From the NCBI RefSeq assembly GCF_029144185.1, contig NZ_CP110232.1:1756164-1820163 (forward strand): a stretch of DNA of 64,000 nucleotides, read 5' to 3'. Below are positions 1 to 64,000 of this stretch, piece by piece (position 1 is the stretch's first letter; each line of letters opens with the position of its first letter). The DNA comes from Vagococcus intermedius. Lineage in GTDB: Bacteria; Bacillota; Bacilli; Lactobacillales; Vagococcaceae. A model generated the notes under the pieces. That model saw nothing but the letters and a program-made list of their open reading frames with translations, was not told the DNA's origin and ran no database searches. A program made the translations under genes and the position numbers.

Positions 1-867
1 TTTAGCCGAGAAGCCAAAACGTTGATTAGCCTCTCGTTGAATTTCAGTTAAATCATAGGGTAACGGTGCTAATTCTTTTTTTTGTTTACTCTTGACTGAT
101 GTCACCAATGTTTTTTGAGCTACTAACTTATCGACTAACTGCTCTGCTTGTTCTCGTTCTGAAAATTGACGTGGATTTTTAAGTTGAAGACGTCCCTTTA
201 AGCCTCCATAGGTCAAATCAATGGTGTAAAAATTTTCTGCCCTAAAATTTTCAATCCGTTCCTCTTGCTTACGAACCATGGCAAGCGTTGGTGTTTGAAC
301 CCGCCCAGCTGATAAATTATCCTCATATTTAACTGTCAAAGCACGTGTGACATTTAAGCCAACCAGCCAATCAGCCTCAGCTCTAGCTAAAGCTGAGCGA
401 TAAAGATTATCATAATGTTTACTTGGTTCTAGTTTCTTAAAACCATCCTTAATAGCTTTCGTTGTTTGCGATGAAATCCATAAACGTTTGACTGGCTTAT
501 TGAAACGTACATACTCCAAAATCCAACGTGCAACTAGCTCTCCCTCACGACCTGCATCAGTTGCAATAACTGCTTCTGAAACATCTTGACGTTTAGCTAA
601 TTGACTAATTGCTTTTAACTGATGGCCTGTTTTAGGAAGTGGTTTGATTCCAACTTTTTTAGGAATCATTGGTAAGGTTTCCATATTCCATTGAGCCCAT
701 TCCTTGTTATAGTCCTCAGGCATCTTCAAGCCTAACAAATGCCCTAAAGCCCATGTAATAATAACATTTGGTCCTTCAATGTAAGTTTTAGTTTTCTTCG
801 TTGCTCCTAGTACCTGCGCTAGGTCTCTGGCAACACTTGGCTTTTCTGCGATAATTAATTGTTTCAT
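1..867 (-). CDS. topB: DNA topoisomerase III, 5' part (runs off window)
   Basis: The reading frame opens at an ATG at 867 behind AAAGGAATTAG and stays open to the window edge, giving about 289 N-terminal residues of a type IA topoisomerase. The start MKQLIIAEKPSVARDLA is the Toprim domain entry of TopB, ATDAGREGELVARW carries the acidic metal-binding residues, and LSAGRVQTPTL is a conserved type IA segment before the active-site region. The catalytic tyrosine and C-terminal half lie outside the window. The enzyme relaxes and decatenates DNA by single-strand passage. The DUF1033 gene immediately upstream overlaps its start, so the two are probably co-transcribed. Confidence 0.93.
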   Translation of the reverse strand, partial: MKQLIIAEKPSVARDLAQVLGATKKTKTYIEGPNVIITWALGHLLGLKMPEDYNKEWAQWNMETLPMIPKKVGIKPLPKTGHQLKAISQLAKRQDVSEAVIATDAGREGELVARWILEYVRFNKPVKRLWISSQTTKAIKDGFKKLEPSKHYDNLYRSALARAEADWLVGLNVTRALTVKYEDNLSAGRVQTPTLAMVRKQEERIENFRAENFYTIDLTYGGLKGRLQLKNPRQFSEREQAEQLVDKLVAQKTLVTSVKSKQKKELAPLPYDLTEIQREANQRFGFSAK

Positions 868-1174
868 CTAATTCCTTTCCAGCTTCTGACAATTTTTTAC
901 AATCTTTCAGAAGCATCAGCCCTTTATATAATTGAAGGTCTTCATCACACTCTTCACAGTAGCGTAAATCATCTGCCTCCCAAAAAGCTGTTAAATAATC
1001 TGATTTCTCTTTTATCATACTATATTCTTTATGCAATTTGGCAAATTTTTCACGATAACATGCCTTTGCTTCAATTAAATTGTCGAAAATATCTTCTTCC
1101 ACAATATCTAATTCCCAATCCTCAAAAAACCACCACGGTTCATTTTCTCCATACATTACGATTACTTGATACAC
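788..1174 (-). CDS. DUF1033 family protein
   Basis: A small acidic cytosolic protein beginning VYQVIVMYGENEPWWFFEDW, the hallmark of DUF1033 proteins of Lactobacillales; function unknown. Two starts are possible: an ATG at 1192, or the GTG at 1174, which follows AAAGGTGG with seven bases of spacing and matches where family members begin; I chose the GTG. There are CEECDED cysteines mid-protein but no full zinc site. The 3' end runs 80 bases into topB in another frame, and the last 25 or so residues (rich in K, R, C, N) do not look like a folded domain, which may reflect loss of an earlier stop. Confidence 0.75.
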   Translation of the reverse strand: MYQVIVMYGENEPWWFFEDWELDIVEEDIFDNLIEAKACYREKFAKLHKEYSMIKEKSDYLTAFWEADDLRYCEECDEDLQLYKGLMLLKDCKKLSEAGKELDETINYRRKAKCCQRPSAGTRSNEEN

Positions 1175-1263
1175 TTTTAAGCCACCTTTCATGCTTGTTA
1201 TGTCCTCTAAGTCTACGTCCTTATGGCAAATTCTGCAACTTTTATACTTGTGTCTGAGCTAAC

Positions 1264-1297
1264 AAAAAAGATGCCATAAATTAGTGGCATCTTTTTT
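1264..1297 (-). terminator. Intrinsic terminator after the metN/metI-metQ operon
   Basis: A 13-bp perfect stem (AAAAAAGATGCCA / TGGCATCTTTTTT) with an eight-base loop ends four bases after the permease stop codon. T-runs on both strands mean it could act in both directions. Confidence 0.85.
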
Positions 1298-1300
1298 AGC

Positions 1301-2839
1301 TTATTTAATCATGCCATTAACAGGTTGTATTTTCCCACCCCATTCTTTTTTTATCCATGATTGTGTCTTTTTAGAATGTAAGGCTTTAACCAAGACCTTG
1401 ATCGCTTCATCATGACGATTATCCTTACGACTTACCAAAATATTAGCATACGGTGACTTTTCTTTTTCTACTAAAACACTGTCTACAGTTGGTGATAACT
1501 GGATTGTACTAGCAAAATTAGCATTAATTGCGACCAAATCTGCTTCATCATTTTGATAAGCTTGTGTTAATAACTCTGGGTTAACTGTGTGAATAAACTT
1601 TAATTTCAGTGGGTTTTCCACAATATCATCAAAAGTCGCTGTAGCTAACTCTACTCCCTTGGCAACTTTCACTAAACCAGCTGTTTCCAATATTGTGATA
1701 ACTCTACCCCAATCAGACTCTGAATTGCTTACCATAACAGTTGCTCCCATTTCTAACTCTGATATTGTCTTAATTCTCTTAGAGTACAGTCCCATTAATT
1801 CAATATGAATTGGCCCTTGATTAGCAAATTGATAATCATTTTCTGAGACTGCTAGGTTATAAAAAGGCTCGTGTTGAAAATAATTGGCATCAATATCTTT
1901 CTCTGCCAAAGACTTATTAGGTAAAATATAATCATCAAATTTTACAATTTCTAGTGTAATCCCTTCTTTAGCTAACTGTGGTTTAATATATTCCAAAATT
2001 TCAGTATGTGGGGTTGGCGATGCTCCAACTCGTAATGACGTCGTTTCTTTAAATGACGTCGCCTCTACTGCACTGAATCCCATTAAAATAGTTAAAAATA
2101 AGACAGCCAAACTTCCCCACATAATAGCTGGGCGATGACTCGCTACTTTTTGTCGTTTGTCTACTATCGCTACTAAACTATCTCCTAATCCTTGAATAAT
2201 AAAAACTAAAACTAGTATCAAAATAGTCGCAACAAATGTTACAGTTAAATTATTTCTCATAAACCCATCTTGATAAGCTAATCCACCTAACCCACCAGCA
2301 TTAATCGCTCCAGCCATAGCCGTGAAACCAATCATCGTAATTGTTGTTACGGTAATTCCTGATATTATAGCTGGCAAACTTTCTGGAAGTAATATTTTAA
2401 ATATTGTTTGGCTTTTAGATGCTCCCATCGCATCAGCTGCTTCTAACACGCCTTCTGGCACTTCACGTAAAGCTATTTCAACCAATCTACCGAAAAAAGG
2501 GGTAGCAGAAATCACTAACGCTGGAATAGCCGCTGTTGGTCCTAAAAATGTTCCAATTACTGACCTTGTAACTGGGATTAAAAGTACAATCAAAATAATA
2601 AAGGGAATTGATCGGCAAATATTACTGAAAAATGATAAAAAGCTATAGCCAACTTGAGCTAATCTCCCTTGTCTTCTTTTTAAGTAAAATAACATTAGTC
2701 CTAAAATCAACCCTAAGATAATCACTAAAACCATAGAAGCACTTGTCATATAAAGTGTCTCCCACGTGGCTTTAACTAATTGTGACTTATTTAATTGTTT
2801 TATATCTAAATATTCTGAAACAAAATTAATTTCCTTCAT
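1301..2839 (-). CDS. metI: Methionine ABC transporter permease fused to its substrate-binding protein (MetI-MetQ)
   Basis: A 512-residue fusion. Residues 1-225 are a MetI-type permease with about five membrane helices and the EAA coupling loop (EVPEGVLEAADAMGASKS, about 126-143) that contacts MetN. After a further membrane helix (about 238-257) comes a NlpA/MetQ-type binding domain (about 268-512, starting LRVGASPTPHTEIL), which should face outward. In most Firmicutes MetQ is a separate lipoprotein; here there is no lipobox and tethering is by the helix. The start has GGAGG at good spacing and overlaps the end of metN by 14 bases, so translation is coupled. Substrate is methionine by family and by the upstream methionine T-box; related dipeptides or analogues cannot be excluded. 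Confidence 0.9.
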   Translation of the reverse strand: MKEINFVSEYLDIKQLNKSQLVKATWETLYMTSASMVLVIILGLILGLMLFYLKRRQGRLAQVGYSFLSFFSNICRSIPFIILIVLLIPVTRSVIGTFLGPTAAIPALVISATPFFGRLVEIALREVPEGVLEAADAMGASKSQTIFKILLPESLPAIISGITVTTITMIGFTAMAGAINAGGLGGLAYQDGFMRNNLTVTFVATILILVLVFIIQGLGDSLVAIVDKRQKVASHRPAIMWGSLAVLFLTILMGFSAVEATSFKETTSLRVGASPTPHTEILEYIKPQLAKEGITLEIVKFDDYILPNKSLAEKDIDANYFQHEPFYNLAVSENDYQFANQGPIHIELMGLYSKRIKTISELEMGATVMVSNSESDWGRVITILETAGLVKVAKGVELATATFDDIVENPLKLKFIHTVNPELLTQAYQNDEADLVAINANFASTIQLSPTVDSVLVEKEKSPYANILVSRKDNRHDEAIKVLVKALHSKKTQSWIKKEWGGKIQPVNGMIK

Positions 2840-3872
2840 AAACGGCTACCTCCAAACTCACTTCTTCTTGTTTTTCTAAATAAATTAAGGCTTTTTCTAT
2901 AGATGTTTTCTGACCTAGCAGTTCAATCAATAACGTCCCAACTGAGCCTTTTTGTAAAGCTTGTATTTGACCTTGAATCACATTAACATCAACTTGACTC
3001 GCTTTAATCATCTTTGATATTAAAGGTTGAGTTGCTTGATTCCCTTTAAAAGTGACTTGTACCAAGACTCCTTCTCTCTTCTCTTTTGCCAAATCTTCTA
3101 ATTTTAATAACGGATTCCCATAATTTGGGACTACTTCTTGTTGAACAAAGCGTTTGGTTACTGCTTCTTGAGGCTCACTAAAGACTTTTAAAACATCTCC
3201 TTGTTCCACAACTTGACCGTTTTCCATCACGGCTACTTGGTGACATATTTTTCTAATGACTGCCATCTCATGCGTTATTAAAACAATCGTGACACCTAAT
3301 TCCCGATTTATTTTAGCTAACAACTCCAAAACTTCATCCGTTGTTTGCGGATCAAGGGCACTCGTGCTTTCGTCACAAAGTAGGAGCATTGGATCGTTGG
3401 CTAAAGCCCTAGCGATACCAACTCGTTGCTTTTGCCCACCTGATAATTGACTAGGATAGGCCTCTTCTTTTCCACTCAAGCCAACTAAGGCTAATAGTTC
3501 TGAAGCTTTCTGATTCGATTCAGCTTTTTTCATACCACTTAATTCCAAAGGTAGACGAATATTATCTAAAATAGTCCTCGACCATAGCAAATTAAAATGC
3601 TGAAAAATCATGCCCACTTTTTGACGATATTTTCGTAAATCATTCCCTCTCAGCTGTCCAATATCCCGATAGTCTACCAAAACTTGCCCTCTACTAGGTT
3701 GCTCCAAGCCATTTAATAAACGTAACATTGTACTTTTCCCTGCACCTGAATAGCCCACAATACCATAGATATCACCTGAATTTATCGTTAATGTAACGTT
3801 ATTCAAAGCTGTAACTACTTGTTTTTTACTCTTAAATAATTTTGATACTTCTTTAATTTCAATTTGACTCAT
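2826..3872 (-). CDS. metN: Methionine ABC transporter ATP-binding protein
   Basis: ATPase of the MetN family that powers methionine import with the downstream permease/binding fusion. Visible are Walker A GYSGAGKST, Q-loop IFQHFNLL, signature LSGGQKQR, Walker B LLLCDESTSALD and the H-loop TIVLITHEM, followed by a C-terminal NIL regulatory domain (about residues 255-345) that in MetN binds methionine and inhibits transport. An upstream in-frame GTG at 3896 exists, but the ribosome binding site AGAGGG sits inside that extension, eight bases before the ATG at 3872, so I place the start there. Expression is likely switched on by uncharged tRNA-Met through the leader at 3916-4233. Confidence 0.95.
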   Translation of the reverse strand: MSQIEIKEVSKLFKSKKQVVTALNNVTLTINSGDIYGIVGYSGAGKSTMLRLLNGLEQPSRGQVLVDYRDIGQLRGNDLRKYRQKVGMIFQHFNLLWSRTILDNIRLPLELSGMKKAESNQKASELLALVGLSGKEEAYPSQLSGGQKQRVGIARALANDPMLLLCDESTSALDPQTTDEVLELLAKINRELGVTIVLITHEMAVIRKICHQVAVMENGQVVEQGDVLKVFSEPQEAVTKRFVQQEVVPNYGNPLLKLEDLAKEKREGVLVQVTFKGNQATQPLISKMIKASQVDVNVIQGQIQALQKGSVGTLLIELLGQKTSIEKALIYLEKQEEVSLEVAVYEGN

Positions 3873-3915
3873 ATCCGATTCCCTCTTTTCTATCACTTAA
3901 CCCTTTATATGAAAA

Positions 3916-4233
3916 TAAAAAAACTTCCGTCCTAGTTTATCTTAATAAACTAGGACGAAAGTTTGAACTAACGTGTTACCACCTATTTTTATGCTGAACT
4001 CTCATCCAACACCTCTTTCAGTGCGAGACCCAATAAAACAAGCCTGATACTGCGACACTGTAACGGGTGTAGACGTCGTAAGCTTATCTAGTAAAACTAC
4101 TATGAATCACTTACGCTTGCTCAAAGACCATCTTCCATCTCATTTCAGTTACCCACTCACACCTTACAGGGCTCTCTTTAAACTTTCCTGATATGTACTC
4201 TTCTTTTCAAAGCTTTTTGTTTTTTAATTTTAT
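3916..4233 (-). promoter_or_regulatory. T-box riboswitch, methionine specifier, upstream of metN
   Basis: The leader reads toward metN. The T-box core AGGTGGTAACACGT lies at 3971-3984, followed by a terminator with a 12-bp stem (3928-3939 with 3946-3957) and a T-run. In stem I, GAAATGAGA puts a likely AUG specifier at 4141-4143, preceded by AG-rich stem I elements. In T-boxes, uncharged tRNA pairs with the specifier and T-box and stops terminator formation; AUG would mean response to methionine starvation. Specifier choice is read by eye, and other ATG triplets lie nearby. Confidence 0.88.
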
Positions 4234-4239
4234 AATAAT

Positions 4240-4268
4240 ACTCTAACTCAATTGCCATTTGATGTCAA
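4240..4268 (-). promoter_or_regulatory. Promoter for the metN T-box leader
   Basis: TTGACA (4263-4268) and TAGAGT (4240-4245) are separated by 17 bases and would start RNA near 4233, just ahead of stem I of the T-box. Confidence 0.6.
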
Positions 4269-4275
4269 TCAATAA

Positions 4276-4608
4276 TTAATCTAAATTTAAAAAAGCTTCT
4301 TCTGATACATCCGTCATAACTATCATCCAAGCTTTTCTTTCTTCCGGATTGTCTAAAACAGAAGGCGTTTGTAATGATTCATTATTAATCTCCACAATCG
4401 TACCTGCCAACGGTGTTATTAATTCAGTAACAGCTTTTTCCGCTTCTAATTCAGCAAAGGTATCCCCAACCTCTAGCTTGTCCCCTACCTTTGGTAACAT
4501 AACAAAGGTCACATTACCAAAATCATCTTGTCCCTCATTAGTTAAACCGAATATAAACGTATCTTTATCTTTTAATACCCAAATTTGCTTATTGATAACC
4601 TTTTTCAT
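4276..4608 (-). CDS. gcvH: Glycine cleavage H-like lipoyl carrier protein
   Basis: A 110-residue single-domain biotinyl/lipoyl carrier. The segment ELEAEKAVTELITP puts the lipoylated lysine at K58 and PLAGTIVEIN follows as in GcvH. It is shorter than classical GcvH (about 125-130 aa). No gcvT, gcvP or lipoate ligase lies in the window, so a role in glycine cleavage is not supported by context; in several Firmicutes stand-alone GcvH or GcvH-L proteins serve lipoate relay. It follows an Spx/ArsC-like gene by 27 bases in one likely operon. Start is an ATG behind GGAG. Confidence 0.85.
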   Translation of the reverse strand: MKKVINKQIWVLKDKDTFIFGLTNEGQDDFGNVTFVMLPKVGDKLEVGDTFAELEAEKAVTELITPLAGTIVEINNESLQTPSVLDNPEERKAWMIVMTDVSEEAFLNLD

Positions 4609-4635
4609 TTTCCATAACTCCCACTAACACTTTTC

Positions 4636-4992
4636 TTATTTTAATAAATCCTCATAGGCTTCTTCTTTAAACCCTAATAAGACAGGTTCGCCAACTTTTT
4701 CCATAATTGGACGCTTAATTAACATTCCGTCTACACATAAACGACCAGCTGCTTCTTCATTACTAAAATCATTCACAATAGTTTTTAACCCTTGCTCACG
4801 GTAACGAACACCACTTGTATTAAAAAAACGACGAACAGGTAACTCACTTGCTTCCATCCAACCAACTAACTGCTCTTTTGTCGGTGGTGTTTCAATCATA
4901 TCAATCATATTATAAGCAATGTTATTTTCATCTAACCATGCTTTTGCTTTCTTACACGTTGAACATTTTGGATACCAATAAAAATTAACCAT
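4636..4992 (-). CDS. ArsC/Spx family thioredoxin-fold protein
   Basis: A 118-residue protein of the ArsC/Spx/YffB superfamily. The redox motif CSTCKK is at residues 10-15, followed by the family pattern around PVRRFFNTSG and a C-terminal GVRYREQGLK. True Spx proteins bind the RNA polymerase alpha subunit; ArsC proteins reduce arsenate. The extended KRPIMEKVGEPVLLGF tail with conserved RPI fits either, and no arsenic genes are nearby, so an Spx-like or YffB-like role seems more likely than arsenate reduction. It is followed by gcvH in the same orientation. Ribosome binding site GAGGG is five bases from the ATG. Confidence 0.8.
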   Translation of the reverse strand: MVNFYWYPKCSTCKKAKAWLDENNIAYNMIDMIETPPTKEQLVGWMEASELPVRRFFNTSGVRYREQGLKTIVNDFSNEEAAGRLCVDGMLIKRPIMEKVGEPVLLGFKEEAYEDLLK

Positions 4993-5080
4993 CTGATCCC
5001 TCTTTTCTTAATGTATTACTTTAAGTATAACATACCTAGACTATAAAAATAAAACCCATCCTTAGCTAGCATTAAACAAA

Positions 5081-5103
5081 AAAACAACCATGATGGTTGT
5101 TTT
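5081..5103 (-). terminator. Intrinsic terminator at the rodA stop
   Basis: AAAACAACCA and TGGTTGTTTT form a 10-bp perfect stem with a three-base loop; the rodA stop codon (5102-5104) lies inside its upstream arm. Confidence 0.8.
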
Positions 5104-6274
5104 ACTTGTAATCTTGTTTTTGAAATTTCATGGATAAAATGATTCCGACACCAATTAAATTCCCCAGTAATGATGAGCCACCTTGACTAACAAAAGGCAG
5201 TGGGATACCAGTTAAAGGTAACAGACCAATATTAGCCCCAATATTCTCAAATACATGGAACAAAATCATCATAATTGTTCCTGTTGCAATGTAGGCATAA
5301 AATTCATTATTTGTGTCAAAACAAACACGAATCATGCGATAAATTAAAAAGAAATACATTAATATCATTAAGCAACCACCAATAAATCCAAAGTTTTCAC
5401 CAATAACAGTAAAAATCATATCAGATTCACGTACAGGAACGTCTACTTCTGAAACGTTAAATCCTTTTCCTAATAAACCACCAGAACCAATCGCCACAAG
5501 TGCCTGAGCCTGTTGGAAAGATTTTCCTGATGAATCATGGAAGGGATCTAACCAAGAATCAATTCGTAGTAACTGGTATTGTTTAACCCCTGCAGCATAT
5601 AAAAAATCACGTCCACTATCTGTTGTAACGAGATATATCGTAATAGCTGCTAACACTAGGAAAATACCAATAACAGGTAGAACAATTCGCCACGTAATAC
5701 CAGACATTAAGAAGACACCACCTAGAATGGCAACATAAACTAACATCGTCCCAAAATCTTGTTGGAATTTCAATAAAATCCCAACAGGTAAAATGGTTAA
5801 AACTAGTTTACCAATCAAAATAAAATCATTTTTAATTGTATGCTCATGTTCTGAGTTATGTTGTGTCACCACATAAGCTAACATTAAAATAAATGCAATC
5901 TTCATTAATTCTGACGGCTGAATCGTAAGACCTGCAATATTAATCCAGTTTTTAGAGCCTGTCATAACAGCTAACGCTTTATCATGAAACCAAATCAGAC
6001 TGGTCATTAATGCCAAGCCAAATGCATAAAATATCGGCGTCATCTTCCATAATGTTTTCGAGTCAAACTGCATTAAGACAACAACCGCTGCCACCCCGAT
6101 TAAAATCCACAACACTTGTTTCAACATTGGCGTCCAAAGATCATCAATCATCGGATTATGATTCAATGCTACAAAAAGTGCAGCTAATCCCATTAATGAT
6201 AACACCATAACTGGTAGAATGATGCCATAATCAATTCTATTATCCAAGTTATACCTTGTTTTTGTTTTATTCAT
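5102..6274 (-). CDS. rodA: SEDS-family peptidoglycan glycosyltransferase, RodA type
   Basis: A 390-residue polytopic membrane protein of the FtsW/RodA/SpoVE family, which polymerises lipid II into glycan strands with a class B penicillin-binding protein. About ten hydrophobic helices are visible; conserved pieces are NWINIAGLTIQPSELMKIAF, DFGTMLVYVAI, the long extracellular loop with GSGGLLGKG, and the terminal GIPLPFVSQGGSSLLGNLIGVG. The loop and length match RodA more than FtsW. A plausible partner is the class B PBP at 40.9-43.1 kb. It is transcribed alone, with its own terminator; the start ATG has AGAGATGTGAC upstream. Confidence 0.92.
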   Translation of the reverse strand: MNKTKTRYNLDNRIDYGIILPVMVLSLMGLAALFVALNHNPMIDDLWTPMLKQVLWILIGVAAVVVLMQFDSKTLWKMTPIFYAFGLALMTSLIWFHDKALAVMTGSKNWINIAGLTIQPSELMKIAFILMLAYVVTQHNSEHEHTIKNDFILIGKLVLTILPVGILLKFQQDFGTMLVYVAILGGVFLMSGITWRIVLPVIGIFLVLAAITIYLVTTDSGRDFLYAAGVKQYQLLRIDSWLDPFHDSSGKSFQQAQALVAIGSGGLLGKGFNVSEVDVPVRESDMIFTVIGENFGFIGGCLMILMYFFLIYRMIRVCFDTNNEFYAYIATGTIMMILFHVFENIGANIGLLPLTGIPLPFVSQGGSSLLGNLIGVGIILSMKFQKQDYK

Positions 6275-6362
6275 GTCACATCTCTTTTCTATATAATCCT
6301 GTTATTTATTATAACCAATCTACTTCTATTTCATAAAACATTTAATAAATTTAATAATTTTT

Positions 6363-7355
6363 TTATTTTTTAACTTCATCTAAAAACTGTGTTAATTGTT
6401 TAAATGTCTCTTGAGATTCTTTTAGTGACAGATCAAATTGATATTCGTGCATCAACTCAGTATCTGTCTCATCATAAAAAACAGTCGTCACGTCACTGCC
6501 ACTATCTTTTAAAACTTTAGCAAATGCTTTGCCTTGATCGGCGAAAGAAAACGTATTGCCATCGGCGATAAAAGTCTTAGGAAACGGTTTTTTTACGACG
6601 GTTAATAAATCGGCCTCTTTTACCATCTCAGAATCTTCCCAGTTACTTGTACCTGTATAAGCCCAACCAATCTTTTTCACAAAATAATCTAGTATAATTG
6701 AACTACTTTCTTGTGTCAGTGCTTCTAGTGAGAATGGCGTACATAATAGAACCGTGCCTACCAGATTTTTAGCAGGAATATCTTGCGGTAGGTTTACTTG
6801 CTTACTATAGGACTTATCTAGTTGAATCGTCGTATATTGGGCAGCTATTTGCCCACCTGCTGAATCTCCTGCCACGATAATTTGAGACATATCTAAATTA
6901 TAAGCTTTAGCATTTTTAGCCAACTCATGATAAAGATCACTTACTTGGATTAAGGGACTGGGATAACGATTGGTAGGTGCTAATGAATAGTCCATGTTAG
7001 CGACTGCAAATCCTCGACTTGCTAACATAGTCGCATATATCTCTGTGTCAGATTTTTGACCTCCAACATATCCTCCTCCGTGTATCCAAATAATAACAGG
7101 AACTTTTTTACTTCCTTTAGGTCGTAGTAAATCATACTTATTTGAAGGCAATAACGACTCGTACGTCAAGTCTTTTTGAACACTGACTTCTTTTTTTAGT
7201 TGTTGATAGTCGCTAGGTGCTTGCGCCGGACTACCTGCTTTAAATTGCTGGTACACCAACTCACTAGCAGGGTACGGTGTGAATAAAATAATAAATAATG
7301 TAAAGATAAAACAAACTAGCGTGACAATCCCCGCTTCTTTCAACATTTCTTTCAT
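6363..7355 (-). CDS. Membrane-anchored alpha/beta hydrolase (esterase, HSL-like)
   Basis: A 330-residue hydrolase with an N-terminal signal anchor (about residues 10-27) that places the catalytic domain outside. HGGG at 92-95 forms the oxyanion hole and GDSAGG (nucleophile S165) is the nucleophile elbow, typical of hormone-sensitive-lipase-like esterases. Candidate acid and histidine are in FIADGNT and ELMHEYQFD near the C-terminus. Substrate cannot be told; carboxyl-ester or acetyl-ester cleavage is the family activity. It stands alone between rodA and upp on the same strand, with about 90 bases before rodA. Confidence 0.82.
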   Translation of the reverse strand: MKEMLKEAGIVTLVCFIFTLFIILFTPYPASELVYQQFKAGSPAQAPSDYQQLKKEVSVQKDLTYESLLPSNKYDLLRPKGSKKVPVIIWIHGGGYVGGQKSDTEIYATMLASRGFAVANMDYSLAPTNRYPSPLIQVSDLYHELAKNAKAYNLDMSQIIVAGDSAGGQIAAQYTTIQLDKSYSKQVNLPQDIPAKNLVGTVLLCTPFSLEALTQESSSIILDYFVKKIGWAYTGTSNWEDSEMVKEADLLTVVKKPFPKTFIADGNTFSFADQGKAFAKVLKDSGSDVTTVFYDETDTELMHEYQFDLSLKESQETFKQLTQFLDEVKK

Positions 7356-7597
7356 TCAAGTACTTCCTTTTATTTAAACTAATTATTAAACAATAGACTT
7401 CGCCATTATAATTTATAATCGTACTAAAAGTATATGATATATATTAAGCTATATCAAGCAGTATCTGTCAGGTTACTCTGATGATATTTTATTTTTTCAT
7501 GGTGGCTAACACACTCTAAAATGATAACTTTTAATTTAATATTTTAGAGTTAGGCTCACTTTTACTTAAATCATTAGCATAATTTTCTGCTATCACT

Positions 7598-7633
7598 AAA
7601 AAAGCCTACTGAATTATAAAAATTCAGTAGGCT
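7598..7633 (-). terminator. Intrinsic terminator after upp
   Basis: A 13-bp perfect stem, AGCCTACTGAATT with its complement, followed on the minus strand by six T; it ends the upp transcript. Confidence 0.88.
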
Positions 7634-7650
7634 GGACTCATTAACTAAAA

Positions 7651-8280
7651 TTATTTTGTACCAAATAAACGATCGCCAGCATCTCCCAAGCCTGGTACGA
7701 TATAGCCATCTTCATCTAAACGTTCATCTAGACCGGCTGTAATGATATCAATGTCAGGATGTGCTTCTTGTAATGCTTTAACACCTTCTGGAGCGGCAAC
7801 TAAACATACAAATTTAATATTGTTTCCCCCACGTTTTTTTAAGGCATCTACTGCTAAAATAGCAGAACCACCTGTTGCTAACATTGGGTCAACAACAAAT
7901 AATTGACGTGTTTCAATATCTGATGGTAATTTGACAAAGTACTCTACAGGTTCCCATGTATCATGGTCACGGTACATTCCGATATGACCTACTTTAGCTG
8001 CTGGAATTAACTCTAACATTCCGTCTACCATGCCGATACCTGCACGAAGAATTGGAATAATTGCTACTTTCTTACCTGATAACGTTTTTTGAATTGATTT
8101 TCCAACTGGCGTTTCAATCTCAACGTCCTCTAAAGGCATGTCACGTGATACTTCAAAAGCCATTAGCATAGCGATTTCATTGACAACCTCTCGAAATACC
8201 TTTGTTCCACAATTTTTATCACGAATGATAGTTAACTTGTGCTGAATTAGTGGATGATCAATAACTTGAAATTTTCCCAT
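7651..8280 (-). CDS. upp: Uracil phosphoribosyltransferase
   Basis: The 209-residue protein matches the usual UPRT length and converts uracil plus PRPP to UMP in pyrimidine salvage. The start [17 protein letters not shown], the PRPP-binding loop [12 protein letters not shown] and the C-terminal uracil-binding region [20 protein letters not shown] are diagnostic. It follows glyA on the same strand with about 140 bases between; a hairpin lies right after the glyA stop, so it may have its own promoter. Start ATG with AAGGAG upstream. Confidence 0.97.
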
Positions 8281-8380
8281 TCCTATTCTCCTTTTTCTTC
8301 GTATGAATGATTTTATCTAGAATAAGCTAAGATCATTCTTACTCTGTTTAAATTTTGTCTCTAACCATTGTAAAGGAAAA

Positions 8381-8418
8381 ATGAGTGATTGACTAGTCAA
8401 TCACTCACTTTTTTTTAA
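8381..8418 (-). terminator. Intrinsic terminator after glyA
   Basis: The sequence GAGTGATTGAC repeats as its complement across a CTAG-like centre (8382-8407), with A-runs on the left and T-runs on the right, so it can terminate in either direction; it directly follows the glyA stop. Confidence 0.8.
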
Positions 8419-8422
8419 TATT

Positions 8423-9661
8423 TTAACGATATAGTGGATATTTTCCAGTAATTGAACGAACTTCTTTACCTTCTCCAATAATAATGTCTTCATTATCCTT
8501 ATTACTTAAAATCAGATCAATGATTTCAGCGATTCTTGTAGCACTCGCTTCTTTCATCCCACGGCTAGTAATCGCTGGAGTTCCAATTCTGATACCACTC
8601 GTTTTAAATGGGCTTAGTACTTCAAATGGTATGGTATTTTTATTAACAGTAATATGAGCACGGTCTAATAAGGCCTCAGCTTCCTTACCATTTAAACCAT
8701 AACCGCTGACGTCTAATAATAATAAATGATTGTCGGTACCACCACTAATAACGCGGGCATTTTTAGAGTTTTTAAAGACTTTTTCCATTGCCTTAGCGTT
8801 GGCAATGACTTGCTTTTGATACTCTTTAAATTCAGGAGCAAGCGCTTCTTTAAACGCTACGGCTTTACCGGCAATCACATGCATCAAAGGTCCCCCTTGT
8901 ATGCCTGGAAAAATAGCACTGTTGATTTTTTTAGCCAACGCTTCATCATTTGTTAGGATGATACCTCCACGAGGGCCTCTCAAGGTCTTATGTGTCGTTG
9001 ACGTTACAATATCAGCATACGGCATTGGATTTTGATGTAAACCTGTTGCTACTAATCCAGCAATATGAGCCATATCAACCATCAATTTTGCCCCAACTTC
9101 ATCTGCAATCTCACGAAATTTTTTAAAATCAATCTCACGACTATAAGCACTTGCTCCGGCTACTATTAATTTGGGTTTAATTTCACGAGCATGATAACGG
9201 ATAACTTCATAATCCAATTCTTCAGAAACAGGTTGGACGCCATAGGCATGAAAATCATACGTTTTACCACTAAAATTAACAGGTGACCCATGCGTTAGAT
9301 GACCACCATGCGTTAGATCCATCCCTAAGACGACATCCCCTGGTTCAATTAGGGCCATATAAGCAGCGGTATTAGCCTGTGATCCTGAATGAGGCTGAAC
9401 ATTTGCAAATTCAGCACCGAATAGTTGTTTAACTCGCTCAATTGCTAAATTCTCAACAACATCCACAACCTCGCATCCACCGTAATAACGCTTCCCAGGA
9501 TACCCTTCTGCGTATTTATTAGTCAAAATACTCCCTTGTGCCGCCATCACTGCTTTTGACACAAAGTTTTCTGAGGCTATCAATTCAATATTTTCATCTT
9601 GACGATACCCCTCTTTAATAATGGCATCCCATAATTCTAAATCATTCTCTTTAAAATCCAT
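8423..9661 (-). CDS. glyA: Serine hydroxymethyltransferase
   Basis: PLP enzyme that interconverts serine and glycine and loads one-carbon units on tetrahydrofolate. Conserved pieces are [17 protein letters not shown], the PLP-lysine segment [15 protein letters not shown], and [14 protein letters not shown]. Length of 412 residues is normal. A TTG six bases upstream is possible, but the ATG at 9661 lies ten bases after AAGGGGG and gives the usual N-terminus [11 protein letters not shown]. It sits between tsaC and upp as in other enterococci-like genomes. With no gcvT/gcvP in the window, it is the only visible glycine and one-carbon source here. Confidence 0.97.
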
Positions 9662-9735
9662 ACCCAAACTACCCCCTTGTTCTTTTTAATATTGTATCAC
9701 AATTTATTTGATTGATTCAAAGTATAACCTACCCT

Positions 9736-10761
9736 TTAGCATTTAAAGATTTTACCACCTGATGCTTTTTTCAGACGGTTCATATAGGCAGCACCTACTC
9801 CTATTTCTGGAAAAGTCTCAACTAAGACTAAATCAAGCGGTTCTTCCCACTCATCTAACGCTCTTAGTCCCGCAAATAAGTGTTTAGCAGCTTCTGAAAC
9901 AGTCCCATTTGAAGTTAAGATATAACTAGCAGTTATCTCAGAGCCTAAATCAGATACTATTTTTTCAGAGGCTAATACACCAACGTTTAGGTGATCTTTC
10001 TTTGCTAGCGAGACAGCTTCTTTAAAATCCGCTTTAAGGTAGTCAATCATCCACACCTCAACATTTGGTGAATAATGTTTGTACTTCATACCTGGAGACT
10101 TTGGAGCCTCAGTTTCAGTCATCAAATGGCGATCAATAGTAACTTCTCCAATAACCTGTTCTAAATCAACTTCTGTAAGCTGACCCGGTCTTAAAATCAT
10201 TGGCACATCTCCCGACATATCTAAGACCGTTGATTCTAAACCAACACTTGTAGCACCGCCTTCAAGTATACCAGCAATTTTGCCAGCTAAGTCATGCATC
10301 ACATGTTTGGCTGTTGTAGGACTTGGCTTACCTGAGGTATTAGCACTTGGTCCCACTAAGGGAGCCCCTACTTGTTCAATTAAAGCTAAGGTCAAGTCAT
10401 TAGCTGGCATTCTAAAAGCAGCCGTTTCTAACCCTCCAGTGACAACACTTGGCAAACTACCAGGTATTATCTTAAATATTAATGTTAAAGGTCCTGGCCA
10501 AAAGCTATCCATTAATTTCTTAGCTTCAACTGGAATACTTTCAACATAATGGGTTAAATCTTCTTGCCCTGTCACATGCACAATCAATGGGTTATCACTT
10601 GGACGTCCTTTTGCTTGGTAAACTTTTTGAACCGCCTCAGCATTAGTCGCATCTGCCCCTAAACCGTAGACTGTTTCAGTAGGAAAGGCTACTAACTCTC
10701 CTTTTTGCAATAACTCCACTGCTTGATTTAATGTTTCTTCAGAAAAATAATTTGTTTCCAC
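9736..10761 (-). CDS. tsaC: L-threonylcarbamoyladenylate synthase (Sua5/YwlC type)
   Basis: Makes the threonylcarbamoyl-AMP intermediate for the t6A modification of ANN-decoding tRNAs. Residues 1-210 are the YrdC fold (FPTETVYGLGADATN, KGRPSDNPLIVH, PSANTSGKPSPT), then the SPGMKYKHYSPN linker and a C-terminal Sua5 domain, giving 341 residues as in Sua5 rather than short TsaC. The start is a GTG at 10761 with only a weak GGATAAG upstream. It lies downstream of prmC on the same strand, and the gap of about 145 bases holds no obvious hairpin. Confidence 0.95.
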   Translation of the reverse strand: METNYFSEETLNQAVELLQKGELVAFPTETVYGLGADATNAEAVQKVYQAKGRPSDNPLIVHVTGQEDLTHYVESIPVEAKKLMDSFWPGPLTLIFKIIPGSLPSVVTGGLETAAFRMPANDLTLALIEQVGAPLVGPSANTSGKPSPTTAKHVMHDLAGKIAGILEGGATSVGLESTVLDMSGDVPMILRPGQLTEVDLEQVIGEVTIDRHLMTETEAPKSPGMKYKHYSPNVEVWMIDYLKADFKEAVSLAKKDHLNVGVLASEKIVSDLGSEITASYILTSNGTVSEAAKHLFAGLRALDEWEEPLDLVLVETFPEIGVGAAYMNRLKKASGGKIFKC

Positions 10762-10905
10762 AGCTTATCCACAACCCTTCTTAATTACGCACTGTGCTCT
10801 TTAAATAGCTTTCTATTTTCCACATTTCTCTACATCTACTCGTTTTAACATTACTTTGTTTAATGAGAATACTCATTGTTTTTTAGTGAATTGCCATTAC
10901 CACCT

Positions 10906-11745
10906 CTAATGTACTGATACCATCCGGTCTTGGCCAAATAAATCTTTATGAACCCTAATCGTTTTTTCTGGAAAAACTTCTTTAAAAATAGCCACAACTG
11001 CACTCCCTTGTTGGAAACCTATCTCTAAATAAAGACGACTATTCTGATGCATAACCTCACCAACTTGTGAGGCTAATTTTTGGTAAATGGCAAGTCCCTC
11101 ATTCTCAGCAAACAAAGCCAGGGATGGCTCGTACTCACGTACACTAACATCCATCACATCAAATTCATCCTGACTAATATAGGGGGGGTTAGATATGATA
11201 ATATCAAATGTTTGACCTCTAACAGGTTCTAACAAATCCCCTTCGTAAAACAATACTTCTTGATCTTGTAACTTAGCATTTTCCTTAGCAACGGTTAGCG
11301 CTTCTCTTGAAATATCACTAGCAGAAACTTCCCAATTTTTAGCTTCTCTCTTTAAAGTCAAAGCAATCGCACCTGTGCCCGTTCCAACATCCATCACCTT
11401 TAAATTAGCTTGCTGATTATTTTCATTTAAACACATAGCTACAAGTTCTTCTGTCTCAGGTCTCGGGATGAGAGTGTTTTCCGTCACTTTAAAACGTGCT
11501 CCATAAAACTCACAAGAGCCGATAATATACTGAGGCGGATGATTGGCTATAACTAATTTCAAATCTTCCTCTAATTGTTCTTGTTCCTTTTGAGGCATAC
11601 TTTTTCTCAGACTTATCAATAACTCTGTCCTCGTCCAACCTAATCGTTCTAACAACATATATTCAGCTAAATAAGGCTCTTTTCCATGATTTTCTAAAAA
11701 AGAAGAAGCCCCTTTAAGGACTTCAACATAGGTCTTAGTTGCCAT
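10906..11745 (-). CDS. prmC: Peptide chain release factor N5-glutamine methyltransferase
   Basis: Methylates the glutamine of the GGQ motif in release factors, improving peptide release. The N-terminal helical domain recognises the factor; the SAM-binding motif is [15 protein letters not shown] and the substrate motif ISNPPYI is present. I place the start at the ATG at 11745 ([12 protein letters not shown]), preceded by GAAGAG within the end of prfA; the two genes overlap by 11 bases. A longer start at 11778 lies deeper inside prfA and lacks a ribosome binding site. Enzyme and substrate genes are translationally coupled. Confidence 0.95.
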
Positions 11746-12811
11746 TTTGCATCTCTTCAATCTTAGCAGTTTGATCATAAATGATTAAAGCATCGACGAT
11801 CTCACTTAATTCACCTGATAAAATACGGTCTAATTTTTGAATTGTTAAACCAATTCGGTGATCTGTGACACGGTTTTGGGGGAAATTATATGTTCGAATA
11901 CGTTCTGAACGATCGCCTGTCCCAACTGCTGATTTACGATTTGCATCATATTCGCTTTGTGACTCCTGACGGATTTGATCAAAAACACGCGTACGTAATA
12001 CTTTCATCGCTTTTTCTCTATTCTGTAATTGTGAACGTTGATCTTGCATTGCCACTACCACACCTGTTGGAATATGCGTCAAACGAACAGCTGACGCAGT
12101 TTTATTGACATGCTGTCCACCAGCTCCACTTGCATGATAAATATCTACGCGAATATCTTTATCTTCCAACTCTAACTCAACTTCTTCTGCTTCAGGTAAA
12201 ACTACTACTGTCGCAGTAGAGGTATGAACACGACCTTGTGATTCTGTTGATGGAATGCGTTGAACACGGTGCGCGCCACTTTCATATTTTAATTTAGAAA
12301 AGACATTTTCACCACTAATCATTACTGTTACTTCTTTATAACCACCAATATCAGTAATATTAGCGTCCATCACTTCAAATTTCCAACCTTGTGATGCTGC
12401 ATAACTTTGGTACATTTCAAATAAATCACCTGCAAATAACGCTGCTTCATCACCACCGGCAGCACCACGGATTTCCATGATAATATTTTTATCATCATTG
12501 GGATCCTTAGGAATCATAAGGACTGTGATACGCTCTTCTAATTCTTCTTTTTCTGTTTTTAGTTCCGATAATTCCTCTTTTGCTAATTCTTGCATCTCAG
12601 CATCAAGTTTTTCACCTAACAACTCTTCTGTTTCAGAAATCCCTGTTACGACTTCTTTATAACGGCGATAAACTTCTACTGTTTCACGACTATTAGCTTC
12701 TTCTTTTGATAATTCCATAAATTTTTTCGTATCTGAAATCACATCTGGATCGCTAAGTAACTCCCCTAATTCTTCGTAACGGTCTTCGATTGATTGTAAT
12801 TGATCGTACAT
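11735..12811 (-). CDS. prfA: Peptide chain release factor 1
   Basis: Recognises UAA and UAG stop codons and triggers peptide release. GGQ is at residues 231-233 and the codon-reading tripeptide is PST (187-189) in RIPSTESQG, the RF1 position, where many RF1 proteins have PAT or PVT. Two adjacent ATG codons (12814, 12811) follow AAGGAG; the second has seven-base spacing and gives [12 protein letters not shown], 358 residues. It is the second gene of the tdk-prfA-prmC unit, about 55 bases after tdk. Confidence 0.96.
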
Positions 12812-12866
12812 CATGATTCTCCTTATCATTTTTTATTTGTAATTGGACCATATCTTACCTCATTAT

Positions 12867-13436
12867 TTAAATCTCTGGATGTAAATAATGCTTGCGGCAG
12901 ACTGGATAATAGGCTTCGTTCCCACCAATTTGAATTTGCTCACCGGTATACACCGCTTGACCATCATTCATTCGTAAATTCATAATGGCTTTTTTATGAC
13001 AGAACCAACAAATTGTTTTCAACTCTTCAAGTTTATCTGCATATAATAATAAATATTTTGAACCTTCAAATAAGTCATTTTTAAAATCATTTTTTAATCC
13101 AAATGCCATCACTGGTATCTCTAATTCATCAACAATTTTAGCTAGCTGCACAACATGATGCTTTTCTAAAAATTGCGATTCGTCTACCAAAATACAATAG
13201 GGTATAAAATCTAACTTTTTGATATAATCATAGACATTTGTTTCATGAAAAATTGGTGTTGCTTCTCGAGATAAGCCAATACGGCTCGATACTTTTCCAA
13301 GTCCATCCCGTGTATCAACGCCACTTGTCATCAATACCACCGGTTTATCTTGCTCTTCATAATTATGGGCAACCTTTAAAATTTCAATCGTTTTACCACT
13401 ATTCATCGCCCCATACTTAAAAAATAACTGTGCCAA
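12867..13436 (-). CDS. tdk: Thymidine kinase
   Basis: Type II thymidine kinase that phosphorylates thymidine in pyrimidine salvage. The P-loop GAMNSGKT is at residues 9-16, the DESQF catalytic/lid segment follows, and CWFC plus a later C...H pair form the structural zinc site. 189 residues is usual. The start codon is TTG at 13436, supported by GGTGGAAGAGA just upstream; no ATG is available nearby. First gene of the operon that continues into prfA, prmC and possibly tsaC. Confidence 0.95.
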
Positions 13437-13759
13437 TCTCTTCCACCAACTTTCATTTTCTACCTATGTAAGTATACTGTAAAAATTTAAAAAAAGCATC
13501 CTATTGGGGATAAAAAATCGAAAAGCCCCCCATATTTCCCAAATAATCTTATTCGCTCTACAACATAATTTAGAGGCTCTTATAATATAGATTCAAAACA
13601 TCATTTTAAAAATTTATAGCCAATAATTTTTATAGACCTCAAACAACCCTATTCTAAAGACTAACTAAAAAACAAACGACTAAAAATCAATTAACCTCTT
13701 CTTAGAAATCTAATCTTCTTAGAAAAAAACTATTAGTGATAAATCACTAATAGTTTTTT
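13437..13759 (-). other. Intergenic stretch upstream of tdk
   Basis: About 320 bases without a gene. On the minus strand TATACT near 13473-13478 could be the tdk -10 element, but I see no good -35. The far end carries the terminator of the zinc-ribbon membrane protein gene, which lies upstream of this stretch in the reading direction only as the neighbour beyond 13760. The middle is AT-rich with no clear structure. Confidence 0.4.
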
Positions 13760-13760
13760 T
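13723..13760 (-). terminator. Intrinsic terminator after the zinc-ribbon membrane protein
   Basis: AAAAAAACTATTAGTGAT pairs perfectly with ATCACTAATAGTTTTTTT across a two-base centre; it immediately follows the stop codon and has T-runs on both strands. Confidence 0.85.
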
Positions 13761-15676
13761 TAAGCATTAGGACCTCCATCGCCTTTAAACCAACCTGTTT
13801 TAGCATTGATTGTTACTAAATAAATTGGAACATCTTTTGGATTACGTTTACGCAATAAGGGTGAATCGGTGTTAGTAGCATATAAATCATAGTACGCCTC
13901 ACCGTTAACGATTTCACGTTGACGTAATTCATAACCACCCTCGGTCATATAACCTCGGCTCAGACATTCGTTAATAACTTTTTCTTGAATTCCCGGCGCC
14001 CATGACCAATCTCCTTCGATGTTCTTAGCAGCTTCTTGTTCACGATTAGCAGCTTCTTCAGCTTGTTTGGCAACCTCGGCCTCTATTTCAGTTTGTTTAG
14101 CCGTCTCTTCAGCATCATACTGTTCATCTAATGCTTCTTTTTGCTGCTGCTCATCTAATATCTGTTGTTCCAACTCAGCTTGCTCGGCAGTTTCTTCTAC
14201 CAATTGTTGTTCCTCAATTTGTGGACTTGCTATCTCTGAATCCTTTGATTCGTCTTCTTTAGTTGCATTTTCTTTTTCAGCATTTATTTGCTTATCACTT
14301 GCTTCTTTAGCCACTTTTTCTTTTTCGGCTTCAGCTTTTTTAGCAGCAGCCTCTTTAGCCATTTTTTCTTTTTCGACTTTAGCTTTTTTAGCAACTGCTT
14401 CTTTAGCCGCTTTTTCTTTTTCTACTTTTTCTTTTTCGGCTTTTTCTTTCCTAGCATTTGCTTTTTTAGCTGCCTTTTCTTTTTCTACAGCTGCTTTTTT
14501 AGCTGCCTTTTCTTGAAGTTCATTGTCCACTTTAGCCAATTTTTCTGCCAACTGCTTTTTCAATGTGGGATTTATAGCTGTGGATAGTTTTTTTTGAACA
14601 GCTGATAGCTCTTTTTTAGTAACCTCTTCTTTAAGATTACCCTCTTGATCAAATAAGGCATCAATCTCTTTTTGAACTTTTCCACTTGTTTCCACTTGCT
14701 TATTGGCGACACCAATAGCCAGATTAATCGTCTCATCTAGTGGATCTTTAGGCTGTTCTATCATCTTAGGTAACCTTGGTTTTTCAGAACTTAACGCAAC
14801 ATCTTCCAAGACCTTGTCACCTTTTATAACAGGTTCCTCAAACAATTCATTTACTTCTTTTTGACGATCAAATACTTCCTCAACTTCATCTAAAGTTGCG
14901 GTCAATAGATTTTTTTGAGTGTCATCTTCTTTCCCCAATGACTTCACTTCTTTTTTTAAACTAGCTAATTGTTTCGGGGTAAATGAGTCATTTAAAAACA
15001 ACTTACGTTTATCCAAAAACAAGTTATCCACATCACTTGTCAATTTTGTTAACATCTTGTCATGGGATTTTTGCGCCTCAATCACTTGATTTTCTTGATA
15101 TTTGGTTACACCATAATACCCGCCACCCATTAGTAAGGCTAATAAAGCTATAACTCCCAATGTTTTTTTCACATTCTTCGATTTTTTAGGTGGCTCTGGC
15201 GAGTCTTTCTCTGGCAACTTACTTTCCGTTTTCAACTCTGATTGACTGATGTCTTCTTTTTTACTGCTCGTTGTTTTCATGCCAGCAGCAGAAGCTGCTG
15301 CACCAATTCCTGCCACCATCGCCGCTTTTTTATCCGCACTAGTTGCTTCTTCTTTCGCTTCTGTAGAAACTTCTTGATCACTACTAGGAAGTGTTTCTTC
15401 TTGTTGCGACGGACTAGAACTAGCTACTTCATCGGCGATAAGTGCCGTATTCGCTGTTGCTTTTGTATCAGTACTAGCTACTTCCACTTTTTCTTTTTTT
15501 GAATTAGACTCTTTAGAGTCATTTTTAGCTTTTTGTTGACTTTTTCGATCTTTTTTTAAAACCAATGCTGCATTAATTTCTTCTGCTCCTGGTTGGAAGA
15601 TATCACAGTTAGGACAGACCTTTTCCTCAGCAGTCACAATATGACCACAATTAGGACACTTTACACCTCTACTCAT
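13760..15676 (-). CDS. Zinc-ribbon, single-pass membrane protein with long K/A/E coiled coil; MapZ-like
   Basis: 638 residues. An N-terminal zinc ribbon (CPNC...CPNC, C7, C10, C21, C24) is followed by a Ser/Thr/Lys/Glu-rich cytosolic linker, one membrane helix (about 172-190), an extracellular helical domain (about 205-320, FLDKRKLFLNDSFTPKQLASL), a charged K/A/E coiled coil (about 340-560) and a compact C-terminal domain (about 565-638) with GGYELRQREIVNGEAYYDLY and YLVTINAKTGW. The two outer domains resemble, from memory, the EC1 and C2 domains of the midcell marker MapZ (LocZ) of ovococci, and the cytosolic part has several threonines a Ser/Thr kinase could use. The zinc ribbon is not part of pneumococcal MapZ. 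I infer a role in cell wall or division-site positioning. ATG at 15676 has AGGA eleven bases upstream. Confidence 0.6.
   Translation of the reverse strand: MSRGVKCPNCGHIVTAEEKVCPNCDIFQPGAEEINAALVLKKDRKSQQKAKNDSKESNSKKEKVEVASTDTKATANTALIADEVASSSPSQQEETLPSSDQEVSTEAKEEATSADKKAAMVAGIGAAASAAGMKTTSSKKEDISQSELKTESKLPEKDSPEPPKKSKNVKKTLGVIALLALLMGGGYYGVTKYQENQVIEAQKSHDKMLTKLTSDVDNLFLDKRKLFLNDSFTPKQLASLKKEVKSLGKEDDTQKNLLTATLDEVEEVFDRQKEVNELFEEPVIKGDKVLEDVALSSEKPRLPKMIEQPKDPLDETINLAIGVANKQVETSGKVQKEIDALFDQEGNLKEEVTKKELSAVQKKLSTAINPTLKKQLAEKLAKVDNELQEKAAKKAAVEKEKAAKKANARKEKAEKEKVEKEKAAKEAVAKKAKVEKEKMAKEAAAKKAEAEKEKVAKEASDKQINAEKENATKEDESKDSEIASPQIEEQQLVEETAEQAELEQQILDEQQQKEALDEQYDAEETAKQTEIEAEVAKQAEEAANREQEAAKNIEGDWSWAPGIQEKVINECLSRGYMTEGGYELRQREIVNGEAYYDLYATNTDSPLLRKRNPKDVPIYLVTINAKTGWFKGDGGPNA
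14280..14530 (-). repeat. Low-complexity repeat encoding the K/A/E coiled coil
   Basis: Imperfect tandem units encoding variations of KAxxEKEKxAKEAxAKK run through this stretch. They generate long open frames on the opposite strand that are composition artefacts. Such repeats are prone to length change between strains. Confidence 0.7.
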
Positions 15677-15755
15677 GCTTATCACATTCCTATTAGTTAA
15701 TTTTATTTTAAATCACATGCCTTTAATCCGAGCATATCAACCTTCATTTTATCAC

Positions 15756-15784
15756 AAAAAGCCCTTAATTGTTAAGGGCTTTTT
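15756..15784 (-). terminator. Intrinsic terminator after the four-helix membrane protein
   Basis: AAAAAGCCCTTAA and TTAAGGGCTTTTT form a 13-bp perfect stem with a three-base loop, so the genes on either side are transcribed separately. Confidence 0.85.
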
Positions 15785-15838
15785 GATCTCGATTTTTTTC
15801 ATTTAAGGTCTTTTTATCATAACTAGTTAAAAGACTAT

Positions 15839-17557
15839 TTATCTTGTAATAACAAACCCTTCAATTTTAAACTCCTCCACGTAACCTTGAGCTTGTTTAC
15901 CTATGATATTTGCTTTAAAACTAACCTGATCACCTTTCTCTAAGAAAGTTGCCTCTTCATAGTCTGTCGTATTAACACTATAAACTTGGTTATCATCTAA
16001 AACAAATTTGATAACAGTCGCATCATTTAAATTCATTGGTGGCGTTAGACGTTTTATCGTCCCCTCAATGGTTTGTTCTTTTGCTTTATCAGTAGCTGAG
16101 ACATTGCTTGTCTTTTGACTTAGCTTCAGACGGTAACTTTGTAAGGCTTTAGACACCGTGTCTTCCATTGCGATAATATCACTATCCGTTGCATTGACAT
16201 ACGCAATTTTTTTGAAAATACCATTTTTGTCTAACATCGATACAACCCAAGTTGGCACACCATCAATATTATAAAGAAGTGGCATGTTTCCTTCCAATTT
16301 CTTTTCTGGATAAACAAGATTGACCAAGTTTAATAAGCCTTCACTATCCATCATATTTTTTTTACTATAATAAGTAATTTCTGCAGTTCTTGCATTAATA
16401 AATGAATAGCCAATAGCTGAATCATCTGAACTGGAAGGTGATGTAAAATCAGTAAAATACAACATCTCACCTTTCTCATTAAAGATGGGAGTTACCTGAT
16501 CTTCTGTCCCATTACTCGTTGCAAGTTTGACGCCTTTTTTGGCTAATTTACTATTCAGCCAACCATTTTCATATTTTCCATAGACACTATTCATCTCAGT
16601 TGCCATTTCAGGTGAAATTGGTGCATCAATAAAAGCTGGAACATCTTTTAAATCATAGACTTTAACTTCTCCAATTTCACTATCTAAGACAGCTATTTTC
16701 ATCTTACGATAATTAGGATTTTCAGAAATCCCACGAGGTTTATAAAGTGTTTGGACATAGTAAGCATGCCCATCATCAGCAATCTCTAGTTGTGGTTCAC
16801 CAATTGATTTATAGGTAGCTGTAGCAAAATAAATTTTTCGCTCCACATCTTTTAAGAAAAAAGCACTTGGAATATATTTCATCCCACGTTTGACGGGAAT
16901 AGGCTGCTCGTACACATCGGTTGCTGACATCTGTAGATATCCTTCCGATACGCCACCTTTTAACCATCGCCAAAACCCTTTGAATTCTAAAGGTGCAATA
17001 TAGACCACTTCATCTTTAACTTTTTGAACCTGTAAACGTCCTAAATTATAAAATTGTTGGTTATCAAACTGATTCATTGATTTCTTCATTTTATTCCTTA
17101 CCGTTTTAGGTGGAATAGTTACAGGTGTGTCTGCCTTATCAAGCTCCGGTGTATCTGTTCCTTTAACCAAATTCAACGTATCATAAACTTGTTTTTTGCT
17201 ATAGACTTCATAACCATTAGAAGCAATTAATAAAACTAAACTTGCTAAAATAAGGCCAATAACTTTTTTGCTAGTGGGCCGCTTGATATCGGTCACTAAG
17301 TCGTCCCATTCATTGACGAGATAGATAATTCCCACAGCAAGTAATCCTAAAATACCGTTCGTCAATAAATAGTTCAATAATGATTTACTTGGCAATACAC
17401 ACCAAATTACTAACCCATACATAACAATAACAATTAAAAAAAGCCCCACCAATAATTTCCATTGTTTTTTATTTAATTGAAATTTCTTACTAATTAAATA
17501 CCCACCAACTAAAATTAACGCCATAATATGACTAATCACTAACTGACTTAACATCAT
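15839..17557 (-). CDS. Membrane protein of unknown function, four helices plus large external domain
   Basis: I do not recognise a family with certainty. The start is one of two adjacent ATGs (17557, 17554) just after GGGGG; an upstream in-frame start at 17680 has no ribosome binding site. Four membrane helices fall in the first 130 residues (LVISHIMALILVGGYLI, LLVGLFLIVIVMYGLVI, LLTNGILGLLAVGIIYLV, VIGLILASLVLLIAS), followed by about 440 residues outside. The last 75 residues (EGTIKRLTPPMNLNDATVIKF onward) look like a small beta-barrel. It neighbours the MapZ-like gene, same strand, but each has its own terminator; a cell-envelope role is the most I can infer. Confidence 0.75.
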   Translation of the reverse strand: MMLSQLVISHIMALILVGGYLISKKFQLNKKQWKLLVGLFLIVIVMYGLVIWCVLPSKSLLNYLLTNGILGLLAVGIIYLVNEWDDLVTDIKRPTSKKVIGLILASLVLLIASNGYEVYSKKQVYDTLNLVKGTDTPELDKADTPVTIPPKTVRNKMKKSMNQFDNQQFYNLGRLQVQKVKDEVVYIAPLEFKGFWRWLKGGVSEGYLQMSATDVYEQPIPVKRGMKYIPSAFFLKDVERKIYFATATYKSIGEPQLEIADDGHAYYVQTLYKPRGISENPNYRKMKIAVLDSEIGEVKVYDLKDVPAFIDAPISPEMATEMNSVYGKYENGWLNSKLAKKGVKLATSNGTEDQVTPIFNEKGEMLYFTDFTSPSSSDDSAIGYSFINARTAEITYYSKKNMMDSEGLLNLVNLVYPEKKLEGNMPLLYNIDGVPTWVVSMLDKNGIFKKIAYVNATDSDIIAMEDTVSKALQSYRLKLSQKTSNVSATDKAKEQTIEGTIKRLTPPMNLNDATVIKFVLDDNQVYSVNTTDYEEATFLEKGDQVSFKANIIGKQAQGYVEEFKIEGFVITR

Positions 17558-17690
17558 TTTCCCCCATTTCTTCTTCTTATTATTGTATCTTAAGTTTGCG
17601 ATAGGCGCTACTAAACTCGTAACGGATTTATTAAAAACAGTTAAAAATACAAACTTTTTCTTTTCCTCATGAGAAATCATTAAGGATAAA

Positions 17691-17718
17691 TTGCAGTTAT
17701 TTTTAGACGTGCTATACT
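17691..17718 (+). promoter_or_regulatory. Promoter of the TrkH-type transporter gene
   Basis: TTGCAG (17691-17696) and TATACT (17713-17718) are 16 bases apart. RNA would start near 17725, which rules out the TTG at 17724 as start codon and supports the TTG at 17754. Confidence 0.7.
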
Positions 17719-17753
17719 AGGACTTGAATTTATATCTGAAAGGGGCTGAGCGC

Positions 17754-19154
17754 TTGGCCAAACGTCGTTTTTTTTATGGCTACAAACGTGACTTCACACG
17801 CTTTTTATCTGCCCACATCTCTAGTATCCAGATGATCGTTCTCTACTATTTACTACTAACGATTTTGTCGTTCTTCTTGTTACGACTAGCGTTTTTTAGA
17901 AATCCTGGAGTAGACACCAGCTTACTTGATGATGTCTTTATGGCAATCAGTACTGTTAGTGTAACAGGTCTCAGTACGTTTAATATTAACGAAGTCTTTA
18001 ACCACCGAGGAGTCGTCCTCTTAGAAATACTATTTCAAGTGGGTGGACTTGGTATTATGATGGTTTCAACTTTCTTTTTTATTGTGACTAGACGAAAAAT
18101 TTCATTGAAACAACGTCAACTAATTATGACCGACATGAACCAACCTAAATTAAGCGGCATTGTTAGACTAATTAGAACAACTTTAGCTATTCTCTTGTGG
18201 ATTCAACTTTTATTTGGTGTCATTTTTTCAATTCACTTCTATAGCTCTCATCATCAGGCAAATATTTATGATTCCATTTTCTATGGTTTCTATCAATCTA
18301 TTTCAGCTGTCACAAACTCAGGTTTTGACGTGACAGGAGGCTCTATTATTCCCTATGCTGATGACCACTTCTTTTTGATTTGCATCATTTTGTTAATTAC
18401 AGTTGGTGGGATTGGCTTTCCTGTTATTATGGAAATTAAAGAATGGTTATTCTTCAAAAAATCTAAGCACGGCTATCCTTTTCGTTTTTCATTATTCAGT
18501 AAACTTGCTATTTGGTCCTTCTTAATTCTTTTTATTTTTGGGACTTTACTCATTTTTGCTTTAGAAAGACAACATTTATTTGCTGATATGTCTAGTAGTC
18601 AACAATGGATTTCATCCATGTTTTACTCTATGACTACCCGTAATGCTGGTCTGCAAATCAATGATTTAAATGATTTTCAAACGGCTACCTTATTACTATT
18701 TTCGACGCTGATGTTTATCGGGTGCAGCCCTAGTTCAGTTGGAGGGGGTGTTCGAACCACAACAGTGGCAATCATTGTCCTCTATATGTTTTCATTTATT
18801 AAAAGTGAAGAAAAAATCAGTATTTTTGGTCGCCGAATTTCAGAAGAAGATATAAAAAAATCAGTCGTTGTGTTTAACTTATCCTTATTAATGTGCTTTT
18901 TATCAGTCATTATTTTGGCAGCAACGGAAAAACACTCACTCATTTCTTTAATTGTCGAAGTGACCTCCGCTTTTGGAACAACAGGCCTATCCCTAGGAAT
19001 TACCCCCGACTTGTCAACAACAGGCAAAATTATTATTGCCTTATTAATGTTTATCGGACGAATCGGAATGCTTTATACCTTAATGCTGTTTGTTCCTAAA
19101 GAGATGCAAGACAAAGGTTACATCTACCCAACTGAAAAAATTATTATTGGTTAA
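17754..19154 (+). CDS. TrkH/KtrB family potassium transporter subunit
   Basis: A 466-residue K+ channel-like transporter with four repeats of helix, pore loop, helix. The four filter loops are visible: SVTGLST, AVTNSGFDV, TTRNAGLQ and FGTTGLSLG, each with the key glycine. This is the membrane subunit; the regulatory RCK protein (KtrA or TrkA) is not in the window and is probably encoded elsewhere. Start is a TTG eight bases after AAAGGGG, giving MAKRRFFYGYKRDF, which is consistent with the promoter position. It diverges from the membrane protein gene at 15.8-17.6 kb. Confidence 0.92.
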   Translation: MAKRRFFYGYKRDFTRFLSAHISSIQMIVLYYLLLTILSFFLLRLAFFRNPGVDTSLLDDVFMAISTVSVTGLSTFNINEVFNHRGVVLLEILFQVGGLGIMMVSTFFFIVTRRKISLKQRQLIMTDMNQPKLSGIVRLIRTTLAILLWIQLLFGVIFSIHFYSSHHQANIYDSIFYGFYQSISAVTNSGFDVTGGSIIPYADDHFFLICIILLITVGGIGFPVIMEIKEWLFFKKSKHGYPFRFSLFSKLAIWSFLILFIFGTLLIFALERQHLFADMSSSQQWISSMFYSMTTRNAGLQINDLNDFQTATLLLFSTLMFIGCSPSSVGGGVRTTTVAIIVLYMFSFIKSEEKISIFGRRISEEDIKKSVVVFNLSLLMCFLSVIILAATEKHSLISLIVEVTSAFGTTGLSLGITPDLSTTGKIIIALLMFIGRIGMLYTLMLFVPKEMQDKGYIYPTEKIIIG

Positions 19155-19158
19155 ACTT

Positions 19159-19194
19159 AAACCTATTCGATCCTTTGGAAAGAATAGGTTTTTA
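19159..19194 (+). terminator. Intrinsic terminator after the TrkH gene
   Basis: AAACCTATTC (19159-19168) pairs with GAATAGGTTT (19182-19191), followed by T residues. Confidence 0.75.
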
Positions 19195-19321
19195 TTAATT
19201 ATTCAACTCAGCTAGGAAAAATGATTAAAAAATCAAACAAGTTATGGTATGATGAATTGGATAAAATTTAGACTTCAATGAGAGTAAGTAATCAATCATG
19301 TTAAATAGGAGGAACAAAATA

Positions 19322-20665
19322 ATGACCGTACGCAGTCAATTAGCTACATTTGTAGGGAAATCAAGTCAATGGTTTCTAAAAAATTTTACAAAAGGTGGTA
19401 GCAGTTTACCTGGAAAGTTAGCGCTAAAAATTGATCCTAATATCTTAGATAGCTTAGCCAAAGACTATGAAGTAATTGTTGTAACAGGAACCAATGGTAA
19501 AACACTAACAACCGCTTTAACCGTTAATGTATTGAAACAAGAATTTGGAGAAGTTTTGACCAACCCAACCGGAGCCAATATGGCACAAGGTATCGTTTCA
19601 ACTTTCTTAGGTGCAAAAAAGAAAAAAAATGGTAAAAATTTTGCTGTTTTAGAAATTGATGAGGCTAGCCTGAGCAAAGTAACAGAGTACATCAAACCAG
19701 AATTATTTTTATTTACTAATATTTTCCGTGATCAGATGGACCGTTATGGTGAAATCTATACTACCTATAAATTAATTGTCGACGGGGCTGCCAAAGCACC
19801 TAAAGCAACAATCTTAACCAACGGTGACTTACCAATTTTCAACTCTGTTGAAACAGTTAATCCTCGTGAATACTACGGATTTAATCATGAAGAAGATCAT
19901 GAACAAATGGCTCACTACAATACCGATGGTGTATTATGTCCAAATTGCCAACACATTTTGCATTATAAAATGATTACTTATAGTAACTTAGGAAAATATT
20001 ATTGCCCACATTGTGAGTTCAAACGTCCTAAACTTGATTATCAATTAACTGAACTTGGTGAAATGACGAATACATCGGCTAATTTCACGATTGATGGTCA
20101 AGAATATGGCATTGAAGTGGGTGGTTTGTACAATGTCTATAATGCCTTATCTGCTACTGCTATCGGCCGTCATTATGGTGTCTCACCAGAGAAAATTAGA
20201 GCTGGATTAGCCTATGATGAAAAAGTATTTGGACGTCAAGAAGTCATTAATGTCGAAGGTAAAAAATGTACTTTAGTACTTGTTAAAAATCCCGTTGGCT
20301 TAAATCAAGTCATTGATATGATTGGCTTAGCAAAAGGGCCATTCTCTGTAGTTAGCTTACTGAATGCCAATTATGCAGACGGAATCGATATTAGCTGGAT
20401 TTGGGATGGAAATTATGAAGGCTTTTCCGAAATGGATGTAACTAATGTAGTTACCGGCGGAGATCGTCGTAAAGATATGACTCTTCGTATGAAAGTTGCA
20501 GGTATTCCTGAAGACAAAATAACAGAAGTTGACAGCTTAACATCTGTTATTGATGAAATTAAACAGGCACCATCTGATCAAGTCTTTATCTTAGCGACCT
20601 ATACAGCTGTCATTCAATTACGCAAAGAATTAGCAAACCAAAGCTATATTAAAGGAGGGATGTAA
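19322..20665 (+). CDS. murT: Lipid II isoglutaminyl synthase, MurT subunit
   Basis: With GatD amidates the D-glutamate of lipid II to D-isoglutamine, needed for efficient peptidoglycan cross-linking. The Mur ligase P-loop TGTNGKT is at residues 55-61; a Cys4 zinc ribbon (C206, C209, C228, C231) inserted in the central domain and the C-terminal DUF1727 region mark MurT rather than MurE or MurC. ATG at 19322 follows AGGAGG by nine bases; an earlier in-frame ATG at 19298 lies before the ribosome binding site and is rejected. Only one base separates its stop from gatD. Confidence 0.96.
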
Positions 20666-20666
20666 G

Positions 20667-21344
20667 ATGACACAACTAAAAATCAGAGCGTGCCACCTTT
20701 ACGGAAACTTACTAAATACCTATGGCGATAATGGCAATATGTTAATGCTAGACTACCATGCAAAACAAATGGGGGTAGAGTTTACAACAGATATTATTAG
20801 CATCTATGAAGATTTCTCTGCCGATGATTATGATTTTGTTTTCTTCGGTGGTGGTCAAGACTATGAGCAAACTATCGTTTCTAAAGATCTTCAAACAAAA
20901 AAAGAAGAATTAACACGCTACATCGAAGATGATGGTGTTATGCTTGCTATTTGTGGTGGCTATCAAATGTTAGGTCACTACTATATTGGGGCTAATGGTG
21001 ATAAAATTCAAGGAATTGGTGCCTTAGACCACTATACTCTTAGCCAAGAAAATAACCGTTTCATTGGAGATGTCGAGATTTATAATGCCGAATTTGATGA
21101 AACTTATGTTGGTTTTGAAAATCACAATGGAACAACATTCTTAGGTGAAGGTGAAAAACCTTTGGGAGAAATCAAATTAGGTGAAGGAAACAATGGAGAA
21201 GATAAAAGTGAAGGCGTTATTTACAAAAATACTTTTGGGAGCTACCTACACGGACCAATTTTAGCTCGTAATGAACACCTATCAATCCGTTTACTTAATA
21301 TGATTTTAGAAAAAAAATACGGTAAAGATTTTAAAAAAGAATAA
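20667..21344 (+). CDS. gatD: Lipid II isoglutaminyl synthase, glutamine amidotransferase GatD
   Basis: Class I amidotransferase (CobB/CobQ-like) that feeds ammonia to MurT. The nucleophile C96 sits in [11 protein letters not shown] and the catalytic histidine H195 in GSYLHGPIL. 225 residues, slightly shorter than the S. aureus protein (about 243). AGGAGGG lies within the end of murT eight bases before the ATG, so synthesis of the two subunits is coupled. Confidence 0.96.
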
Positions 21345-21366
21345 TTAATTTTAAAGTTGACATAAC

Positions 21367-21414
21367 AATAACCCCCTCACAAATTTAGAAAAACAAATTT
21401 GTGAGGGGGTTATT
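21367..21414 (+). terminator. Strong intrinsic terminator after gatD
   Basis: A 20-bp perfect stem (21367-21386 with 21395-21414) with an eight-base loop and a short T tail. Confidence 0.9.
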
Positions 21415-21511
21415 TTAAATGTCGTCATAATTGGCTACTATTGCTGCATATAACGACGTTGGTTCCCCGACTAAAAAATGAATCACTCAATCTTTTCCTA
21501 CTACTTCTATT

Positions 21512-21970
21512 CTAAGAAACTAGGGTTGCTCTTACAGAAATATCTCCCTTTCCTACTAAAGGCACCATGTATACAGATAGGACATCATTTTTATTCGCTA
21601 AATTATTAAGTGGTAAATGCATTTGTTTTGCCCCTTGTAGATGATAAATAGGCGCGACAATAATCTCTTCCGTTGTTAAATTGATTACGCCTACTGCCCA
21701 ATGTAAAGATTTGGGACCTGGATTAAGGATATCAATAATAACTTCTTTTGGCTCAAAATCAGTGGCTTGAACAGGGATAAATGGGGGCTCTAACGATTCT
21801 TTGTCTAGTAGACCTGTATACATACCTGTGGCAGACTGAGGTGGAAACTCGATCATAGTATCTGTTATAAATGAACTACTAGTCATACTTGCCTCGACTT
21901 TTGATGCCGTGGGCATAAATAACCCAAAAGTTACCACTGTTAATAGACTTAAAATAATTTTACCTTTCAT
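21512..21970 (-). CDS. Small secreted protein of unknown function
   Basis: 152 residues with a clear signal peptide (KGKIILSLLTVVTFGLFMP, cleavage likely after a VEA or ASKVEA site near residue 28). The mature part of about 120 residues is rich in hydrophobic beta-like stretches (LHWAVGVINLTTEEIIVAPIYHLQ, VLSVYMVPLVGKGDISVRATL) and lacks cysteines and any LPXTG or lipobox. I do not recognise it. ATG at 21970 is six bases after AGGTG; the GTG nine bases upstream overlaps the ribosome binding site. It is monocistronic, with its own promoter at 22010-22038. Confidence 0.7.
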   Translation of the reverse strand: MKGKIILSLLTVVTFGLFMPTASKVEASMTSSSFITDTMIEFPPQSATGMYTGLLDKESLEPPFIPVQATDFEPKEVIIDILNPGPKSLHWAVGVINLTTEEIIVAPIYHLQGAKQMHLPLNNLANKNDVLSVYMVPLVGKGDISVRATLVS

Positions 21971-22009
21971 ACTCTTCACCTGATTTCTATAAGATTTAAT
22001 AACACGTTC

Positions 22010-22040
22010 ACTATATACCCTTTAACGAACATTGTAAAGG
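22010..22040 (-). promoter_or_regulatory. Promoter with overlapping inverted repeat for the small secreted protein
   Basis: On the minus strand TTTACA (22033-22038) and TATAGT (22010-22015) are 17 bases apart. An inverted repeat CCTTTA-N10-TAAAGG (22019-22040) overlaps the -35 element and spacer, a typical place for a repressor. Confidence 0.6.
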
Positions 22041-22212
22041 TTTTCATCTGTATTTTTAAAAATATTATACTAAATTGACTAGATTGACTCATACTGATTC
22101 ACACTATTTTAACCTCATTACTTTTGTATATCTGTTCAAAAAGAAACATCTTTTAAGATGCTGCGTCATCTATACTATCCAGTAGTTTATAATAGGTATA
22201 AAGATTTAACTC

Positions 22213-22250
22213 TAAAAAAAAAGCACCTCCAAACGAAAATTGAGGTACTT
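22213..22250 (-). terminator. Intrinsic terminator after yitT
   Basis: On the minus strand AAGTACCTC pairs with GAGGTGCTT (one G-T pair), followed by nine T. Confidence 0.75.
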
Positions 22251-22279
22251 AATCATTCTACTAATACTAGCCTAACCTT

Positions 22280-23167
22280 TTACAATTCATTTGGATTAGG
22301 ACTTTCATCATCTTCTTCAAAAAACTCTCGAGTAAAGCCTTCACCAATCACACTTTGTGCATCGTTAATAATCACAAAAGCAAGTGGATCAAGATCATTA
22401 ATAATTTTTTGAATCGGTAATAATTGTGCTCGGCTAATAACGACATACAATAACTTTTTATTGTTTTTTTTATAATAGCCTACGCCATTAAGAACCGTAA
22501 TCCCACGACCTAGTTTGTCACTAATTTCTGAAGCGATTACTTCATGTTTTTCAGAAATAATCGTTACTGTTTTTTTAGGGTTAAAGCCTTCTAAAATGAA
22601 GTCTAAGACTTTAGTAGACACAGCTAACGATATTAGGGTAAATAACATACTTTCAAATCCAATAACAAAGACAGATGGAATAACAACAATTAAATCAAAA
22701 AAGAGTAACGCATAACTTGTATTCCAACCTAAATATTTATTGGCCAACTTAGCTAAAATCGCACTACCTGCTGTTGTTCCACCACCACGCATGATTAAAC
22801 CCATCCCAGTTCCCATTAAAACACCTGCACTAACTGCAGCTATCGTGACCTCACTAGCGTGATAAGCCAGTGGTTCAGTTAATTTTAAAAAGACAGATAA
22901 AATACCGATAACATATGCTGTAATAAAGATTGTTTTACCATCTAGAAACTTGTACCCAATCACCATCAATACGGCATTAAAACAAATATTTGTGAGAGCT
23001 GGGGAAATTCCATTTGTATAATAAAGAATCATGGTCAACCCTGTTACGCCACCTTCACCTAAATTATTGGGCAAAGCAAAAACATTAATTGCCAGTGCAA
23101 AAATCAATGCACCTAGTGTAATTTTCAAAAAAGTTAGTATCGTCTCTTTCTGATTACTTTTTACCAT
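22280..23167 (-). CDS. YitT family membrane protein with C-terminal DUF2179 domain
   Basis: 295 residues. The first 200 hold five or six membrane helices of the YitT/DUF161 family with repeated glycine-rich pieces (NNLGEGGVTGLTMILYY, MRGGGTTAGSAILAKL); the last 80 or so form the cytosolic DUF2179 domain (VTIISEKHEVIASEISDKLGRG). The family is common in Firmicutes and poorly understood; transport is likely, substrate unknown. AGGAGGGG precedes the ATG by six bases. It is monocistronic between terminators. Confidence 0.9.
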   Translation of the reverse strand: MVKSNQKETILTFLKITLGALIFALAINVFALPNNLGEGGVTGLTMILYYTNGISPALTNICFNAVLMVIGYKFLDGKTIFITAYVIGILSVFLKLTEPLAYHASEVTIAAVSAGVLMGTGMGLIMRGGGTTAGSAILAKLANKYLGWNTSYALLFFDLIVVIPSVFVIGFESMLFTLISLAVSTKVLDFILEGFNPKKTVTIISEKHEVIASEISDKLGRGITVLNGVGYYKKNNKKLLYVVISRAQLLPIQKIINDLDPLAFVIINDAQSVIGEGFTREFFEEDDESPNPNEL

Positions 23168-23315
23168 TTTAATCCCCTCCTACTTCAAGTTTAACCTAAA
23201 TAAAAAAAAAACGTACAAGACGCTCTTTCCCTCACAATACTAAATGTTTTATGAATTTGCAAATCACCGTAATGAATTTTTATACATTTTATTTATTAAA
23301 TTTGGGTCAATAAAT

Positions 23316-23343
23316 AAAAAAGAAGACTAACGTCTCCTTTTTT
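23316..23343 (-). terminator. Intrinsic terminator after the exporter pair
   Basis: AAAAAAGAAGAC and GTCTCCTTTTTT form a hairpin with one mismatch around a TAAC loop, with a T-run on the minus strand, right at the end of the second exporter gene. Confidence 0.75.
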
Positions 23344-25111
23344 AATCATCATAATCCCCAGATTCATCAAACTGACTATGATAAAGCTTTTCATAAAAAC
23401 CTCCGGCAGCTAGCAAACTATCGTGAGTTCCTTGTTCAATGATCTCGCCATCTTTCATCACTAAAATCAAATCAGCTTCTCTAATTGTTGATAATCGATG
23501 AGCAATGACAAAACTCGTACGACCTTCCATTACTTTAGCCATTGCTTTTTGAATCAAGGCTTCTAAGCGTGTATCCACAGAACTAGTGGCTTCATCTAAA
23601 ATTAAAATTTTAGGATCTGAAATAACTGCTCGAGCAATTGTTAATAATTGTTTTTGGCCTAAGGAAACGTTTGAAGCTTCCTCGTCAATCTCCATCTCAT
23701 ATCCTTTTGGCATTGTTTTAATAAAATGGTGAACATTGGCTGTTTTAGCGGCATCTACCACTTCATATTCCGTTGCATCAAGCTTACCGAAACGAATATT
23801 TTCAGCAATCGTATCATGATACAGCCACGCATCTTGCAAAACCATTCCAAATAATGACCGGACATCGCTTCGATTCATTGCTTTAGTATCAATATTATCA
23901 ATTTTAATTGAACCGGAGGTGACATCATAAAATCGCATTAATAAATTAATCAGTGTTGTTTTCCCAGCTCCAGTTGGGCCAACAATGGCTACAGTTTGAC
24001 CTGGTAATACTTCAAAGCTTAAGTTTTTAATTAAAGGACGCTCTGATGAATAACTAAATGCCACATTTTCAAATGTAACCCGACCTAAAATAGTTGTTGG
24101 TAAAGAGACGTCCTTTTCATTTTCAGTCGCTTCCACTTCATCTAAAATATCAAATATTCTAACAGTCGAAGCTGAGGCGCTTTGTAACACAGCAGCCAAT
24201 TGTGTGACCTGTCCCATTGGCTGATTAACTTGCCAAACGTACTGAATCATTGCTTGTAAATTACCAACTGTTAAACTCCCTGAAATAATCAAAAAGCTAC
24301 CACTAATGGCCATTGCTATGTAAGCTAAGTAAGCGGTCATCGATACAAGTGGCATCAACAACCCTGAAATCCAAGCCGATTTAAAGCCATAATTAGATAA
24401 GCGGTGGCTGACTTCTTTAAATCCATCTAAAGTCTCTTTTTCACGACCATATAATTTTAGCACATTAAATCCTGTCATATGTTCTGTTACATATCCATTT
24501 AGATCACCTAGTGCATCTTGTTGCTTTTGAAAATATTGTTGAGACTTGGAAACAATAATTTTTGAAATGATTAATGAGGTTGGAATCATTAATATTCCCA
24601 TCAATGCTAATTTGACATTTAAAATAAACATCATACTAACTGCTGTGACGATTCCTAAAAAGGCTGTGATGATGGCTATAAAACTTTGTTGCATCGCGTT
24701 GCTAACAGCATCCACATCATTTGTAACCCTAGATAAGACTTCTCCTTGTTGATGAGTATCAAAATAAGAAACCGGCAAGCGATTGATTTTTTGACTAATA
24801 TCACGACGCAAATCCTTCATTGAGCGTTGGACGACACGTGTCATTAGATAAACAGCTGAATATTGCATACCACTATATAACACCGTAATCAATAAAATAA
24901 AACCAATCATTTTTAAAACATATCCAAAATTCAACTGCTCGCCACGAGCCAAATTATTAGAAATTTCTGTAATCGGTAAGCCTGTAACATAAGGTAAAAT
25001 AGCATTGACTCCTACTGCACCCACAGTTAGTAAGACTGCTAGACTAAACATACCACGATAGTGTCTAAGATAACTCCATAATCGCTTTAAAGAGGTAAGA
25101 GACTGTTTCAT
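23342..25111 (-). CDS. efrB: Heterodimeric multidrug ABC exporter, subunit B
   Basis: 589 residues: six-helix exporter domain (1-320) and ATPase domain. Walker A GPTGAGKTT (378-386), Walker B with catalytic E507 (ILILDEATSSVD) and H538 are intact, but the signature is VSLGQ (482-486) rather than LSGGQ. The partner shows the reverse pattern, so the pair forms one canonical and one degenerate ATP site as in LmrCD, BmrCD and EfrAB. Length, order and overlap match EfrAB of E. faecalis, which exports dyes and fluoroquinolones; substrate here is inferred. Its start overlaps the stop of efrA by four bases. Confidence 0.88.
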   Translation of the reverse strand: MKQSLTSLKRLWSYLRHYRGMFSLAVLLTVGAVGVNAILPYVTGLPITEISNNLARGEQLNFGYVLKMIGFILLITVLYSGMQYSAVYLMTRVVQRSMKDLRRDISQKINRLPVSYFDTHQQGEVLSRVTNDVDAVSNAMQQSFIAIITAFLGIVTAVSMMFILNVKLALMGILMIPTSLIISKIIVSKSQQYFQKQQDALGDLNGYVTEHMTGFNVLKLYGREKETLDGFKEVSHRLSNYGFKSAWISGLLMPLVSMTAYLAYIAMAISGSFLIISGSLTVGNLQAMIQYVWQVNQPMGQVTQLAAVLQSASASTVRIFDILDEVEATENEKDVSLPTTILGRVTFENVAFSYSSERPLIKNLSFEVLPGQTVAIVGPTGAGKTTLINLLMRFYDVTSGSIKIDNIDTKAMNRSDVRSLFGMVLQDAWLYHDTIAENIRFGKLDATEYEVVDAAKTANVHHFIKTMPKGYEMEIDEEASNVSLGQKQLLTIARAVISDPKILILDEATSSVDTRLEALIQKAMAKVMEGRTSFVIAHRLSTIREADLILVMKDGEIIEQGTHDSLLAAGGFYEKLYHSQFDESGDYDD

Positions 25112-26838
25112 GCTAATTCCTCCTTTGATAATTGTGATGCAGCAATATCATAATAAATACCACAATTTTTTAATAATTCTTGATGGGTACCGCTACCAAC
25201 TACATCACCTTCATTTAAAACAATAATTTTATCAGCATGCATAATTGTACTAATTCTTTGAGCAACAATTAAAACTGTCGCATCTGTTGTTTCCTTTTTA
25301 AGGCGTTGACGTAATGTGGCATCTGTCTTGTAATCAAGTGCTGAAAAACTATCATCGAAGACATAAATATCAGGTCGCCTAATAATGGCTCTAGCTATTG
25401 CTAAGCGCTGTTTTTGTCCACCTGAGAAGTTACTTCCCCCCTCTGATAACATCTCGTCAAAGCCATGCTCTTTTTGAGAAATAAACTCAGTAGCTTGCGC
25501 GACCTCTGCCGCATATAGAAAATCTTCCTCAGTCGCGTCAAGTTTACCAAATCGTAGATTATCTCTAATCGTGCCTGTAAATAACAATGCTTTTTGAGGT
25601 ATATAGCCAATCTTAGCTCTTAAATCTGCTAATTTATAGTCTTTAACATTGACACCATCAATCAATACTTCTCCTTTAGTTGTATCATAAAATCGTGGAA
25701 TTAATTGAATTAACGTTGATTTCCCACTACCAGTACTTCCAATAAAAGCAACGGTTTCTCCTGGATTAGCAGTGAAGCTAACATCTCGAATAACTGGACT
25801 TTCTGTAGCACCAGGATAAGCGAAAGTCACATTTTTAAATTCTAAGACGCCATGTGTGCTTGTTTCAATCACGCCCTCTTCTGGTTCAACAATTGAGCTT
25901 GAAGTATCTAGAACTTCTTGGATACGTTGTGCTGAAACAGCTGCTCGTGGATACATCATAAAAACAGAAGCGAAAAGCATAAATGAAAACAGCGCATGAA
26001 AGACATATTCAATAAAAGACAGCAACTTTCCGACTTCAAGTGTCCCTAATTCAATTTGCTTTGAGCCAAACCAAATAACTAAAACCATAATAATATTAAA
26101 TAAAAAGTAAAAAGCTGGTTGCGCCGCTGCTACTAATGAAAATAATCGAGTTGAGCTACTGGCATAATTCTCATTTACTTTTTTAAAACGTTTCTCTTGA
26201 AAATCTTCATTAACAAAAGCTCTAACAACTCTAAGTCCTGATAAATTCTCTCGTAAAATCATATTTAGCTTATCTAAATTTTTCTGTTGTAATTTTGATA
26301 GAGGTTCTGAGAGTCGTGCTAAAACGATAACGCCTATTAAGAGTAAAGGAATCGCCATAAAAACAAATTTTGATAATGAGACACTTTCTCGCATAATTAA
26401 ATACAGACTTGCTGTAAACATCATGGGGGTTAAAAAACCTGTTTTTAATAACATCCCTAAAAACATCATGACTTGATAGGCATCATTTGTTGTTCTCGTA
26501 ATCAAGGATGAAACACCTAGCTTTTCATACTCTTGATGTGAAAATCCTTGCATTTTTTCAAACATATCATCACGAATGTCAATGATAATAGCAGTATTCA
26601 ATCTTGCTCCAACATATGTGAGTAAAATATGTAAGGTCAAACCAATGGCAGTAATGACTACCATCCATAAGCCCATCACCTTAACGTACTCCCAATCTTT
26701 GTTTCTTACCCCAACATCGATCATTTTAGCCAACAGAGTTGGTAGTCCTAATTCAATTAGGATAAATCCGAAAACACAAATAAAGTTGAAAAATAATAAT
26801 TTTTTCTGTCGCATGGTGTATTCCCACATCAAACGCAT
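25108..26838 (-). CDS. efrA: Heterodimeric multidrug ABC exporter, subunit A
   Basis: 576 residues with six membrane helices (1-300) and an ATPase domain. Walker A GSTGSGKST (367-375) and a canonical signature FSGGQ (471-475) are present, but the Walker B glutamate is D496 (FDDSFSALD) and the H-loop histidine is Q527 (VAQRIS). These are the hallmarks of the non-hydrolysing half of an asymmetric exporter. GGAGGAG lies just before the ATG. First gene of the efrA-efrB operon. Confidence 0.88.
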   Translation of the reverse strand: MRLMWEYTMRQKKLLFFNFICVFGFILIELGLPTLLAKMIDVGVRNKDWEYVKVMGLWMVVITAIGLTLHILLTYVGARLNTAIIIDIRDDMFEKMQGFSHQEYEKLGVSSLITRTTNDAYQVMMFLGMLLKTGFLTPMMFTASLYLIMRESVSLSKFVFMAIPLLLIGVIVLARLSEPLSKLQQKNLDKLNMILRENLSGLRVVRAFVNEDFQEKRFKKVNENYASSSTRLFSLVAAAQPAFYFLFNIIMVLVIWFGSKQIELGTLEVGKLLSFIEYVFHALFSFMLFASVFMMYPRAAVSAQRIQEVLDTSSSIVEPEEGVIETSTHGVLEFKNVTFAYPGATESPVIRDVSFTANPGETVAFIGSTGSGKSTLIQLIPRFYDTTKGEVLIDGVNVKDYKLADLRAKIGYIPQKALLFTGTIRDNLRFGKLDATEEDFLYAAEVAQATEFISQKEHGFDEMLSEGGSNFSGGQKQRLAIARAIIRRPDIYVFDDSFSALDYKTDATLRQRLKKETTDATVLIVAQRISTIMHADKIIVLNEGDVVGSGTHQELLKNCGIYYDIAASQLSKEELA

Positions 26839-27271
26839 CTAAACTCCTCCATTCTTTCCCCTCAAATGTTTAATAAAACGGGACATTATAAACTTACTTT
26901 AATATAGCATATTAATTTAAAGCATAACAAATCTTTCTATTTTATTATTCAATTTATACGGCACTCCTTCCTATACTTATCATTAAAATTATGATAAAAT
27001 TGTTTTAAATGTAACGAACACGTCTTTTTACCGAAATAATTAGTTTGACTAATACTTAGCTATTATCCCGAAATAATGTCGAGATTTCGGATCACTACTA
27101 ACGCTTAAATGTTAGTGTGAATTGATAGCAAAACAAGGTGATTTACACCTCATTTTGGTGTGTTCAAAACGCGTGCGTTACACTAAAAACAACAAACAGG
27201 TGAAAGTTCTTTTCGCCTTTTTATAAAACTAACAAATATAACGCATTAACATGCATAAAGGAGATTATCAG
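26839..27271 (+). promoter_or_regulatory. Structured leader with terminator upstream of rpoY-rnjA
   Basis: About 430 bases between divergent operons. The half next to rpoY is rich in hairpins: ATTAG/CTAAT (27039-27053); CCGAAAT/ATTTCGG (27068-27074 with 27084-27090); ACTAAC/GTTAGT (27097-27102 with 27111-27116); CACCT (27146-27150), which can pair with AGGTG at 27136-27140, or as ACACC with GGTGT at 27157-27161. It ends in an intrinsic terminator at 27198-27222, 50 bases before rpoY. A ten-base repeat CCGAAATAAT occurs at 27031 and 27068. Promoter elements are not clear; TATGAT at 26990 is a candidate -10. I infer transcription attenuation. Confidence 0.55.
27198..27222 (+). terminator. Intrinsic terminator inside the rpoY-rnjA leader
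   Basis: AGGTGAAA (27198-27205) pairs with TTTCGCCT (27211-27218; one G-T pair) and is followed by TTTT. Its position ahead of the first gene suggests attenuation rather than operon end; no gene lies upstream on this strand. Confidence 0.7.
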
Positions 27272-27487
27272 ATGATTTACAAAGTCTATTATCAAGAAAC
27301 AAAAGTAAGAAACCCAAAAAGAGAGCAAACCCAATCATTATACGTCGAGGCGGATACAGAAGTAGATGCACGTGTTCTTGTTGAAGAAAATACCCCATAC
27401 AACATTGAGTTGGTACAACTTTTAGAAGGTAACCACTTAGAATATGAAAAGGAAAATGCTGATTTTTCTTTAACGGAGTTCAAGTAA
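27272..27487 (+). CDS. rpoY: RNA polymerase epsilon subunit
   Basis: A 71-residue protein of the YkzG/RpoY family, a small auxiliary RNA polymerase subunit of Firmicutes ([20 protein letters not shown]...). The ATG at 27272 has AAAGGAGA eight bases upstream; the in-frame ATG at 27251 precedes the ribosome binding site and is rejected. One base separates its stop from the rnjA start, the widely conserved rpoY-rnjA arrangement. Confidence 0.93.
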
Positions 27488-27488
27488 G

Positions 27489-29165
27489 ATGAAACCCAAC
27501 ATTAAAAATAATGAAACGGGTGTTTTTGGTATTGGCGGTTTAGGTGAAATCGGTAAAAACACATATGGGGTTCAATTCCAAGATGAAATTATCATTGTAG
27601 ATGCTGGTATTAAATTTCCAGAAGATGACCTACTAGGAATTGATTATGTTATTCCTGACTACAGCTATATTGTTCAAAACATTAAAAAAGTTAAAGCCTT
27701 AGTGATTACACATGGTCATGAAGATCATATTGGTGGTATTCCCTTCTTATTAAAACAAGCGAATGTACCAATCTATGCTGGTCCTTTAGCTTTAGCTCTT
27801 ATCAAAAATAAATTGGAAGAGCATGGTCTATTACGTGATGCTGAGCTTCATGAAATCAATGAAGATACTGTTATTAAGTTCCGTAAAACAGCTGTTAGCT
27901 TCTTCAGAACTACTCATAGTATTCCTGATGCTTTAGGTTTAGTTGTTAAAACACCTTCAGGTAATATTGTTTGTACAGGTGATTTTAAATTTGACTTTAC
28001 ACCAGTTGGTGAACCACCTAACTTGCAACGTATGGCAAAAATTGGAAATGAAGGCGTCTTATGTATGCTTTCAGATAGTACCAATGCTGAAGTTCCTGAA
28101 TTTACCAAATCAGAAAAAACAATTGGCCAATCAATTGAACGTATCTTTGAAAAAATTGAGGGACGCATTATATTTGCAACTTTTGCCTCAAATATCTTCC
28201 GTTTACAACAAACAGCCATGGCTGCCGTAAAAACAGGACGTAAAGTTGCTGTTTTTGGACGTAGTATGGAAAATGCCATTGTTAATGGTCAAAAATTAGG
28301 CTATATTAACGTGCCAGAAGATACTTTTGTTGATGCACGCCAAATTAATAGTATTCCAGCAAATGAAATGCTTATCTTATGTACGGGCTCACAAGGTGAA
28401 CCAATGGCTGCTTTAAGTCGAATTGCTAATGGTACTCATCGCCAAATTTCAATTCAACCTGGCGATACCGTTGTCTTTTCAAGTTCACCTATCCCAGGGA
28501 ATACGACGAGTGTAAACCGTGTTATTAACCGTTTATCAGAAGCCGGAGCTGAAGTTATTCATGGCAAAGTAAATAACATTCACACTTCTGGTCACGGTGG
28601 TCAACAAGAACAAAAATTAATGTTAAGTTTGATGAAGCCTAAATACTTTATGCCTGTTCATGGTGAATATCGTATGTTAAAAGTTCATACACAACTTGCT
28701 CAAGATACGGGCGTAGAAAAAGATAACTGTTTCATTTTAGGAAATGGTGATGTCTTAGCCTTAACTCCTGATAGCGCTCGTTTAGCCGGTCACTTTAACG
28801 CAGGTGATGTTTATGTAGACGGTAACGGTATTGGCGATATTGGTAATGTAGTTTTACGCGACCGCCGGATTCTTTCAGAGGAAGGTCTTGTCCTAGCTGT
28901 TGTTACGGTTAACTACAAGAAAAAACAAATCATGGCTGGCCCAGATATTTTATCACGTGGGTTTATCTATATGCGTGAATCAGGTAGCCTGATTAACCAA
29001 TGTCAACGTTTGTTAACAAAAGCTATTAACAAGGCGCTACAAGATCCTGAATGTAATGAAGCTGTCCTAAATGATGTTATTAGCAGTACCTTAGAGCCAT
29101 TTTTAATTGAAAAAACGGAAAGACATCCTATGATCTTACCAATGGTTTTAACAGCTGATAACTAA
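27489..29165 (+). CDS. rnjA: Ribonuclease J1
   Basis: 558-residue 5'-3' exo- and endoribonuclease, a main mRNA decay enzyme in Firmicutes. The metallo-beta-lactamase motif HGHEDH is at residues 75-80; beta-CASP pieces [27 protein letters not shown] and SSSPIPGN, and the late histidine segments HTSGHGG and [10 protein letters not shown], are present, then a C-terminal domain. The length and the rpoY partnership indicate J1 rather than J2. Expression may be governed by the structured leader upstream. Confidence 0.96.
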
Positions 29166-29196
29166 AAAAAATCCCCTCACAATGAGGGGATTTTTT
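29165..29196 (+). terminator. Bidirectional terminator between rnjA and the rhodanese gene
   Basis: AAAATCCCCTCA and TGAGGGGATTTT form a 12-bp stem with a three-base loop and A/T runs on both sides; it serves both convergent genes. Confidence 0.9.
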
Positions 29197-29593
29197 ATTT
29201 AGCTCGTTTTGTCTTACCAGTCCAGCCATTGTAGCCGCCTTTTAAAATATAAACATCCGTATAGCCACTTTTGCGCAAAATATTTGCAGTACGAATACTT
29301 AATGATTTTTTTTGATCATATAAAAAAATAGGTAAATCATGGCGTAACGAGCTATGCGTCTGTTTAAATGTTGGAAAAGGAATATTACGTGCACCTAAAA
29401 TATGGCCAGCATCAAAAATATCTTTTTCTCGTACATCTATAATTTGACCTTTACGCATTTTTTCTTTAAATTCTTCTTCAGTAAGGGTTGTTGCTGATTT
29501 TTTCGCCATAATACGTAAATATAACTCATTTAAAACTAACCCTAATAAAATGGCAAATAAAATAACATTTACTACTAATAAAACTGTTCTCAC
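29195..29593 (-). CDS. Membrane-anchored rhodanese-like protein lacking the catalytic cysteine
   Basis: 132 residues: an N-terminal membrane helix (about 3-23) and a rhodanese domain (40-128) with IIDVRE, GHILGARNIP and LKGGYNGW. The active-site loop, normally Cys plus a six-residue cradle, reads YDQKKSLSIR with D93 in the cysteine position, and the protein has no cysteine at all. It cannot work as a sulfurtransferase, so a binding or scaffold role is more likely. Start is GTG at 29593 with CGGAG upstream. It is the last gene of the yqgQ-glcK-rhodanese unit. Confidence 0.88.
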   Translation of the reverse strand: MRTVLLVVNVILFAILLGLVLNELYLRIMAKKSATTLTEEEFKEKMRKGQIIDVREKDIFDAGHILGARNIPFPTFKQTHSSLRHDLPIFLYDQKKSLSIRTANILRKSGYTDVYILKGGYNGWTGKTKRAK

Positions 29594-29625
29594 ACTCCGT
29601 ACTTCCTTTCTTACTTAACCTTTTT

Positions 29626-30588
29626 CTATTTAAATGCTAAAGCCAATGAGCTTGCACCAATCACACCAGCTTCATTTCCTAACTGTGCCAATTTTACTTT
29701 CGTACTCTCACTTACTTGTGGGAAAGTAAATTGTTCAAAATAACTTTGCACACGACTTCTTAAAAATTCACCCGCTGCTGATACACCGCCACCAATCACA
29801 ATATCTGTAGGGTTTAACATATTACCGATATTACCACAAGCTAGGCCTAAATAAAAGGCTACTTTATCCACAACACTTAGTGCAAAATCATCCCCTGCTT
29901 CAGCTAAGTCGAAAATATCTTTACTTGAAACATCTTGCCCATCGTCAATATTGTATTTTAATTTAGAATCGCCTGAATAGGCTTCTGACATCGTACGAGC
30001 CAAACGTACAACACCTGTCGCACTTGCGACCGTTTCTAAACAGCCTTTCTTCCCACAGGTACAATCAAATCCTTCTGGATCAACTGTAATATGACCAATC
30101 TCCCCAGCCGCACCAACAGCTCCGTGTAAAAGATGTCCTTCTGCAATAATACCACCGCCGACACCCGTTCCTAAAGTAATGAAGGTTACATCAGGACTAT
30201 TTTCTCCTGCACCTTGCCACCGTTCACCTAAAGCTGCCACATTCGCATCATTATCAATCGCAAACGGAATACCTAAAGCTGTTTCAATTTGTTCTTTGAC
30301 CGGCTGTAACGTTGTCCAATTCAAGTTATAAGCACCTATAACGGTCCCATTCGCACGATCAACTGTTCCTGGTGTTCCCATCCCAATTCCAATAAAATCA
30401 GCTGGTGTCATCTCATATAAATCTAGACGATGTTCAATAGACTTGATAATTTCTGGCACGATTAAGGTACCATTTTCGCTCACATTTGTTTCAATACTCC
30501 ATTTTTGTTGAATAGCACCTTCTTCAGTCAAAATAGCAAATTTTACTGTTGTACCACCCAAATCAATTCCGATTAATTTACGACTCAC
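29626..30588 (-). CDS. glcK: ROK-family glucokinase
   Basis: Phosphorylates glucose to glucose-6-phosphate. The phosphate-binding DLGGTTVKFA opens the protein and the ROK zinc motif CTCGKKGCLE follows GHITVDPEG. A GTG at 30588 is eight bases after AAGGGGG and yields about 320 residues, the usual glucokinase length; the longer frame from 30636 carries this site inside it and overlaps yqgQ. Gene order yqgQ-glcK is the same as in Bacillus subtilis. Confidence 0.95.
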   Translation of the reverse strand: MSRKLIGIDLGGTTVKFAILTEEGAIQQKWSIETNVSENGTLIVPEIIKSIEHRLDLYEMTPADFIGIGMGTPGTVDRANGTVIGAYNLNWTTLQPVKEQIETALGIPFAIDNDANVAALGERWQGAGENSPDVTFITLGTGVGGGIIAEGHLLHGAVGAAGEIGHITVDPEGFDCTCGKKGCLETVASATGVVRLARTMSEAYSGDSKLKYNIDDGQDVSSKDIFDLAEAGDDFALSVVDKVAFYLGLACGNIGNMLNPTDIVIGGGVSAAGEFLRSRVQSYFEQFTFPQVSESTKVKLAQLGNEAGVIGASSLALAFK

Positions 30589-30601
30589 ACTTACTTCCCC
30601 C

Positions 30602-30820
30602 TTATTTTGTTTGCTCTTTCTTAAGTTCTTCTTCATGCTCTCTTAAAAGTACCCCTTTTACTATTTGATATGTTTTTAGATCAAGTACTTGAGCACGGTA
30701 TAAACTATCAATTTCGATTGCCATCATCTCAATATCCCACAATCTTTTCCCAACATAGACAACGGAACCATAATTTTTCAATAGTTGTTGAACATCATAT
30801 AACGTGTGATAGGTTTTCAT
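30602..30820 (-). CDS. yqgQ: YqgQ family small protein
   Basis: A 72-residue helical protein of the DUF910/YqgQ family (MKTYHTLYDVQQLLKNYGSV, then DIEMMAIEIDSLY). Function is unknown; it is nearly always found directly before glcK. The ATG at 30820 has AAGGA eight bases upstream, better than the ATG at 30829. In Bacillus and related genomes the rhomboid gene gluP precedes it; here gluP is 7.6 kb away, beyond the arc operon. Confidence 0.88.
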   Translation of the reverse strand: MKTYHTLYDVQQLLKNYGSVVYVGKRLWDIEMMAIEIDSLYRAQVLDLKTYQIVKGVLLREHEEELKKEQTK

Positions 30821-30997
30821 TCGCCACATCCTTCTGTAACATTTGGTACTTATCTTAAGACTACACTCTTATGATGCTTTAAAATATCACCAAATGAGTC
30901 AATCTAATGCTATGATAAATTATACTAATAAGCCTTCATTTTAGCAAACGCTATTACAAAAAAATAAAGTGTTAACAGACATATTCTCTAAGATTTC

Positions 30998-31045
30998 ACA
31001 AAAAGAAACACCACTTAACTAAATTTAAGTGGTGTTTCTTTTTGT
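30998..31045 (-). terminator. Intrinsic terminator after the arc operon
   Basis: A 21-bp perfect stem (30998-31018 with 31025-31045) and a six-base loop lie just after the transporter stop codon. Confidence 0.85.
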
Positions 31046-31052
31046 ACTACTT

Positions 31053-32498
31053 TTATGCTAATAACATCGCACCTATCAAAACTAATAAGTTCATTACTGC
31101 AATCACAATCATCGGTTTCATCATAAATTTCATCCAAGTAGAATAATTTACTTTAGAAATTTCTAAGCCACCCATGACAACACCTGAAGTTGGTGTAATT
31201 AAATTAATTAATCCACATCCTGATGTAAAAATTAGAACCATAACATCTGGACTCAAGCCAATACCACTAGCCAAACCACCCATAACTGGGATAGACACAT
31301 AAGCTAATCCTGAAGTTGAAGGGATTAAGAATGTCAGTAATAAGTACAAGACATAGGCCGCAATTACAAATAGAATTGGAGATAAGCCTTGTAAACCACC
31401 GGCTGCTTTATCCAAAATATATAAATCTAGATGCGTTTGGGCCATTAAAACAGACGCCCCTCTAGCTACTACAATAATTAAAACAACTGACAACATATCT
31501 TTTGTACCATCAAGGAAATGATCAATAATCTCAGTTTCACTAAACCCTTGAATTAACGCAATAATCAGTCCCATAATGAAGAACCACATTGCTAAATCTC
31601 CAAAGTACCAGCTACCAAAACTTTCCCCTGTTAAAAATGATGTCCAACCTGAGAAGATTGTGACATTAAATGAATCCCAAGGGATTAGAGACGTCACCAT
31701 CACGATGAAACAAATCGCAAAAACGCTTAGGATAATTTTATGTTTTTTAGTAAATTCTAAACTAGCATTTTCGTCTTTACCAAATGTGTCCATCATATCT
31801 TGTTGCTCTTGGAGTGACAAGATAGTCGAACCTTTGTCAGCTTTAACTTTCTTAGCATAACGCATGACATAGAAAATACAAAAGGCAGTTGTTGTAAACC
31901 ATAGACACATGCCGCCTAATAGAATGATTCCGGTATTCGGTTGGATATCAATTCCTTTTAAGGCATCCATCGCAACCCCTGTTGCAAATGGGTTAACCGT
32001 CGAACCTATAACCCCAGCACCGGAACCTAGTAGAATAGTCCCGACAGATACGATCGTATCAAAGCCTGCGGCAACCATTGTGGCAGTGATTAATAAATAA
32101 AAAGGTAATGTTTCTTCTGACATACCATATGTTGAGCCACCAATTGAAAATAGCACCATTAGGATTGGAATAATGATAAGCTCATTTCCTTTTAGTTTTT
32201 TTACAACATTTTTAATCCCAGCTTCTAAGGCACCAGTCATTGTAACAATATTTAAAAAGCCACCTAAAACTAAAATAAAGACACAGATATCAATTGCATC
32301 ACGGAAACCATTAAATGGTGACATGACAATATCAGATATTTTAGCACCAATAACATGATCCACAGTTTCAGTTCCACCTGCTGGAACAGTTGGGGTAAAC
32401 GTCTTTCCTGATACAATCCATGTCACAATACCTAAAGCAATAATAATAATAAATAAAATGCTAAATGAGGATAGAGTTTTCTTTTCTTTTTTCATCAT
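31053..32498 (-). CDS. YfcC-family transporter in arc operon, putative arginine/ornithine exchanger
   Basis: 481 residues with about eleven or twelve membrane helices of the YfcC/C4-dicarboxylate anaerobic carrier superfamily (SIGGSTYGMSEETLPFY, GAGVIGSTVNPFATG, LIPSTSGLAYVSIPVMGG). As last gene of an arginine deiminase operon it is probably the arginine-ornithine exchanger; many lactic acid bacteria carry YfcC-type proteins here in place of or beside the APC-type ArcD. Two adjacent ATGs are possible (32498, 32495). The only good Shine-Dalgarno, AAAGGAAG, is 31 bases upstream, with a perfect hairpin between (see 32507-32528). Confidence 0.85.
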   Translation of the reverse strand: MMKKEKKTLSSFSILFIIIIALGIVTWIVSGKTFTPTVPAGGTETVDHVIGAKISDIVMSPFNGFRDAIDICVFILVLGGFLNIVTMTGALEAGIKNVVKKLKGNELIIIPILMVLFSIGGSTYGMSEETLPFYLLITATMVAAGFDTIVSVGTILLGSGAGVIGSTVNPFATGVAMDALKGIDIQPNTGIILLGGMCLWFTTTAFCIFYVMRYAKKVKADKGSTILSLQEQQDMMDTFGKDENASLEFTKKHKIILSVFAICFIVMVTSLIPWDSFNVTIFSGWTSFLTGESFGSWYFGDLAMWFFIMGLIIALIQGFSETEIIDHFLDGTKDMLSVVLIIVVARGASVLMAQTHLDLYILDKAAGGLQGLSPILFVIAAYVLYLLLTFLIPSTSGLAYVSIPVMGGLASGIGLSPDVMVLIFTSGCGLINLITPTSGVVMGGLEISKVNYSTWMKFMMKPMIVIAVMNLLVLIGAMLLA

Positions 32499-32506
32499 GT
32501 TTGGTA

Positions 32507-32528
32507 GTATATTCTCTTTAGAATATAC
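32507..32528 (-). promoter_or_regulatory. Perfect 22-bp inverted repeat between Shine-Dalgarno and start of the arc transporter
   Basis: GTATATTC-TCTTTA-GAATATAC. On the mRNA the 8-bp stem would bring AAAGGAAG (about 32530-32537) to within about nine bases of the ATG at 32498. It could instead be a protein-binding operator. Confidence 0.6.
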
Positions 32529-32569
32529 GCTTCCTTTCTATCAAAAGTCAACGACTACCTATTCTGATA

Positions 32570-33277
32570 CTAAAAGTCACAACTAAAATCCAAATCGAAA
32601 AAAGCCAAGTCATGATAGGTTAAATACTTATGTTTGTAACTGATTTTCTTTTCATCTACTAATTTTTTAATAACATGACTCGTTGTTTCCCTTGTAGCGC
32701 CACTGCTTCTAGAAATATCATTTAATAAAATGGGATAGGGTACTTCCACCTCACCATAATAATTTTTCTCACCTAAACGTACCATTAATAGCGCTAAACT
32801 ATATCTAATGCGATCAGCTGCCGAAGAAGTGACACAACATTGGATTTTTAGTATATGTTGTTTCAATATCTCAGATAGTGTTGTGATTAAATACATCATT
32901 TCGTCATTATTCTGTTTCGCAACCTTTTCAAAGACTTCCGTTGGAAAATAATACACTTCGATATCGGTTAAAGCCTGCACGGTATAATCATAAGCATAGT
33001 CAGAAAATAAACCAACATAAGGAAAGAATGCTTCCTGTTTATGAAAATTCAAATAAAAATAATCACCTGAAGGATCAATTCTTTCACATTTAACAGCTCC
33101 CTCTACAAGATGATATAGCCGGTTGCGCTTGTCACCACAGTCAAATAATACTTGCCCTTTTTTATAGGTTCGCTTATAAAAATGTTGAGATAACTCATAA
33201 AATTCTGAATCAGTTAAATTTTTGAATTCTGGTTGTTTTCTTACTTTTTCAAGTTCTGTATTATTTTTGTCTACCAT
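32570..33277 (-). CDS. arcR: Crp/Fnr family regulator of the arc operon
   Basis: 235 residues: a cyclic-nucleotide-binding-like beta roll (about 20-140, KKGQVLFDCGDKRNRLYHLVEGAVK) and a C-terminal HTH (LNDISRSSGATRETTSHVIKKL). No Fnr-type N-terminal iron-sulfur cysteine cluster is present; the CC pair near residue 150 is not one. In other lactic acid bacteria and staphylococci ArcR proteins in this position activate the arc operon, often in anaerobiosis. It follows arcC by 48 bases and precedes the transporter. Confidence 0.88.
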   Translation of the reverse strand: MVDKNNTELEKVRKQPEFKNLTDSEFYELSQHFYKRTYKKGQVLFDCGDKRNRLYHLVEGAVKCERIDPSGDYFYLNFHKQEAFFPYVGLFSDYAYDYTVQALTDIEVYYFPTEVFEKVAKQNNDEMMYLITTLSEILKQHILKIQCCVTSSAADRIRYSLALLMVRLGEKNYYGEVEVPYPILLNDISRSSGATRETTSHVIKKLVDEKKISYKHKYLTYHDLAFFDLDFSCDF

Positions 33278-33325
33278 GTAATCTTCCCCAAGTCTTTTTA
33301 TGTCTTATATAGTAGTTGCTACTAA

Positions 33326-34261
33326 TTAATCTGCAACAATCACAGTTCCTACTTCTTTTTTACCAAAATCAGCTAAGCACTCTAGTGATGTAATGATCGC
33401 TTTACCTTTTGGTTTATTTTCTAAGAATGTTAAAACAGCTTCTACCTTAGGTAACATACTCCCTGCAGCAAAATGGCCAGCCTCTTTATATTCTTTTAAC
33501 TCACTTACTGTGATGGTTTCCAATTTTTGTTCATCTGCTGTACCATAATTAATTGCGACATTATCAACACCTGTTAAGATGATGAATAAGTCAGCTTCCA
33601 CTAATTCTGCTAATTTTTCTGAGGCAAAATCCTTATCGATAACAGCTTCTACACCTGTCATACTCGGTGCAACAACTGGAATTCCTCCACCACCTGCTGA
33701 TATTGTGATTATATCATTATCTAACAACGTATTTATAGTTTTGTGTCCGATAATATCGATAGGTTTCGGACTTGCTACAACTTTTCGCCAACCTCGTCCA
33801 GCATCCTCTTTAAATGTTACTTCTGATTTAGCCATTTCTTCTTTAGCTTGATCTTCAGTTAAGAATGGACCAATTGGTTTTGTTGGATTTTTAAAGGCCG
33901 GATCATTTTGATCAACCACTACTTCTGTTACTAATGTTGCGACTTCTTTTTCTATCCCTGTTGCTTTAAGTTCTCTTACTAAAGCATTTTCTAACCAATA
34001 ACCAATACTACCTTGCGTCATAGCAACACATGAATCTAGCGGCATTGCTGGATTTTTTTCACTATCAGCTGCTTGCTGTTGTAATAATAAATTACCAACT
34101 TGTGGACCGTTACCATGAGAAATAGTTAATTTATGGCCCCCTTCAATTAAGTTTACCATATATTTTGCTGTTGTTTGTAAGGCTTTTTGTTGTGCTTCTG
34201 CACTTGCATCATCAGATAAAATGGCATTGCCACCTAATGCTAAAACGATTTTATTTGACAT
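33326..34261 (-). CDS. arcC: Carbamate kinase
   Basis: Transfers phosphate from carbamoyl phosphate to ADP, the ATP-yielding last step of the arginine deiminase pathway. The 311-residue amino-acid-kinase fold shows [34 protein letters not shown] and the C-terminal [25 protein letters not shown] precedes the ATG. A hairpin with T-run separates it from arcB, so its level may be lower than arcA-arcB. Confidence 0.97.
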
Positions 34262-34290
34262 AATTTATTCCCCATCTCCATTTTTTTAAT

Positions 34291-34327
34291 AAAAAAGCAG
34301 CACCCTAGCTATGTAGCGATGCTGCTT
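34291..34327 (-). terminator. Hairpin with T-run between arcB and arcC
   Basis: On the minus strand AAGCAGCA pairs with TGCTGCTT, enclosing a further GCTA-rich stem, followed by six T. It looks like a partial terminator within the operon. Confidence 0.7.
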
Positions 34328-34353
34328 CTTTGACAAACGATATTTAACTATTC

Positions 34354-35373
34354 CTAAACTCTAGGAATAAATAAATTGCCTAGGGTTGCAGCCATAATTG
34401 CTTTGATTGAATGCATTCTGTTTTCTGCTTCTTCAAAATGACGGCCATATTTACTTCTAAAGACTTCATCTGTAATTTCCATTTCGCTAATACCGAATTT
34501 TTCTTCTACCATTTTACCGTATTCAGTTTCTGTATCATGGAAGGCTGGTAAACAGTGTAAGACAATCAAGTCTCCATCCATATTGCCTGTTTTTTCTAAC
34601 ATATCCATATTAATTTGGTAAGGTTTTAATAAATTAACACGTTCTTCAAATTTATCTTCTTCACCCATTGATACCCACACATCTGTATATAATACGTTAG
34701 CATCAGCAACACCTTTGGCAACATCATCTGTAATCATTAATTGACTACCAGATACTTTTGCAAATTCCTCAGCGTATTCGATAACTTCTGCTGTTGGGAA
34801 TAATTCAGTTGGCGCACAGATACGTACGTTAACTCCTAAAATAGCACCTGTTACTAATAAACTGTTGGCCATATTGTTACGACCATCTCCAACGTATACT
34901 AAGTTAATTCCTTCTAAACGACCAAAGTTTTCTTTTACTGTCATAAAGTCAGCGATCATTTGCGTTGGGTGCCATTCATCTGTTAAACCGTTCCATACTG
35001 GCACGCCTGAATGTTCTGCTAAACCTTCAACAACTTCTTGGCTAAAGCCACGGAATTCAATCCCATCAAACATACTACCTAACACTTTAGCTGTATCTTC
35101 AACAGATTCTTTTTTACCTAATTGGATGTCATTTTTACCTAAAAATTCTGGGTGAGCCCCCAAGTCAATTGATGCTGTTGTAAAAGCTGAACGAGTTCTT
35201 GTTGATGTTTTTTCAAATAATAGCGCAATATTTTTTCCTTCTAAATAATGATGTGGAATGCCACGTTTTTTAAGATCTTTCACATGAATAGAGAAATCGA
35301 TTAAATATTCTAATTCTTCTCTACTGAAGTCTTTTTCTGCTAATAAGCTACGTCCTTGAAATACTGATGTCAT
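34354..35373 (-). CDS. arcB: Ornithine carbamoyltransferase, catabolic
   Basis: Splits citrulline with phosphate into ornithine and carbamoyl phosphate. The carbamoyl-phosphate loop [12 protein letters not shown], the HPTQM motif and the ornithine-binding HCLPAFHD are present in 339 residues. Operon position between arcA and arcC points to the catabolic direction; no arginine biosynthesis genes are near. AGAGGAGAGAG precedes the ATG, itself just after a strong hairpin. Confidence 0.97.
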
Positions 35374-35395
35374 CTTGCTCTCTCCTCTTAATTGA

Positions 35396-35423
35396 CTCTA
35401 CTGTGGTCTTTACCACAGTAGAG
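35396..35423 (-). promoter_or_regulatory. Intercistronic hairpin between arcA and arcB
   Basis: A 12-bp perfect stem (CTCTACTGTGGT with its complement) and a four-base loop. On the transcribed strand it is followed by TCAATT rather than a T-run, so it looks like an mRNA processing or stabilising element just upstream of the arcB ribosome binding site. Confidence 0.6.
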
Positions 35424-35489
35424 AATTTTCTTTTTAGTTGTGTCATTTTTATTTATAAATAATATAATGGCATATCTTGATAGTCTAAC

Positions 35490-36716
35490 TTAGATATCTT
35501 CACGAACTAATGGCATACTCATGCAACGAGGGCCGCCACGACCACGAACTAATTCACTACCTGGAATATAGTTTAATTTAACACCCGCTTCTTCTAATTT
35601 TTTATTAGTAATTGGGTTACGATCATAAACAACTACCTCACCTGGAGCGATTGTTAAGGTATTTGACCCATCATTCCATTGTTCACGAGCTGCTGCTGTT
35701 AAGTTGTTACCACCACAACGGATTAATTGAACATTATTAATTCCTAAATATTTATTTAAAATATTTTCTAATGTTTCATGTTCTTCTTTAATATCAAGTT
35801 CACCATTTTCGCCTTGAGAAATTGAATAAACAGTTAAGTCTCCTTCAATTTCTGGATGGATAGTAAATTTATCATAGTCAACCATCGTAAAGACTGTATC
35901 TAAATGCATAAATTTACGTTCGCTACCGATATCAAATGCTAATACACGTTTGAAACCTAAGTTTTTATCGAAAATATTTTTAGCAAGTTTTTCAATAGAA
36001 GCGGCATCCGTTCTTTGAGAAATACCTACAGCTAATAAATCTTTAGAAAGGATTAATTCATCTCCACCTTCAATACGTGTTGTTTCTGTACGGTCGTATA
36101 CCAATGGTACATCTGCATCTTTAAATCTTGGGTGATATTTAAAGATATATTTACCATATAGTGTTTCACGTCTTCTTGTAACTGAATACATTTTATTTAA
36201 TGATACCCCATGTCCCATTGTAGCAAATGGATCACGTGTGAAATATAAGTTTGGCATTGGATCAATCGCAAATGGATAATCTGATTCAATCATATCAGCT
36301 AAACCTTTGTTTTTTAATTCAGGTAATTCAACTTTTTGAATTCCAGCCATTGTTTTGTCAATTAACTCACGCATATCTGTCATGCTAGATAACATATCAT
36401 GAATTAATGCTTTTAATTCAGTTCCACGAATATTCGCTTCATCTAAATACTCTTCAATAAATGCTGCTTTGACTTCTGGATCAGCAATTGCCTCAGCTGC
36501 CAAATCTTCTAAATAAAGGACTTCAATCTCTTTGTCTCTTAACAGTTGTGCAAACCGATCATGTTCGACCTGTGCTTGTTCTAGAAATGGAATATCATCA
36601 AATAATAGCTCATCTAAGTAATCTGGCATTAAATTTTCTAGTTCTTTACCTGGTCGATGTAATAACACCGTTTTCAATTTTCCAATCTCTGATGTAATAT
36701 GAATTGGTTTGTTCAT
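35490..36716 (-). CDS. arcA: Arginine deiminase
   Basis: Converts arginine to citrulline and ammonia, the first step of the pathway, giving acid tolerance and ATP. 408 residues with the catalytic cysteine C398 in [11 protein letters not shown] and the substrate pieces [18 protein letters not shown] and MHLDTVF. GGGAGG is seven bases before the ATG. It heads arcA-arcB-arcC-arcR-transporter and has a cre-like site upstream. Confidence 0.98.
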
Positions 36717-36868
36717 TTGTAAAGCCTCCCTTTAGTCATTTATGTTACACCCATAGATTACCAAATCTTCTAAAGTTTACTGTGAGGTTTTTAGCATCCT
36801 GTTTGCCCAATTTTTCACATTATTCAAATAGTTTGTATAAAGTTTCATCTTTTTTTTTCTTACTCGAT

Positions 36869-36882
36869 AGTAAGCGCTTTCT
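36869..36882. promoter_or_regulatory. cre-like site upstream of arcA
   Basis: AGTAAGCGCTTTCT matches the catabolite-responsive element core (TGNAANCGNNNNCA-like) at most positions, about 150 bases before the arcA start. CcpA repression of arginine catabolism by glucose is known in related bacteria; binding here is inferred. Confidence 0.55.
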
Positions 36883-36996
36883 GTTTTTATAGATATTCTA
36901 CTTTTTTTACGAATATTCATCATTTTTTTGCATATTTTTTTTAAATAAAAGTAAAATTAACAAAAATAGCTTACAAAATGTTTGTTTTATAACAAA

Positions 36997-37025
36997 TAAA
37001 AAAGCCTATGACTAACATAGGCTTT
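36997..37025 (-). terminator. Intrinsic terminator after the antiporter gene
   Basis: AAAGCCTATG (37001-37010) pairs with CATAGGCTTT (37016-37025), five-base loop, T-run on the minus strand. Confidence 0.82.
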
Positions 37026-37033
37026 CCATTTAA

Positions 37034-38215
37034 TTAGCCTTTTACAGCTAACTCTTTGTCTCCACGTTCAATGAAGAATTTAATTAGTAAGGGTGATACT
37101 AATGTTGCAATAATAATTGCAACCACAATAGCTGAATAAATACTACCTGTTACTAGATCTAAAGATTTCCCCATCTGTACAATGATTAGCGCCATTTCAC
37201 CACGTGAAACCATTCCTGCTCCAACTAACCAAGCATTATTTTTATTAATATGTGAGGCTCTAGCACTAATATAACCGCCGACCAACTTAGAAATAACTGC
37301 AGCTAATGATAATAGTACGATAAACATGGCATGTTCTTTAAAGGCTGAAAACCTAATATCCAGACCAATTGACACGAAAAATACTGGAATAAATAAAGCA
37401 TAACCAATCGTAACTACTTTATTTTCAATACGTTCTTTTGAACTATGATTAGATAAAATCAGACCCATAAAGAAAGCCCCAATTACATCACTCATACCTA
37501 ATACTTCTGATAAAACAGCAAAAGTAAAACATAAAACTAAGGCAATGGATGTTTCTCCTTCTGTTGCAACAATTCTTTTAGTCCATTTCAACAGTGGTTT
37601 TACCATATATTTTGCAAATACATAAGTTAACCCAAAGAATAATAATTTTTTACCTAAAAGATCCCAAAAGAAAGCGCCATTCAAGGCAAAATCACCTTCC
37701 ATATTGATAAATGTTGCAAAAATACTCACCAACAAGACTACTACAATATCATCCACTACTGCTGCCCCTAAAATAATTGAACCTTCTTCAGAATCGAGAC
37801 GGCGATAATCTCTCAAAACTTGGACTGAAATACTAACAGAGGTTGCACTAAAGACAATTCCTAAGAATAAAGAGCTTAGCCAAGATAAATTAAAGAGTGA
37901 TCCAACAATCGCACATAAAATTAAAGGAAAAATAATTCCTGTTACGGCAACTGATACTGAGGGTTTCATATATTTTTTCAGCAAGCCTAAATCACTTTCA
38001 AGTCCTGCTAAGAACATTAATAAAATGACTCCTATCTGTGAAAACATATGAATTAAATCTGTTGGCTGAACGATACTCAACATTGCAGGCCCTAAGATAA
38101 TCCCTACTAATAATTCTCCTATTACAGCTGGTATTCCGATTAAATTACAAAGATGTCCAGCCAATTTCGTCCCTATTAAGATTGCAATCAACGCAATCAA
38201 TAATTCTTCTAACAT
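37034..38215 (-). CDS. CPA2 family cation/proton antiporter (NapA/KefB-like)
   Basis: 393 residues, about 12-13 membrane helices. Seen are GELLVGIILGPAML, LMFLAGLESDLGLLKKY, GAAVVDDIVVVLLVS with the paired aspartates of electrogenic CPA2 antiporters, and GMVSRGEMALII. There is no C-terminal RCK domain, so it resembles NapA of Enterococcus hirae. ATG at 38215 follows AAAGGA by eight bases; the upstream start at 38239 lies before that site. It precedes arcA on the same strand but ends in its own terminator; Na+/H+ or K+/H+ exchange during alkalisation by ammonia would fit, as inference. Confidence 0.88.
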   Translation of the reverse strand: MLEELLIALIAILIGTKLAGHLCNLIGIPAVIGELLVGIILGPAMLSIVQPTDLIHMFSQIGVILLMFLAGLESDLGLLKKYMKPSVSVAVTGIIFPLILCAIVGSLFNLSWLSSLFLGIVFSATSVSISVQVLRDYRRLDSEEGSIILGAAVVDDIVVVLLVSIFATFINMEGDFALNGAFFWDLLGKKLLFFGLTYVFAKYMVKPLLKWTKRIVATEGETSIALVLCFTFAVLSEVLGMSDVIGAFFMGLILSNHSSKERIENKVVTIGYALFIPVFFVSIGLDIRFSAFKEHAMFIVLLSLAAVISKLVGGYISARASHINKNNAWLVGAGMVSRGEMALIIVQMGKSLDLVTGSIYSAIVVAIIIATLVSPLLIKFFIERGDKELAVKG

Positions 38216-38404
38216 ACATTCATTCCTTTCAAAAGACAAAAAAATAGACCACTACACTTTCCTCTTTCTTCCCGCCCTTTGAAGAAAAAACCTTGAAAGC
38301 ATAATTGCCCAACCGATAATGATATCTATTTGCCTTATTCAATTTTATAACTTCATTATGACATAAAAATCAGAAGAACTCAAAGTTTAAGCCTTTATAC
38401 AGTA

Positions 38405-38438
38405 TAAAAACAACAGTCATTTTCAAAATGACTGTTGC
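38405..38438 (-). terminator. Intrinsic terminator after the rhomboid gene
   Basis: CAACAGTCATTTT and AAAATGACTGTTG (38411-38437) pair, with TTTTTAT on the minus strand. It closes the cyclo-ligase/rhomboid unit just before the antiporter and arc genes. Confidence 0.85.
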
Positions 38439-38442
38439 TCGT

Positions 38443-39180
38443 CTAATAATATTGACGATAAACATAAATAAAACACATCAGAATAAAAAAGAAGAATGCA
38501 ATAACTGCCCTGATAGTTCGATGAATATCTTGATTTTCTTTTGCGAATTCACTACCTTTTAATGCAGGTATCGTGACAATAAAACCCAATAAAAATCCGC
38601 CAATTGCGCCACCCACATGCCCCCACATATCAATTTGACTACTAAATAAATTAAAAATCAGATTAACTAGGATCAGGGTTCCCATTTGTTTTGCCATAAA
38701 GCGAATAGCTGGTTGGTGACGATACACACGACCATAGGCTACAAAAAAAGCAAATAGACCAAATAGCGCGGTACTAGCACCTGCTGAAATCGAATTTGGT
38801 TGACTCATTGCTAAACTTAAAAGATTCCCTGTCAGACCCGATAATAGATAAATTACTAAAAAGCGAGTATGACCAATTAAGGCTTCCAGTTGGCTTCCTA
38901 AAAAATATAAAGTCACTGAATTGACTAAAAGGTGCATTAGTCCTATATGAACAAAGATTGGTGACAGTAATCGCCAATACTCGTGATGAACCATCACCAG
39001 TTCCTTGTTTAAAGCGCCAAATTCAATTAAAATACCTGATACATAAGATCCATCAAATCCAGCCCCTATTTGCCACCCTTTTATTAACATGCCTAAGAAC
39101 ACTAAAAATTGGACTGCTAACAATCCCCATACTATCCAGGGTTGGTTCTTTAATGATCCCTTAACTTTCAAACTCTCCAT
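38443..39180 (-). CDS. gluP: Rhomboid family intramembrane serine protease
   Basis: 245 residues with six or seven membrane helices. The catalytic serine lies in SAGASTALFG (family GASG/GxSx), the histidine in MWGHVGGAIGGFLLG, and the HIGLMHLLVN segment is the conserved loop HxxxHxxxN. The Gly after Ser is Thr here, a tolerated variant. Rhomboids cleave membrane segments of other proteins; substrate unknown. One base separates it from the cyclo-ligase stop, so the two are co-translated, as yqgN-yqgP in Bacillus. Confidence 0.92.
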   Translation of the reverse strand: MESLKVKGSLKNQPWIVWGLLAVQFLVFLGMLIKGWQIGAGFDGSYVSGILIEFGALNKELVMVHHEYWRLLSPIFVHIGLMHLLVNSVTLYFLGSQLEALIGHTRFLVIYLLSGLTGNLLSLAMSQPNSISAGASTALFGLFAFFVAYGRVYRHQPAIRFMAKQMGTLILVNLIFNLFSSQIDMWGHVGGAIGGFLLGFIVTIPALKGSEFAKENQDIHRTIRAVIAFFFFILMCFIYVYRQYY

Positions 39181-39181
39181 A

Positions 39182-39748
39182 CTATTCTCCTAACTCTATT
39201 CTATTATCTGTTACTAAAAATAACTTATCTACTGGCTTATCATAGCTTTCAGGTACCCAGTCTTTAATAAGCTGTTCAGGTAAAATCAAACTACACGATC
39301 TCCCCGGATAGCGTTCAAGGTATCGATCATAAAATCCTCCACCAAAACCTATTCGATAACCCTCACTATTAAAAGCAACCCCTGGTACTATGAGCAGATC
39401 TATCTCACTCGGCTCTAAGAGGTTACTTGAAGTAGGTTCTAACACACCAAATTTCGTCCTAACAAACTGAGTATCTTCTTTGATTTCAAAAAAATCCATC
39501 TGTCCATCTGAAAAAGTCTTCGGAACAGCTACGCGTTTTTTAGCATCTCTCGCCGTTGCAATAATTTCCTGAGTATCAAGCTCTAACGGCATACTGATAG
39601 TTACACCAATCACTTGTGAATCTTGCCATTCAATAGATTGATATAGTTTCTTTTTTAGAATAGACTCTAAGGCTATTTTTCTTAACGGATTATTTGCTAA
39701 TCCTTTCAATTTTGTCAAAGATTCTTTTCGCTTTTCCTTTTTTAGCAT
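39182..39748 (-). CDS. 5-formyltetrahydrofolate cyclo-ligase
   Basis: Returns 5-formyl-THF to 5,10-methenyl-THF using ATP (YqgN family). The pieces DLLIVPGVAFNSEGYRIGFGGGFYDRYLER and the N-terminal basic helix KKEKRKESL are typical; the first should be read as the phosphate/folate pocket. ATG at 39748 lies seven bases after AAAGGTGG, giving 188 residues; an upstream start at 39799 has no site. It is normally the neighbour of rpmG; here an atpE-like gene lies between. Confidence 0.92.
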   Translation of the reverse strand: MLKKEKRKESLTKLKGLANNPLRKIALESILKKKLYQSIEWQDSQVIGVTISMPLELDTQEIIATARDAKKRVAVPKTFSDGQMDFFEIKEDTQFVRTKFGVLEPTSSNLLEPSEIDLLIVPGVAFNSEGYRIGFGGGFYDRYLERYPGRSCSLILPEQLIKDWVPESYDKPVDKLFLVTDNRIELGE

Positions 39749-39864
39749 GGTACAACCACCTTTGAACCATAATAAGATTACTTTTCCATTATACCTCATA
39801 GCATGCTATTAAACAGCTTATTTGCTGTATAAAATTCGTATGACTTTACTCTAACTAATCACTT

Positions 39865-39911
39865 AATAAATAAAAAGTCAGCATAACCAGTATGCTGACT
39901 TTTTATTTATT
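39865..39911 (-). terminator. Strong intrinsic terminator after the orphan atpE
   Basis: A 21-bp perfect stem (39865-39885 with 39891-39911) with a five-base loop and AT-rich tails, effective in either direction. Confidence 0.9.
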
Positions 39912-39924
39912 AAATGATTAGCTA

Positions 39925-40122
39925 CTACATAATCATAAATGAGATCACAATTGAAATAATGGCTAACGCTTCAGCCAGTCCAATACCAATAAACATCAAA
40001 CTTTTAATTTCTTTTGTTCGCTCAGGTTGACGTGAAATATTATTCATTGCGGCTGCCACAATCAAACCATCACCAATTCCTGCTCCTAAAGCCGCTAAAC
40101 CTGCTGCAATTCCTGCTCCCAT
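39925..40122 (-). CDS. atpE: Orphan F-type ATP synthase c-subunit
   Basis: 65 residues forming a two-helix hairpin: helix 1 GLAALGAGIGDGLIVAAA, polar loop NNISRQPE (the RQPE motif binds gamma/epsilon), helix 2 FIGIGLAEALAIISIVISFMIM with the ion-binding Glu. No Gln in helix 1 and Ala after Glu suggest H+ rather than Na+ coupling. It is a few residues shorter at the N-terminus than usual. AGGAGG is seven bases before the ATG. No other atp gene is near; it has its own promoter and terminator and sits between rpmG and the cyclo-ligase. It is either a second copy or the only c-subunit, moved out of the atp operon. Confidence 0.9.
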   Translation of the reverse strand: MGAGIAAGLAALGAGIGDGLIVAAAMNNISRQPERTKEIKSLMFIGIGLAEALAIISIVISFMIM

Positions 40123-40173
40123 TGTTTAACCTCCTCTCTTATAAATTTCTAATGAGACATTAAAAACTAAAAT

Positions 40174-40203
40174 ATAATATGTTAATCTCAATACCCATCG
40201 CAA
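40174..40203 (-). promoter_or_regulatory. Candidate promoter of the orphan atpE
   Basis: On the minus strand TTGCGA (40198-40203) is followed after about 18 bases by TATTAT, roughly 50 bases before the ATG. Confidence 0.5.
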
Positions 40204-40209
40204 GATATC

Positions 40210-40235
40210 GTTATTATTAACATATGAATAATAAC
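40210..40235. promoter_or_regulatory. Perfect dyad upstream of the atpE promoter
   Basis: GTTATTATT-N8-AATAATAAC, nine-base arms, centred about 20 bases upstream of the -35 element; a likely regulator site, protein unknown. Confidence 0.5.
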
Positions 40236-40583
40236 AACAAATTATTAAAATTCTTATAATTATATAAGTTTTTTTATTTGTTTTATGATCGTTTTACGAA
40301 CAACTTTTTGCCTATTCCTCGATTTATTTGTGAATCCTGTAATTTTTTTATGATCTGAAAAAAAAAGACTAGAATCGTGTCAAATTAATCATGCATTTTT
40401 TTGTTAAACAGTCCTAAATCACTTTTTTTCCAACCTATTATGATTCTTATGCTATCACAAAATAAATAACATATGTATTTGACAAACTTTATATACATCT
40501 ATCACCTAAAAAGTCGAAAATTATGTTTTATTCTATTCTGCTTAACTATTAATTTTAACAGCCTGATTAATTTTTTATTTTTA

Positions 40584-40628
40584 TAAAAAAAACGTGCCAA
40601 AACCTTTATTAATAAGGTTTCTAGCACA
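40584..40628 (-). terminator. Intrinsic terminator after rpmG
   Basis: On the minus strand GTGC..AAACCTT pairs with AAGGTTT..GCAC (one bulge), followed by eight T. Confidence 0.75.
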
Positions 40629-40641
40629 TCTTTGTAAGTTA

Positions 40642-40791
40642 TTATTTTGTTTCGCGGTGTAAAGTAACTTTACGCTCACGTGGACAATATTTTTTAACTT
40701 CTAAACGATCAGGATTGTTACGTTTGTTTTTGTTTGATAAATAGTTACGTTCTTTACATTCTGTACATTCTAAAGTGATATGAACTCGCAT
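40642..40791 (-). CDS. rpmG: Ribosomal protein L33
   Basis: A 49-residue protein read from the minus strand: [18 protein letters not shown], ending KVTLHRETK. It keeps CTEC (C9, C12) and one later cysteine (C36) in KKYCPRERK, so the fourth zinc ligand is absent, the pattern of one of the usual L33 paralogues of enterococci. GGAGGG precedes the ATG. It lies between the penicillin-binding protein and the atpE/cyclo-ligase region, the conserved rpmG position. Confidence 0.95.
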
Positions 40792-40925
40792 GTTATTCCC
40801 TCCAAGCAATTATATGTGTATGAGGTTTTACCTCACTTGCCATATAATATCATTTTTTTTGGGGAATTTCTACCCTTTAGATCAATTTTGTTAAGTAGTT
40901 CTACTTTACAAAACTGACCTCAAGG

Positions 40926-43145
40926 TTAGTTTTGCTCTTGTGACTCTGATTCCTCTTCAGCTGGTTCTCCTTCATTATCGGAATCAGCTTTCTCATCATC
41001 ATCATCACCTTGATTCCCTTCTTCATAGAAATCATAATAAGCGTCTAATATTTGAGCGGTAATAAACGAATTTTCATGACCCTGATCATCTGAAATATGA
41101 GGTAAAACAACTGAAACGGTCACTTTTGGATCATCTGATGGGGCATAAGCTATCATCGTACTGTTGTACAGCTCAATTGGATTTTCTTTATCATCTGGAT
41201 TATCTCGTGGTACTTCGGCAGTACCTGTCTTAGCAGAAGCAACATATTTAGTTCCAGCCATCCAATGTCCTGAACCATTCGCATTTACTACTTGATACAT
41301 CCCCTCATGAATAATATCATATTGTTCTTGCGTACCTATTTGAGCTAAGACCCGTGGTTCAATTTTCTTAACTAAATCACCACTACCATCTTCACCATTA
41401 TTCTCATAAATACCTTCCACAATATGGGGCGCTAGTTTTTTACCATTATTAGCAATGGTATTGACATATTGAGTCAACTGCATTGGCGTGTACGTATCAA
41501 AGTTCCCATAAGATAAATCAAGTAAGTTACCCATTCGACCATTGATCATAGTCCCATCATTTTCATAATGATTTTTAGGGGACAAACCATAACTTTCACC
41601 GGCAATATCAATTCCAGTTGGCGCTCCTAAACCAAAATCTTGGTAAGTTTTTCTTAGAATATCAAATACTTCTGTGTGATCGCCTAAGACCATATTAGGT
41701 ACGTAATCAATCCCCATCATTTTAAACGCAATCTTCATCATATAAACGTTTGAAGATTCACGTAAAGCATCCACTGCTGTCATTGGTCGTGGTCCGAAGG
41801 TAAAGACTGATTTTTTAACTGGGTCACCTTGCAACTCGATAAATTCATCCACTAAGGTCTCATTCCCTGAAATAACACCACTTTGATAGCCTGCCATAAT
41901 GGTTGCCGGTTTAACAATAGAACCGGGAGTGAAAGCTTTATTGATTGTACCTAGAGTATCGGTCTTTAATTTTTTCTCATCATGATCCAACTCAAGTCCC
42001 GCCATTGCTTTAATTGCTCCAGTCTTTGGATCACTAACAACAGCATACGCACCTTCTGAATAAACTGTTTTCCCTTGAGAAATCATCGCTTCATAATTTT
42101 CACGTAAAATCTCTTCAACTTTTTGTTGGAATTTCATATCAACCGTTAATTTTAAGTTTTTCCCTTTTTCACCTGGATAAACTTGTTTTTCACTCTTAAT
42201 TTTATTTGTCTGACTATCCATCACAATCTTAGATTGCGCCTTAGTCCCTTTAAGTACTGTTTCATATTGTTTTTCTAAATTGCTCAATCCAACACGGTCA
42301 TTTCGTGAATAACCATTTGCAACATACTTGTCACTCATCTCTTGTGGTAGACCATTCTTTTCAGAAGACACTGTTCCTAAAATACTATTCATAAAATCAT
42401 TTTGTGGATACTCGCGATCCCAATCCATTCCCGTTGATAAACCTGGTAAACTTGATCGACTTTCACCAACACTTGCAACTTCTTCCATTGTCACATCTTT
42501 ATTCTTAATTGTGACAGGTGCCATTGTATAAGCTCCACTGATTTTTTTAAATATAGCAATCGCCTTTAATTCGCTATCATCAAAATCAATCTCACTTTTT
42601 TTGACTTTTGTCACAGTATTTTGATACACAATATCAGGTTCTAGTGCTTCACCTTTAGCATTGACTGTTTCATTTTTTTTCAAACGTTCTTGAGCTTTTT
42701 CCAAATTAGGTTTATCCGCTAACCAATAATCTTTTTTATCACGTTCAGTAATATTCTCAACTGGTACATCAATTAATTTGGCTATTTTTTGAGACACCTC
42801 TTTTGTTTCAGCAGAACTCATAGATTTTTTCTTAGTATATATAATCGCTTGCTCTGCTTTATTCCCAACTAAAACATTATCCTTCGCATCATAGATGGAC
42901 CCACGTGGGGCATTCTCTTTTAAGACAAGTTGTTGAGACCATTTTATTTTACTATTAAAAAAGCTCCCATTTGCAATTTGTAAATAAGCCAATTGTACCA
43001 ACAAGGCTACAAACAGAGCAAAAACAATGAAAAATAAAAAATTCAAACGAAATGGAATTTCACTTGTATGATTTGTCTCATTTGTAGGTTGTTTTTTTGA
43101 TTTCTTTAGTAACTCTTTATATTTCTCTAGTTGTTTCTTTATCAT
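40926..43145 (-). CDS. Class B penicillin-binding protein (transpeptidase)
   Basis: 739 residues: short cytosolic N-terminus, one membrane helix (about 33-57), a dimerisation/pedestal domain (RGSIYDAKDNVL at 81-92), and a transpeptidase domain with SxxK (S409-IVK), SSN (464-466) and KTG (639-641). The tail after about 705 is very acidic (Asp/Glu/Ser), possibly outside the cell. The type fits the PBP2/PBP2B group that works with a SEDS polymerase such as the rodA of this window in elongation; a septal role is less likely without ftsL or mraY near. ATG at 43145 after GGAAGGG. Confidence 0.92.
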   Translation of the reverse strand: MIKKQLEKYKELLKKSKKQPTNETNHTSEIPFRLNFLFFIVFALFVALLVQLAYLQIANGSFFNSKIKWSQQLVLKENAPRGSIYDAKDNVLVGNKAEQAIIYTKKKSMSSAETKEVSQKIAKLIDVPVENITERDKKDYWLADKPNLEKAQERLKKNETVNAKGEALEPDIVYQNTVTKVKKSEIDFDDSELKAIAIFKKISGAYTMAPVTIKNKDVTMEEVASVGESRSSLPGLSTGMDWDREYPQNDFMNSILGTVSSEKNGLPQEMSDKYVANGYSRNDRVGLSNLEKQYETVLKGTKAQSKIVMDSQTNKIKSEKQVYPGEKGKNLKLTVDMKFQQKVEEILRENYEAMISQGKTVYSEGAYAVVSDPKTGAIKAMAGLELDHDEKKLKTDTLGTINKAFTPGSIVKPATIMAGYQSGVISGNETLVDEFIELQGDPVKKSVFTFGPRPMTAVDALRESSNVYMMKIAFKMMGIDYVPNMVLGDHTEVFDILRKTYQDFGLGAPTGIDIAGESYGLSPKNHYENDGTMINGRMGNLLDLSYGNFDTYTPMQLTQYVNTIANNGKKLAPHIVEGIYENNGEDGSGDLVKKIEPRVLAQIGTQEQYDIIHEGMYQVVNANGSGHWMAGTKYVASAKTGTAEVPRDNPDDKENPIELYNSTMIAYAPSDDPKVTVSVVLPHISDDQGHENSFITAQILDAYYDFYEEGNQGDDDDEKADSDNEGEPAEEESESQEQN

Positions 43146-43459
43146 CCAGCATACCCTTCCAATCAGGTTTTTTAAACCATATTTCTATTACTACTATTTT
43201 ACCTAACTTTTGAGTCGATAAAAAGCCTTTGTTCAAAAATTTAAAAACATTTTAAACAAAAGTTAGAAACTTTCTTATGAAGTATCTCATTTATTAAACA
43301 TTTAGGCAATCCATTTGAACAAAGAATCGCTGGTTTTTTAGTAAAATCAACTAAATAAAACAGATAAGTCTTTGTAAAAAAATATCCTACGATTTTTTTA
43401 CAAAATAACTTATCTGTTTTAGTCCTAACTAGTATAAAATAACACGAATAACGTTATTA
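43146..43459 (-). other. Intergenic stretch between thrS and the penicillin-binding protein
   Basis: About 314 AT-rich bases. The half next to thrS holds a long hairpin (43357-43420). In the rest I see no gene and no convincing promoter, though the PBP promoter must lie here. Confidence 0.5.
43357..43420 (-). terminator. Long hairpin after thrS
   Basis: AAAACAGATAAGT (43357-43369) pairs with ACTTATCTGTTTT (43408-43420), and an inner arm TTTGTAAAAAAAT pairs with ATTTTTTTACAAA. A short T-run follows on the minus strand; probable thrS terminator. Confidence 0.65.
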
Positions 43460-45409
43460 TTATTTTTGTGGACGACTGTATGACGCTACTTCATTTGTCA
43501 CTACTGCTACATATTCTTCGAGAGTCATTGAGACTGTTTCTTTGCTACCATAACGGCGAACATTCACTTCTCCTGCTTCAACTTCTTTATCCCCTACAAC
43601 TAATTGATATGGGATTTTTTGTGTTTGTGAGGCACGGATCTTATAACCCATTTTTTCGTTACGTTCATCTACTTCAAAACGTAAACCTAATTTTTCCAAT
43701 TGTCCCTTAATCTCAAAAGCATAGTCCATATGATGATCATTACTTACAGGAATAATTGTTCCTTGAACAGGCGCTAACCAAGTTGGGAAAGCTCCTTTAT
43801 ACACTTCAGTCAAGTAAGCAACAAAACGTTCCATCGTTGAGACGATACCACGGTGAATAACTACTGGACGATGATTATTTTCACCATCTTCACCCACATA
43901 TGTTAAATCAAAACGTTGTGGTAATAAGAAGTCCAGTTGAATTGTTGATAATGTTTCTTCAATTCCCATTGCTGTTTTAACTTGAACATCTAGTTTAGGT
44001 CCATAAAAGGCTGCTTCACCTTCTGCTTCAACATACTCTAAGCCCATTTCATCAACAGCTTCTTTAAGCATTTTTTGAGCTTTTTCCCACATCTCGTCAT
44101 CATCAAAATATTTTTCAGTATTTTCTGGATCACGATAACTTAAACGGAATTTATAATCTGTAATATTAAAATCTTCGTAAACAGCTACCATTAATTCTAA
44201 GGTACGTTTAAACTCATCTTTAATTTGATCTGGTCGGACAAATGTATGCCCATCATTTAAAGTCATTTCCCGAACACGTTGTAATCCTGATAACGCACCA
44301 CTCTTTTCATAACGATGCATCATACCAAGTTCAGCAATACGGATCGGAAGTTCACGGTAACTATGAACCTCATTCTTATAAACCATCATGTGGTGTGGAC
44401 AGTTCATAGGACGCAACACTAACATTTCCCCATCACCCATATCCATTGGTGGGAACATATCTTCATGATAGTGATCCCAATGTCCTGACGTCTTATAGAA
44501 TTCTACGTTGGCCATAATAGGTGTGTAAACATGTTGATAACCTAAGCTAATTTCTTTATCAGTGATATAACGATCAATTGTTCGACGAATTGTAGCGCCA
44601 TTTGGCAACCAGAATGGTAAGCCCAAACCAACATCGGCATTAGTCATAAATAGACCTAACTCTTTACCTAATTTACGGTGATCACGCTCTTTCATTTCCT
44701 CACGGAATTTAAGATAATCTTTTAAATCCTTTTTATCAAAAAAGGCTGTTCCATAAATACGTTGCATCATTTTATTATCAGAATTTCCTCTCCAATAAGC
44801 CCCAGCTACTGATAAGAGTTTGAAAACTTGGATACGACCTGTTGATGGCACATGAACTCCACGGCATAAATCAACAAAATCACCTTGATCGTAAACCGTA
44901 ATTTGTTCATCTTCAGGTAAATCTGTAATTAGTTCTACTTTATAAGGATCTTCTTTAAATAATTCCAAAGCTTCTGCTTTAGTCACTTCTTTTCTGACGA
45001 TTGGGTTGTTTTCTTTAACAATCTTCATCATTTCTTCTTCAATTTTTGGTAGGTCTTCTTCTGAAATTGGATTTTCACCATTATCAGTATCATAATAGAA
45101 ACCATTTTCAATAGCTGGTCCTACGCCAAAATGAATTGATGGGTATAAGCGACGAACTGCGTTCGCCATCAAATGTGCTGACGAATGACGTAAAATTTGT
45201 AAGGCATCTTCATGATCTGCTGTAATAATTTCAATTTCTCCATCTATTTCCAAGGGACGAATTAAGTCAACTAACTCACCATTAAATTTACCTGCTAATG
45301 CTTTTTTTGCTAAACTTTTACTAATACTTTCAGCCACATCTTTTGTTGAAATACCTGCCTCAAATTCTTTGATGGCACCATCTGGAAATGTAATTTTGAT
45401 TTCTGACAT
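43460..45409 (-). CDS. thrS: Threonyl-tRNA synthetase
   Basis: 649-residue class II synthetase charging tRNA-Thr. The N-terminal TGS domain (1-64) and the editing domain with [16 protein letters not shown] (about 75-90) are followed by the catalytic core (motif pieces [26 protein letters not shown]) and the anticodon-binding domain. AGGAGGAAATA precedes the ATG. Expression is controlled by the T-box leader just upstream, whose specifier reads as a threonine codon. Confidence 0.98.
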
Positions 45410-45473
45410 ATTATTTCCTCCTAATTTAACTTATCTTTATTTTTTGAAGATCTTCAAAAAGCCACGACCAGCC

Positions 45474-45770
45474 AAATAAAAAAAGTCCTAATACTTTGTT
45501 ATTCAACAAAGTATTAGGACGACATTATCGTGGTTCCACCTAAAATTCAGTGTTACTTATAGTAACTACATTACCATAAATAACCCTCTTCAATACGCGA
45601 TAACGGAGCGACCGACTTAGTTTCGGACTAAATTCTTGAAAGTGGTCAATCATTGGGCTTATCTGGGAAAATTTCAGACTAGTTTTCCCTCTCTGATAGA
45701 TAGCAAAACAATGAAAGGTGTCTTTCTCATTGATCTTCAAATATATAACTTCATTTAACCATGAAATTAC
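45474..45770 (-). promoter_or_regulatory. T-box riboswitch, threonine specifier, upstream of thrS
   Basis: The T-box core GGTGGAACCACG is at 45529-45540, followed by a 16-bp terminator stem (45485-45500 with 45505-45520) and seven T. Stem I has AGAGAGGG; the specifier loop TTGACCACTTTC places ACC (Thr) at 45644-45646. A weak promoter TTACTA-16-TAAAAT lies at 45772-45799. Uncharged tRNA-Thr would allow read-through into thrS. Confidence 0.9.
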
Positions 45771-45812
45771 TATTTTAGCAAGCATTAACCACCTAGTAAT
45801 TCTGTTTAAATA

Positions 45813-46001
45813 TTAATCTTGAAAAGCTAAACTCTTTCCTGCTAAACCATAATTTTCTTTTTTCATATCATTGACAATAATGCTAACATTTTCACGCTTA
45901 GCACCAGTTGTTTTAACAATTGCCTCAGTAATTTCTTTTATCATGGCTGCTTTTTGTTCAGGTGTTCGACCTTCCATTAATTGGACAGTTACAATTGGCA
46001 T
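45813..46001 (-). CDS. 4-oxalocrotonate tautomerase family protein
   Basis: 62 residues beginning MPIVTVQLMEGRTPEQKAAM, with the catalytic N-terminal proline exposed after Met removal. Members catalyse keto-enol tautomerisation; no aromatic degradation genes are near, so the substrate is unknown. TAAGGAGG is seven bases before the ATG. It lies upstream of the thrS leader, same strand, without a clear terminator between. Confidence 0.9.
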   Translation of the reverse strand: MPIVTVQLMEGRTPEQKAAMIKEITEAIVKTTGAKRENVSIIVNDMKKENYGLAGKSLAFQD

Positions 46002-46182
46002 CTTGATTCCTCCTTATAATAAAGTTAAACTTATTATAAGTGAAAGTTCAAATTGACGACATAGTTTTTTCATAATTAATCTGAATATTGTGTATTTTTT
46101 AACAAAATTACTCAAATAATAACTATTTCATCATACTTTAACTAACTTTAATAAGTAAACTATTAATCAAAGGAGTGAGTCT

Positions 46183-46758
46183 ATGAAAAAAAGAACAAAA
46201 CTATTATTATCAGTAGCAATTATTGGACTAATTTATTCAGGGGTAACGGTTAGTTTAATCAATCGTTCACACCATGATTTAACATATAAAAATGCCGATT
46301 CTTTAATTATTTTAAATACCACTCACGAAGAAACTATTGGTAACAAAAAAAGTTTATTAACTGAGCAACTTGATACATCTATCACCTATCTTAAAAACAA
46401 TCCCAAAACACAAGTTATTTCTTGTGGTGGGAAAAAAACTTCCAACAGTTCTATTACAGAAGCTCAGGCTATCAAAAATTATCTCACCGATCATGGTATT
46501 TCACCTGATCGTATTAAGCTAGAAGATAATGCAACTGGTAAAATGGAAAATCTTATGAATGCGAAGTATCACTATGACTTAGGAAAAACCGTCATTGCTG
46601 CAAATGATTTTCAAATGTATCGAACCAAACTACTAGCTAATCGAATTGGTATTAAACCCGTTAGTGGTCTAAGTGCCCCTTCTACCAGTCAGCCCACTTT
46701 TAAAAAATATACCTCTGAGGTTGTAACACTTGGCTATAGTGTTATTTTTGATTGGTAA
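46183..46758 (+). CDS. YdcF/SanA-like (DUF218) protein, membrane-anchored
   Basis: 191 residues with an N-terminal membrane anchor (about 6-25). The DUF218 pattern is visible though diverged: SLIILNTT at the first strand, QVISCGGKK, EAQAIKNYLTDHGISPDRIKLEDNATGKMENL, and ANDFQMYRTKLLANRIGI. Family members act in envelope processes or bind nucleotides; function is not established. AAAGGAG precedes the ATG. Monocistronic. Confidence 0.75.
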   Translation: MKKRTKLLLSVAIIGLIYSGVTVSLINRSHHDLTYKNADSLIILNTTHEETIGNKKSLLTEQLDTSITYLKNNPKTQVISCGGKKTSNSSITEAQAIKNYLTDHGISPDRIKLEDNATGKMENLMNAKYHYDLGKTVIAANDFQMYRTKLLANRIGIKPVSGLSAPSTSQPTFKKYTSEVVTLGYSVIFDW

Positions 46759-46826
46759 GTCTTAAAAACTCGTTTTATTGCTAATCTTATATATATTCTA
46801 AAACTAATTTTTTGTAAGCATTACTC

Positions 46827-46881
46827 TTTACTTATTTTTAGTAAGGTAATATACTAAGTAATGTAATCAAGTCACTTACTT
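46827..46881 (+). promoter_or_regulatory. Promoter of the nitroreductase gene with AAGTAA/TTACTT repeats
   Basis: TTTACT (46827-46832) and TATACT (46850-46855) are 17 bases apart. AAGTAA (46856-46861) lies between two TTACTT copies (46828-46833 and 46876-46881), forming inverted repeats that flank and overlap the promoter, an arrangement suited to a repressor. Confidence 0.6.
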
Positions 46882-46913
46882 AAACTAAAAAATAAAAGGA
46901 GTTTTAAATTATT

Positions 46914-47510
46914 ATGACAACCTACATTTCACAACTCAAAAAAAGACGTTCAATCTACCATATTGGAACAAATGTTAACTTAAACGAAGAGGAATTAGAA
47001 ACATTAATACAATCCGCTATTAAAGAAAGTCCCTCAGCATTCAATGCACAATCATCTCGTGCAGTCATCCTCTTTGGTGAGGCCCATACTAAATTATGGA
47101 ACCTAGTTGAAAAAAATTTAAAACCTGTAACACCTACTGAAGCCTTTCCTAATACTCAAACTAAATTAGCTAGCTTTGCAGCTGGAAAGGGTACTATTTT
47201 ATTTTTTGAAGATGTCGATGTTACAACCGCTCTTCAACAACAATTTGCTTTATACGCAGATAATTTTCCTTTGTGGGCTGAACAATCTACAGGTATCGCG
47301 CAACATTCTGTTTGGACAGCGCTAGCTGAACAACAGATAGGTGCGACTATCCAACACTATAATCCATTAATTGACTTAGATGTTCAAAAAGAATGGGACT
47401 TACCAACTAACTGGCGCTTAACTGGTCAAATGCCTTTTGGCTCAATCGAGACTCCTGCTGGTGAAAAAGAATATATGGCAGATAATCTTCGTTTCCGTAC
47501 CTATAAATAA
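46914..47510 (+). CDS. Nitroreductase family oxidoreductase
   Basis: 198-residue flavoenzyme of the NAD(P)H nitroreductase fold, closest in feel to the YdfN/MhqN/HBN1 group. Conserved pieces are KRRSIYHIG at the FMN-binding N-terminus, SPSAFNAQSSRAVIL, and MPFGSIETPAGEKE near the C-terminus. Such enzymes reduce quinones, nitro compounds or hydroperoxides and are often induced by electrophiles, which the repeat-bearing promoter would fit. ATG after AAAGGAG. Confidence 0.88.
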   Translation: MTTYISQLKKRRSIYHIGTNVNLNEEELETLIQSAIKESPSAFNAQSSRAVILFGEAHTKLWNLVEKNLKPVTPTEAFPNTQTKLASFAAGKGTILFFEDVDVTTALQQQFALYADNFPLWAEQSTGIAQHSVWTALAEQQIGATIQHYNPLIDLDVQKEWDLPTNWRLTGQMPFGSIETPAGEKEYMADNLRFRTYK

Positions 47511-47540
47511 AAAAACCGTCCCTTAAAGGGACGGTTTTTT
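47509..47540. terminator. Bidirectional terminator
   Basis: AAAAAACCGTCCCTT and AAGGGACGGTTTTTT form a near-perfect hairpin serving the converging nitroreductase and small-ORF transcripts. Confidence 0.9.
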
Positions 47541-47715
47541 AACGCCATTGACGTGGACTCCACAACGTACCATCTAATTCGCCTTCCATTTTCTCTTGAC
47601 GAAAAGCTTGTTCTTTCACCAAATCTAGAGTAGCTACTAGCAACGCTTTTTGCTTATAATCATTGCTTTGTGTTAATAGTAAACTTAATTCTTTTTCTAA
47701 CCATTGTTTTTCCAC
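47539..47715 (-). CDS. Small protein of unknown function
   Basis: 58 residues (MEKQWLEKELSLLLTQSNDY...), helical and charged, no cysteines, ending WSPRQWR. The GTG at 47715 follows AAGGTG by six bases; the longer frame from 47724 starts within that site. It lies 15 bases after the NAD(P)H oxidoreductase stop and ends at a shared terminator, so it is probably the last gene of that operon. I do not recognise it; being real is supported by ribosome binding site and position. Confidence 0.6.
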   Translation of the reverse strand: MEKQWLEKELSLLLTQSNDYKQKALLVATLDLVKEQAFRQEKMEGELDGTLWSPRQWR

Positions 47716-47730
47716 TCTTATCACCTTCTT

Positions 47731-48408
47731 TTAAAATTCATCAAGTGTTTGTTTTAAATCCTCTAACAAATCAGCTTTTTCACCAACTGTCTCTATGATA
47801 CTTTCTAACCTAGTAACTAGTTCTCCTGATTTTAAATGGGTCTGACTCTTAGATAATTCATGCAATAACCATTCTGTTCGTTTGGATAAACTTGTATCAG
47901 AATCTCCTGTAATATAGTAAAGGTAATCAACTAAACAACGCTGTTTATCTTTCTCAGATAAGTACATAAATTGATGAATACTAAATATCGGCAAATAGCG
48001 CATTTCAAAATGATTGGCCACCGCTTGATAAGGTCTCATTAATTCGTCTAAGGTAAAGCCAACTTTACCACCTGCTAAATAGTCTATTTGCCGAACTCCT
48101 ACGGTTGTCACAATACCAAATTCCTTATCTTTTAATAAATTAGAACCAGTAAATTCAGTCAAGACCTGATCTTGCCATTCTTTCAATAAGGCCGGGGAAC
48201 TGTACCAATACAAAGGAAATTGAAAAATCAGGCGGTCATGCTCTCTTACTAACTGACACTCACTTACTTTATCAATCTTTCCTTCTGGATACGCTCTTTC
48301 TAAATGTCTGATTGTTACTTCTTCCCGATTATCTAATCCTGCCAAAAAAAATTGTTGACTAGTTGACTCTGCTATATTTGGATGGGAAATAATGATTAAT
48401 GTTTTCAT
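47731..48408 (-). CDS. Flavodoxin-fold NAD(P)H oxidoreductase (KefF/MdaB family)
   Basis: About 225 residues. TLIIISHPN at the start, HDRLIFQFPLYWYSSPALLKEW and GKVGFTLDELMRPYQ are typical of the NAD(P)H dehydrogenase (quinone) family that reduces quinones or acts as a potassium-efflux ancillary subunit. ATG at 48408 after AGGAGGAG. It follows the TetR regulator gene on the same strand and likely is its target; a TATAAT on the minus strand near 48450 could give it a separate promoter. Confidence 0.85.
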   Translation of the reverse strand: MKTLIIISHPNIAESTSQQFFLAGLDNREEVTIRHLERAYPEGKIDKVSECQLVREHDRLIFQFPLYWYSSPALLKEWQDQVLTEFTGSNLLKDKEFGIVTTVGVRQIDYLAGGKVGFTLDELMRPYQAVANHFEMRYLPIFSIHQFMYLSEKDKQRCLVDYLYYITGDSDTSLSKRTEWLLHELSKSQTHLKSGELVTRLESIIETVGEKADLLEDLKQTLDEF

Positions 48409-48477
48409 GATATTACTCCTCCTACTCAAAACTTGAACTATTATCTCGATTATAACGGATGAGACATTTCTCGCCCA

Positions 48478-49011
48478 TTAATTAGCTTCACACGGGAGTA
48501 AATGTCCGACTAAAAGTAGGTAGAAATGATCAAGTTCTGACATTTGATACTTTTTATCTTCTTGCCACCGACTAATAACAAAAATAGTTTCCACCAACTG
48601 ACGCGCAATCAACTCATATTCTAGAGAAACTGCTAATTTATCGCTATTATTTATCAAATATCTTTTACCATCATGAATCATTCTTTCTTTGGCACAGTTA
48701 GTAATCAATAGCGTTCCTTCTATATCGTACTTCTGTGCCTCAATTAAATTTATCAAGGATGACTTTTGGTAAAAACTATCTGATAGCGTAAAAGGTGATT
48801 TAAATCGGTCGGCAGCTGTAATTTTAAAATAATCTTTTAATAATAAATCTAACCCATACTCAAATAACTGTTGTTTGTCTTGAAAATGATAATAGAAGCT
48901 TGTATGATGAATCCCTAATTTTTGGCATATCCCTCTAACACTGATTTCTTTATATTTATTACCTGTGATTAACAAGTCGTAAAAACCTTGCCAAATCAAG
49001 TTTTTTGACAT
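48478..49011 (-). CDS. TetR/AcrR family regulator
   Basis: 177 residues. The N-terminal HTH reads YKEISVRGICQKLGIHHTSFYYHFQDKQQLFEYGL, interrupted here only for the record as the canonical TetR helix pair; the remaining two thirds is the helical ligand-binding part with no recognised ligand. It sits between a divergent reductase-like gene and the NAD(P)H oxidoreductase, so both are likely targets. A CCGACA-N12-TGTCGG repeat lies just upstream of its start. Confidence 0.88.
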   Translation of the reverse strand: MSKNLIWQGFYDLLITGNKYKEISVRGICQKLGIHHTSFYYHFQDKQQLFEYGLDLLLKDYFKITAADRFKSPFTLSDSFYQKSSLINLIEAQKYDIEGTLLITNCAKERMIHDGKRYLINNSDKLAVSLEYELIARQLVETIFVISRWQEDKKYQMSELDHFYLLLVGHLLPCEAN

Positions 49012-49034
49012 ACTGTTTCGCCCTCATTTCTCCA

Positions 49035-49058
49035 CCGACACACGTATGAGATTGTCGG
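49035..49058. promoter_or_regulatory. Inverted repeat in the divergent TetR / RibD-like promoter region
   Basis: CCGACA (49035-49040) and TGTCGG (49053-49058) with a 12-base spacer; a likely TetR operator able to govern both directions. Confidence 0.55.
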
Positions 49059-49124
49059 ATGCTATTGCTCCATTTTTTTATTATACTTAACTTAACAACA
49101 ATTAGAAAGAAAGAAGGAATGAAG

Positions 49125-49652
49125 TTGAGACGTATTAAATTATTTATTGCAATGAGCTTAGACGGTTATATAGCCGATGAGGATGGAAATATTAATTTTT
49201 TAAATAACTTACCTCAAGCTGAACCAGATCATACTTACGAAAATTTCATAAAAGAAATCGATACCGTGATTTTAGGGAGTACAACCTATCTTCAAATTAT
49301 CAATGAGCTGTCTCCTAATGATTATCCTTATAAAAACATGACCTCTTATGTCTTAACCAGTCAAAAAAATCTCTTAGCTAAGGAAAAAGTAACCTTTATC
49401 AATCAAGAGGTGACCAGCTTAATTTCAGAATTGAAAGAGCAAGAAGGCGATGATATTTGGTTAGTCGGTGGGAGTAGTATCATCAATCCTTTAATTACAG
49501 CAGACTTAATTGATGACTACTATATTAGTATTGCGCCTGTATTATTAGGGGAAGGAATCTCATTATTTACTGAAAAAAAACAGCTAACCAACTTACATCT
49601 AGTCAGACAAGTGACACTCAATAGCATGATTCACACTCACTATCAAAAATAA
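49125..49652 (+). CDS. RibD C-terminal/dihydrofolate reductase-like protein
   Basis: 175 residues of the YyaP/YwjB type: IKLFIAMSLDGYIADEDG at the NADPH pocket, DTVILGSTTY, DDIWLVGGSSIINPL and ISIAPVLLGEGISLF. These reductases are related to DHFR and RibD; substrate unknown. I choose a TTG start at 49125, six bases after GAAGGA; the ATG at 49119 abuts the ribosome binding site. It diverges from the TetR gene. Confidence 0.85.
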   Translation: MRRIKLFIAMSLDGYIADEDGNINFLNNLPQAEPDHTYENFIKEIDTVILGSTTYLQIINELSPNDYPYKNMTSYVLTSQKNLLAKEKVTFINQEVTSLISELKEQEGDDIWLVGGSSIINPLITADLIDDYYISIAPVLLGEGISLFTEKKQLTNLHLVRQVTLNSMIHTHYQK

Positions 49653-49685
49653 AAAAACTGTCCCTAATTGAGGACAGTTTTTTTT
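49651..49685. terminator. Bidirectional terminator between the RibD-like gene and pgi
   Basis: AAAAAAACTGTCC and GGACAGTTTTTTT pair around an eight-base loop. Confidence 0.88.
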
Positions 49686-51030
49686 ATAAACGAGCTTCTA
49701 ATTCTTTTTGTAACTCTTCAAAACCTGGTTTACCTAGTAGAGCAAACATATTTTTCTTATACGCTTCTACACCTGGTTGATCAAAAGGATTTACACCATT
49801 TAAATAACCAGATATTCCTACTGCTATTTCAAAGAAATACATCAAATAACCTAGGGTATAAGCATCCGTTTGCGGAATTGTTAATACAAAATTTGGTACA
49901 TCCCCATCTGTATGAGCCAGCAACGTTCCTTCAAATGCTTTGGTATTAACAAAATCAATATCCTTACCTTGCAAATAACCTAAACCATCTAAATCTTTCG
50001 CCATCTCAGGAATAGCTAGTTCATGACGCGCTTTATCTACTTTAATCACCGTTTCAAAAATATTACGACGGCCTTCTTGAATATATTGACCTAATGAATG
50101 TAAATCAGTTGAGAAATTGGCACTTGATGGATAAATACCTTTTTGATCTTTCCCTTCAGACTCACCAAACAATTGTTTCCACCACTCTGAGAAATATTGT
50201 AAACTTGGTTCATAATTGATTAATAATTCTGTCACTTTACCTTTACGGTATAAAATATTTCTTAGGGCAGCATATTGATACGCTGCATTTTCCTCTAATT
50301 TATCACTGCTATAAGCAAGTCGTGCGTCAGCAGCCCCTTGCATTAAACCATCAATATCAGCACCACTTGCTGCAATCGGTAAAAGTCCAACTGCTGTTAA
50401 TACTGAAAATCTTCCACCCACATCATCTGGAATAACAAACGTTTCCCAATCTTGTGCGTCTGCTTCAACTTTCACTGCACCACGCGCTTTATCTGTTGTG
50501 GCATAGATGCGTTTATTAGCTTCTTCTTGGCCATATTTCTTAACTAATAATTCCTTGAAAATACGGAATGCGATAGCTGGTTCTGTCGTTGTACCTGATT
50601 TTGAAATAACATTCACAGAAAAGTCACGATCCCCAATAACTTGAATCAAATCAGCTAAATAAGATGAACTGATACTATTTCCTGCAAAGAAAATTTGCGG
50701 TGCTTTGCGTTCAGACTTATCTAGTAAGTTATAAAATGAATGGTTTAAGAAATCTAATGCTGCTTTAGCTCCTAAATACGAGCCACCTATACCAATAACA
50801 ACTAACACTTCTGAATCAGATTGAATTTTTTCTGCTGCCTTTTTGATACGTGTAAATTCATCTTTATCATAATTAGCTGGTAAATCAATCCAGCCCAAGA
50901 AATCACTTCCAGCACCTGTTCCCTCACGTAACTCATTGTGAGCAGCAGTTACTTGACTTTGCATATAGCCTAACTCTTGTTCACCAATAAATGAACTTAC
51001 TTTAGAATAATCAAATTGAATATGTGACAT
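49684..51030 (-). CDS. pgi: Glucose-6-phosphate isomerase
   Basis: 448-residue glycolytic enzyme. Sugar-phosphate segments [16 protein letters not shown] and [18 protein letters not shown], the [19 protein letters not shown] signature, and the C-terminal [15 protein letters not shown] with the catalytic lysine region are present. ATG at 51030 follows GAAGGAGG; the open frame extends upstream to 51141 without a ribosome binding site. It lies 146 bases after gdhA, same strand, with no clear terminator between. Confidence 0.97.
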
Positions 51031-51176
51031 GTTGTTGCCTCCTTCAAGTTTTTCAAAAAATATGCATTTAGCACTCTCTACTTTACGTTTTTTCTTGAAT
51101 GATTTCAAGTAAACTACACTAAAATATGAAAATTTGTGCAATTATTCTCAAAATTCCTCGAGTTGTAAAAATACAT

Positions 51177-52544
<1,368 letters not shown>

Positions 52545-52702
52545 TTATGGTTTTAAGTATAGCCGATTTTTTTTCAAAAAAAAAGAATTATCTCATTTAA
52601 CTTTTTTATATTTTAATTTTTTGCCTAGTACGTCACAAATAACTTTTCATTTCCTTCATTATAGGGATATGGTAAACTATTTGGGAAATGGAGGTCATCA
52701 CG

Positions 52703-53971
52703 ATGACAAAAGATGTAATTGTAATAGGTGCCGGTACTAGTGGAATGATGGCGGCAATCTCTGCTGCTGAAAATGGTGCACGGACCTTACTTATTGAAAA
52801 AAATAAAAAAGTAGGAAAAAAACTACTATTAACTGGTGGTGGACGCTGTAACGTCACTAACAATCGACCAGCTGAGGATATTATTCAACATATCCCAGGT
52901 AATGGCAAATTTTTATATAGCGCTTTCTCTCAATTTGATAACCAACATATTATGGCTTTTTTTGAAGAGAATGGCGTTTCTTTAAAAGAAGAAGATCACG
53001 GTCGAATGTTTCCTGTAACAGACCGTTCAAAATCAATCGTTGATTGTCTGCACAATAAGATGCTAGAACTCGGGGTAGAAGTACTAACACAAGAAAGTGT
53101 CAAACGTTTATTAATTGAAGACACACGTGTTGTAGGGGTTCAGTTAGAATCTGGTCAACGCTATGTCGCGCCTTGCGTCATTGTATCAACTGGGGGGAAA
53201 ACCTATCAACATACCGGATCCACTGGGGATGGCTACCGTTTTGCTAAAAAAGCTGGGCATACCGTTACTCATCTCTTCCCAACAGAATCACCTTTATTAT
53301 CTAATGAACACTTTGTCTCTAAAAAGACACTGCAAGGATTAGCCTTACAAGATGTCACCTTGAGCGTTTTAAATCAAAAAGGAAAAGCTATTGTGAGTCA
53401 TGAAATGGATTTATTATTCACTCATTTTGGCATCTCTGGACCAGCCGCTTTACGTTGTAGCATGTTTGTCAACCAAGAGCTAGAAAAATACAAAGATGTG
53501 CCAGTGTCACTTGATGCCTTGCCTCACCTGTCTCATGATGAAATTTTACAAGATATGCAAAAACGTCGACAAGAACATGAACAAAAATCAGTGAAGAATG
53601 CTTTGAAGAATTTATTACCTGAACGTTACCTAGACTATCTTTTACAAAAAGCTGGGATTGACCACAGTCTTCCAATCAAACAACTAGAGGACAAAGATCG
53701 AACTATTTTTATTAATCTCATCAAAGATTTCCGATTTACAGTGAATGGCACTTGGCCCGTCGAAAAATCTTTTGTAACAGGTGGTGGGATTTCACTAAAA
53801 GAAGTACAACCAAAATCACTTGAAAGTAAATTGGTCGACGGTTTATTCTTTACAGGAGAAGTTTTAGATGTTAATGGGTATACGGGCGGTTATAATATTA
53901 CAGCTGCCTTTGTAACCGGACACGTCGCAGGAAAACATGCTGCTGAAATTTCCAGCTATTATAATTATTAA
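52703..53971 (+). CDS. HI0933-family FAD-dependent oxidoreductase (YhiN-like)
   Basis: 422-residue flavoprotein: FAD-binding VIGAGTSGMMAAISAA, LLLTGGGRCNVTN, STGGKTYQHTGSTGDGY, and the C-terminal GEVLDVNGYTGGYNI that binds FAD. Often annotated as aminoacetone oxidase family; the reaction is not known. ATG at 52703 is eight bases after GGAGG. It is monocistronic with the unknown gene following about 115 bases later from its own promoter. Confidence 0.9.
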   Translation: MTKDVIVIGAGTSGMMAAISAAENGARTLLIEKNKKVGKKLLLTGGGRCNVTNNRPAEDIIQHIPGNGKFLYSAFSQFDNQHIMAFFEENGVSLKEEDHGRMFPVTDRSKSIVDCLHNKMLELGVEVLTQESVKRLLIEDTRVVGVQLESGQRYVAPCVIVSTGGKTYQHTGSTGDGYRFAKKAGHTVTHLFPTESPLLSNEHFVSKKTLQGLALQDVTLSVLNQKGKAIVSHEMDLLFTHFGISGPAALRCSMFVNQELEKYKDVPVSLDALPHLSHDEILQDMQKRRQEHEQKSVKNALKNLLPERYLDYLLQKAGIDHSLPIKQLEDKDRTIFINLIKDFRFTVNGTWPVEKSFVTGGGISLKEVQPKSLESKLVDGLFFTGEVLDVNGYTGGYNITAAFVTGHVAGKHAAEISSYYNY

Positions 53972-53988
53972 AAAGCGTTGATTAAACT

Positions 53989-54017
53989 TTGTAAGCCCCA
54001 TCATTTTAAGCTATAAT
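53989..54017 (+). promoter_or_regulatory. Promoter of the unknown 179-residue protein gene
   Basis: TTGTAA (53989-53994) and TATAAT (54012-54017), 17 bases apart. Confidence 0.65.
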
Positions 54018-54087
54018 AGTCTTATAATAGAAGTAAATTTTATCTTTATTATTGAATTATTGACACTTACTTATAGGAGGGCTTTAG

Positions 54088-54627
54088 ATGTTCAAACAAA
54101 AAAAGATTTACAAAACACTAGAAAATAGAAATTTCACCCCTGACAGTCTGTTATCAGAATTAGAAGAGATGAAAAAATACGATTTTGATAATGTTTCTTA
54201 CACAGGCTTAAATTTAAATTTAGATATGCTGATGACACAACACATTCGCGATGAAAAATTTCAATTAATTGAAGTCCAAAATGGTTTAGCTAAAAAACCT
54301 TATACTACTTGGCAAAATGATTTAACGTTAGCTATCAATGTTTTCAATCATTTTATTGATTACACAAAGGAACACTTCAATACTTACTTAGCAGAAGCAA
54401 AAATCTATCAAGAAGAAACTGGGCATAGTCAAAGTTCTAGTGAGTTCAAAAATTATTTTGAACAAGGGAATGGCATGTATTTCCATGATGTGTTACATAG
54501 TGTTTTTGACATCTCACGTCGCTTAGATTTATCAATTGAAGATTTTGAAGAATCTCTTACTAGTGATGGTGAAGACTTAAATAATTATCCTTTACCTGAA
54601 AAACGCGCCTTCGAAGGCAAACGCTAA
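54088..54627 (+). CDS. Conserved-looking cytosolic protein of unknown function
   Basis: 179 residues, acidic, predicted mostly helical, without signal peptide, membrane helix or cysteines. It starts MFKQKKIYKTLENRNFTP and contains HFIDYTKEHFNTYLAEAKIY and DISRRLDLSIEDFEESL. I do not recognise a family. A strong promoter, the AGGAGG eight bases before the ATG, and a perfect terminator show it is a genuine stand-alone gene. Confidence 0.75.
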   Translation: MFKQKKIYKTLENRNFTPDSLLSELEEMKKYDFDNVSYTGLNLNLDMLMTQHIRDEKFQLIEVQNGLAKKPYTTWQNDLTLAINVFNHFIDYTKEHFNTYLAEAKIYQEETGHSQSSSEFKNYFEQGNGMYFHDVLHSVFDISRRLDLSIEDFEESLTSDGEDLNNYPLPEKRAFEGKR

Positions 54628-54665
54628 AAAAACTCTCCTAAAAGTACTTTTAGGAGAGTTTTTTT
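54626..54665. terminator. Bidirectional terminator
   Basis: AAAAAACTCTCCTAAAAGTACTTTTAGGAGAGTTTTTT-type perfect palindrome between convergent genes. Confidence 0.92.
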
Positions 54666-55161
54666 AGTTGGTCGTTAACGTTAAATCAGTAAAAGTTGCT
54701 CTAACAAGCTCACCTATTGATTTAGCAGAAACACTCATCTGTAGACCACGTTTACCGGCGGAAAGATGAATTTGATCATAATGAAGTGCGGTTTCATCGA
54801 TATAAGTTGGATATAATTTCTTCATTCCAACTGGTGAACAGCCTCCACGAATATAGCCTGTTGTTGCTTCTAATTCTTTGAGAGGTAACATTTCTATTTT
54901 TTTGTTCCCACTACTTTTAGCAAGCTTCTTCAAATCAAGTTCACTATCTCCCGGAATAACTGCCACAACCGGACCAGTCTTATTACCAATAGTGACCAGC
55001 GTCTTAAACAACTCTCTAGGAGACTCCCCTAGATAATTAGCAACAGATATAGCATCTGCATGCTCTCCTTCTATAATTGGAAACTCACGCTCACTATATG
55101 CTATTTTTTTTTGCTCCAATAACCTAATGGCGTTAGTTTTTTGAATTTTTTTCTTCGCCAT
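54664..55161 (-). CDS. YbaK/EbsC family aminoacyl-tRNA deacylase
   Basis: 165-residue trans-editing domain related to the ProRS insertion domain; YbaK hydrolyses Cys-tRNA-Pro. Conserved are KTLVTIGNKTGPVVAVIPGD, DLKKLAKSSGNKKIEM, the GYIRGGCSPVGMKK motif and SAGKRGLQMSV. ATG at 55161 follows GGAAGTGAAG inside the aroD end; the genes overlap by 29 bases. Symbol left open as EbsC and YbaK cannot be separated by eye. Confidence 0.92.
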   Translation of the reverse strand: MAKKKIQKTNAIRLLEQKKIAYSEREFPIIEGEHADAISVANYLGESPRELFKTLVTIGNKTGPVVAVIPGDSELDLKKLAKSSGNKKIEMLPLKELEATTGYIRGGCSPVGMKKLYPTYIDETALHYDQIHLSAGKRGLQMSVSAKSIGELVRATFTDLTLTTN

Positions 55162-55960
55162 TATCTTCACTTCCTTGTTCTGCTAATTTTATTTTGGCTA
55201 AACTAAATAACCAATGTACTTCTTCAAATTTTAATTGCCCTGGAGCTGATACCTTAGAAAAACTAGTAAACGTTAAGTAAGAGCCGGTTATGCCCCCCAC
55301 TAAACGACTAATCTTGCCTAATTCGCCCATCGCAATTGCAATTATTTTTATTTGACCTAGACATTGAAGTGTTTGCTGATTCCAATGTAATAAACGCCAG
55401 ACATCTTCTTCAAACTCTGGCATCACTGCAATTTTTATCACATCAGGATTTATCTTCATAAAATCCAAAACTAACTTTTCTAAATAACTATTGGAAGGCG
55501 TTTCTAAAAAGTTATGATAGGAGGCAATAATTTGACAGTGTTGTTTGTTTGCTTCGACCAATACCTCATTAAACCACTCTAAAGGTCGTTTTGCCTCAAT
55601 GTCTAACCAATCAACTAGCCCCGTCTTTAATAATCCAAGATAAGTCTGACGGTAACACTCCTTGCTTACACGAACACTACCACCTTCAAGATGGGTCCTA
55701 AGGGTGACTAATAGTTCTTTTTCAGCTAATATGACACGAATTTTTTGGAATAATCTTAATAATTCTTCTATGTCCATTTCGTTAACCACATAATCTAAGC
55801 GCCACTCCACCATGTCTACATCTGACTCTGCCATCTCTCGAGCTATCCTCAAAATTAAAGTTGGGTCCTTTTCAATAAGAGAGACACAAATTTTAGGAAA
55901 CAATACGTTTTTATTTCTATTTTTTTGATCGGTCAGTTGCCCTAATGAAGACTGTGTCAT
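55133..55960 (-). CDS. aroD: Type I 3-dehydroquinate dehydratase
   Basis: Third step of the shikimate pathway. E52-R54 in VEWRLD, the catalytic H149 (SYHNF) and Schiff-base K176 (VIKIAVMP) are present, followed by GSYLTFTSFSKVSAPGQL. 275 residues, longer than usual (about 250) through an N-terminal 20-residue and a charged C-terminal extension. The C-terminal tail overlaps ybaK. No other aro genes are in the window. Confidence 0.93.
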   Translation of the reverse strand: MTQSSLGQLTDQKNRNKNVLFPKICVSLIEKDPTLILRIAREMAESDVDMVEWRLDYVVNEMDIEELLRLFQKIRVILAEKELLVTLRTHLEGGSVRVSKECYRQTYLGLLKTGLVDWLDIEAKRPLEWFNEVLVEANKQHCQIIASYHNFLETPSNSYLEKLVLDFMKINPDVIKIAVMPEFEEDVWRLLHWNQQTLQCLGQIKIIAIAMGELGKISRLVGGITGSYLTFTSFSKVSAPGQLKFEEVHWLFSLAKIKLAEQGSEDNGEEKNSKN

Positions 55961-55982
55961 CTATTTTTCATCCTTCCACGTA

Positions 55983-57164
55983 TTAAAAGACTTGGTAGAT
56001 CAAAACTTTTAAATAATTGCCTTCTTTAAACTTAGATGTTACGGCAAAATCAATTGGCAATCGATGGGTTTCAAGTCGTTTAAATCGACGGCCTTTTTGT
56101 TTCAGTGCACCTTCAACCATCGTCACATATTTATCAAAACTAACGTTAGCTGCATTTGTAGATGCAATTAATAACCCCTCTTCTGTTAGTAAGTCACTAA
56201 CCTCTGCTACTAGGTCACCATAATTTTTTGCCACAGAGAATGTCCGTTTTTTATTACGTGCAAAACTAGGTGGGTCTAAGATAATCATATCAAAGTTAAA
56301 CCCTTTGCGTCTAGCGTAATTAAAGTACTCAAATACATCCATGACAACGATTTTATTATTTTCAAGTGACAAGCCATTAACTTCAAACATTTCTTGCGTT
56401 TTTGGTAAACTTCTCTTTGCTAAGTCTACACTAACCGTTTCTGTAGCGCCGCCCATCGCAGCTGCTACAGAAAAAGCACCTGTATAGCTAAAGGTATTTA
56501 ACACTTTTTTACCTAAGGCTAACCCATCTACTAATTTTCCTCTCACATCCTTTTGGTCTAAGAAAATACCTGTCATCATTCCCTCGTTTAGATAGGTAGC
56601 GTAAGAAATACCATTTTCTAAAACGAGTAAGGGCTCGGGTGCTTCCTGTCCAAAAATAATTTGCGATTCTGGCAGTCCTTTTTGCTCAAATCTAATTTTT
56701 TCATAGGCACCTTTTACAAAGTTGGCAACTTCTTGAAAAGCTAAAACCAAAAGGTCACGTTGTTTATAAATACTTTGGTTGTACCATGAAAAAACAGCAA
56801 ACTCATCATATAAATCAATAGTCAAACCACCTAAACCGTCTCCCTCACCATTAAATAGACGATAGGCTGTAGTTAAATCATTATTTTTCAATGATTTTCT
56901 TTTAGCAAAAGCTTCTGTAAATAACTCGACAAAAAAGCAGTGATCTAAAATCTTAGTAGCATTATGGCTAACAACCCAACCCGCTCCTTTATTTTGTTCT
57001 CCTAAATAACCAGTCCCTAAATAATCATTTTTAGGCGAGACAAAAGTCACCCACTCACCAATGTTGGTAATGTCGCTGGCCTGTTGTAAATCTTCTTTCT
57101 GAATTAAGGGATACCCTTGTTGAATTTTTGAACTATTTTTAGCTGTCAATTTAATTTTCTTCAT
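55983..57164 (-). CDS. RlmI-like 23S rRNA cytosine methyltransferase (PUA plus Rossmann)
   Basis: 393 residues: N-terminal PUA domain (about 1-75, IQQGYPLIQKEDLQ), a middle domain, and a SAM domain with VLNTFSYTGAFSVAAA and MIILDPPSFARNKK. Homologues make m5C1962 in 23S rRNA (RlmI). The ATG at 57164 (MKKIKLTAKNSSKIQQG) fits family starts; ribosome binding sites here are weak and 57197 is the alternative. The gene is followed by aroD 22 bases on. Confidence 0.85.
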   Translation of the reverse strand: MKKIKLTAKNSSKIQQGYPLIQKEDLQQASDITNIGEWVTFVSPKNDYLGTGYLGEQNKGAGWVVSHNATKILDHCFFVELFTEAFAKRKSLKNNDLTTAYRLFNGEGDGLGGLTIDLYDEFAVFSWYNQSIYKQRDLLVLAFQEVANFVKGAYEKIRFEQKGLPESQIIFGQEAPEPLLVLENGISYATYLNEGMMTGIFLDQKDVRGKLVDGLALGKKVLNTFSYTGAFSVAAAMGGATETVSVDLAKRSLPKTQEMFEVNGLSLENNKIVVMDVFEYFNYARRKGFNFDMIILDPPSFARNKKRTFSVAKNYGDLVAEVSDLLTEEGLLIASTNAANVSFDKYVTMVEGALKQKGRRFKRLETHRLPIDFAVTSKFKEGNYLKVLIYQVF

Positions 57165-57303
57165 TATTATTCCCATTTCTAATAAAATTTTCTTCATACT
57201 TTTTTCGTATGATAGTGATGGTTCTATCTTACCATATTTCGTTGTCTTCGATAATAAGCACGTCTCATCTCCTTAAAGAAAACTATTGAAAAAAATATGA
57301 AAA

Positions 57304-57333
57304 TTGACATTTCACTACTATTATTGGTAAAAT
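57304..57333 (+). promoter_or_regulatory. Promoter of the LTA synthase gene
   Basis: TTGACA (57304-57309) and TAAAAT (57328-57333), 18 bases apart, about 80 bases before the start codon. Confidence 0.7.
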
Positions 57334-57415
57334 AGAGGTTAAAGCATTGCTTAAAAATAAAATAAAATTCTTATACTAATACTATCAATTTTAATCATGA
57401 AAGGAAGTTATTTAC

Positions 57416-59626
57416 TTGAAAAAATCTTATTATCCTAATTGGCTGAACACACGTCTGGGATTCTTCTCGCTGCTAGTTGTTCTCTTTTGGATAAAATCTA
57501 TCTTTGCTTATCTAGTAGACTTCAATTTGGGAATTGAGAATAGTTTCCAATACTTTATACTATTTATCAACCCTTTTGCCACAACTATTTTTTTATTTGC
57601 AATTGCCTTGTATATAAAAAATCCTAAGATAGCTTATATTGTTCAACTCATCATTTACACACTGACAACTGCCTTATTAGTGGCTAATGTCATGTATTAC
57701 CGGGAATTCACTGACTTTATTACTATTAACACGATGCTTGGTGCCGGGAAAGTTGCTAGCGGACTAGGAGAAAGTACCCTAAGATTATTTAGACCTTATG
57801 ATTTTATTTACATTCTAGATATCTTTATTTTAATCGGGCTACTTGCTACTAAGAAAATAAAAATACAAGCAAAACCCGTACGTGCTCGTTTTGCTTTAGC
57901 GCTAACTACTTGTTCTATTTTCTTATTTTTAGGAAACTTATCCTTAGCTGAAACCAGTCGTCCTGAATTACTAAAAAGAACTTTTTCACGTGATCATATT
58001 GTAAAATATCTAGGTATCAATGTTTTTACTGCTTATGATGGCTTTCAAACTTATAAAGCTAACCAAACGCGGGCTCAAGCAAGTGAAAATGATGTCGTAA
58101 CAATTGAAAACTATGTTAACCAACACCAAGTAAAACCGAATAAAGAGATGTTTGGTATTGCCAAAGGACGTAATGTCATTTATATCCACTTAGAAAGTCT
58201 TCAACAATTTATGATTGATTATAAATTGAAAGATGAAAATGGGGTAGAACATGAAGTCACGCCTTTCCTAAATAAACTCTATCATGGCCAAGACACATTT
58301 AGTTTTGAAAACTTCTTCCATCAAGTAAAATCAGGTAAAACAAGTGATGCGGAAACCTTGTTGGAAAACTCGTTCTTTGGTTTGAATCAGGGGCCTTTAT
58401 TTACACAATTAGGTGATAAAAATACTTTCCAAGCAGCTCCTGCCATTTTAAAACAAGAAGCAGGCTATACTAGCTCAGTCTTCCACGGAAATACTGGAAC
58501 ATTTTGGAATCGTAACGAAACTTATAAACACTTAGGATACAATTATTTCTTTGATGCTAGCTATTACGATGTCAATGAAAATAATTCTTTCCAATATGGC
58601 TTACATGACAAGCCTTTCTTTAATCAATCTGTACAATATTTAGAACATTTACAACAACCTTTCTATACAAAAATGATTGCTGTATCCAACCACTATCCTT
58701 ATTCAGAATTTAAAGGGGATGAAGCTGGATTCCCTATTCCAAACACGAAAGATACAACAATTAATGGGTATTTTGCAACAGCTAACTACCTTGATAAATC
58801 TGTTGAAGAATTTTTCAATTATTTAAAAGCCAGTGGGATTTATGATAACTCAATGATTGTCTTATATGGCGATCACTATGGCATATCAGACTCACGAAAT
58901 CCTGATCTTGCTGAATTGGTTGGGAAAACCTCAGCGGACTGGAATGATTTTGACAATGCTCAGATGCAACGTGTCCCACTAATGTTCCATATTCCTGGCC
59001 GCAATGATGGTAGTATTCAATCAACTTATGGTGGACAAGTTGATGTTTTACCGACACTACTTAGTCTATTAGGTATCGACAATTCAAAATATTTATTGTT
59101 AGGACAAGATTTGTTCTCTAAAGATCACGAACAACTTGTTGCTTTCCGTAATGGAAGTTATGTCGCTCCGGACTACACTTCCGTGCATGATAAAGTTTAT
59201 GACAATAAAACAGAAGAACGGGTAACTGAACCAACTGAAGAAATTAAAGCCAAACTAGATACTTACCGTGATAAAGTTAAAGAACAGTTAAGTATCTCAG
59301 ATAGTTTGACCAATGGTGATCTCCTTCGTTACTATAACAAAGGATTAAAAAAAGAAGTTGTGCCGACTGATTATAATTATAAAGGTCAATTAGAGCAACT
59401 CGAGGCGATTGAAAAAGATAAAGGTAAAAAATCTACAAGTATCTTTAGCCAACATGGTAATAAATCCACAACTGATCTATATGAAACTAAGACATATAAA
59501 GAGTACCATCCAGAAGCGGTTGACAATTCAACACCTGATGAAAAGGTCCCGGTTGAAGAAAAAGAGACTGAAACAGTCCCTGATGAAAATCTACCTGCTC
59601 AAGAAGAGATTCAGACACAAGAATAA
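57416..59626 (+). CDS. ltaS: Lipoteichoic acid synthase (LtaS family)
   Basis: 736 residues: five membrane helices (within 1-180) and an external sulfatase-fold domain. Nucleophile T309 (SGKTSDAE), metal ligand E260 (IHLESLQ), W364/R366, H426 and D486-H487 match the S. aureus LtaS active site; the enzyme polymerises glycerol-phosphate from phosphatidylglycerol. The acidic, Glu/Pro/Thr-rich tail (about 690-736) is an extension. TTG start at 57416 after AAAGGAAG. Diacylglycerol released by it can be recycled by the dgkB of this window. Confidence 0.95.
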   Translation: MKKSYYPNWLNTRLGFFSLLVVLFWIKSIFAYLVDFNLGIENSFQYFILFINPFATTIFLFAIALYIKNPKIAYIVQLIIYTLTTALLVANVMYYREFTDFITINTMLGAGKVASGLGESTLRLFRPYDFIYILDIFILIGLLATKKIKIQAKPVRARFALALTTCSIFLFLGNLSLAETSRPELLKRTFSRDHIVKYLGINVFTAYDGFQTYKANQTRAQASENDVVTIENYVNQHQVKPNKEMFGIAKGRNVIYIHLESLQQFMIDYKLKDENGVEHEVTPFLNKLYHGQDTFSFENFFHQVKSGKTSDAETLLENSFFGLNQGPLFTQLGDKNTFQAAPAILKQEAGYTSSVFHGNTGTFWNRNETYKHLGYNYFFDASYYDVNENNSFQYGLHDKPFFNQSVQYLEHLQQPFYTKMIAVSNHYPYSEFKGDEAGFPIPNTKDTTINGYFATANYLDKSVEEFFNYLKASGIYDNSMIVLYGDHYGISDSRNPDLAELVGKTSADWNDFDNAQMQRVPLMFHIPGRNDGSIQSTYGGQVDVLPTLLSLLGIDNSKYLLLGQDLFSKDHEQLVAFRNGSYVAPDYTSVHDKVYDNKTEERVTEPTEEIKAKLDTYRDKVKEQLSISDSLTNGDLLRYYNKGLKKEVVPTDYNYKGQLEQLEAIEKDKGKKSTSIFSQHGNKSTTDLYETKTYKEYHPEAVDNSTPDEKVPVEEKETETVPDENLPAQEEIQTQE

Positions 59627-59660
59627 AAAAAGCAACGTTACGTTAGTAACGTTGCTTTTT
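59625..59660 (+). terminator. Intrinsic terminator after ltaS
   Basis: AGCAACGTTAC (59631-59641) and GTAACGTTGCT (59646-59656), four-base loop, T-run. Confidence 0.88.
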
Positions 59661-59750
59661 CTTTTGACTAAAGATAGCCAGTTTATCTGATTTTTTTCAT
59701 ATATTTTTCACAACTCCACATTATACTAAGATTACTGAGGTGATTATTAA

Positions 59751-60506
59751 ATGAACTCCTTTAAAATTGCATATTCAAGTCTACGTTATTATCGTAAATA
59801 TAATGCTTTATACTGTCTACTTCTTTCTTGTGCACTCATTCTTTTCAGTGGAATACTCACATTAATTGAGGTACAGCAGTTTAATATGAAACAAATTAAT
59901 CAAAGATTACAGTTAGCTGATCAAGATAAAGGGTTGCAAACAGTTACCCTTCTCCAACAAATAGATCAACAGCTCACTGCCAACTATCAATTGATAGTGA
60001 CACTTATACTCCTAGTAGTTGTCACTATCTTTACTATTTTAACTAGTGTCTTTTTTTATCATCGACGTTATGAGCTGGCAACACTACTCAACATCGGCGT
60101 AAAAAAACTAACCATTCTAGGACAATTTCTTATAGAATATTGTGTCACGCTGAGTATTTGTTTACTAGCGATTAGTACCTTATTTTTCTTGACTCATACA
60201 CCTGTCAAAAATAAATTAGTCCACATTAACCAAGTGGCTTTTTCCAAACAGTTGCCAAATGAACTGACACTACCTACTAGCCCTGAAAATCCTAGTATAT
60301 CGGAATTGACTGAGGAAGACGATAATTATTTACTACCTTTTAACGCCGCTTCCTTTTCTGCCATTGATACAGAAAATACTGTCTGCACTCTCTTTAGTCC
60401 CAAACTGGCAATTGCTAAAGCAACTTCCTTAGTCATACTTAGTAGTCTTATTCCTTTAATAATCTGTGGCTATCTTTCTCTCATTATTATTAAAAATACT
60501 AACTGA
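59751..60506 (+). CDS. Small FtsX-like permease
   Basis: 251 residues with four membrane helices (about 20-38, 78-100, 115-138, 220-245). The order ESSLRYYRKYN-like start (YSSLRYYRKYNALYCLLLS), TVLTSVFFYHRRYELATLLNIGVKK and a C-terminal LVILSSLIPLIICGYLSLI recalls FtsX/MacB permeases of the E. faecalis type, but the extracellular loops are short. ATG after GAGGTG. It is followed 15 bases later by a Walker-less ATPase-like gene, so both probably form one complex. Function is unknown. Confidence 0.75.
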   Translation: MNSFKIAYSSLRYYRKYNALYCLLLSCALILFSGILTLIEVQQFNMKQINQRLQLADQDKGLQTVTLLQQIDQQLTANYQLIVTLILLVVVTIFTILTSVFFYHRRYELATLLNIGVKKLTILGQFLIEYCVTLSICLLAISTLFFLTHTPVKNKLVHINQVAFSKQLPNELTLPTSPENPSISELTEEDDNYLLPFNAASFSAIDTENTVCTLFSPKLAIAKATSLVILSSLIPLIICGYLSLIIIKNTN

Positions 60507-60520
60507 TCGGAGGCTCTTTT

Positions 60521-60982
60521 ATGGATGGACAACCAATCTGGGAGACTTATTTTAGAAAGGGAGACACGGTTACTATACTAAGGTGCTCACTATTACATCA
60601 AACTGATTTTGATTCTTTACTGAAAGAACCTGATACTTTTTATATTGGAAAAAAGACTTGCCTACTCCCATTTTTAACAATCCGTGACAATTTAATGATT
60701 GGCTTACCAAAAGAAAAACAGGCAGCTTCTCTAGCTGAAATAAAGAAGTTACAACATTTTTTTAAACTCCCTAATACAATCAAAAGTCAACATCCTGACG
60801 TCTTGTCGCCTGAACAGCTCTTTTTAATTCATCTCATTCGTTCATTAATTTTAGATAATCGTCTTATTATTGTCAATTGTGTTGAGTTAAAGTTACCACG
60901 TTTTTTTGTTTCAGCACTACAGCCTGCTTTAGAGCTATTAGCAGAACAACATCCCTTTAAACTAATCTTTTTAATAAAATAA
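60521..60982 (+). CDS. Degenerate ABC ATPase-like protein lacking Walker motifs
   Basis: 153 residues, about two thirds of an ABC ATPase. It aligns by eye with the MacB/LolD type: KGDTVTILRCSLLHQTDF (13-30) is where a P-loop should be but lacks the GxxGxGKS/T core; CLLPFLTIRDNL (47-57) is the Q-loop region without the Gln; LSPEQ (95-99) replaces LSGGQ; RLIIVNCVEL replaces the Walker B Asp-Glu. It cannot bind or hydrolyse ATP in the normal way. A clean CGGAGG before the ATG, an unbroken frame and a terminator after it argue against a decaying pseudogene. Confidence 0.6.
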   Translation: MDGQPIWETYFRKGDTVTILRCSLLHQTDFDSLLKEPDTFYIGKKTCLLPFLTIRDNLMIGLPKEKQAASLAEIKKLQHFFKLPNTIKSQHPDVLSPEQLFLIHLIRSLILDNRLIIVNCVELKLPRFFVSALQPALELLAEQHPFKLIFLIK

Positions 60983-61016
60983 AAAGAAGCTAACAAATTG
61001 TTAGCTTCTTTTTTTA
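60980..61016. terminator. Bidirectional terminator
   Basis: A 16-bp stem (60981-60996 with 60998-61013) between the converging pseudo-ATPase and RNA methyltransferase genes. Confidence 0.88.
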
Positions 61017-62384
61017 TTTCACTTTGACTAACTCAACAACTGCTTCCACATGTGGTGTTTGTGGGAACATATCAACTGGTTGAACTTGTCTCACTTCATA
61101 GCCTGACTCAGCAAATAACTGACAGTCACGTGCTAAACTTGCTGGATTACATGATACATAAATAACCTTTTTAGGTGCCATTTCAACAGCTGTTTTAATA
61201 AAACTTTCTGCCAAGCCTTTGCGTGGTGGATCGACGATTAAAACATCCGCTTGAACACCTTTTTCTAACCAAGTAGGCATAATATATTCTGCTTTACCAA
61301 TTTCAAACGTTACATTTGATAAACCATTCATTTTAGCATTGATCTTAGCATCTGAAATCGCATCAGGATTAATTTCTAATCCATAGACATGTTTCACTTT
61401 ATCCGCTAATGACAAACCAATTGTTCCGATACCACAGTAAGCATCAATAACTGTATCACTTGAACGTAACCCTGCAAATTCGATTGCTTTGCGATACAAA
61501 GTCTCCGCTTGAACTGAGTTTACTTGGTAAAATGACTGAGCCGAAATACGATATTCTTTTCCTAATAATTCATCTGTAATATAATTTTGACCAAATAATG
61601 TTTTATTTGTTTTACCTAAAATCACATTAGTAGCATCTGGATTGATGTTTTGAACAATTGACACAACTTCTGGTAATTGTTGATGAATTTCTTGAACCAT
61701 TTTCTCGTAGTTAAATAATTTAGGTGTACGAGTAACTAGAACAATCATCATTTGTTTTGAATAGTGACCACGGCGCACAATAATATGACGTAAATTCCCA
61801 TTATTTTCAGCTTCAATATAAGCTTTTACTCCATATTTTTCTAATACATCACGAACAACAATAATCGCTTCGTCAATTTTTTCATCTTGAATATAATAAT
61901 TTTCCAATGGTACCAAATCGTGGCTATTTTTACGGAAGAAACCTGTTGACAATTGACCTTCAACTTTACGAACTGGAACTTGTGCTTTATTACGATAAGC
62001 CAAAGGATTTTCCATACCTAAAATCGGGTGAATTTTAACTTCTGGCATTTTAGCAATACGTTGAAACACATTTTTTACTTGTTGCTCTTTAAAAGCTAAT
62101 TGTGCCTCATAGGTCATATGATGAAGAGGCGCAATACCTGTACGAATCAAGGTTTCATTAACATCAGAAACGCGATCCTTGCTCTCGGTTACTAACGTCA
62201 CAACTTTAGCAAATCCAAATTTTTTACCTACTTTTAACACAAGAACTTCTGCTTGTTCGCCTGGTAAAGTATTTTCAATAAATAATGGGTAGCCATCAAC
62301 TTTGGCAACCCCTAACCCTTCATGGGATAAATCTATAATGTCCACTGTTAGTGTTTCATTTTTTGTTACTGGTAAGTTTGTCAT
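61014..62384 (-). CDS. 23S rRNA uracil-C5 methyltransferase (RlmD/RlmCD type)
   Basis: 456 residues. An N-terminal TRAM domain (about 1-62) precedes an RNA methyltransferase domain with YCGIGTIGLSLAD, IVDPPRKGLAESF and the catalytic cysteine in VSCNPASLARD. The iron-sulfur CxxxxxC cluster of E. coli RumA is not present. In streptococci a single RlmCD does both U747 and U1939; I cannot tell one from two targets. ATG after AAGAGAA. Confidence 0.93.
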   Translation of the reverse strand: MTNLPVTKNETLTVDIIDLSHEGLGVAKVDGYPLFIENTLPGEQAEVLVLKVGKKFGFAKVVTLVTESKDRVSDVNETLIRTGIAPLHHMTYEAQLAFKEQQVKNVFQRIAKMPEVKIHPILGMENPLAYRNKAQVPVRKVEGQLSTGFFRKNSHDLVPLENYYIQDEKIDEAIIVVRDVLEKYGVKAYIEAENNGNLRHIIVRRGHYSKQMMIVLVTRTPKLFNYEKMVQEIHQQLPEVVSIVQNINPDATNVILGKTNKTLFGQNYITDELLGKEYRISAQSFYQVNSVQAETLYRKAIEFAGLRSSDTVIDAYCGIGTIGLSLADKVKHVYGLEINPDAISDAKINAKMNGLSNVTFEIGKAEYIMPTWLEKGVQADVLIVDPPRKGLAESFIKTAVEMAPKKVIYVSCNPASLARDCQLFAESGYEVRQVQPVDMFPQTPHVEAVVELVKVK

Positions 62385-62511
62385 ATCATTTCTCTTTTCT
62401 TTTATCAGATTTGTTAATCATACGCTACTAGCGATAGGTTTGTCTAGTCATTCAACATTATTTTTGCTAACCCCTGCATCTTAAACTAGTTCTTTAATAC
62501 GCACATATTGC

Positions 62512-63534
62512 TTAGGAAATTTTCCCGTCACCATTTATATCTTCTTCGGTTAAACTTTCAACTTCCTTTACAAAAGCATCTGACATTTCTAATTCTTCTG
62601 GACTAGTTCCCATCACTGCTTTATCAGAAATCTCATCTAGGTTGGCATACATTTCAATATGTTGATGTAAGTTAGTAAAGGTCATAGGAGCATCTCCTCC
62701 GTATTCACCATCTAAATTAATCATCATTTTAACGCCTTCATCCAATGTTTCAGCCTCTAATTTGGTTGTTTTGGTATAGAGAATCCGCTTATCGTCAATA
62801 TGTTTTCCTCCATGCATCATTAAGGCTACTAAATGTAAAATCTCTACAATATTGGCTGTTTTAACAACAATTAAAGAAAAATTACCATCATCTAATTGGG
62901 CGTTGGGCGCTATTTTTTCAAATCCTCCAACCGAGTTAGTTAGACCTAAAAAAAACATCGAGGCTTTGCCGACATACTCACCATCATCATATTTCAAACG
63001 CATATTGATTGGTTTAACTCTTGGTAACATTTCGGCACCTTTTATTAAATAAGCCAGATAGCCAAACACACTTTTTAATTGTGAGGGAACCTCATAGGTT
63101 AACTCTGTCAAGTAACCCCCTGCTCCAATATTCATAAAATACGTATCATTGGCTTGTCCAATATCCATATGAACTGTTTGATTTTTTAAAATAACTTTTG
63201 CTGCTTCCACAATATTATCACGAGGAACTTTTAACGCTCGCGCATAATCATTGGTGGTACCTCCTGGTAAAATTGCCATTTTAGGACGATTTTCTAAGGG
63301 TGCAATACCATTAATAACTTGATTAATCGTCCCATCTCCTCCAGCAGCAACAATTAATTCAAAACCATCAAGAGCGGCACGGCGTGCTTCATTTTGTGCG
63401 GAATTCGGATCAGGTGTGGTGGCATAGGCACTCGCTTCATAACCAGCACTTTCTAAAATATTTAAAACATCTGGTAAATTTTTTTTCATCAATTCTTTAC
63501 CTGAGGTTGGGTTATAAATTACTCTTGCTCTCAT
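62512..63534 (-). CDS. dgkB: Diacylglycerol/lipid kinase
   Basis: 340 residues of the YegS/DgkB family: the glycine-rich GGDGT at 65-69, LPGGTTNDYARAL, and NIGAGGYLTELTYEV. It phosphorylates diacylglycerol to phosphatidate, returning lipid set free in lipoteichoic acid synthesis to phospholipid synthesis, which pairs well with ltaS in this window. The last 20 residues (EVESLTEEDINGDGKIS) resemble a degenerate EF-hand-like acidic tail. AAGGAG lies a short distance before the ATG. It follows gatB, same strand. Confidence 0.94.
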   Translation of the reverse strand: MRARVIYNPTSGKELMKKNLPDVLNILESAGYEASAYATTPDPNSAQNEARRAALDGFELIVAAGGDGTINQVINGIAPLENRPKMAILPGGTTNDYARALKVPRDNIVEAAKVILKNQTVHMDIGQANDTYFMNIGAGGYLTELTYEVPSQLKSVFGYLAYLIKGAEMLPRVKPINMRLKYDDGEYVGKASMFFLGLTNSVGGFEKIAPNAQLDDGNFSLIVVKTANIVEILHLVALMMHGGKHIDDKRILYTKTTKLEAETLDEGVKMMINLDGEYGGDAPMTFTNLHQHIEMYANLDEISDKAVMGTSPEELEMSDAFVKEVESLTEEDINGDGKIS

Positions 63535-63566
63535 AGAACATGACTCCTTATCTTTTCTACCCTGGA

Positions 63567-63605
63567 TGCTAAAAAGAGAGCGACATCACTCGCTCTTTTT
63601 AGCAC
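63567..63605 (-). terminator. Intrinsic terminator after gatB
   Basis: GCTAAAAAGAG..CG pairs with CGCTCTTTTTAGC (two-base bulge); it separates gatB from dgkB. Confidence 0.75.
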
Positions 63606-63618
63606 ACTTCTTATTTCT

Positions 63619-64000
63619 TTAACGCTTACTCAATTCTTCTTGTAACAATTTATTAACAACACCTGGATTTGCTTGACCTTTAGTAGCTTTCATAATTTGA
63701 CCTACTAAGAAGCCAACAGCTCGATCCTTACCATTTTTAAAGTCTTCAATTGATTGCTCATTTTTACTTAAAATATCATTGATGATTGGTAATAATTGCG
63801 TAGGATCTGATAACTGTATCAAACCTTTTGCTTCAACAACATCACGAGCATTGCCGCCATTTTCAATTAATTCTTTAAAAACTTTTTTTGCAATTTTTGA
63901 ACTAATCGTCCCATCAGCAATCAAATTAATCATACCTGCTAAGTTTTGAGGCGTTAATTTTGTTTCATGCAACTCTACTTGTTTACTATTTAGATGAGCT
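63619..64000 (-). CDS. gatB: Asp/Glu-tRNA amidotransferase subunit B, C-terminal end (runs off window)
   Basis: The last 127 or so residues of GatB, open to the window edge; the frame reads [22 protein letters not shown] with no stop. This is the YqeY-like tail that recognises the misacylated t[24 protein letters not shown] and [23 protein letters not shown]-type ending. GatCAB converts Glu-tRNA-Gln (and Asp-tRNA-Asn) to the amidated forms. An internal TTG at 63972 is not the true start. Confidence 0.95.

Follow-up and report, generated by a model that had tools for sequence, protein, structure and literature searches.

A covarying leader RNA ahead of rpoY-rnjA in Vagococcus and Enterococcus, a candidate for feedback control by RNase J1

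The window analysed here is a stretch of 64,000 nucleotides from the genome of Vagococcus intermedius. It encodes the epsilon subunit of RNA polymerase and ribonuclease J1 as neighboring genes, with a strong terminator 3' of rnjA (d +38, on the terminator score described below). As the initial annotation had it, no plus-strand gene lies upstream of the leader of these genes, the ABC transporter gene there being on the minus strand. We identified the following features:

25108-26838, minus strand: divergent ABC transporter gene
26972-27000, plus strand: predicted promoter, with -35 element TATACT (26972-26977), 17-nt spacer and extended -10 element TGATAAAAT (26992-27000)
27010-27016, plus strand: outer closing helix, 5' strand TGTAACG, pairing with 27176-27182 in the MFE fold
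27068-27090, plus strand: P2 hairpin, stem CCGAAAT/ATTTCGG with conserved 9-nt loop AATGTCGAG (consensus AAAGWCGAG)
27092-27120, plus strand: P3 hairpin, TCAC.ACTAACG / TGTTAGT.GTGA
27136-27150, plus strand: P4 hairpin, AGGTG-ATTTA-CACCT
27151-27168, plus strand: conserved U-rich tail, CATTTTGGTGTGTTCAAA in the window (consensus CATTTTGTTGTGTTCAAA)
27176-27182, plus strand: outer closing helix, 3' strand CGTTACA, pairing with 27010-27016
27198-27222, plus strand: weak intrinsic-terminator-like hairpin with a TTTT tail, from a terminator scan (hairpin 27198-27218, d = -12.2)
27243-27254, plus strand: P5, small hairpin GCAT-taac-ATGC, 3 nt before the Shine-Dalgarno sequence AAGGAG (27258-27263)
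27272-27487, plus strand: rpoY, RNA polymerase epsilon subunit (Pfam PF07288, E 3.5e-31)
27489-29165, plus strand: rnjA, ribonuclease J1 (NCBIfam NF047419, RNase_J1_RnjA, 971 bits versus a cutoff of 820)

The promoter, which the initial annotation missed, follows a pattern (TATAC, 17 nt, TGnTAAAAT) found ahead of rpoY in 41/43 leaders of Enterococcaceae and Vagococcaceae, 10/10 of Carnobacteriaceae and 7/7 of Lactiplantibacillus. Because it occupies 26972-27000, the leader RNA is predicted to start near 27007 rather than at 26990, where the annotation had placed its beginning. The leader ends at 27168-27222, directly upstream of rpoY at 27272. All short motifs were at the positions given earlier: CACCT at 27146-27150, AGGTG at 27136-27140 and 27198-27202, GGTGT at 27157-27161, CCGAAATAAT at 27031 and 27068, ATTTCGG at 27084-27090, TTAGTGT at 27112-27118 and ACACTAA at 27180-27186.

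The predicted fold of 26990-27275 has an energy of -68 kcal/mol, versus -47.2 +/- 4.3 in dinucleotide shuffles (z -4.8; 0/200 as good), and the leader is therefore a real candidate for a folded RNA. The outer closing helix and P5 were absent from the initial annotation. The outer helix (27010-27016/27176-27182) encloses the whole element and was seen within the genus Vagococcus only, where a G-C pair of the window is A-U, changed on both sides, in V. fessus and V. proximus (TATAAC/GTTATA). A hairpin adjoining the Shine-Dalgarno sequence, commonly three bases away, is present in 28/43 leaders versus 27% in shuffled sequence; its stems are unrelated in sequence among leaders (e.g., CTGC/GCAG, GCATAG/CTATGC, GTACC/GGTAC). 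A long-range closing helix between the 5' region and the tail (P1) is strong in the window itself (0/200 shuffles) and in some relatives, and was rejected as a family-wide feature (partner-swap z -0.7, dinucleotide-shuffle mean z -0.4). A linker helix (P1c; GCTATTA/TGATAGC in the window) is not conserved either (swap z +0.3).

The core of the element was defined by comparison. Using rpoY to fetch upstream regions, we collected them for 80 loci from named genomes and for the whole of the same family (29 genomes). Three local hairpins are visible in a MAFFT alignment of 33 diverse leaders, which was not fitted to structure. In this alignment 85.4% of cells pair versus 71.8% when shuffled, with both-sided changes in 93 cells versus 34 and a covariation score of 0.463 versus 0.222 (structures slid along the alignment reach at most 0.209). 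A set of 85 model-aligned matches, which leans towards the structure, has both-sided changes at 17 of the 18 pairs across P2, P3 and P4, and scores 0.519, compared with 0.206 after shuffling and no more than 0.211 when structures are slid. Specifically, in these model-aligned matches P2 has both-sided changes at 7/7 pairs (96.8% of cells paired) and P4 at 4/5 pairs (90.6%); P3, whose sequence is variable among relatives, has them at all 6 modelled pairs. A partner-swap test, in which arms of different species are paired with each other, serves as an independent check and gives z values of -13.4 for P2, -14.9 for P3 and -8.9 for P4. The initial annotation proposed a structured leader of rpoY-rnjA, to be checked for covariation in Vagococcus and Enterococcus; the proposal is borne out, as P2, P3 and P4 covary in rpoY upstream regions of the two genera. 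Of the two copies of CCGAAATAAT offered as partners of ATTTCGG, the one at 27068 forms the covarying P2 (CCGAAAT/ATTTCGG). Among the partners suggested for CACCT, AGGTG at 27136 forms the covarying P4, whereas AGGTG at 27198, in the arm of the terminator-like hairpin, has no counterpart in relatives.

Unpaired stretches are also conserved. P4 is followed by a conserved ATTTTGtTGTG, and the tail consensus may also be given as CATTTTGTTGTG (CATTTTGGTGTG in the window). Within it, TTT at 27154-27156 and G at 27162 are essentially invariant across 43 non-redundant leaders. In the E. faecium relatives L034, L040, L055 and L064, CAAARCGAGG (P2 5' arm and loop) is complementary to CCTCGTTTTG (P4 3' arm and tail) over ~10 bases by eye; this could be a pseudoknot or an alternative fold, although its statistical support is marginal. 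Pairing of the P2 5' arm with the P4 3' arm and tail gives a swap z of -3.0; it is at best suggestive because the negative control reaches -2.3.

A first covariance model (R1) included the window leader in its seed alignment, and we therefore built a second (R2) from 30 sequences that left out the window's genus altogether. Run on the entire 2.3 Mb genome, R2 finds the leader as its only significant match (67.9 bits, E 2.3e-8; the next has E 2.6). R1 yields 82 matches in 395 Lactobacillales genomes, one per genome and in Vagococcaceae and Enterococcaceae only, and R2 matches in 399 Bacilli genomes are restricted to the same two families; sampling at the order and class levels was even rather than complete, and strict filters lose weak matches. 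Neither model has a significant match outside these families, whose identity was taken from named loci of Vagococcus, Enterococcus and relatives. In 30/30 fetched matches rpoY lies just downstream, at 60-250 nt. Upstream of rpoY in L125, L128, L130, L131 and L140, genomes of the same family, no copy is recognisable, and the element can thus be lost. In Enterococcus devriesei and E. viikkiensis (L078, L081; 2687-2980), P3 and P4 are set apart by ~125 additional bases, and the part formed by P4 and the tail is therefore separable from P2-P3. In E. canintestini and E. dispar (L065, L067; about 2714-2960) a large insertion apparently lies inside P4.

The Rfam search proposed in the initial annotation was run, and no family matches the leader: at gathering and permissive thresholds (E up to 10) there are only chance matches in the window leader, and no family matches the leaders of 18 relatives. 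We thus rejected known Rfam families (T-box, riboswitches, ribosomal-protein leaders), none scoring above its curated gathering cut-off. A metabolite riboswitch, with an aptamer at several pathway genes, was also rejected, the element having a single gene context and one copy per genome. A nucleotide search with the leader returns short weak pieces only, because the sequence diverges too fast. Overall, the covariation and distribution argue that the leader is very probably a conserved cis-regulatory RNA of the rpoY-rnjA transcript.

How such an RNA might act was first framed as attenuation, in which some signal would decide whether the transcript terminates or is read through, the stop being either 27198-27222 or P4. 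With no gene upstream, a terminator here can act only on the leader transcript. A simple terminator-like rule calls both 27198-27218 and P4, and finds a site in 33/43 leaders of Enterococcaceae and Vagococcaceae, mostly P4, versus 0.05 per shuffled leader. We also scored hairpins by energy per length and U-tail (d-score, after d'Aubenton Carafa), with the formula calibrated on the gene ends of this window, where other hairpins fall below -50 and most clear terminators score +3 to +46. At d -12, the distal hairpin lies beneath nearly all window terminators and above the non-terminators, and P4 scores -53. P4 fits the simple rule, but across relatives its median d is -46, with none above 0; it is therefore not of the terminator class, and was rejected as a true terminator. 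The conserved tail, moreover, keeps G residues within its U-run. Where the window has its distal hairpin, V. fessus and V. proximus carry other T-tailed hairpins downstream of P4, also weak (d -16 and -25), whereas Enterococcus leaders have no counterpart of the distal terminator. The alternative pairings needed for a switch fail the swap test, except for the marginal one between the P2 5' arm and the P4 3' arm. TTAGTGT, which had been suggested to pair at long range with ACACTAA, is the 3' arm of the covarying P3, so this pairing would destroy a covarying helix.

The intrinsic terminator annotated at 27198-27222 thus has the expected shape, but is weak (d -12) and absent from Enterococcus. 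An attenuator architecture as the core of the element is not supported by the comparison, the terminator being weak and nearly lineage-confined and the switch pairings not conserved. We consider an attenuator unlikely. Some transcripts may end at 27222 in this species, but by the comparison among relatives termination there is not what the element has been conserved for. Beyond these two families sites are only scattered, and a terminator-type attenuator as a general feature ahead of rpoY was rejected. Two genomes of the Lactobacillales family f9 (L193, L195) show, about 37 nt before rpoY, a long hairpin with a run of seven T behind it, which as a terminator candidate looks stronger than that at 27198-27222.

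Two further accounts would place the function in a product of the leader. The first is control by a leader peptide, with P2 lying within a short ORF such as ATGAAGCAAAGTCGAGGC in E. moraviensis. Many species have an ATG, GTG or TTG at the foot of P2, which in some opens a frame of 15-20 codons, but the E. faecium, E. avium and E. gallinarum groups have no start codon there, nor does the window site. Early stops occur elsewhere, and changes of 1-2 nt in loop length shift the frame. With neither start codon nor frame conserved, a peptide within P2 was rejected, and we regard control of this kind as extremely improbable. In the second, the leader (about 27007-27222) would be released as a trans-acting small RNA and rpoY-rnjA expressed by read-through. 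A small RNA would fit a compactly folded leader with a promoter of its own, unpaired stretches that are conserved and, in this species, a terminator-like 3' end. However, the element is linked to rpoY at 60-250 nt wherever inspected, Enterococcus lacks a separate terminator, and between the leader and rpoY no promoter-like site was seen by eye, the sole scan match overlapping the start codon. Together these make a small RNA highly unlikely.

In most relatives the 5' end of the leader carries a terminal hairpin followed by a box, CGG..GAA or CGG..AAA, nearly always 32-41 bases behind the -10 element. Hairpin and box occur in 29/41 leaders of Enterococcaceae and Vagococcaceae, 10/10 of Carnobacteriaceae and 7/7 of Lactiplantibacillus versus 4-9% of shuffled sequences, counts in which members of one genus are not independent. 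They are absent in the window and in the other leaders of its genus that were scanned, and the box is read as an ancestral feature lost or degraded in this genus. The rpoY-rnjA leaders of Carnobacteriaceae and Lactiplantibacillus, which are uncatalogued, resemble the one studied here in their promoter pattern and share with the relatives in Enterococcaceae and Vagococcaceae the 5' hairpin and then the CGG box at equal distance. Unlike the leader studied here, they lack the P2-P3-P4 module (R1 E 0.1 or worse). The leader thus seems to combine an older 5' module with a younger P2-P3-P4 module. In Carnobacteriaceae (L181-L189, L191, L194) the rpoY leaders are 230-306 nt long and have an almost fixed 5' part, a hairpin GTTGTG..CACAAC followed by GTTCGGGAAAA; this is probably another structured leader.

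Gram-positive bacteria rely on RNase J1 as their main 5' exonuclease, an enzyme that prefers accessible 5' ends. Our preferred reading, to which we give a probability of roughly 0.45, is that the leader is a dedicated cis-regulatory element that adjusts the operon to its own product after transcription start. The control would match operon expression to the level of that product. Free RNase J1, or a decay complex containing it, would recognise or attack the leader, and the 5'-near hairpin and P5 beside the Shine-Dalgarno sequence would govern how readily decay extends into the coding region. Partial premature termination may come on top in the lineage of the window, from the weak terminator downstream of the element. 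With one operon and one copy per genome, we infer that a regulator from that operon is likelier than a common metabolite. The leader is significant once per genome, and at rpoY wherever inspected, as in RNase-feedback leaders. Feedback by RNase J1 is plausible from this gene linkage and single copy, and as a statement about rnjA itself it remains tentative, somewhat short of an even chance. Counting against the feedback explanation, the long-range pairings that would form a switch are not conserved, and the element has no recognisable copy in some genomes of the same family. A fuller version, in which an autoregulatory RNA would sense the activity of RNase J1 or epsilon through an ancient 5' module, with P2-P3-P4 added in Enterococcaceae and Vagococcaceae, is rather doubtful.

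The hairpin beside the Shine-Dalgarno sequence and the 5' hairpin could merely stabilise the mRNA. On this account the leader would be a constitutive mRNA stabiliser or translation leader, protecting against 5' decay and keeping the ribosome site open with no response to a signal. It is favoured by a hairpin that directly adjoins the Shine-Dalgarno sequence and by the 5'-terminal hairpin of most relatives, but leaves unexplained the conserved unpaired P2 loop and tail, which resemble recognition sites. We hold it to be improbable, on a par with attenuation; these two are the main rivals of feedback by RNase J1, the preferred reading.

Potentially comparable systems are known for other decay enzymes. 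Feedback of RNase E is described as running via its own 5' UTR (PMC10989929). The E. coli rne 5' UTR is, like the element studied here, a structured leader of a major RNA-decay enzyme, found at that gene only; its sequence and enzyme are unrelated, and control there is by cleavage by RNase E itself, whereas feedback here is a proposal. In B. subtilis, RNase Y is autoregulated by cleavage of its 5' UTR and then by RNase J1 (PMC10303841). The rny leader likewise belongs to a Gram-positive decay RNase, with a processed 5' UTR on which RNase J1 stops near the ribosome site (PMC10303841), but the gene is different, control lies mostly within the coding sequence, and a conserved folded element is not part of the description (PMC10303841). 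Autoregulatory leaders of ribosomal proteins (L20, L10, L13 and others in Rfam) are autogenous structured leaders of one operon. Here the autogenous part is a proposal, no Rfam model matches, and the product is a nuclease rather than a ribosomal protein.

An RNA map of E. faecalis and E. faecium notes many long 5' UTRs that may harbour undiscovered elements (PMC7724050). In the open-access literature (subscription papers and supplementary tables being outside its scope) we found no description of an rnjA leader and no experiment on this one, and how the level of RNase J1 is set is not described there. This literature covered B. subtilis rny and suppressors of RNase Y, RNA maps and Grad-seq of E. 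faecalis and E. faecium, RNase J2 of E. faecalis, S. agalactiae, S. pneumoniae, a survey of premature terminators, TERMITe and a review of S. aureus RNases. If real, the feedback would make this leader the first conserved element for cis feedback on an RNase J-type 5' exonuclease. The leader, which is not in Rfam, couples an RNA polymerase subunit with an RNA-degrading enzyme, and offers a defined, testable element in Vagococcus and Enterococcus, present for instance in relatives of E. faecalis and E. faecium.

Elsewhere in the window we identified a Na+ riboswitch (RF03071, 43.8 bits) at 38266-38314 on the minus strand. It precedes a gene for a CPA2-type sodium/proton exchanger (37034-38215, minus strand).
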